Positions 1 through 23,727 of a stretch of DNA of 23,727 nt are shown here, piece by piece. Source of the stretch: a virus; the IMG/VR virus record IMGVR_UViG_3300042465_003830, positions 1 to 23,727 of that record; one strand, given 5' to 3'. Position 1 is the first letter of the stretch. Each line of letters begins with the position of its first letter. Made by a program: the position numbers and the translations under genes. The notes under the pieces were generated by a model. The model was not told where the DNA came from, searched no databases, and saw only the letters and a list, made by a program, of their open reading frames with translations.

Positions 1-360
1 ATACACGCTACGCGTTGCTCCGCGTTATTAGATCTGATGCAGCGCGATGAAGTAACGCTGTTAGCATACTATAGTGCACATCACTATTGAATACGTATCG
101 GTAACCACCATTACAGTAACACACAGTACGGTAACGCACATCACCACACGTATAATATACCAGCCACATCAGACCGCAACGCAGCAGACTGTATAACATA
201 TCATACACACACCATCATCCAACATGAGCAGCCACATGCGCCGTACGCAATACCTCAGCGCATCACGGCAATAGGTAGATCGAATCCCACATGCGGTGCG
301 ATCGCAGTCATCCTACACCCGGAAAAGTAAACAGGAAGGGGGACCCGGCAAAACGAAACG
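1..360. other. Non-coding left segment with deviating base composition
   Basis: No convincing gene is visible. By hand count 176 of 360 bases are G or C (about 49%), clearly higher than the AT-rich coding region that follows. From about 61 to 260 the + strand is rich in A and C, so the complementary strand is rich in G and T. Short direct repeats are present: GCACATCAC at 76-84 and 136-144, CCACATGCG at 232-240 and 287-295, plus the 15-bp tandem repeat listed separately. It could be a replication or packaging region, a degenerate RNA gene cluster, or sequence of another origin joined during assembly. I cannot decide between these. Confidence 0.5.
99..143. repeat. Three imperfect 15-bp tandem repeats (iteron-like)
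   Basis: Three consecutive 15-base units begin at 99, 114 and 129. Each starts with C(G/A)GTAAC and then follows the pattern N-C/A-C/A-C-A with a terminal A. A further GTAACGC copy lies at 52-58 outside the tandem array. Exact 15-base spacing in non-coding DNA resembles iterons bound by replication initiators or regulators, but no binding protein is identified in the window. Confidence 0.5.
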
Positions 361-522
361 CATTTCCCTTTTAGGATAGGCAGTGCAATATAGGGGTATA
401 ACACAATCTATACATATATCTCATACTAATTTTTCCACACATAAAAATTTTTTATAATATTTTTTTTTGCAGTATATTATAATAAGTGTACGTCGGTTTG
501 TTATAATAAATGAACGAAAAGA
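361..522. other. AT-rich leader segment without a gene
   Basis: This stretch separates the GC-richer left end from the first gene. It contains an A/T tract at about 443-480 with runs of A5, T6 and T9, which would be intrinsically bent, and TATAAT sequences at 453-458 and 502-507. These could be promoter -10 elements, but no matching upstream element is clear. Bacteroidota promoters and phage RNA polymerase promoters need not follow the Escherichia coli pattern, so I do not call a start site. Confidence 0.35.
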
Positions 523-566
523 GTGACGTTAGGTAGTTATATATAAAAATAGTAGGCTAATGTCAC
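523..566 (+). other. Hairpin upstream of the first late gene
   Basis: GTGACGTTAG at 523-532 can pair with CTAATGTCAC at 557-566. That gives 10 pairs including one G-T wobble, around a 24-base A/T-rich loop. There is no T run after the 3' arm, so it is not a standard terminator. It sits about 55 bases before the first start codon and could be an operator or a stabilising structure at the 5' end of the late transcript. Function is inferred only from position. Confidence 0.4.
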
Positions 567-588
567 GCTGTAAGATTTGGGGACTATG

Positions 589-598
589 CGTAATTGTA
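589..598 (+). promoter_or_regulatory. CGTAATWRTA motif, candidate phage promoter element, copy 1
   Basis: CGTAATTGTA lies 22 bases before the start codon of the first gene. The same 10-base pattern occurs at 6882-6891 before groEL and at 11614-11623 before the lipocalin-like gene. All three copies are in non-coding gaps, on the same strand, and are followed by an A/T-rich stretch containing TATA. A phage-specific promoter element is my inference. Confidence 0.4.
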
Positions 599-620
599 TA
601 TACTATAAATAAACTATATT

Positions 621-1382
621 ATGGCATTTGAATTAAGAAGTCAATCACCTTTGCGTCAAGATAAAAAGAAACCTACTCTTTACGAGAGAGCTTCTGATAA
701 GGCATACAAGAAGGTATATGGGTTTGAAGAGAGTGTTGATAAGTCTTTAGGTTATCCAGAGGGGAAAGCCCAAGATGTGGCGTCTAATTACGCATTAAAG
801 AATAAAGGAGATAATATAAAAGCTGATAAGATTAGACACGCCGCGGCCAGTATGTATACAAGACAGGCAATATCTAAAAAGTTAGGTGGTGGTGTTATTG
901 GTAATGTTGTTGGAGGTATAGGCGCTAATGTTTTGGGAGCGGCTCATGAGACTGCTTCTTTCAACAGTGAATTTGGGGTAGTTAATGGATTGAAGGAAAT
1001 GGGGATGGATATGGTTAACAATGCCATTGGTAGTGTCTCTAGAAAAAAGAATGTGGTTTCTAACATTGAAAAATATGGCACTAGCGGTGTAGGGGCTGAG
1101 ACAAAAAAAGATATGCTTAAACGTAAAGCATCTCCATTGCAGAAACAAAAGTTATCACCTAAGGCAGCGAAGGATAAAGCGGCTAGGGATTTGGCTTATG
1201 CAAAGACGGATGATAGAAGAGTGAAGAAAGCACACTCACAAAGGATGCATCGTAAAAACCCTGGTAACAAGGGTATGGATTACGATCATGAGGATGGTAG
1301 GTTTGAGTCTGTGAAGCAGAATAGGGGTAATGAGGGTGAGGGTACAAAGAAGGAAAGTGGTAAAAATTATAAAACAAAATAA
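621..1382 (+). CDS. SPLxQ-motif protein, 253 aa, possible internal virion protein
   Basis: I do not recognise a named family. The protein begins MAFELRSQSPLRQ, and the SQSPL(R/K)Q element recurs at the same residues (7-13) in the next gene. Residues about 90-140 are glycine- and alanine-rich and hydrophobic (GGGVIGNVVGGIG), so this part may be amphipathic or touch a membrane. A second SPLQKQ follows near residue 172. The C-terminal 80 residues are strongly charged and contain MDYDHEDGRF and NRGNEGEGTK, motifs I associate with uncharacterised phage proteins. It is the first gene of the rightward block and ends one base before the next start codon. A structural or injected protein is likely from context but is not shown by the sequence. 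Confidence 0.75.
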   Translation: MAFELRSQSPLRQDKKKPTLYERASDKAYKKVYGFEESVDKSLGYPEGKAQDVASNYALKNKGDNIKADKIRHAAASMYTRQAISKKLGGGVIGNVVGGIGANVLGAAHETASFNSEFGVVNGLKEMGMDMVNNAIGSVSRKKNVVSNIEKYGTSGVGAETKKDMLKRKASPLQKQKLSPKAAKDKAARDLAYAKTDDRRVKKAHSQRMHRKNPGNKGMDYDHEDGRFESVKQNRGNEGEGTKKESGKNYKTK

Positions 1383-1383
1383 C

Positions 1384-1824
1384 ATGAGCTTTAAATTAAC
1401 CTCGCAATCACCATTAAAACAAGAAATCAAACCGAGTAAGCAGAAGGCTAAGACTAATTTGTTTGAAACAGATAAGCGGGCATACGTAGATTCTACACTA
1501 ATAGCTAATAAAAAATTAGACTTTGTAAAAAGATTATACAACCCTAAAAAAGATATAGCTACCCCAGAAGGAAAAGGCAAGCCTGGAGACAGGAGTACAC
1601 ATTTAATGTCTTATGATCCTGAAAGCAAAAGGGTATATCCTGAAGTTGTTAATGAAAATAACAAACTAACATATAAGGAAGGAGATGCGGCATATAACTA
1701 TGCCAATAAAAATAAAGAATACATTACATTTCCAACAGCGGAAAAAGCAGCTTGGTTTTCTTCAAATTATAAGCAGGGCACTAATGTCCTAGGCAATAGC
1801 AAACAAACTTCAAAGAAGAAATAA
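1384..1824 (+). CDS. SPLxQ-motif protein, 146 aa, with a phage-type DRSTHLMxY domain
   Basis: The start at 1384 is chosen because it gives MSFKLTSQSPLKQ, matching the N-terminus of the preceding protein residue for residue in spacing. A longer in-frame start at 1330 would overlap the upstream gene by 53 bases. After a basic linker the protein contains GDRSTHLMSYDPESKRVYP and, towards the end, FPTAEKAAWFSSNYK. Similar blocks occur as an accessory domain in phage virion-associated and lysozyme-like proteins, but no catalytic domain is present here. Lys-rich ends suggest a DNA- or capsid-associated protein. Function unknown. Confidence 0.75.
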   Translation: MSFKLTSQSPLKQEIKPSKQKAKTNLFETDKRAYVDSTLIANKKLDFVKRLYNPKKDIATPEGKGKPGDRSTHLMSYDPESKRVYPEVVNENNKLTYKEGDAAYNYANKNKEYITFPTAEKAAWFSSNYKQGTNVLGNSKQTSKKK

Positions 1825-1864
1825 ATTAATAAGAAATATAAAATAACTAATAAATAAAAACAAA

Positions 1865-2716
1865 ATGGCGATAATTCCAGGCGACGAGAAAGTGTTCATG
1901 GTCGATAAAAGAACAAATACAGTTTATGGTGGTAGTGCAGCTTTACAAGCAATGCAACAATGGTACACAATGCAGGATATCATAGATTCAGTTCCAGTTA
2001 CACCAGCAGATACCCCAACATTACAAGAAGTTCTTAACGAAGGAGCTACCGCGGCTAACAAGTCTATAGTCCTTAGTAATAACTCCGAGTATTTTCCAAC
2101 TATGCTAGCTCTAAACGGGACAGGCTACGGTGTTCAAGGCATAAATGTTACTACAGATATGGGCTTTGCGATTAGCGCGTATTCTAACAATACCGCTATA
2201 TCTGCTTCTTCAGCTGAAAGAGCAATATTAGCGGAGTCCATGGGCTCAGTTACATTAGCAGCTGTAAATAACGGGGGTGGAACAGGTGTATCCGGATCTA
2301 GTGTTTTTGGAGTTGGTGGAGAATTTACAACACAAGTGGGAGACTTTGCGCTTATAAGCCAAGGCGAGGCAGCTAAGCCAGGCGGCGGATCATGGGCTGC
2401 TTATAGCGATTCTAGACTAAAAGAAAACGTTGCGCCTTATACAAGAGGGTTGACTGAAATACTGCTTGTAAACCCGGTTAGTTTTGAGTACAATGGATTG
2501 GCCAACACTAAAAAGGGTAAAGGATATACAGGTGTAATTGCTCAGGAAATAAAAGATATATTCCCGGAAACAGTTAGCACATACAAAGCAAAGCTGAATG
2601 AGGATGATGAAGAGAAAACAGAGTTGTACGATTTTAATTCAACGGCATTAACATTTGCTCTTATCAATGCCATTAAAGAATTAAAAGCAGAGATTGATTT
2701 ATTAAAATCTAAATAA
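1865..2716 (+). CDS. Tail spike or fiber protein with C-terminal S74 intramolecular chaperone domain
   Basis: The 283-residue protein has three parts. The first 45 residues include TVYGGSAALQ and WYTMQDI, and reappear at the start of the next gene, so they probably anchor the protein to the virion. Residues about 65-175 are Gly/Ser/Thr/Val-rich and fit a repetitive beta-rich fiber shaft. From residue 181, SDSRLKENV starts a typical peptidase S74 (chaperone of endosialidase) domain ending in a helical coiled coil, INAIKELKAEIDLLKSK. In known S74 proteins this domain helps the fiber trimerise and then cuts itself off at the serine of the SDxRLK motif. The serine is present at residue 181, so self-cleavage is expected. 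The gap to the next gene is 18 bases. Confidence 0.85.
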   Translation: MAIIPGDEKVFMVDKRTNTVYGGSAALQAMQQWYTMQDIIDSVPVTPADTPTLQEVLNEGATAANKSIVLSNNSEYFPTMLALNGTGYGVQGINVTTDMGFAISAYSNNTAISASSAERAILAESMGSVTLAAVNNGGGTGVSGSSVFGVGGEFTTQVGDFALISQGEAAKPGGGSWAAYSDSRLKENVAPYTRGLTEILLVNPVSFEYNGLANTKKGKGYTGVIAQEIKDIFPETVSTYKAKLNEDDEEKTELYDFNSTALTFALINAIKELKAEIDLLKSK

Positions 2717-2734
2717 TAAAATAAATAAAATATT

Positions 2735-3406
2735 ATGGCAACAGTACCTAGTACACAAAAAATATTAACTTCTAGTGAAGCGGTTAATACAACTTACGGT
2801 GGATCACAAGCGTTGAAAGAACTTAACACGTGGTACACAATGGAGGATATATCTAATACAGTTAAACCTTACAAGGTATTCACTGCTTTATTAACACAGA
2901 ATGGGGGGGATAATGTATTTAATTTTGGAAGTGATAGCCCGTTACCATTTGTAATTGGAGCAACATATGAAATTAGTCAAAATGATGATAATGGGGACTT
3001 TACAAATATAGGCGCTCCTAATAATAATGCTGGAACTTTTTTTATAGCAACAGGAACAACCCCTGCTAGTTGGGGAACGGACCCTTCTTCAGGTTCCGTT
3101 AGCGTAAACTCCAACACAGGAGCCCCAGTAGCAACTGTGCTAGAGAATACTATTGGGAATATATGGTTTAGTTATACTGATGTTGGTTTTTATGGAGGTG
3201 TTTCAGAAGGTTTATTTTTAGAAAACAAAACTGTAATATTTACTGGAGTAAGTAGTGTATCTAGTATATTTCAATCAGTTTGGAATGATGAGAACCCTAA
3301 TAACGGTATATTTTTAAAAACGTTCTATTCTTCTGATTTTAGTGCTGGGACTGGGTCTAACAATGTTATATATAACGCCCCAATCGAAATAAGAGTATAC
3401 AACTAA
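2735..3406 (+). CDS. Fiber or spike protein paralogous at its N-terminus to the preceding gene
   Basis: Residues 1-45 align with the previous protein: TTYGGSQALKELNTWYTMEDI here against TVYGGSAALQ and WYTMQDI there. The rest is different, with no S74 domain. The remainder is rich in Asn, Gly, Ser and Thr and looks like beta structure. It ends APIEIRVYN, a type of terminal strand common in phage receptor-binding or fiber-head domains. A shared N-terminal anchor followed by unrelated C-terminal domains is the usual layout of tail fiber families that differ in receptor. It overlaps the next gene's start codon by one base (TAATG). Role inferred from the shared anchor. Confidence 0.75.
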   Translation: MATVPSTQKILTSSEAVNTTYGGSQALKELNTWYTMEDISNTVKPYKVFTALLTQNGGDNVFNFGSDSPLPFVIGATYEISQNDDNGDFTNIGAPNNNAGTFFIATGTTPASWGTDPSSGSVSVNSNTGAPVATVLENTIGNIWFSYTDVGFYGGVSEGLFLENKTVIFTGVSSVSSIFQSVWNDENPNNGIFLKTFYSSDFSAGTGSNNVIYNAPIEIRVYN

Positions 3407-3645
3407 TGAAACTACCACTTGTACCAATAGACAAAGCAAATCACTTTATGTATGGATTTTTCATATATGTGTTTGCAGCTTTTGTAGTATCTAACTCTTT
3501 AGCATTTGGCATAGTATGTTTATTTGCTGTAGGGAAAGAAGTAAGAGACCAAATAGTTTATAAAGGATTTGATTTATTTGATATATTTTTTACAATATTG
3601 CCTGCTATTATAATGATTAGTAGAGATAACTTTAACTTAGTATAA
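3406..3645 (+). CDS. Small membrane protein, 79 aa, with DKANHF and GKEVRDQ motifs
   Basis: The protein starts MKLPLVPIDKANHFMYGFF, then has two hydrophobic segments (about residues 14-42), a polar GKEVRDQIVYKGFDLFD stretch and a third hydrophobic segment at about residues 60-72. The DKxxHF...GKExxD...D pattern is typical of a family of small membrane or lipoprotein-like proteins often found in phages, some near lysis genes. A role in lysis or in altering the host envelope is possible. It is separated from the lysis cassette at 5629 by the second fiber pair, so I leave the function open. Confidence 0.65.
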   Translation: MKLPLVPIDKANHFMYGFFIYVFAAFVVSNSLAFGIVCLFAVGKEVRDQIVYKGFDLFDIFFTILPAIIMISRDNFNLV

Positions 3646-3646
3646 A

Positions 3647-4036
3647 ATGAAAATGAAAGGGATAGGCCCTCAGGGGTTAGGGACAAGTAAGAATAACGGT
3701 TACACTGTTGGAGAAGCGAGTGGAAGAGGATGTGGTTGCAATGGTAATTGCAGTTGTAGTCCATTAAAGAAAACAGCAGCTTGGACGCGCAAAGAAGGTA
3801 AAGATCCTAAAGGTGGGTTGAATGCTAAAGGTGTTGCATCGTATAGAAAAGAGAACCCAGGTAGTAAATTGCAGACAGCGGTAACTAAAAAACCATCAGA
3901 ATTAAAAGCTAGTAGTAAAGACGCTAAACGTAGAAAATCATTCTGCGCAAGAATGTCTGGTATGCAAGGTCCTTTGAAGGATGAAAAGGGGCGCCCAACA
4001 AGAAAAAAACTAGCACTAGACAAATGGAACTGTTAA
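3647..4036 (+). CDS. Small basic Cys-containing protein, DUF6321-like
   Basis: The 129-residue protein has a glycine-rich start, a cysteine cluster at residues 29-37 (CGCNGNCSC) that could bind a metal, and an SPLKK element immediately after it. The rest is strongly basic and carries AWTRKEGKDPKGGLN near residue 45 and KRRKSFCARMSGM near residue 95. These blocks are characteristic of a conserved small phage family that I believe is DUF6321; its function is not known. It ends in cysteine (KWNC). Its stop overlaps the next small gene by 13 bases. Positive charge suggests nucleic-acid or capsid-interior association, but this is inference. Confidence 0.7.
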   Translation: MKMKGIGPQGLGTSKNNGYTVGEASGRGCGCNGNCSCSPLKKTAAWTRKEGKDPKGGLNAKGVASYRKENPGSKLQTAVTKKPSELKASSKDAKRRKSFCARMSGMQGPLKDEKGRPTRKKLALDKWNC

Positions 4037-4167
4037 AAAGAAAAGACGGGTCTTCTTCTAAAAAAGGATTATGGGATAATATCAGAGAGAATAAAGGATC
4101 TGGTAAGAAACCAACTAAAGCGATGCTTGAACAAGCAAAAAAGATAAAAGCTAAAACAAAAAAATAA
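4024..4167 (+). CDS. Very small basic protein, 47 aa
   Basis: This reading frame is short but convincing. It opens inside the end of the preceding gene and stops at a TAA whose last A is the first base of the next ATG, so it exactly fills the gap between two real genes. It begins MELLKRKDGSSSKKGLWDNI and continues GSGKKPTKAMLEQ. That GLWDNI...GKKPT...MLEQ pattern is one I associate with conserved short phage peptides. About one third of residues are lysine or arginine. No function can be assigned; a capsid-associated or DNA-binding peptide is possible. Confidence 0.65.
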   Translation: MELLKRKDGSSSKKGLWDNIRENKGSGKKPTKAMLEQAKKIKAKTKK

Positions 4168-4400
4168 TGGCAATAATATATAGTTACCCAGGAGCAACCC
4201 CTACAATATCGGACACGGTATTAGGCACTAAATTTGATTCAGATGGTAATCCAACAAAGTCGTTTCCAATATCAGGTATAGTTGACATAGCGGTAAATGC
4301 TGTTACAGCCAATGGATGGACAGGTGTTTTTGACACCAGTGATATACTGCAGGTGACTGTAGTAAGTGGTATTATAACTAATGTAGTAATTTCAGGTTAA
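4167..4400 (+). CDS. Short protein sharing the MAIIYSYP virion-anchor N-terminus
   Basis: The 77-residue protein starts MAIIYSYPGATPTISDTVLG and contains TKSFPISGIVDIAV, matching MAIIYSYP...DLLVGT...TKSFSLEDLSNYV in the next gene. It therefore has little more than the anchor domain, followed by a short valine-rich tail ending VVISG. In phages with this N-terminal family the anchor usually precedes a fiber or receptor-binding part. This copy may be a cap, an adaptor, or an anchor whose distal domain was lost or never present. The stop codon is clean and there is no visible remnant before the next gene, which starts 10 bases later. Confidence 0.75.
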   Translation: MAIIYSYPGATPTISDTVLGTKFDSDGNPTKSFPISGIVDIAVNAVTANGWTGVFDTSDILQVTVVSGIITNVVISG

Positions 4401-4410
4401 TAAAAAAAAC

Positions 4411-5625
4411 ATGGCAATAATATACAGTTATCCAAAAAATGTAAATTTACTAGCGTCTGACTTATTAGTTGGTACATCAACCGCAATTGTAGCTGGTAAA
4501 AGAAAGAATCAAACAAAAAGTTTTTCATTGGAAGATTTATCTAATTATGTAATTAGTAATATACCAATAGGGGAAATAGCAACGTTGAATCAAGTTTTAA
4601 CCGCCGGCAATGCTTCTACCTTAGACGCAAAAATAGGCAAATTATATTTATATGATATTGCAAATACCGGATACGGCAGAGTCCAATTAAGCAATAATAT
4701 TTTTAATATAACTACGGTATCAGGAAATGATTTATTTTCAAATGAAATTGGATTATCAAGAGTATGGAATACAATTGGGGCAGAGGGAGTAATTAACTAT
4801 GCTAACTTAACGGGAGGTAGAATATATGCGATGCCTGATACTTCCGGAACAATTGCTTTGACTAGTGATATACCGGTTGTTACAGGATACGTACCTTATA
4901 CTGGAGCAATAAGTGATATAAATATAGGGAATAATTCGATATACACAAATGGGGGGGCTAAATTATGGGACGATGGTACCGTTGAAGGAACTTCTTTTCA
5001 ATTTGTAGGATATCTTGGATCATTACAATCGGCGGCAAGTACTAACGCGGCCTGGACACTGCCTAATAAATCAGGAACAATTGCTTTATTAGATGATATA
5101 CCACTAATCCCAACCTCTTTTGGTTTATACGCACAAACAGCATTAAGCACACCGATAGTGTATGCCTCTGGGGAAGCGTCTTTAATAGGAGCAGGAGTTG
5201 GTACATTAAGCGTTCCTGCAAATGCTTTTAAAGTTGGGGATTCATTTGTGGCAAAAATGTGCGGTAATTTAACAAATGCAAATAATGAAATTTTGCATTT
5301 TAGAGTTCGTTCGAATGGAGTAGTAATTATAGATGCATTACAATACACACTCGCAACCGCAACAAATAAATATTTTGATTTAATATTAGACTTTACAGTT
5401 TCTAAAATTGGTGTTGCTGGTGTTGCTGAATTAATGGCAAACGGCGTGTTCACATATAATAAAAATGCATCAAACGCAATTGAAGGAATAAACTTTGGTA
5501 AAATAAGCAATACTGTTTTTGACACTACTGTAAATAATACATTAACAATTACAGCGCAGTGGGTAACTTCAAACGTTGCAAATACAATACGTTCACAGAA
5601 TTTCACTTTAACTAAAGTATATTAA
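4411..5625 (+). CDS. Tail fiber or appendage protein, 404 aa, with repeated shaft motifs
   Basis: The N-terminal 50 residues match the preceding short protein (MAIIYSYP, TKSFSLEDL) and probably dock on the virion. The middle holds repeated fiber elements: YAMPDTSGTIALTSDIP near residue 138, VPYTGAISDINIGNNSIYT near residue 160, and WTLPNKSGTIALLDDIP near residue 216. The paired SGTIAL(T/L)xDIP blocks are a known feature of Bacteroidota phage tail fibers. From about residue 240 a beta-rich C-terminal domain follows, with LHFRVRSNGVVIID and a final strand FTLTKVY, probably a distal receptor-binding jelly roll. This is one of several candidate adhesins in the window. Confidence 0.8.
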   Translation: MAIIYSYPKNVNLLASDLLVGTSTAIVAGKRKNQTKSFSLEDLSNYVISNIPIGEIATLNQVLTAGNASTLDAKIGKLYLYDIANTGYGRVQLSNNIFNITTVSGNDLFSNEIGLSRVWNTIGAEGVINYANLTGGRIYAMPDTSGTIALTSDIPVVTGYVPYTGAISDINIGNNSIYTNGGAKLWDDGTVEGTSFQFVGYLGSLQSAASTNAAWTLPNKSGTIALLDDIPLIPTSFGLYAQTALSTPIVYASGEASLIGAGVGTLSVPANAFKVGDSFVAKMCGNLTNANNEILHFRVRSNGVVIIDALQYTLATATNKYFDLILDFTVSKIGVAGVAELMANGVFTYNKNASNAIEGINFGKISNTVFDTTVNNTLTITAQWVTSNVANTIRSQNFTLTKVY

Positions 5626-5628
5626 TAT

Positions 5629-5814
5629 ATGAGCACAAAAGAACAATTAGATATATTATTAAATAAATGGGTAAGTAGAAAACTATCTGTTTTTATAGTG
5701 GCATGCGCAGGATTATTTTCAGGATATTTAACCTCATCTGATTGGGTTATTATTGCAACTGCATATATAGGGATTCAGGGATTTACGGACATTGTTAATA
5801 AATTAAAAAGATAA
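5629..5814 (+). CDS. Holin candidate, 61 aa, two membrane segments
   Basis: A short N-terminal helix with charged residues is followed by two hydrophobic segments, about residues 19-36 and 38-55, and a basic tail ending KLKR. Size, two-segment topology and position directly before a second small membrane protein and a DUF5675 protein match phage holins, which open the inner membrane at the end of infection. The stop codon overlaps the next start (TAATG), so the genes are translationally coupled. Topology is read from hydrophobicity by eye; holin function is inferred. Confidence 0.65.
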   Translation: MSTKEQLDILLNKWVSRKLSVFIVACAGLFSGYLTSSDWVIIATAYIGIQGFTDIVNKLKR

Positions 5815-6011
5815 TGGATCAGGGGTCAATACGGTTGTACATATTAAATGCTTTAACTATTTACTTAAGCTTTACAAATTTGGAAACTACATTAAAAATA
5901 CTATTGCTATTAATATCAATAGCGTATACTAGTATGAAAATATATGATTGGGTAATTTTAAAAATAAAGAACGACAATGGTAATAACAGTAAAGAGACTT
6001 TACAAGACTGA
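5814..6011 (+). CDS. Second small membrane protein of the lysis cassette (holin or antiholin candidate)
   Basis: This 65-residue protein has hydrophobic stretches at about residues 7-21 and 26-46 and a charged, Asn-rich C-terminal tail. It lies between the first holin candidate and the DUF5675 gene, whose start lies inside this gene with a 35-base overlap. Paired small membrane proteins in lysis cassettes often act as holin and antiholin or as a pinholin pair. Which of the two forms the pore cannot be told from sequence. Confidence 0.6.
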   Translation: MDQGSIRLYILNALTIYLSFTNLETTLKILLLLISIAYTSMKIYDWVILKIKNDNGNNSKETLQD

Positions 6012-6363
6012 TAATTCTACAATAGGGGAGTTATTAATAGATGGTATATTTGAATGTTTTACTTTAGAGGATAAAGAAAGGCTCATGAAGATTAAAGGGG
6101 AAACAGCGATACCTAAAGGAACATATAAAGTAATTATAAATGAATCCAATAGGTTTAAAAGATTACTGCCTTTATTGATCAATGTGCCAAACTTCGAAGG
6201 AGTAAGGATACATAGCGGTAATTCTAATCACGATACCGAGGGGTGTATATTAGTTGGCCAAACAAGGAATAAAAACTATATAGGACAATCTAGAAAAGCT
6301 TTTGATAAGTTATTTAAAAAAATGCAAGCGGCTAAGAACATAACATTAACTATTATATCATGA
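5977..6363 (+). CDS. DUF5675 family protein, probable wall-acting lysis enzyme
   Basis: The 128-residue protein starts MVITVKRLYKTDNSTIGELL and has the family blocks CFTLED (27-32), IPKGTYKV (45-52) and VRIHSGNSNHDTEGCILVG (76-94). His79, Asp86 and Cys90 form an HxGN...DTxGC signature that resembles the active-site layout of L,D-transpeptidase-type enzymes, which act on peptidoglycan. No other obvious endolysin is visible in the cassette, so this is the best candidate for the wall-degrading or wall-modifying step. The start at 5977 is favoured because the conserved block begins there, despite the 35-base overlap. The stop codon TGA overlaps the next ATG (ATGA). Catalytic activity is inferred, not established. 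Confidence 0.8.
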   Translation: MVITVKRLYKTDNSTIGELLIDGIFECFTLEDKERLMKIKGETAIPKGTYKVIINESNRFKRLLPLLINVPNFEGVRIHSGNSNHDTEGCILVGQTRNKNYIGQSRKAFDKLFKKMQAAKNITLTIIS

Positions 6364-6875
6364 TGAAGAAGGTTATTATATTGGCATCGTTATTATTATT
6401 AGTATCATGTGGCGCGCGCAAGGTAGACGTGACCAAGATTGATATTAAGAAAGACAGTATTGCAGAAACAAAAGTTACAGTTGCGATTATAGAAAACAAA
6501 ATAAAAACAGATTCTACAAACATAGTTACAAATATGGATAGTAGTGAAATTACTATCACCCCTATTGATTCAAGTAAAACGATTATAGTTGATGGTAAAA
6601 GTTATAAAAACGTTGTTTTAAAGATTAAAAAGATTAAAGCTAATAGTTTATACGTAAATAACAAAAAGGAGTCAGATACTAAGCGTATGGACTCCGTAGC
6701 AAGTACTAAGATAGTTAAAAAAGAAGTGATAGATGGAAAAACAAAATTCATTGACAAGAAAGAAAGTATTGTTGGAAATATTGTTGTATATTCGCTATTA
6801 TTATTATTTATTATCATTGCTATTATTATTGGTAGGAAAGCGTATAAGACGTATATCGCGTGGTTAAAATTATAA
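6360..6875 (+). CDS. Candidate unimolecular spanin (lipoprotein with C-terminal membrane anchor)
   Basis: The 171-residue protein starts with a lipoprotein signal, MMKKVIILASLLLLVSC, whose lipobox LVSC puts the lipidated cysteine at residue 17. A Thr/Ser/Ile/Val-rich, probably beta-rich periplasmic part follows. A single hydrophobic segment at about residues 141-158 (VVYSLLLLFIIIAIIIG) is followed by a basic tail. A protein lipid-anchored in the outer membrane and held in the inner membrane by a C-terminal segment has the topology of u-spanins such as T1 gp11, which fuse the two membranes as the last lysis step. It is coupled to the DUF5675 gene by ATGA. It closes the lysis cassette, before a 48-base gap. 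Confidence 0.7.
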   Translation: MMKKVIILASLLLLVSCGARKVDVTKIDIKKDSIAETKVTVAIIENKIKTDSTNIVTNMDSSEITITPIDSSKTIIVDGKSYKNVVLKIKKIKANSLYVNNKKESDTKRMDSVASTKIVKKEVIDGKTKFIDKKESIVGNIVVYSLLLLFIIIAIIIGRKAYKTYIAWLKL

Positions 6876-6923
6876 ATTACGCGTAATAATAAAAATATTA
6901 AATTAAATCAAATCAAATAAAAT
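6876..6923 (+). promoter_or_regulatory. Intergenic region before groEL with palindrome and promoter-like motif, copy 2
   Basis: ATTACGCGTAAT at 6876-6887 is a perfect 12-base palindrome directly after the spanin stop codon. Its right half starts CGTAATAATA at 6882-6891, the second copy of the candidate promoter motif. The remaining bases are A/T only apart from two C, with repeated AAATTAAATC-like units leading to the groEL start codon. The break in the otherwise overlapping gene chain suggests that the chaperonin operon can be transcribed on its own. Promoter or operator function is inferred. Confidence 0.4.
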
Positions 6924-8468
6924 ATGTCAGACGCTATAGTCAAAAATTTAAGCTTTGGAAAAGAGGCTAGTGATAAAGTATTTGCTGGAATAGAAAAGTT
7001 AACTAAGGCGGTTAGTTCTACTTTAGGAGCAAGTGGTAAATGTGTTCTTTTAGAAGACGCCACTGGAAGACCAGTTATAACAAAAGACGGTGTTACCGTT
7101 GCTGATTCAATTATATTGTTAGATCCCGTAGAAAATATGGGTGCTACATTATTAAAAGAAGCAGCAAGAAAAACAGTTAGAGAGGCCGGAGATGGAACAA
7201 CTACCGCTACTGTATTAGCACACGCTATTTTAACTGAGGCATATAAACTAGAAACAGTTAACTCTAGAGAACTTAAAGATGGTATAAACAAAGCTGTTGA
7301 AAAAGTTATAGAATATTTAGAAAAAAATTCTATAAAAGTAGACGATGCAATGCTAGATCAAATAGCAACTATATCTACTAATAATGATCCTATATTGGGT
7401 AAGTTAGTAGGAGACGCTTTCAGGTCAGTTGGAAATACCGGAATTGTAATGATGGAAACATCCTCAGATCCAGAATGTAGTCTACAAGTCGTTGAGGGAG
7501 TACAATGTAATATGGGGTTAACAAATTCTCACTTTATTACTAATCATAAAAATAAAACAGCAGAGTTAGATGCTCCATTAGTTTTGCTAATCGAATCGCC
7601 TGTTGATAGTATACGTCAAGTACAATCTGTATTAGAGTATGTTATAAAAAATAATAAATCATTATTAATTATTGGGGATCTAGAGCAAGGTGTATTATCT
7701 GCCCTAGCAATGAACAAGTCTAAAGGCAATATAAAGATTAATGTTATTAATGCGCCTACATTTGGTATTAATAGAAAGGAAATTTTAGATGACCTTGCTT
7801 TACTAACCGGGGCTACTGTTATTAACGAAGATCTTGGAGATGATTTAGATTTAATACAACCAGAACACTTAGGTATTTGTGTTAAAAGTATTACTAGTCA
7901 TGAAGAAACGGTTCTTCACGTTGGCGAAACATCAGAAGAGATATTAGAAATAATAGATGATATTAAAAAGTCATTACTTGAAAATAATCCAAACTATGTG
8001 GTTATAAAACTAGAGAAAAGATTAGCTCGTTTAACGGCTAAGATTGCTATAGTTAAAGTAGGGGCAAATTCAGAGATCGAATTAAAAGAAAAAGCGGATA
8101 GAATTGAAGATGCGATTTGTGCAACTAAAGCCGCTATTAAAGAAGGGATTGTTGCGGGAGGAGGAATTGCTTTATTAAATGCTTCTCATAATATAGATAC
8201 TTTTTCTATTGGTGAAGAGATATTAATGGATGCTATTAAAGCTCCTTTTCATACTATATTAGATAATGCCGGTATTGAGCATGCTCCATTAGATGCAGTA
8301 TCAAAGGTTGGGTATGGGCTTAATGTTATAACTGGCGAAACTGTTGATATGATAAAAGCCGGTATAATTGATCCTCTATTAGTTACTAAAAGCGCATTAA
8401 GAAATGCGGCGTCAGTTGCTGTTACAATATTATCGACGGACTGTGTAATTAATAACTTGAGAGCATAA
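6924..8468 (+). CDS. groEL: Phage-encoded GroEL-type chaperonin (group I)
   Basis: GroEL rings enclose unfolded proteins and release them in an ATP-driven cycle. Visible family motifs are KDGVTV (54-59), the ATP-binding loop GDGTTTATV (89-97), an apical domain starting GVQCNMGLTNSHFIT (192-206), APTFGINRKEIL in the apical domain (278-288), RIEDAICATKAA with the catalytic aspartate D396 (E. coli D398), and VAGGG (410-414). The length is 514 against about 548 in E. coli. The protein ends right after VTILSTDCVI..., so the usual Gly-Met-rich tail is missing. The usually conserved LxGGVAVI(K/R)VG reads LTAKIAIVKVG. The sequence is clearly diverged from host-type GroEL but all visible ATP residues are kept. 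It is coupled to groES by TAATG. Clients are probably phage virion proteins (inference). Confidence 0.95.
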   Translation: MSDAIVKNLSFGKEASDKVFAGIEKLTKAVSSTLGASGKCVLLEDATGRPVITKDGVTVADSIILLDPVENMGATLLKEAARKTVREAGDGTTTATVLAHAILTEAYKLETVNSRELKDGINKAVEKVIEYLEKNSIKVDDAMLDQIATISTNNDPILGKLVGDAFRSVGNTGIVMMETSSDPECSLQVVEGVQCNMGLTNSHFITNHKNKTAELDAPLVLLIESPVDSIRQVQSVLEYVIKNNKSLLIIGDLEQGVLSALAMNKSKGNIKINVINAPTFGINRKEILDDLALLTGATVINEDLGDDLDLIQPEHLGICVKSITSHEETVLHVGETSEEILEIIDDIKKSLLENNPNYVVIKLEKRLARLTAKIAIVKVGANSEIELKEKADRIEDAICATKAAIKEGIVAGGGIALLNASHNIDTFSIGEEILMDAIKAPFHTILDNAGIEHAPLDAVSKVGYGLNVITGETVDMIKAGIIDPLLVTKSALRNAASVAVTILSTDCVINNLRA

Positions 8469-8728
8469 TGAAAGCTATAGGTAAAAATTTAATTATAGAG
8501 AAAGTAAAAGAAGGTACAACCTCTACAAAAGGAGGATTGTTATTAGCTGAAAACCAACGAGAAGATATTAGATATATAGAGGCCACTGTGCTTTCTATAG
8601 GGGATGAAGTTGTTGGAGTTAAGAAAGATGATAGAATATTTTATGACCGTCATGCGGGACATAAGATAGAAATAGATAAAGATATATACTTTGTTATAAA
8701 GTTAATGGACGTTGTAGTTGTACTATAA
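8468..8728 (+). CDS. groES: Phage-encoded GroES-type co-chaperonin
   Basis: GroES caps the GroEL ring. The 86-residue protein has the family plan: an N-terminal strand IGKNLIIEKV; a mobile loop at about 14-32 with GGLLLAENQ, where LLL (24-26) stands for the hydrophobic tripeptide that binds GroEL; the barrel strand EATVLSIGDE; VKKDDRIFYDRHAG; and the C-terminal strand YFVIKLMDVVVVL. It is slightly shorter than the usual 95-100 residues, mainly in the roof-loop region between about 44 and 52. It overlaps groEL and the following gene by one base each, so the three should be made together. The order groEL-groES is the reverse of the normal bacterial operon. Confidence 0.92.
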   Translation: MKAIGKNLIIEKVKEGTTSTKGGLLLAENQREDIRYIEATVLSIGDEVVGVKKDDRIFYDRHAGHKIEIDKDIYFVIKLMDVVVVL

Positions 8729-9180
8729 TGAGACTTGAAGCAAGTGATATTAAAGAAATAGGATTACTTAAACATTATAGGATAATAAGAAGATGGGCAT
8801 GCAGGAATAACAATTTAACCGATGCCGATTTAGAACTTCTTATATATTTTGATTGTATGGAATTCTTTAGTAAACAAGATTATAAGATCGGTACTTATGC
8901 CTATAGTTGGGACAATAAACGCTGGAACAATTTATTAAAAGAGGGTTGGATAGTGGTATGGAGAAATCATAACCCTACAACTCAAAAGTATAATATATAT
9001 AAAGTTTCATTCAAGTGTAAACAACTTATAAGTAGAATGTATCGTATAATGTTGGGGAAAGAGGATATACCTACAAGTCATAGAAATTCTATAATGAGTG
9101 GTAAGACATATATGGATACAGTTATGATAACTGCTATAGAAAATACAAATAAAGATAAAACACGAAATAATGAGTTTTAA
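8728..9180 (+). CDS. Probable winged-helix protein, third gene of the chaperonin operon
   Basis: The 150-residue protein begins with a helical region (DIKEIGLLKHYRIIRRWA), then NNLTDADLELLIYFDCMEFF, which looks like helices of a winged-helix fold. YAYSWDNKRWNNLLKEGWI would be the recognition helix and first wing strand, and VVWRNHNPTTQKYNIYKVS a beta hairpin wing. The arrangement resembles MarR-type transcription factors. The C-terminal half is basic (SFKCKQLISRMYRIM). I recall similar proteins in flavobacterial and marine phages without a known role. Coupled to groES by TAATG, it could control late genes or the chaperonin operon. DNA binding is an inference from the fold pattern. Confidence 0.65.
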   Translation: MRLEASDIKEIGLLKHYRIIRRWACRNNNLTDADLELLIYFDCMEFFSKQDYKIGTYAYSWDNKRWNNLLKEGWIVVWRNHNPTTQKYNIYKVSFKCKQLISRMYRIMLGKEDIPTSHRNSIMSGKTYMDTVMITAIENTNKDKTRNNEF

Positions 9181-9946
9181 CCAAAAGAATACTCCTTTAC
9201 GGCAATACGCTGGAGTTGCATTAGATTTAAAGGCCATACAGGCAAGTACTACAGCTAATCCTGCCGTACAATATGGCCTATCTAAAGGTTTAACTGGTGC
9301 ACAAGCTTTTAAAGATGCCTCGAGTGCTCCTAAGGATTACGCTTCCTTGGTACAAAGACAAAACGCATTTTTAGAAACGCAGAACGCAGCTAGGATCGCT
9401 GGGGATAGTACCTTAGCCGCTAAATGGGGTAATCCTTCAGTGGTAAATGGAACTAATGTAGTTCCAGCAAATCCATCAAGTCAAAACGCAACCGCTAGGA
9501 GTGGTATAGGTAGTTTTGCACAGCCTACTGCTAGTAACACTATAAATAATAATCCACAATCTACAGTACAGAGTAATACCTCTGGATGGAGAAAAACGGA
9601 TTCACATAATATTAATACAAACCAAGGATCAATGTTTAACAATCCTGCAGCATCTGCAAGTACTATGTTTTCACCATTCCGACAATTAAAAAAAGAACAA
9701 ATGGAATATAACAAGATTAGTCCTAAAGCGTTTAGTAGCGCAGGAACAATAGAAAAAATGATGGGTAAGGCAGTGCCAAATTCGCCATTTATGCAAATGA
9801 TAGATCCTTTAACCGGTATTGCGCTTGACCCAACTATGAGTCAAGATCCTAATGCACCGGCTCCTATAAATACAGGTGTACCGATTGCTCCGCCATTAGG
9901 AGTGCAAACGCCAATAACGCCTAATTATAATTTAAACAACCAATAA
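9170..9946 (+). CDS. SP/TP-motif protein, 258 aa, low-complexity, probable minor virion protein
   Basis: It begins MSFNQKNTPLRQYAG, a T-P-L-R-Q version of the SPLxQ motif of the first two genes. The middle (about residues 80-165) is rich in Ala, Asn, Gln, Ser and Thr and is probably disordered. A short conserved-looking block with charged residues follows (FSPFRQLKKEQMEYNKISP near residue 166), and then a Pro-rich tail. No enzymatic motif is visible. It overlaps the winged-helix gene by 11 bases and is followed after two bases by the next gene. Its composition and neighbours suggest a structural or injected protein; this is weak evidence. Confidence 0.7.
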   Translation: MSFNQKNTPLRQYAGVALDLKAIQASTTANPAVQYGLSKGLTGAQAFKDASSAPKDYASLVQRQNAFLETQNAARIAGDSTLAAKWGNPSVVNGTNVVPANPSSQNATARSGIGSFAQPTASNTINNNPQSTVQSNTSGWRKTDSHNINTNQGSMFNNPAASASTMFSPFRQLKKEQMEYNKISPKAFSSAGTIEKMMGKAVPNSPFMQMIDPLTGIALDPTMSQDPNAPAPINTGVPIAPPLGVQTPITPNYNLNNQ

Positions 9947-9948
9947 TT

Positions 9949-10167
9949 ATGAACTTAGATACACAAAAACACCCAAGAAGCATACACGATAGAGAAGCTA
10001 AAACATCTGGCGTTGGGGCTAATGCTTTATGGGCCGGGCCGTATGATTCAACTGGACTCCCGAAGGGCAAAGGCGATAGCGCTGGTAAAGATGGTATTAT
10101 ACTTAACAATATAAAACCACAATATAATGGCGCTCCTATAACTCAAAGAGCTAAACCTAGATTTTAA
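9949..10167 (+). CDS. Small hypothetical protein, 72 aa
   Basis: The protein starts MNLDTQKHPRSIHDREAKTSGVG and contains NALWAGPYDSTGLPKGKGDS near the middle and PQYNGAPITQRAKPRF at the end. It is rich in Gly, Lys and Pro, has no hydrophobic core to speak of and is probably largely unstructured. It is not recognised. It lies two bases after the previous gene and four before the next, in a run of small probable virion proteins. Confidence 0.6.
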   Translation: MNLDTQKHPRSIHDREAKTSGVGANALWAGPYDSTGLPKGKGDSAGKDGIILNNIKPQYNGAPITQRAKPRF

Positions 10168-10171
10168 TAGC

Positions 10172-10690
10172 ATGTCTTTAGATATTGTTAAAAAAAATAG
10201 TAACTCGCCATTCCAACTTCAAAGGAGTATGGTGCCTCAAGGGGGCGAAGGCGGCGCTTATGAGTCCGGAGGATATACCGGACAATCAGCTTATAGTGAT
10301 GGAGGGGTTGCGGCGTCTATCGCTGGCATGGGTCAAATGCTTGGGGCTGCGATAAGTAGCAGAACAGCAGCTGATGACAATGCTTCAGATGCTAAAAAGA
10401 AAGAGAGATTAGACAAAAGAGCAGTTAGATTAACTGAAAAAATGACTTCTTCTAAAGACCCAAACCAAGCTGCTAGAATAGAAAATAGGTTAGGCAATAT
10501 AGGCAAAAAACAACAAGAAACAAGCGCAAGAATTAAAGCCTATAATGAAATTGAAAAGCCTACTTTAAAATCAGGCATTGGAGATAAAGCGCCTCTAGTT
10601 ACAGTTAATTCTAAAGTAACTACAGAGCCGCCAGTAGCAAGTGTAGACTTTACTAGCACTGTTAAGAAATTATTTAATCGTCCACAATAA
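10172..10690 (+). CDS. SP-motif protein, 172 aa, with glycine-rich and helical parts
   Basis: The N-terminus has KKNSNSPFQLQRSM, placing an S-P-F element at residues 12-14. A Gly-rich stretch follows (GGEGGAYESGGYTGQ), then a hydrophobic small-residue helix (AASIAGMGQMLGAAISS, about 49-65), then a long charged helix (about 75-130) with Lys/Arg and Glu suited to a coiled coil. It is not recognised as a named family. The hydrophobic helix beside a coiled coil would suit an internal or ejected virion protein, but this is speculation from composition. Confidence 0.65.
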   Translation: MSLDIVKKNSNSPFQLQRSMVPQGGEGGAYESGGYTGQSAYSDGGVAASIAGMGQMLGAAISSRTAADDNASDAKKKERLDKRAVRLTEKMTSSKDPNQAARIENRLGNIGKKQQETSARIKAYNEIEKPTLKSGIGDKAPLVTVNSKVTTEPPVASVDFTSTVKKLFNRPQ

Positions 10691-10706
10691 ACTAAAAAAC
10701 TATATT

Positions 10707-10910
10707 ATGAAATCACCATTATTACAAAAGAAAAAAGCACCAAAAACTGAAAAAGATGTTTCTTACAAAAGCGACATGATTGGTATGCCTGGAAGCCCTA
10801 CTAGAAAAAAAGTAGAAAAAGAAATGAAAGGAAAGAAAGTTGATGCTCCTGCTAAAATGAAAAAAGAATACGGAAAGCCTAAGGCTCCGACCAAAATGAA
10901 AAAATGTTAA
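10707..10910 (+). CDS. Small Lys-rich SPLLQ protein ending KMKKC
   Basis: The 67-residue protein begins MKSPLLQKKKAPK, with the SPLxQ element almost at the start, and is extremely basic. The middle carries DMIGMPGSPTRKKVEKEM, and the end is APTKMKKC. The same kind of basic tail with terminal cysteine (KMKKKKC) ends the protein at 12043. No fold is likely outside short helices. DNA compaction, capsid-interior packing or modification at the terminal cysteine are possible; none is shown. Confidence 0.65.
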   Translation: MKSPLLQKKKAPKTEKDVSYKSDMIGMPGSPTRKKVEKEMKGKKVDAPAKMKKEYGKPKAPTKMKKC

Positions 10911-10959
10911 TAATAACATTCTTTATATAAAAAAATAACAAACAACAAAAAACAAGAAC

Positions 10960-11229
10960 ATGGCAAATTTTATTTCTATTGCAACAACCATTACTGGTAC
11001 ACCAACATTACAACTAAATACAAACGCTATAACACACGTGGCTTATGTTAGCGCTACTTCAGTAGTACTTTATTTAGGAACAAAAATCATTACATTAACT
11101 GTTGCTGGGGCTACAACTACTAGCTTTTATAATGCAGTTCTTTCTGCTATTGTAAGTCCGGCTGGCCCAATTTTGGTTCCAGTAGTTTTGCCTTCTGGGG
11201 TAACGGTTACCGCGGCTGCAGTATCATAA
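10960..11229 (+). CDS. Small beta-rich protein, probable head or decoration component
   Basis: The 89-residue protein consists almost entirely of Ala, Thr, Val, Ile, Ser and Leu, with alternating hydrophobic positions typical of beta strands (THVAYVSATSVVLYLGTKIITLTVAG). It has no signal peptide or charged region. Unlike most neighbours it stands alone: a 49-base gap precedes it and a terminator follows 14 bases after its stop. That suggests a separate, strong transcript, as expected for an abundant virion component. I recall similar short proteins in marine phages. Decoration or head-associated function is inferred from composition and transcription layout only. Confidence 0.65.
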   Translation: MANFISIATTITGTPTLQLNTNAITHVAYVSATSVVLYLGTKIITLTVAGATTTSFYNAVLSAIVSPAGPILVPVVLPSGVTVTAAAVS

Positions 11230-11239
11230 TACAAACTTT

Positions 11240-11273
11240 AAATCCCCTATAGAGTAATTTATAGGGGAATTTA
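11240..11273 (+). terminator. Probable intrinsic transcription terminator
   Basis: TCCCCTAT at 11243-11250 pairs perfectly with ATAGGGGA at 11261-11268 around a 10-base loop. Flanking A and T bases (AAA before, ATTTA after) extend the stem with one bulge. The T tract afterwards is short, but in an AT-rich phage the GC core of this stem stands out. It follows the gene ending at 11229 directly. Confidence 0.7.
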
Positions 11274-11293
11274 ATAATTTAAACCGTATAAAA

Positions 11294-11608
11294 ATGGCAT
11301 TTATAATGAAAGGTTCTCCTTATAGCGTGAACAACACCCCTATTTATAGTACGGACATGGATGACAATGTTCTAGGTATGGCTCAATCAAATGGGACTAT
11401 ACTTGTAAATAAGAACGTATCTCCATTAGAATTACAAAAGAGTAAGACAATAGAACATGAGATGGTTCATATTGATCAAATGAAGCGAGGTGATTTAGAT
11501 TACACAGATACACACGTGCTTTGGAAAGGCAAAAAATACGCTAGGTCTTCTATGAAAGAAGGAGCAAAAAATTTACCATGGGAAATGGAAGCTTATAAAA
11601 AACAATAA
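11294..11608 (+). CDS. Small HExxH metallopeptidase-like protein with an N-terminal SP motif
   Basis: The 104-residue protein carries HEMVH at residues 55-59, the zinc-binding HExxH signature. It is followed by DQMKRGDLDYTDTHVLWKGK and then PWEMEAY at 95-101, where Glu97 or Glu99 could be the third zinc ligand. This is the pattern of a minimal gluzincin-type peptidase; the small size matches uncharacterised phage proteins. The N-terminus MAFIMKGSPYSVNNTP shares the S-P element of nearby genes. It might process virion proteins or cut host wall peptides. Activity is unproven, and the domain could be a non-catalytic relic although both histidines and the glutamate are kept. Confidence 0.75.
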   Translation: MAFIMKGSPYSVNNTPIYSTDMDDNVLGMAQSNGTILVNKNVSPLELQKSKTIEHEMVHIDQMKRGDLDYTDTHVLWKGKKYARSSMKEGAKNLPWEMEAYKKQ

Positions 11609-11613
11609 ATACA

Positions 11614-11623
11614 CGTAATAGTA
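11614..11623 (+). promoter_or_regulatory. CGTAATWRTA motif, candidate phage promoter element, copy 3
   Basis: CGTAATAGTA lies 29 bases before the start codon of the secreted lipocalin-like gene, in a 44-base gap between that gene and the HExxH gene. TATATAAAT follows 15 bases downstream. The sequence fits the pattern at 589 and 6882. A private promoter would suit an independently expressed cargo gene. Confidence 0.4.
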
Positions 11624-11652
11624 ATATTATATAAATCTAATATTATTTAATT

Positions 11653-12021
11653 ATGAAAAAAGTATTTTTAATTATCGTGGTTACATTGTTTAGTTTAAAT
11701 ATCAACGCGCAAGTTAGCGAAGAGAAAATCAACACTGATGATCTAATTGGCTACTGGAAACCAGATCAAGAATCTGCTCAATTATTTTTTTGGAAAGATT
11801 CTTTAGGCAGATTACAAACGCAGGAAATAAACCAGAGCAACGGAGAACCAATTGATTTGATTACGTTAAAAATTGAAAAAGATTATATTTTTATCAGAAC
11901 AATTTACATTCCAAATAATTGGGTAACGGAAAATGTTTATACTTTTATAAATAAAACTACATTAAAATGTGTTGTTACAGGAGATGGTAATGGTACACTA
12001 ATATATACTAAGATTAAATAA
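11653..12021 (+). CDS. Secreted lipocalin-like protein, probable cargo (moron) gene
   Basis: The protein starts with a classical signal peptide, MKKVFLIIVVTLFSLNINA, with likely cleavage before Gln20. No lipobox cysteine is present, so it should be exported to the periplasm rather than lipidated. The mature 103 residues include LIGYWKPDQESAQLFFWKD and a series of alternating strands ending LKCVVTGDGNGTLIYTKIK. These recall the small lipocalin-like (LIxxW) proteins that are common in Bacteroidota. No virion-type motif is present. With its own leader on both sides it looks like an acquired host-type gene, which may modify the infected cell's envelope or block other phages. The function is not determinable. 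Confidence 0.7.
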   Translation: MKKVFLIIVVTLFSLNINAQVSEEKINTDDLIGYWKPDQESAQLFFWKDSLGRLQTQEINQSNGEPIDLITLKIEKDYIFIRTIYIPNNWVTENVYTFINKTTLKCVVTGDGNGTLIYTKIK

Positions 12022-12042
12022 ACAACAAATAAAAAAATAAAA

Positions 12043-12843
12043 ATGGCATATACTCAAAAACCAGGAAGATCACCTTTTCTAAAAACAGGACGTGATATTC
12101 CAACTCCGTTTTTACAAGTAAATATTTCTTCAGGATCTGATTTAAAAGAGAAAGCTACGGCTAAAGCTGAAAAATTAAAAGCTGCAGATAAAAGCAAACT
12201 TGGAATTGGCGAAACAAAAACGTTTACAGGTACTGAAAGAAAAATAACTCCGGCAACAACGCCAGGAGAAATAGCTGCTTGGAAAGAGGCTATAAAGCAA
12301 CCTGGGGCAGGTAGAAATATTGAAAAAGAAACAGCTACAGTTACAAAATACGGACAAAGCGATTTAAAACCAGTCGGGCCAACAAGTCCTAAAAACGAAA
12401 TTACTGGTTCTAAATTAAAGCCATCGCCTAGTAAACCATCAACCCCAACAGGAATGTCATGGACTAAATCAGAAACCACTGGTTTTGGCGGAAGAACTGT
12501 TACCGGAATGTCCCCTACAGGTTCTAGCGAAATTGCAGCCGGTGCTAGAAAGCAATCTATAGATACTAATCCTAGTATAACTAGTCAAGGCAGAGCTTTT
12601 TCTACTGGATCTGAAAATAAATATACATCACAAGCGGTAAGCGCAAGAGAGCAAAGTTTATTAAATAGAGGAGCGATAGGTCAAGGGGATAATCCTATTG
12701 GCGTTGACCCTAAAAAATATGAAACGTTTTTAGGCAAAAAAGAAGCGATAGCAAATAAACAAGATGTTACTATTGCGGAACGTAAGGCCAGAGTTGCTGC
12801 TAAAAAGCTTTCTCCAGCTAAAATGAAAAAGAAAAAGTGTTAA
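12043..12843 (+). CDS. SP-motif basic protein, 266 aa, ending KMKKKKC
   Basis: The N-terminus is MAYTQKPGRSPFLKTGRD, with S-P-F at residues 10-12. The rest is rich in Lys, Thr, Gly, Ser and Pro and looks mostly disordered (for example LKPSPSKPSTPTGMSW near residue 125). The last residues SPAKMKKKKC repeat the tail type of the 67-residue protein at 10707. No catalytic motif is visible. Such a long, flexible, basic protein could fill a capsid or bind DNA. It ends immediately before the next start codon with no spacer. Confidence 0.7.
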   Translation: MAYTQKPGRSPFLKTGRDIPTPFLQVNISSGSDLKEKATAKAEKLKAADKSKLGIGETKTFTGTERKITPATTPGEIAAWKEAIKQPGAGRNIEKETATVTKYGQSDLKPVGPTSPKNEITGSKLKPSPSKPSTPTGMSWTKSETTGFGGRTVTGMSPTGSSEIAAGARKQSIDTNPSITSQGRAFSTGSENKYTSQAVSAREQSLLNRGAIGQGDNPIGVDPKKYETFLGKKEAIANKQDVTIAERKARVAAKKLSPAKMKKKKC

Positions 12844-13092
12844 ATGAAAAACCTATCCACAACAGGTTATAAAAAGAATAGTCCTGACAAAGATAGACCT
12901 TATAATGTAATACCAAGCGGGGAGATCACAATGAGAGATGTAGATTTTCCCGTTTTAGGTATTGATAATTTAGGTAATAAAAAAGAAATGCAACCCGGAG
13001 AAGATTATAGTTTTCCAGGGAATATTGTTCTAGAGTTTAAACTTGGAACAAAAAATAAAAACAAAATATACAATAGAATATTTAAAAAATAA
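12844..13092 (+). CDS. Small hypothetical protein, 82 aa
   Basis: The protein has KKNSPDKDRPYNVIPSG near its start, another S-P element, and then a more ordered part, ITMRDVDFPVLGIDNLGNK, with MQPGEDYSFPGN and a basic end. The pattern I-T-M-x-D-V-x-F-P-V is seen in short proteins of Bacteroidota phages, without known role. It starts directly at the base after the previous stop codon and is followed by three bases before the spike-base gene, so it may belong to the virion group. Confidence 0.6.
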   Translation: MKNLSTTGYKKNSPDKDRPYNVIPSGEITMRDVDFPVLGIDNLGNKKEMQPGEDYSFPGNIVLEFKLGTKNKNKIYNRIFKK

Positions 13093-13095
13093 ATT

Positions 13096-13407
13096 ATGGG
13101 ACAATATGGTAATCAACCAGATTTTGGAACAAGAGCGGCTGCAGTTACACCTGGAATAAGTCCAGACGAGGCGCCTTTAGTTACCAATTTAAACTCAGCG
13201 GCTTTATACATTGGGACCGGAGGGACTTTAGTTTGTAGAGTAGTAGGCGGAAATACAACTTTGTATAATAGCGATCCAGGAAGTGGATATACTATTTTTA
13301 CTAATATTCCAGACGGCACTTTTTTCCCTGTTATAGTAAGTGCTGTGTGGGGTGGTGACGGAGGAGGAATTGATACAACTTGTTCTAACATAGTAGCGCT
13401 TTACTAA
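13096..13407 (+). CDS. Spike-base-like structural protein
   Basis: The 103-residue protein begins MGQYGNQPDFGTRAAAVTP and contains LNSAALYIGTGGTLVCRVVGG (about 34-54), FTNIPDGTFFPVIVSAVW (about 74-91) and a final DTTCSNIVALY. This run of strands (ALYxGTGG..., F.NxPxGxxxPVxVxxVW, xxIVALY) resembles the spike base family typified by Rcc01079 of gene transfer agents, which connects a host-binding spike to the particle. Its stop overlaps the start of the long fiber gene, so the two are translationally coupled. That supports an adaptor role between particle and fiber. Confidence 0.7.
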   Translation: MGQYGNQPDFGTRAAAVTPGISPDEAPLVTNLNSAALYIGTGGTLVCRVVGGNTTLYNSDPGSGYTIFTNIPDGTFFPVIVSAVWGGDGGGIDTTCSNIVALY

Positions 13408-15191
13408 TGAAAATGGGCATTGGCATAGGCTGGCCTAACGCAAGCGCTGGCATATCTTACGTATCTAAATTAATCAAAGCTTTTAAAGCTAGAGTATTAT
13501 CATACCCAAATAGTATATTCGAAGCAGAGCCTTGCTTAGACGCGACCTTAGTTGGGCTTAATGCTATAGGGCTATTAAAAGAAGCTTCTTTAGTAATTAC
13601 GCCAAATGCTTATAACGAAGGTATACTGTATGATGTTGTTCCTAACACTACGTTAGGCGATATGGATGTAGTTCGTGCTACAACAGCAACGAGAGTTAAT
13701 AGTGCAGGATTGATTGAAGTAGTACCGAGAAATTTATTGACTTATAGCAATGATTTCAGTAATGGAGTTTGGATTCAACAAGCAGGAACTTCAGTTGTTT
13801 CAACTAATAATTTAAGCCCTAGTGGATTACTTGATGCGGCAAAAGTAATAAGTAACGGAAGCAATGGCATTTATCAAGCTCCAATAGCAGTATCTTCATC
13901 ACTTAATAATACAAAAAGCATTTATTTAAAAGGAGTTGTTGGAGGAGAAACGGTGTTACTTCGGGACCCTTGGCAAAGCATTAATACTATAAGTTGTACA
14001 TTAACAACAGAATGGCAAAGATTCAGTTTAACAGAAATTCAAAGCGGAGGAGAAGCTGGTTTATGGGTAAAAAATATTCCATCAACTGGAATTTATATTT
14101 ATGGAGCTCAACTTGAAAGCTTTGCAACAGCAACAGAATATTTCCCTACAACAACACGTTTAAACATTCCTCGTATTGATTACTCAAACGGAAGTTGTCC
14201 GAGTTTATTGGTAGAGCCACAAAGAACTAATTTAGTTACTTATTCAGAGCAATTTGATGATATAAGTTGGTCAAAATTTAATTCAACAATAAATGCTAAT
14301 TCTATAATTTCACCAGATGGAACACAAAATGCTGATACATTAAACGGAATTACAGGCGCAAGCTCAGGAGTGTATCAAATATTTACACCTACAAGTGGTT
14401 TTTATACATTATCTGTTTTTGCAAAAAAAGGAACAAAAAATTGGATATCTTTTGTAGATGTATTAGGTCTTGATTTTAGAGCTTGGTTTAATTTAGATAA
14501 TGGAACTTTAGGAACTATAGTTAATGGTACTGCAAAAATAGAGGATTTTGGAAATGGTTGGTATAGATGTACATATACTTCTTCGACAGCATTAACAGGT
14601 TTAATTTGTCAAATATGTATTGCTGAATCTAACAATACTGTTACATTAACAAGTAATGGGAATATTTATATGTATGGAGCACAAACAGAAATAGGCTCTT
14701 ACGCCACTTCATACATTCCAACAGTAGCTTCAGCTGTAACACGTAACGCTGATGTTATTTCTAAAACAGGAATAAGTAGTTTAATAGGGCAAACAGAGGG
14801 GACTATGTTTTGGGATGGATATTTTAATGCTGATGGTATTCAAGTAATATGCACAATTCACGATTTTGCAGATAATAAAAGAATTGAATTTTGGGCAGAT
14901 AATAATACAATTTATGCTTTTGTAGGTGCAGATTCAAATATTAATGTAGGAGAAACAACAATTTCAAATGGAAGACATAAATTTGCTATTGCTTATAAAA
15001 GTGGGGACTTAGCTTTTTATGTTGATGGAAATTTAATTGGAACTTCTTCAAGTACTTTCACAATCACATTAACTTCTTTTAGACTTGATTATTGGGGAGG
15101 TGGTAATCTTAAAAAACAACAAGTAAATTCAGCACAACTTTATAAAACTGCTTTAACGAATACAGAAATGGCACAATTAACAACACTATGA
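13407..15191 (+). CDS. Long tail fiber or spike with two binding modules and a LamG-type C-terminus
   Basis: The N-terminal about 100 residues start MKMGIGIGWPNASAG and probably attach to the particle. ATRVNSAGLIEVVPRNLLTYSNDF near residues 94-117 opens a first beta-sandwich module ending YIYGAQLESFATATEYFP (about 228-245). RIDYSNGSCP...EPQRTNLVTYSEQF near 255-281 opens a second, related module ending YMYGAQTEIGSYATSYIPT (about 420-438). The last 130 residues (GTMFWDGYF..., FYVDGNLIGTSSSTF...) form a LamG/concanavalin-like domain. Such modules usually bind glycans, so this is a strong candidate for recognition of host surface polysaccharide. Two diverged copies of one module point to internal duplication. 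It overlaps the next gene by four bases (ATGA). Confidence 0.85.
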   Translation: MKMGIGIGWPNASAGISYVSKLIKAFKARVLSYPNSIFEAEPCLDATLVGLNAIGLLKEASLVITPNAYNEGILYDVVPNTTLGDMDVVRATTATRVNSAGLIEVVPRNLLTYSNDFSNGVWIQQAGTSVVSTNNLSPSGLLDAAKVISNGSNGIYQAPIAVSSSLNNTKSIYLKGVVGGETVLLRDPWQSINTISCTLTTEWQRFSLTEIQSGGEAGLWVKNIPSTGIYIYGAQLESFATATEYFPTTTRLNIPRIDYSNGSCPSLLVEPQRTNLVTYSEQFDDISWSKFNSTINANSIISPDGTQNADTLNGITGASSGVYQIFTPTSGFYTLSVFAKKGTKNWISFVDVLGLDFRAWFNLDNGTLGTIVNGTAKIEDFGNGWYRCTYTSSTALTGLICQICIAESNNTVTLTSNGNIYMYGAQTEIGSYATSYIPTVASAVTRNADVISKTGISSLIGQTEGTMFWDGYFNADGIQVICTIHDFADNKRIEFWADNNTIYAFVGADSNINVGETTISNGRHKFAIAYKSGDLAFYVDGNLIGTSSSTFTITLTSFRLDYWGGGNLKKQQVNSAQLYKTALTNTEMAQLTTL

Positions 15192-15532
15192 TATATAAAC
15201 TAAATTATAAAGACAAAGAAACTGCTTTAAAAGACCTTTTAAGTAAGGGAGTTTATATCGAAGTAGAAAACCTTGACAAAGAAATTGTTTTATCTTACGG
15301 TAAAGGTGTTCAAGCAATTGTTGAAATAGGTAAAATTGTTTTAACAAATGGAACATACGATGCTGATTTTAAAGAATTAACTGCACCTGTTTACGCTGAT
15401 GGATATGCTTATGATGTTATGTCAGAAACTGCAATTGATTTTGGAAGTAACGAGATATTTCCTAATAATCCAAGACACGGATTTGCTGGATGTGAGCCAA
15501 TTAAAGAAGTAGATAAAGTAACTATAGAATAA
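15188..15532 (+). CDS. Tail-fiber-linked accessory protein, 114 aa
   Basis: The protein starts MIYKLNYKDKETALKDLLSKG and contains IVLSYGKGVQAIVEIGKIVL, PVYADGYAYDVMS and IDFGSNEIFPNNPRHGFAG. Proteins of this kind follow tail fiber genes in other Bacteroidota phages and prophages as far as I recall. Coupling to the fiber by ATGA and the lack of any export signal suggest an assembly chaperone or small fiber-associated subunit. I cannot tell which. Confidence 0.65.
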   Translation: MIYKLNYKDKETALKDLLSKGVYIEVENLDKEIVLSYGKGVQAIVEIGKIVLTNGTYDADFKELTAPVYADGYAYDVMSETAIDFGSNEIFPNNPRHGFAGCEPIKEVDKVTIE

Positions 15533-15584
15533 AACAAGTAATTAAGTAAATATAATATTATAACAAACAATTAAATTAAATTAA
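15533..15584. other. Intergenic gap with A/T-only leader repeats
   Basis: This 52-base gap interrupts the chain of overlapping genes. It contains AGTAATTAAGTA and TATAATATTATAA and then three tandem ATTAA-type units just before the start codon of the coiled-coil gene. It may hold the promoter for the packaging and capsid module. The CGTAATWRTA motif is present only in degraded form (AGTAAT), so I do not call it. Confidence 0.3.
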
Positions 15585-15845
15585 ATGACAAAAGTGAATA
15601 AAATTAAAGAAGACCAATTAAGTATTATAGTTAGACAACAAAAGGAATTAAACTTATTGCTGACAAATGTTGGGCTATTAGAAACACAAAAGCATAGTCT
15701 TTTGCACCAAGTAGCAGATGTTAATAAAGCTGCTGAAGAATTTAAAGTCGAATTACAAAATGAATATGGTGCCATTAATATTAATTTAGAAGATGGGTCT
15801 TATACTTTTATTGAAGATTCAGAACCAACAACAGATTCTAAATAA
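15585..15845 (+). CDS. Small coiled-coil protein, 86 aa
   Basis: Residues 5-62 form a long amphipathic helix with leucine-rich heptads (QQKELNLLLTNVGLLETQKH, then LLHQVADVNKAAEEFKVELQ). A short terminal part, YGAININLEDGSYTFIE, and an acidic end follow. The combination of coiled coil plus GxIxINLEDGxY is one I associate with conserved small proteins of marine phages located upstream of the terminase. No function is known. It overlaps the next gene by one base (TAATG). Confidence 0.65.
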   Translation: MTKVNKIKEDQLSIIVRQQKELNLLLTNVGLLETQKHSLLHQVADVNKAAEEFKVELQNEYGAININLEDGSYTFIEDSEPTTDSK

Positions 15846-16072
15846 TGGATAATATTATTAGAAAGATAAGTATAGGCGCTGATTATAAAAATGAGGCGAT
15901 GCATTATTCTGTGGGACAGTCCGTTTATGGGGGTCACGAAATAACGTGTATAATATATGGTGATAAAGATTCTTCATATAACATATACATAAAAAAAGGG
16001 GATGAGGTAATGCCTTGGAAGAAATTTAATTCTAATATGGCTATCTCTGTAGAATATGATTTAGAATACTAA
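15845..16072 (+). CDS. Small hypothetical protein, 75 aa
   Basis: The protein contains ISIGADYKNEAMHYSVGQSV, GGHEITCIIYGDKDSSYNIY and a final ISVEYDLEY. It looks like a compact beta-strand domain with one His/Cys-containing strand. It is not assigned to any named family. It is coupled on both sides by one-base TAATG overlaps, between the coiled-coil gene and the double GroES-like gene, so it probably belongs to the same assembly unit. Confidence 0.6.
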   Translation: MDNIIRKISIGADYKNEAMHYSVGQSVYGGHEITCIIYGDKDSSYNIYIKKGDEVMPWKKFNSNMAISVEYDLEY

Positions 16073-16680
16073 TGACAAGTGTATTTAATTTTATCGTTAA
16101 GCCAGTAGGCGAAAGATACGATAATGAAATTAAGGTAGAAGGTGGAAACCTAGTGCTAAATACAAAAATAGAAAGTTTTAAATCTGTGAATAACTTAGCG
16201 GAGGTTGTTGCAATCCCGCTAGCTTATTCAACAAATATAAAAGTAGGAGATTTTGTAGTAATACACCATAATGTTTTTAGAAGGTTTTATGATATGAAAG
16301 GTAAACAAAAAAATAGTAGGGCATTCTTTATGGATAATCTATATTTTTGCGATATAGACCAAATTTATCTATATAAAACGGATAAGGAGTGGATGTCATT
16401 TGGTGACAGATGCTTTATTAAACCATTAAGGAACATAGACCATTTAAAGCTAGATAAAGAGCAAAGACTTATTGGTATACTAAAGTACGGTAATAACTCC
16501 TTAAAGGCGCTTAAAATCAACGAGGGAGATCTTGTTGGTTATACCCCAAATGGAGAGTTTGAGTTTGTTGTTGAAGGACAAAGACTTTATTGTATGAAAT
16601 CTAATGATATTGTAATTAAATATGAATATAAAGGAAACGAAGCAGAGTATAATCCTGGCTGGGCACAAAGCGGTACTTGA
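16072..16680 (+). CDS. Protein with two tandem GroES-like domains
   Basis: Domain 1 (about 5-103) follows the GroES strand order: NFIVKPVGERY, a loop with EGGNLVLN (23-30) in the place of the GroEL-binding mobile loop, LAEVVAIP, IKVGDFVVIHHNVFRRF and a last strand DIDQIYLYK. Domain 2 (about 112-186) repeats it: RCFIKPL, RLIGILKYG, INEGDLVGYTPNGEFEFVVEG and RLYCMKSNDIVIKYEY. It lacks an obvious mobile loop. Fused GroES domains are known in chloroplast Cpn20, which works with a chaperonin. Similar phage proteins are sometimes labelled co-chaperonin. This could be a second cap for the phage or host GroEL, or the fold may be reused for a virion role. It lies two genes upstream of the terminase and overlaps the next gene by 59 bases. 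Confidence 0.7.
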   Translation: MTSVFNFIVKPVGERYDNEIKVEGGNLVLNTKIESFKSVNNLAEVVAIPLAYSTNIKVGDFVVIHHNVFRRFYDMKGKQKNSRAFFMDNLYFCDIDQIYLYKTDKEWMSFGDRCFIKPLRNIDHLKLDKEQRLIGILKYGNNSLKALKINEGDLVGYTPNGEFEFVVEGQRLYCMKSNDIVIKYEYKGNEAEYNPGWAQSGT

Positions 16681-16897
16681 GTTAATTAAAGTGGCTGAAG
16701 AAGCTATTCTAAATAACGGAGACGATGATTTGTCAGCCGATAAATTAAAGAACGCTGCAGCTACTAAAAAACTAGCAATCTTCGATGCTTTTGAGATTCT
16801 AACCAGGATCGAAGAAGAAGAAAAATTATTAGTTGAAGGGGATAAAGAAGCAGATACAAAAGTGTTTAAAGGTTTTGCAGAAGGGAGATCTAAGTAA
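16622..16897 (+). CDS. Small helical acidic protein before the terminase (small terminase candidate)
   Basis: The 91-residue protein is predicted by eye to be all helical: IILAGHKAVLELIKVAEEAI, then DDDLSADKLKNAAATKKLAI, then FDAFEILTRIEEEEKLL. No other methionine is available downstream in frame, so the unusual 59-base overlap with the preceding gene is probably real. Position directly in front of the large terminase, with a one-base TAATG overlap, is where small terminase subunits commonly lie. No helix-turn-helix is obvious, so this remains a positional guess. Confidence 0.6.
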   Translation: MNIKETKQSIILAGHKAVLELIKVAEEAILNNGDDDLSADKLKNAAATKKLAIFDAFEILTRIEEEEKLLVEGDKEADTKVFKGFAEGRSK

Positions 16898-19119
16898 TGT
16901 ACGAGCAAACACTATATAAAGTAACCTCGGGCTATGTAAAGGCCAGTGTTATAAAACAAAATAATCGCCTAAATAAATGGAAATATGGATACAATAAGGA
17001 TCATGATATGGTTGTTATTAGTAAGACTGGAAAGATTGGCGAAATACTTGAAATCCAGAATTTAAAAATAGCCTTACCGTTAGCGGAAAACGTATACTCT
17101 AGATCTAAAAATAAAGAGGAACAGTACTGGAAGCAAATGGAATTCCCAAAAGAGTTAAGTAAAATTAAAAGCACTTTTGATTGGAACAAACAAACGGATT
17201 CTTTTAAGGATCGCTGGTATGACTACATAGATAATGAATTCAAATATAGAGAAGAAGGTTTATTCTTTTATAATAACGGTAAACCAACTTATATAACAGG
17301 TACACATTATATGTACTTACAATGGAGCAAGATAGATATTGGAGCCCCTGATTATAGGGAGTCAAATAGATTGTTCTTTATATTTTGGGAAGCTTGTAAG
17401 GCAGACAATAGAGCATACGGAATGTGTTATTTAAAAAATAGACGTTCTGGATTTTCATTTATGTCATCTGCTGAATTAGTTAACTTAGCAACTATATCAA
17501 GTGATTCAAGGTTTGGTATCCTATCTAAAAAAGGAGCAGATGCTAAAACAATGTTTACTGATAAGGTTGTGCCGATCTCAATTAATTATCCTTTCTTTTT
17601 TAAACCTATCCAAGATGGTATGGATAGACCTAAAACAGAACTTGCATATAGGATTCCAGCATCTAAACTAACAAGACGAAAGTTAGATTCTAATGAAAGG
17701 TTAGAAGAACTTGAAGGACTTGATACAACGATCGACTGGAAAAACACTGGAGATAACTCCTATGATGGTGAAAAGTTAAAGCTTTTAGTACATGATGAAA
17801 GTGGTAAATGGGAAAGACCTGATAATATATTAAATAACTGGCGTGTTACAAAAACAACACTAAGATTAGGTAGTAAGATTATTGGTAAGTGTATGATGGG
17901 TTCAACCTCAAATGCTTTAGACAAAGGAGGGGAAAACTTTAAAAAACTTTATTACAACTCAGATGTTACGAAAAGAAACCGCAACGGACAGACTAGCTCA
18001 GGATTATATAGTTTGTTTATACCTATGGAGTGGTCCTACGAGGGATTCATTGATACTTATGGCGTACCTGTATTCGATACTCCAGAAAAACCAATCAAAG
18101 GAGTTGATGGAAACGAAATAGATTATGGAGTTATTGAGCATTGGCAAAATGAAGTAGATGGTTTAAAGTCTGATCAAGATGGCTTAAATGAATACTATAG
18201 ACAATTTCCAAGAACAGAACAACATGCGTTTAGAGATGAAGCAAAGCAATCTTTGTTTAATCTTACTAAAATATACGAGCAAATAGATTATAATGAAGAT
18301 ATACGGAACACAAGTATTTTAACTCGTGGTAGTTTTCAATGGGCTAATGGAATACAAGATACAAAAGTGATTTTTTATCCTAATAAGGATGGTAGATTCC
18401 TAGTTTCATGGGTTCCGCCTAGTCAACTTCAAAATAATATTATAATAAAAAACGGCGTTAAATACCCTGGTAATGAACATTGCGGCGCTTTTGGATGTGA
18501 TCCTTATGATATATCTGGAACGGTAGATGGCAAAGGTTCTAATGGTTCTTTAAGTGGATTAACTAAGTTCTCAATGGAAGACGTACCGCCAAATAGTTTC
18601 TTTCTAGAATATATTGCAAGACCACAAACAGCGGAGATATTCTTTGAAGAAGTTTTAATGGCTTGCATATTTTACGGAATGCCAATACTAGCAGAGAATA
18701 ATAAGCCTAGATTATTGTTTCATTTTAAAAGGAGAGGATATAGAGGCTACTCTATGAATAGGCCTGATAAGATATGGAATAAATTATCTATAACTGAAAA
18801 AGACATTGGTGGAATACCAAACTCAAGTGAGGATATTAAACAAGCACATGCTGCCGCAATAGAGTCTTATATAGAACATCACGTTGGTATAACAGAACAA
18901 GGGTTTGGAGATATGTATTTTAATAATACTTTAAATGACTGGGCTAGATTTAATATCAATGATAGAACAAAGCACGATGCTTCTATTAGCTCTGGGTTGG
19001 CTATTATGGCTTGCAATAAACATAGATATGTACCAACAGTTCCTTTAGTTAGACAAGTTCATGATTTAGGGTTTAAAAAATACGATAATACAGGTTCTTC
19101 ATCAAAAATATACAATTAA
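16897..19119 (+). CDS. terL: Terminase large subunit (DNA packaging ATPase-nuclease)
   Basis: This motor pumps DNA into the prohead and cuts it. The 740-residue length and motifs resemble crAss-like and marine flavobacterial phage terminases. The nucleotide-binding loop reads KNRRSGFSF (180-188); it takes the Walker A position but lacks the usual GKT/S ending. Walker B is LKLLVHDE (294-301) with D300 and E301. A coupling motif, MMGSTSNA (333-340), and QFPRTEQHAFRDE (436-448) follow. The C-terminal RNase H-type nuclease shows FGCDPYD (532-538), with D535 as a metal ligand, and a later aspartate in KHDASISSG (692-700). The gene is coupled by TAATG to both neighbours: the candidate small subunit before it and the portal after it. 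Confidence 0.93.
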   Translation: MYEQTLYKVTSGYVKASVIKQNNRLNKWKYGYNKDHDMVVISKTGKIGEILEIQNLKIALPLAENVYSRSKNKEEQYWKQMEFPKELSKIKSTFDWNKQTDSFKDRWYDYIDNEFKYREEGLFFYNNGKPTYITGTHYMYLQWSKIDIGAPDYRESNRLFFIFWEACKADNRAYGMCYLKNRRSGFSFMSSAELVNLATISSDSRFGILSKKGADAKTMFTDKVVPISINYPFFFKPIQDGMDRPKTELAYRIPASKLTRRKLDSNERLEELEGLDTTIDWKNTGDNSYDGEKLKLLVHDESGKWERPDNILNNWRVTKTTLRLGSKIIGKCMMGSTSNALDKGGENFKKLYYNSDVTKRNRNGQTSSGLYSLFIPMEWSYEGFIDTYGVPVFDTPEKPIKGVDGNEIDYGVIEHWQNEVDGLKSDQDGLNEYYRQFPRTEQHAFRDEAKQSLFNLTKIYEQIDYNEDIRNTSILTRGSFQWANGIQDTKVIFYPNKDGRFLVSWVPPSQLQNNIIIKNGVKYPGNEHCGAFGCDPYDISGTVDGKGSNGSLSGLTKFSMEDVPPNSFFLEYIARPQTAEIFFEEVLMACIFYGMPILAENNKPRLLFHFKRRGYRGYSMNRPDKIWNKLSITEKDIGGIPNSSEDIKQAHAAAIESYIEHHVGITEQGFGDMYFNNTLNDWARFNINDRTKHDASISSGLAIMACNKHRYVPTVPLVRQVHDLGFKKYDNTGSSSKIYN

Positions 19120-21509
19120 TGAATATATACACAAATACCAATAGCGCTTTCCCCAGTCAGGTTGTAAGCGATGCAGATAAAGCATCCGAAGAATATGGCT
19201 TACAGGTTTCTAGAGCTATAGAACAAGAATGGTTTGATCAAGGGAGAACTACTCAGAATAGATATGTATCTAATTGGAATAACTTTCATCAATTAAGATT
19301 ATACGCAAGAGGCGAACAGTCTGTACAAAAATATAAAGATGAACTAGCAACCAACGGAGATTTATCTTATCTTAATATAGATTGGAAACCGGTTCCTGTT
19401 ATATCTAAATTTGTAGATATTGTTGTTAATGGCATGTCCCAAAAAACTTATGATATAAAAGCTTATGCTCAAGATCAAGAGTCTTTAAAGAGTAGAACGG
19501 ATTATGCACAGTCTATATTAAGAGACATGTATTCACAAGATTTACTGACTAAAGCCACTGGTGTTACTGGACAGGATTTTTCAGCTTCTCCATTGGCAGC
19601 AGATGCTTTGCCTGAAAATCAAGAAGAATTAGATTTGCACATGCAATTATCTTACAAACAATCTATTGAGATAGCGGAAGAAGAAGCAATCAATAATGTA
19701 TTAGCCGCTAACAAGTGGGATTTAACTAGAAGGCGCTTAAACTATGATTTAACAGTTTTAGGAATTGCTTGTGTAAAAACAAACTTTAATGTATCTGAAG
19801 GAATAAAAACAGAATATGTTGATCCTGCTTACTTGGTATATTCGTACACAGAAGACCCAAACTTTGATGATATATATTATGTTGGAGAAGTTAAAGCGGT
19901 TACTATTCCGGAATTAAAAAAAGAATTTCCACATATAACTGACGAGGAGTTATATAAAATACAACAAATGCCAGGCAATAGACAATATATTACTGGCTGG
20001 GGTAACTATGATGAAAATACTGTTCAGGTATTATATTTTGAATATAAGACTTATATGAATCAAGTATTTAAAATAAAATATGGTGATAATGGATTAGAAA
20101 AAGCTATTGAAAAAACAGATGATTTTAATCCTCCGCCAAATGATAATTTTGAAAGAATATCTAGAACTATAGAAGTACTTTATACAGGGGCTAAAATCCT
20201 TGGGACTACAACTATGCTGGAATGGAAGATGTCAGAGAATATGTCTAGACCTTATGCTGACACTACCAAAGTAGAAATGAATTACGTTATATCTGCTCCT
20301 AGAATGTATAAAGGTAGAATTGATTCTACAGTTAATAAAATTACTGGGTTTGCGGACATGATCCAATTAACACATTTAAAACTGCAACAAGTAATGTCTA
20401 AGATAATTCCTGATGGGGTATTTTTAGATATTGATGGATTATCAGAAATTGATTTAGGTAATGGTACAAATTATAATCCGGCGGAAGCATTAAATATGTA
20501 CTTTCAAACTGGTAGTATAATTGGTAGATCGTTAACACAAGATGGTGGGCAGAATTTAGCTAGAGTACCTATTCAAGAATTAACTAGTTCTTCTGGGCAA
20601 GCAAAAATAGCTGCTCTTATACAGACTTATCAATATTATTTACAAATGATAAGAGATGTTACTGGGCTTAATGAAGCTCGCGATGGGAGTGCTCCAGAAA
20701 GAGATACTTTAGTTGGACTGCAAAAGATGGCCGCTAACGCGTCAAATACTGCTACAAAACATATATTACAGTCCAGTTTGTTTTTGACTCTTAGAACGTG
20801 CGAAAACATATCCCTTAGGATTGCGGACTGCTTAGATTACCCTTTAACAGCTAAAGTTTTAGAGCAAAGTATAACAACTTATAATACGGCCACTTTAAGG
20901 GAAATTAAAAACTTAAACCTTCATGACTTTGGTATCTACTTAGAGTTAGAACCAGATGAAGAAGAAAAAGCAATGTTAGAACAAAACATTCAAGTTGCTT
21001 TACAAAGTGGAGGTATAGATCTTGACGATGCTATTGATGTTAGGCAGATTAGAAACTTAAAATTAGCAAATCAAATGCTAAAATTAAGAAAGAATAAAAA
21101 ACAAAAAGCCGCTCAAGAAGCACAAATGCAGAATATCCAAGCACAAGCACAGGCAAACCAGCAAACCGCTCAGCAAGCTGCTTTATACGAAGTTCAAAAG
21201 CAACAAGCTTTAACACAGGAGACAATAAATATAGAAAGAGCAAAGTCTCAATTTGAAATGGAAAGATTGCAAGTAGAAATGCAACTTAAACAACAAATTA
21301 TGGAACAGCAGTTTCAATATGATCTTCAATTAGCTCAAGCTGGTATACAGACAAAACAACAATTACAAACAGAAGCAGAAGATCGAAAAGACAAAAGAAC
21401 AAAAATACAAGCCACTCAACAATCAGAATTAATAGACCAAAGAAAAAACAACGCAATGCCGAAAGATTTTGAAGCGCCTGAAGATATGTTTGGATCCTTT
21501 GGTATGTAA
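19119..21509 (+). CDS. Portal protein
   Basis: The portal is the twelve-fold ring at one head vertex through which DNA passes. The 796-residue protein follows terL directly. It shows portal-type features known from crAss-like phages: an N-terminal helical part with NFHQLRLYARGEQSVQKYK, then IDWKPVPVISKFVDIVVNGM near residues 87-106. A long mixed core with YVDPAYLVYSYTEDPNFDD follows, and then helices with TGLNEARDGSAPERDTLVG in the region that forms the crown or stem. From about residue 655 to 770 the chain is an unusually Gln- and Ala-rich helix, probably a long coiled-coil barrel reaching into the head. Function is inferred from length, position and motifs. Confidence 0.88.
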   Translation: MNIYTNTNSAFPSQVVSDADKASEEYGLQVSRAIEQEWFDQGRTTQNRYVSNWNNFHQLRLYARGEQSVQKYKDELATNGDLSYLNIDWKPVPVISKFVDIVVNGMSQKTYDIKAYAQDQESLKSRTDYAQSILRDMYSQDLLTKATGVTGQDFSASPLAADALPENQEELDLHMQLSYKQSIEIAEEEAINNVLAANKWDLTRRRLNYDLTVLGIACVKTNFNVSEGIKTEYVDPAYLVYSYTEDPNFDDIYYVGEVKAVTIPELKKEFPHITDEELYKIQQMPGNRQYITGWGNYDENTVQVLYFEYKTYMNQVFKIKYGDNGLEKAIEKTDDFNPPPNDNFERISRTIEVLYTGAKILGTTTMLEWKMSENMSRPYADTTKVEMNYVISAPRMYKGRIDSTVNKITGFADMIQLTHLKLQQVMSKIIPDGVFLDIDGLSEIDLGNGTNYNPAEALNMYFQTGSIIGRSLTQDGGQNLARVPIQELTSSSGQAKIAALIQTYQYYLQMIRDVTGLNEARDGSAPERDTLVGLQKMAANASNTATKHILQSSLFLTLRTCENISLRIADCLDYPLTAKVLEQSITTYNTATLREIKNLNLHDFGIYLELEPDEEEKAMLEQNIQVALQSGGIDLDDAIDVRQIRNLKLANQMLKLRKNKKQKAAQEAQMQNIQAQAQANQQTAQQAALYEVQKQQALTQETINIERAKSQFEMERLQVEMQLKQQIMEQQFQYDLQLAQAGIQTKQQLQTEAEDRKDKRTKIQATQQSELIDQRKNNAMPKDFEAPEDMFGSFGM

Positions 21510-21543
21510 CAATACTTATTAACTAATTTTATATTATTATATC

Positions 21544-22734
21544 ATGGCAGAAATTGCAAAACAAGAGGGTGAATTTAAAATGCCCAAACCAAAAAAACCT
21601 AGAAATCTAGTAAAGGAAAATAACGTTATTAAAGTTGATTTAGCGGGTCCTGTATTAGAGCAAGAGATAACTAAAGTAGTTATACCAAATTTAATACTAG
21701 ATGAAGATGCCGTTCAAAAGCAAAGCACAACAGAAAGCATGTTACGCACAGAACAACCCGAAGTGGAATTGCGAGAAATGGAGCAAAGAAACGAAGGGTC
21801 CTTTGAAGATGTTATTCAAGAAATCACAGACGAAGAAGTAAAAGTAGAAGCTAAAGTTATCGAAGAAGCTGTTGAGAAACATATTCAAGAACAGATTATC
21901 ACTGGGAAACCATTACCTGAAAACATCGAAAAATTAGTTACCTTTATGGAGGAGACTGGCGGAACTGTTGAAGATTATGTTAGGCTAAGTACTGATTATG
22001 CTTCAGTAAACAAAGAGGCTTTAATAAAAGAATATTATAAAAAATCACGACCGCATTTAGATCTTGAAGAGATTGAATTCTTAATGGAAGATAAATTTAG
22101 TTATGATGAAGACGAAGATGATGAGCGAGACATCAAAAAGAAAAAACTCGCGTTTAAAGAAGAGGTTGCGAAAGCAAGAAATTTCTTAGAGGATCTTAAA
22201 GACAAATACTACGACGAAATCAAGTTGAGGCCCGGCGTAACTAAAGACCAACAAGAAGCTTCTGACTTTTTTAACCGATACAAGGAGAACGAAGACAAGT
22301 CTAAAACGCGACACGAACGTTTCAAACAGGACACTAAAAGTTTATTTAACAACGATTTCAAAGGTTTTGAATATAATGTTGGGGATAAAAGATTTAGATA
22401 CACTGTACAAAACAACGATCAAATCGCTGAGAACCAGTCAGATATTAACAATTTCATCGGGAAGTTCCTAGATAAAGAAGGAAATGTTAATGACACAAAA
22501 AGTTATCACAAGGCTTTGTATACCGCTATGAATTCTGATAAGATTGCGCAACACTTTTACGAACAAGGAAAAGCTGATGCAATTAAGGAAGTAGTATCTA
22601 ACTCAAAAAACCCTGGAGCTGCTCAACCAAGACAAACGTCTGGAGAGGTTTTCATCAATGGTTTAAAGGTTAAATCTATTAGTGGTTTTGATTCTTCTAA
22701 ATTAAGAATACAAACAAAAAAATTTAACAATTAA
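21544..22734 (+). CDS. Probable capsid scaffold protein
   Basis: The 396-residue protein lies between portal and major capsid protein, the normal place for a scaffold. The N-terminal 200 residues are rich in Glu, Asp, Lys and Val and helical (for example VKVEAKVIEEAVEKHIQEQI near 99-118), with an acidic cluster DEDEDDERDIKKKK near 182-195. A charged helical middle follows, and a short ordered end, GEVFINGLKVKSISGFD. Such highly charged, elongated helical proteins fit scaffolds that shape the prohead and then leave. No serine protease motif of a fused prohead protease is visible. A head-completion role is the alternative. Confidence 0.7.
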   Translation: MAEIAKQEGEFKMPKPKKPRNLVKENNVIKVDLAGPVLEQEITKVVIPNLILDEDAVQKQSTTESMLRTEQPEVELREMEQRNEGSFEDVIQEITDEEVKVEAKVIEEAVEKHIQEQIITGKPLPENIEKLVTFMEETGGTVEDYVRLSTDYASVNKEALIKEYYKKSRPHLDLEEIEFLMEDKFSYDEDEDDERDIKKKKLAFKEEVAKARNFLEDLKDKYYDEIKLRPGVTKDQQEASDFFNRYKENEDKSKTRHERFKQDTKSLFNNDFKGFEYNVGDKRFRYTVQNNDQIAENQSDINNFIGKFLDKEGNVNDTKSYHKALYTAMNSDKIAQHFYEQGKADAIKEVVSNSKNPGAAQPRQTSGEVFINGLKVKSISGFDSSKLRIQTKKFNN

Positions 22735-22746
22735 AATTAAAAATTT

Positions 22747-23727
22747 ATGTCAAATGTGACTCCACAATTTGGGACAATTAAACCGTCTCAAAAACAACAA
22801 GCGTTAGAAACAAATTACTTAAACTTCGCAAACGGAAGTGGTAATGATTTTGCTCAACAATATTTACCTGAAATCTACGAAGCTGAAGTAGAACGTTACG
22901 GAAACAGAACTCTTTCTGGATTCTTGCGTATGGTTGGGGCTGAAATGCCAATGTCTTCTGATCAAGTTATTTGGTCTGAACAAAACAGATTACACATTGC
23001 TTACAAAGATGTAACTTGTGCTACTGCTACTACTTTAACTTTCACTACTGGTGGATCAGGCGCTAACTACGTTGCTAACGTTGTTTCTCCGGGACAAACT
23101 TTAGTAGTTATGAACCCTGTTACAGGTGCTGAACTTAAAGTTCTTGTTACTGCTTCCGTTACAGTATCTACTACTGCTACAATCACAGTTGCTACTTATA
23201 CTCAAGCTAGTTTAACTTCAGGGGCTGTAAATCTTACTGGAGCAACAACTCTTAAGATCTTTGTTTACGGTTCTGAATTCAAAAAAGGAACTACTGATGC
23301 GTCTATTAACGCTGTAACACCTTCATTCACTCAATACAATAACTCTCCTATCATTATCAAAGAAAGATACCAAATCTCTGGATCTGATACTGCACAAATT
23401 GGATGGGTTGAAGTTGCTACTGAAGATGGAACTGGTGGATTCTTATGGTATTTAAAAGCTGAATCTGAAACAAGATTGCGTTTTGAAGATTATTTAGAAA
23501 TGTCTGTGATTGAAGGTGAATTAGCCGCTGCTTCTTCTGGAGTTGCTAATATTGCTGCTACTGGAGACGGAGCTCTTTATAAAGGAACTCAAGGTCTTTT
23601 TGCTGCTATCAAAGAAAGAGGTAATATCGTAAACAACTTTACTGCTGCAAGTGGTTTAAGTGATTTTGATTCAATCTTGAAAAACTTAGATACTCAAGGA
23701 GCTATTGAAGAAAACATGTTCTTCTTG
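22747..23727 (+). CDS. Major capsid protein, 5' part (cut by window end)
   Basis: The frame is open from ATG at 22747 to the last base, giving 327 codons without a stop. It begins MSNVTPQFGTIKPSQKQQ and continues with QQYLPEIYEAEVERYGNRTL near residue 38, SSDQVIWSEQNRLHIAY near 71, IIIKERYQISGSD near 201, ETRLRFEDYLEMS and KGTQGLFAAIKERGN. The helix-plus-NRL pattern and the position after portal and scaffold fit an HK97-fold capsid protein of crAss-like type, though the fold itself is not readable by eye. Residues about 95-185 are Thr/Ala/Val-rich beta sequence and may form an inserted surface domain. Codons here strongly prefer AAC, TTC, ATC, GCT and ACT, suggesting very high expression. Confidence 0.88.
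   Translation, partial: MSNVTPQFGTIKPSQKQQALETNYLNFANGSGNDFAQQYLPEIYEAEVERYGNRTLSGFLRMVGAEMPMSSDQVIWSEQNRLHIAYKDVTCATATTLTFTTGGSGANYVANVVSPGQTLVVMNPVTGAELKVLVTASVTVSTTATITVATYTQASLTSGAVNLTGATTLKIFVYGSEFKKGTTDASINAVTPSFTQYNNSPIIIKERYQISGSDTAQIGWVEVATEDGTGGFLWYLKAESETRLRFEDYLEMSVIEGELAAASSGVANIAATGDGALYKGTQGLFAAIKERGNIVNNFTAASGLSDFDSILKNLDTQGAIEENMFFL

Follow-up and report, generated by a model that had tools for sequence, protein, structure and literature searches.

The window analysed here (23,727 nucleotides; the whole stretch from position 1 to 23,727 of IMG/VR record IMGVR_UViG_3300042465_003830) comes from an uncultured virus and probably has a group I chaperonin system of its own, in which a coupled GroEL, a dedicated GroES and a MarR-like gene, together with a tandem co-chaperonin encoded elsewhere in the window, would serve virion proteins. 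This reading was built on gene order, residue conservation, phylogeny and predicted folds. From the nearest cellular GroELs and from isolates on Flavobacterium, Cellulophaga and Maribacter, we infer that the host belongs to a Bacteroidota-type group of bacteria.

Organisation of the chaperonin locus

Three open reading frames had been placed at 6924-9180 by the initial annotation, with one-base overlaps between them, and both statements were confirmed. All three lie on the + strand, and Pfam and PHROGs matches identified intact groEL and groES. The first gene, groEL (6924-8468), encodes a virus-specific group I chaperonin of 514 aa and 54.8 kDa (PF00118, 6e-56; phrog_5725, 1e-133), the second, groES (8468-8728), a single-domain protein of 86 aa and 9.7 kDa (PF00166, 1.5e-12) with a GGLLL mobile loop and a short roof segment, and the third (8728-9180; phrog_17028) a MarR-like winged-helix protein of 150 aa. 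The groEL/groES and groES/winged-helix junctions both read TAATG, and the 3' end of the winged-helix gene overlaps the next open reading frame (start 9170) by 11 bases. This coupling is widespread: in a set of 130 distinct groEL genes from viruses, groES starts between −20 and +7 nt from the groEL stop in 129, and groES and the winged-helix gene share 1 or 4 nt at 125 of 128 loci. Judged from pN/pS, which is well below 1 for groEL (about 0.09-0.18), groES, the winged-helix gene and the tandem GroES gene described below, purifying selection acts on all four genes.

The third gene had been described as a winged helix, and this is supported at the level of fold only. Sequence-profile comparison returned no match and sequence search no useful hit. 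The AlphaFold2 model (pLDDT 84) was compared with the PDB using Foldseek; among the 50 matches listed, nearly all were MarR-family or related winged-helix regulators, with MarR, MexR and TcaR at the top (probability mostly 0.9-1.0, best E 6.7e-3), and the predicted fold is of the MarR type.

The module had also been placed between lysis and structural genes, which is roughly right. Upstream, positions 5629-6875 encode two small membrane proteins (one with a weak holin match, 0.0081), a DUF5675 protein and a lipoprotein whose C-terminal part includes a membrane segment, probably a lysis cassette. Downstream on the + strand are the terminase large subunit (16897-19119; phrog_6681, 9e-168), used here for context and as a lineage marker, the portal protein (19119-21509; phrog_6547, 3.6e-143) and a major capsid protein candidate (22747-23727; phrog_13704, head and packaging, 2e-49), which is cut by the window end and is a possible client. 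Short SP(L/F)(R/K/Q)Q- or PLRQ-like segments were seen near the N-termini of the products of 621-1379, 1330-1824, 9170-9946 and 10172-10690 and may represent a shared signal for the targeting or cleavage of virion proteins.

The claim that the operon has its own leader is plausible, in that the 48 nt of AT-rich sequence before groEL (6876-6923, + strand) are conserved among close relatives even though the preceding gene differs, which makes them a candidate promoter or ribosome-binding region. A promoter consensus was not found there: the leader was scanned for sigma-70, Bacteroidota-type TTTG/TANNTTTG and shared GTAAT motifs, and none scored above chance. Segments containing GTAAT also stand 5' of the genes at 621, 11653 and 15585. 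Rfam and tRNA scans gave no matches.

A tandem GroES-like protein upstream of the terminase

A further GroES-like gene was missed in the initial annotation, lying outside the three-gene module and just upstream of the terminase (16072-16680, + strand). Its product, of 202 aa and 23.4 kDa (phrog_13932, 4e-23), was modelled with AlphaFold2 (pLDDT 86, pTM 0.79) as a two-barrel protein of the Cpn20 type. The best Foldseek matches, along the entire protein, were to chloroplast Cpn20 and Cpn23, followed by single GroES chains, and the alignment with Cpn20 covered 208 columns at a TM score of 0.55. By profile, the C-terminal barrel aligned with cellular GroES at 94% probability. The N-terminal barrel, weak by sequence, is backed by the fold and by a phrog_3188 match on residues 14-66; profile-profile comparison of this barrel with cellular GroES gave no support. 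Two GroES-like barrels in one chain are predicted, with good sequence support for the C-terminal and weak support for the N-terminal one. Pfam Cpn10 matched weakly in 49 of 63 relatives, and relatives reach the Cpn10 gathering score. All 183 loci with groEL and terL (not deduplicated) also hold both the tandem and the single GroES.

It is quite possible that the tandem protein is a packaging or virion-assembly protein with a GroES-like fold and not a lid. It stands directly before the terminase in 58 of 58 TerL-anchored loci, its N-terminal barrel is divergent, the mobile loop of its second barrel is reduced, and it is kept in the Baltivirus phages phi13:2 and phi18:3 (Pachyviridae; L402 and L404), which have single and tandem GroES like the window virus but in whose complete genomes no GroEL was found. 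On the other side stand the best match of its fold, which is to Cpn20, and the Cpn10 scores of its relatives. In phi13:2 and phi18:3 the tandem protein could serve the host GroEL; with no GroEL found in these genomes, the lids could only use that of the host. In phi18:3, moreover, mass spectrometry was the basis for calling the portal structural, whereas the tandem protein was annotated by similarity only.

A virus-adapted GroEL and its GroES

The GroEL match to PF00118 spans residues 26-510, a full-length Cpn60 profile match, and the protein passes two NCBIfam GroEL subfamily cut-offs, the TIGR02348 equivalog cut-off not being reached. For residue comparison, 130 distinct viral GroELs were set against 69 cellular GroELs picked as nearest cellular relatives. 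The ATP residues had been reported as retained, and they are: the window GroEL keeps G32, D52, GDGTT with D87, D398, G415 and D495 (E. coli numbering), and the ATP/Mg site (D52, D87, D398, D495 and GDGTT) is intact in all 130 viral copies. The missing Gly-Met tail and the changed LxGGVAVI block were likewise verified, the C-terminal GGM tail being absent from the window GroEL and from every viral copy (0/130, against 69/69 cellular) and E. coli KLAGGVAVI (371-379) reading RLTAKIAIV in the window.

The viral proteins differ further at positions that are invariant or nearly so in the 69 cellular sequences (Y199, S201, Y203, L234, V263, V264, R58, D83, R197 and G374/G375). Together with the GGM tail, S201, Y203, R197, D83, G374 and G375 are invariant in 69 of 69 and changed in nearly all viral copies. 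Among the 130 viral GroELs, S201 is replaced by N in 127, Y203 by H, N or S in 130, L234 by Q in 130, V263 by A in 129 and V264 by M in 128, and Y199 is replaced by L, I or M; these six positions are substrate- and GroES-binding sites in E. coli GroEL. Also altered are R58 (to D), D83 (to R or K) and R197 (to K or M), which are inter-domain or allosteric contacts in E. coli GroEL, so the cycling of the viral protein may differ from that of its E. coli counterpart. In the viral GroEL alignment, inter-ring residues were too variable for a single or double ring to be predicted. At the level of sequence, the lid- and substrate-binding (apical) face is altered and the ATP pocket is intact.

The single-domain GroES scored 47.8 bits against PF00166 (gathering score 21.1), matched cellular GroES by profile comparison and carries the mobile loop TKGGLLLAEN; all 137 distinct relatives are 86-88 aa long. 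The loop is about 3 residues longer than in E. coli and the roof segment 9 residues shorter, though the difference from Bacteroidota GroES is only about 4 residues. The likeness to the roofless gp31 is limited, host Bacteroidota GroES being already short-roofed; since the short roof is partly common to the host protein, it is not clear evidence of a larger cage. The mobile-loop tripeptide is III in phi13:2, which has no GroEL, as in host GroES, and LLL, ILL, LEI, LYL or MTF in GroEL-bearing phages, a pattern that, in a small sample, fits private pairing.

That the GroEL is a GroES-independent holdase with the coupled GroES as an accessory appears improbable. The chaperonin encoded by Pseudomonas phage EL needs no encapsulation for its function and has no interaction with the GroES of E. 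coli (PMC7185714), and the altered apical and allosteric positions would suit such a mode of action. The EL protein is, however, a distant relative in sequence, and almost all genomes of the group studied here have groES coupled to groEL, with groES maintained by purifying selection.

Phylogeny bears on origin. A maximum-likelihood tree placed the window GroEL in a clade of 17 rows, all viral (100/100), that lay outside the cellular clade (100/97); the GroELs of Elemovirus, Panino, MW202828 and phi38:1 were long-branched and their exact places are unsure. Identity of the window GroEL to cellular GroELs is at most about 43%, the nearest (about 40-43%) being mostly from Bacteroidota. A recent host origin was rejected on the tree and the residue differences. 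There is only a slim chance that the genes are recently captured host genes that raise general GroE capacity as an auxiliary host-type chaperone with no virus specialisation: the GroELs of a Vibrio phage and of Bacteroides phage SJC03 do nest among cellular GroELs, but the window protein, with its low cellular identity and virus-only clade, also departs from its 69 nearest cellular relatives where these are invariant. An assembly artefact joining host groE genes to a phage contig, conceivable for a metagenomic viral fragment, can be set aside, as the same arrangement recurs in scores of independent contigs (130 distinct loci) and in cultured phages, and the module genes have nearly the same GC content as the window (groEL 0.339 vs 0.344). 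A recent host clade or a contig junction, either of which had been named as grounds for rejecting the initial annotation, was thus not what the data gave. The suggestion of a specialised chaperonin is supported in part: the virus-only clade and the altered face speak for a virus-adapted pair, and the phage-protein clients are putative.

The initial annotation had further held that adjacent groEL and groES are uncommon in phages, which was not borne out. Scanning of viral contigs recovered at least 599 stretches that code for proteins related to the window GroEL, the best 80 at 71-92% identity, and GroEL was found in 276 records of annotated phages. In terminase-anchored contigs with enough upstream sequence (n = 12), groEL lay within the flank in 10 and further out in an eleventh. 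Both genes are carried by Elemovirus (which makes up 68 of the records whose terminase is related), MW202828 (in the same order), phi38:1, Maribacter phage Panino (both chaperonins reported in PMC11590407) and Immutovirus, the last with a layout other than that of the window, and GroEL has been described in marine Bacteroidetes phages whose genomes group with phi38:1 (PMC5332604). The groEL-groES pair is already well known in Bacteroidota phages of a large and common group and is not a novelty. Metagenome-assembled contigs with bacterial or archaeal names (L313-L322, labels including Aliivibrio, Chloroflexi, Euryarchaeota and Desulfobacteraceae; GroEL 56-75% identical) all carry the phage groEL-groES-winged-helix triad and are probably viral sequence misbinned with cells.

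Proposed mechanism and comparison with known systems

In the proposed private chaperonin system, GroEL, GroES and the MarR-like protein would be made from one coupled transcript and the tandem co-chaperonin from the packaging cassette. GroEL would assemble into rings, bind ATP and trap abundant late virion proteins. The best candidate client would be the major capsid protein, at about 52 kDa; relatives longer than 400 aa have a median mass of 52.5 kDa. A capsid protein of about 52.5 kDa is near the usual size limit of the GroE cage. T4 gp23 provides a parallel for a capsid protein as client (PMC6318259). The cage would be closed by the 86-aa GroES through its GGLLL mobile loop, and the tandem protein may form a second lid part, either alone or mixed with the single GroES. 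A possible role of the MarR-like protein is transcriptional control of the module or of late genes, and with the system as a whole the virus would no longer depend on host GroE or compete for it. A more specific version, suggested by the chloroplast Cpn20/Cpn10 parallel (PMC5780408), has three tandem chains and one single chain forming a seven-domain ring (3 × 2 + 1) that is convergent with chloroplasts, caps the virus's own and/or the host GroEL and is tuned to capsid folding; we regard it as rather unlikely.

The window terminase is 64% identical to that of MW202828, 44% to that of Elemovirus and 37% to that of phi38:1. In Elemovirus (Flavobacterium phages vB_FspP_elemo, for example NC_062741 and NC_055853) groEL is followed by groES with a one-base overlap (seen on inspection of the genome), the tandem co-chaperonin stands directly before the terminase and a winged-helix homologue is present, all as in the window; in contrast to the window, GroEL is 37% identical, groEL and groES stand alone on the strand opposite to their neighbours, and the winged-helix homologue lies outside the triad. 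MW202828 (podovirus ctfjg026, Manatee Spring) shares groEL then groES 5' of the terminase and portal genes, as well as the tandem co-chaperonin, but its GroEL and GroES are strongly diverged and the phage search gave no winged-helix match. Callevirus phi38:1 and Panino also have GroEL, GroES and the tandem co-chaperonin; phi38:1 differs in having groES before groEL with one gene between, and Panino in a small open reading frame between groEL and groES. Mass spectrometry has revealed peptides of phi38:1 GroEL both in infected cells and in free-virion samples (PMC13288928), which supports expression in this relative. No chaperonin or co-chaperonin was found in Gundel_1, and the graded series of isolates (Gundel_1 with none, phi13:2 with two lids, Elemovirus and phi38:1 with lids and GroEL) could be used to study the benefit that a virus draws from having a chaperonin.

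T4 gp31 (PMC6318259) resembles the window GroES, to a limited extent, as a phage co-chaperonin with a short roof and a longer mobile loop, but uses the host GroEL, whereas the window virus has a phage GroEL. No paper describing a phage tandem co-chaperonin was found in the open-access literature. A parallel is the chloroplast, in which Cpn20, with two head-to-tail GroES domains, occurs with the single-domain Cpn10 (PMC5780408), as the two kinds of GroES do in the window virus; the phage tandem protein differs in being very divergent and in its reduced second mobile loop. As a lid it would show the Cpn20 design outside plastids, and would bear on the way in which lids with two domains per chain match a ring of seven.
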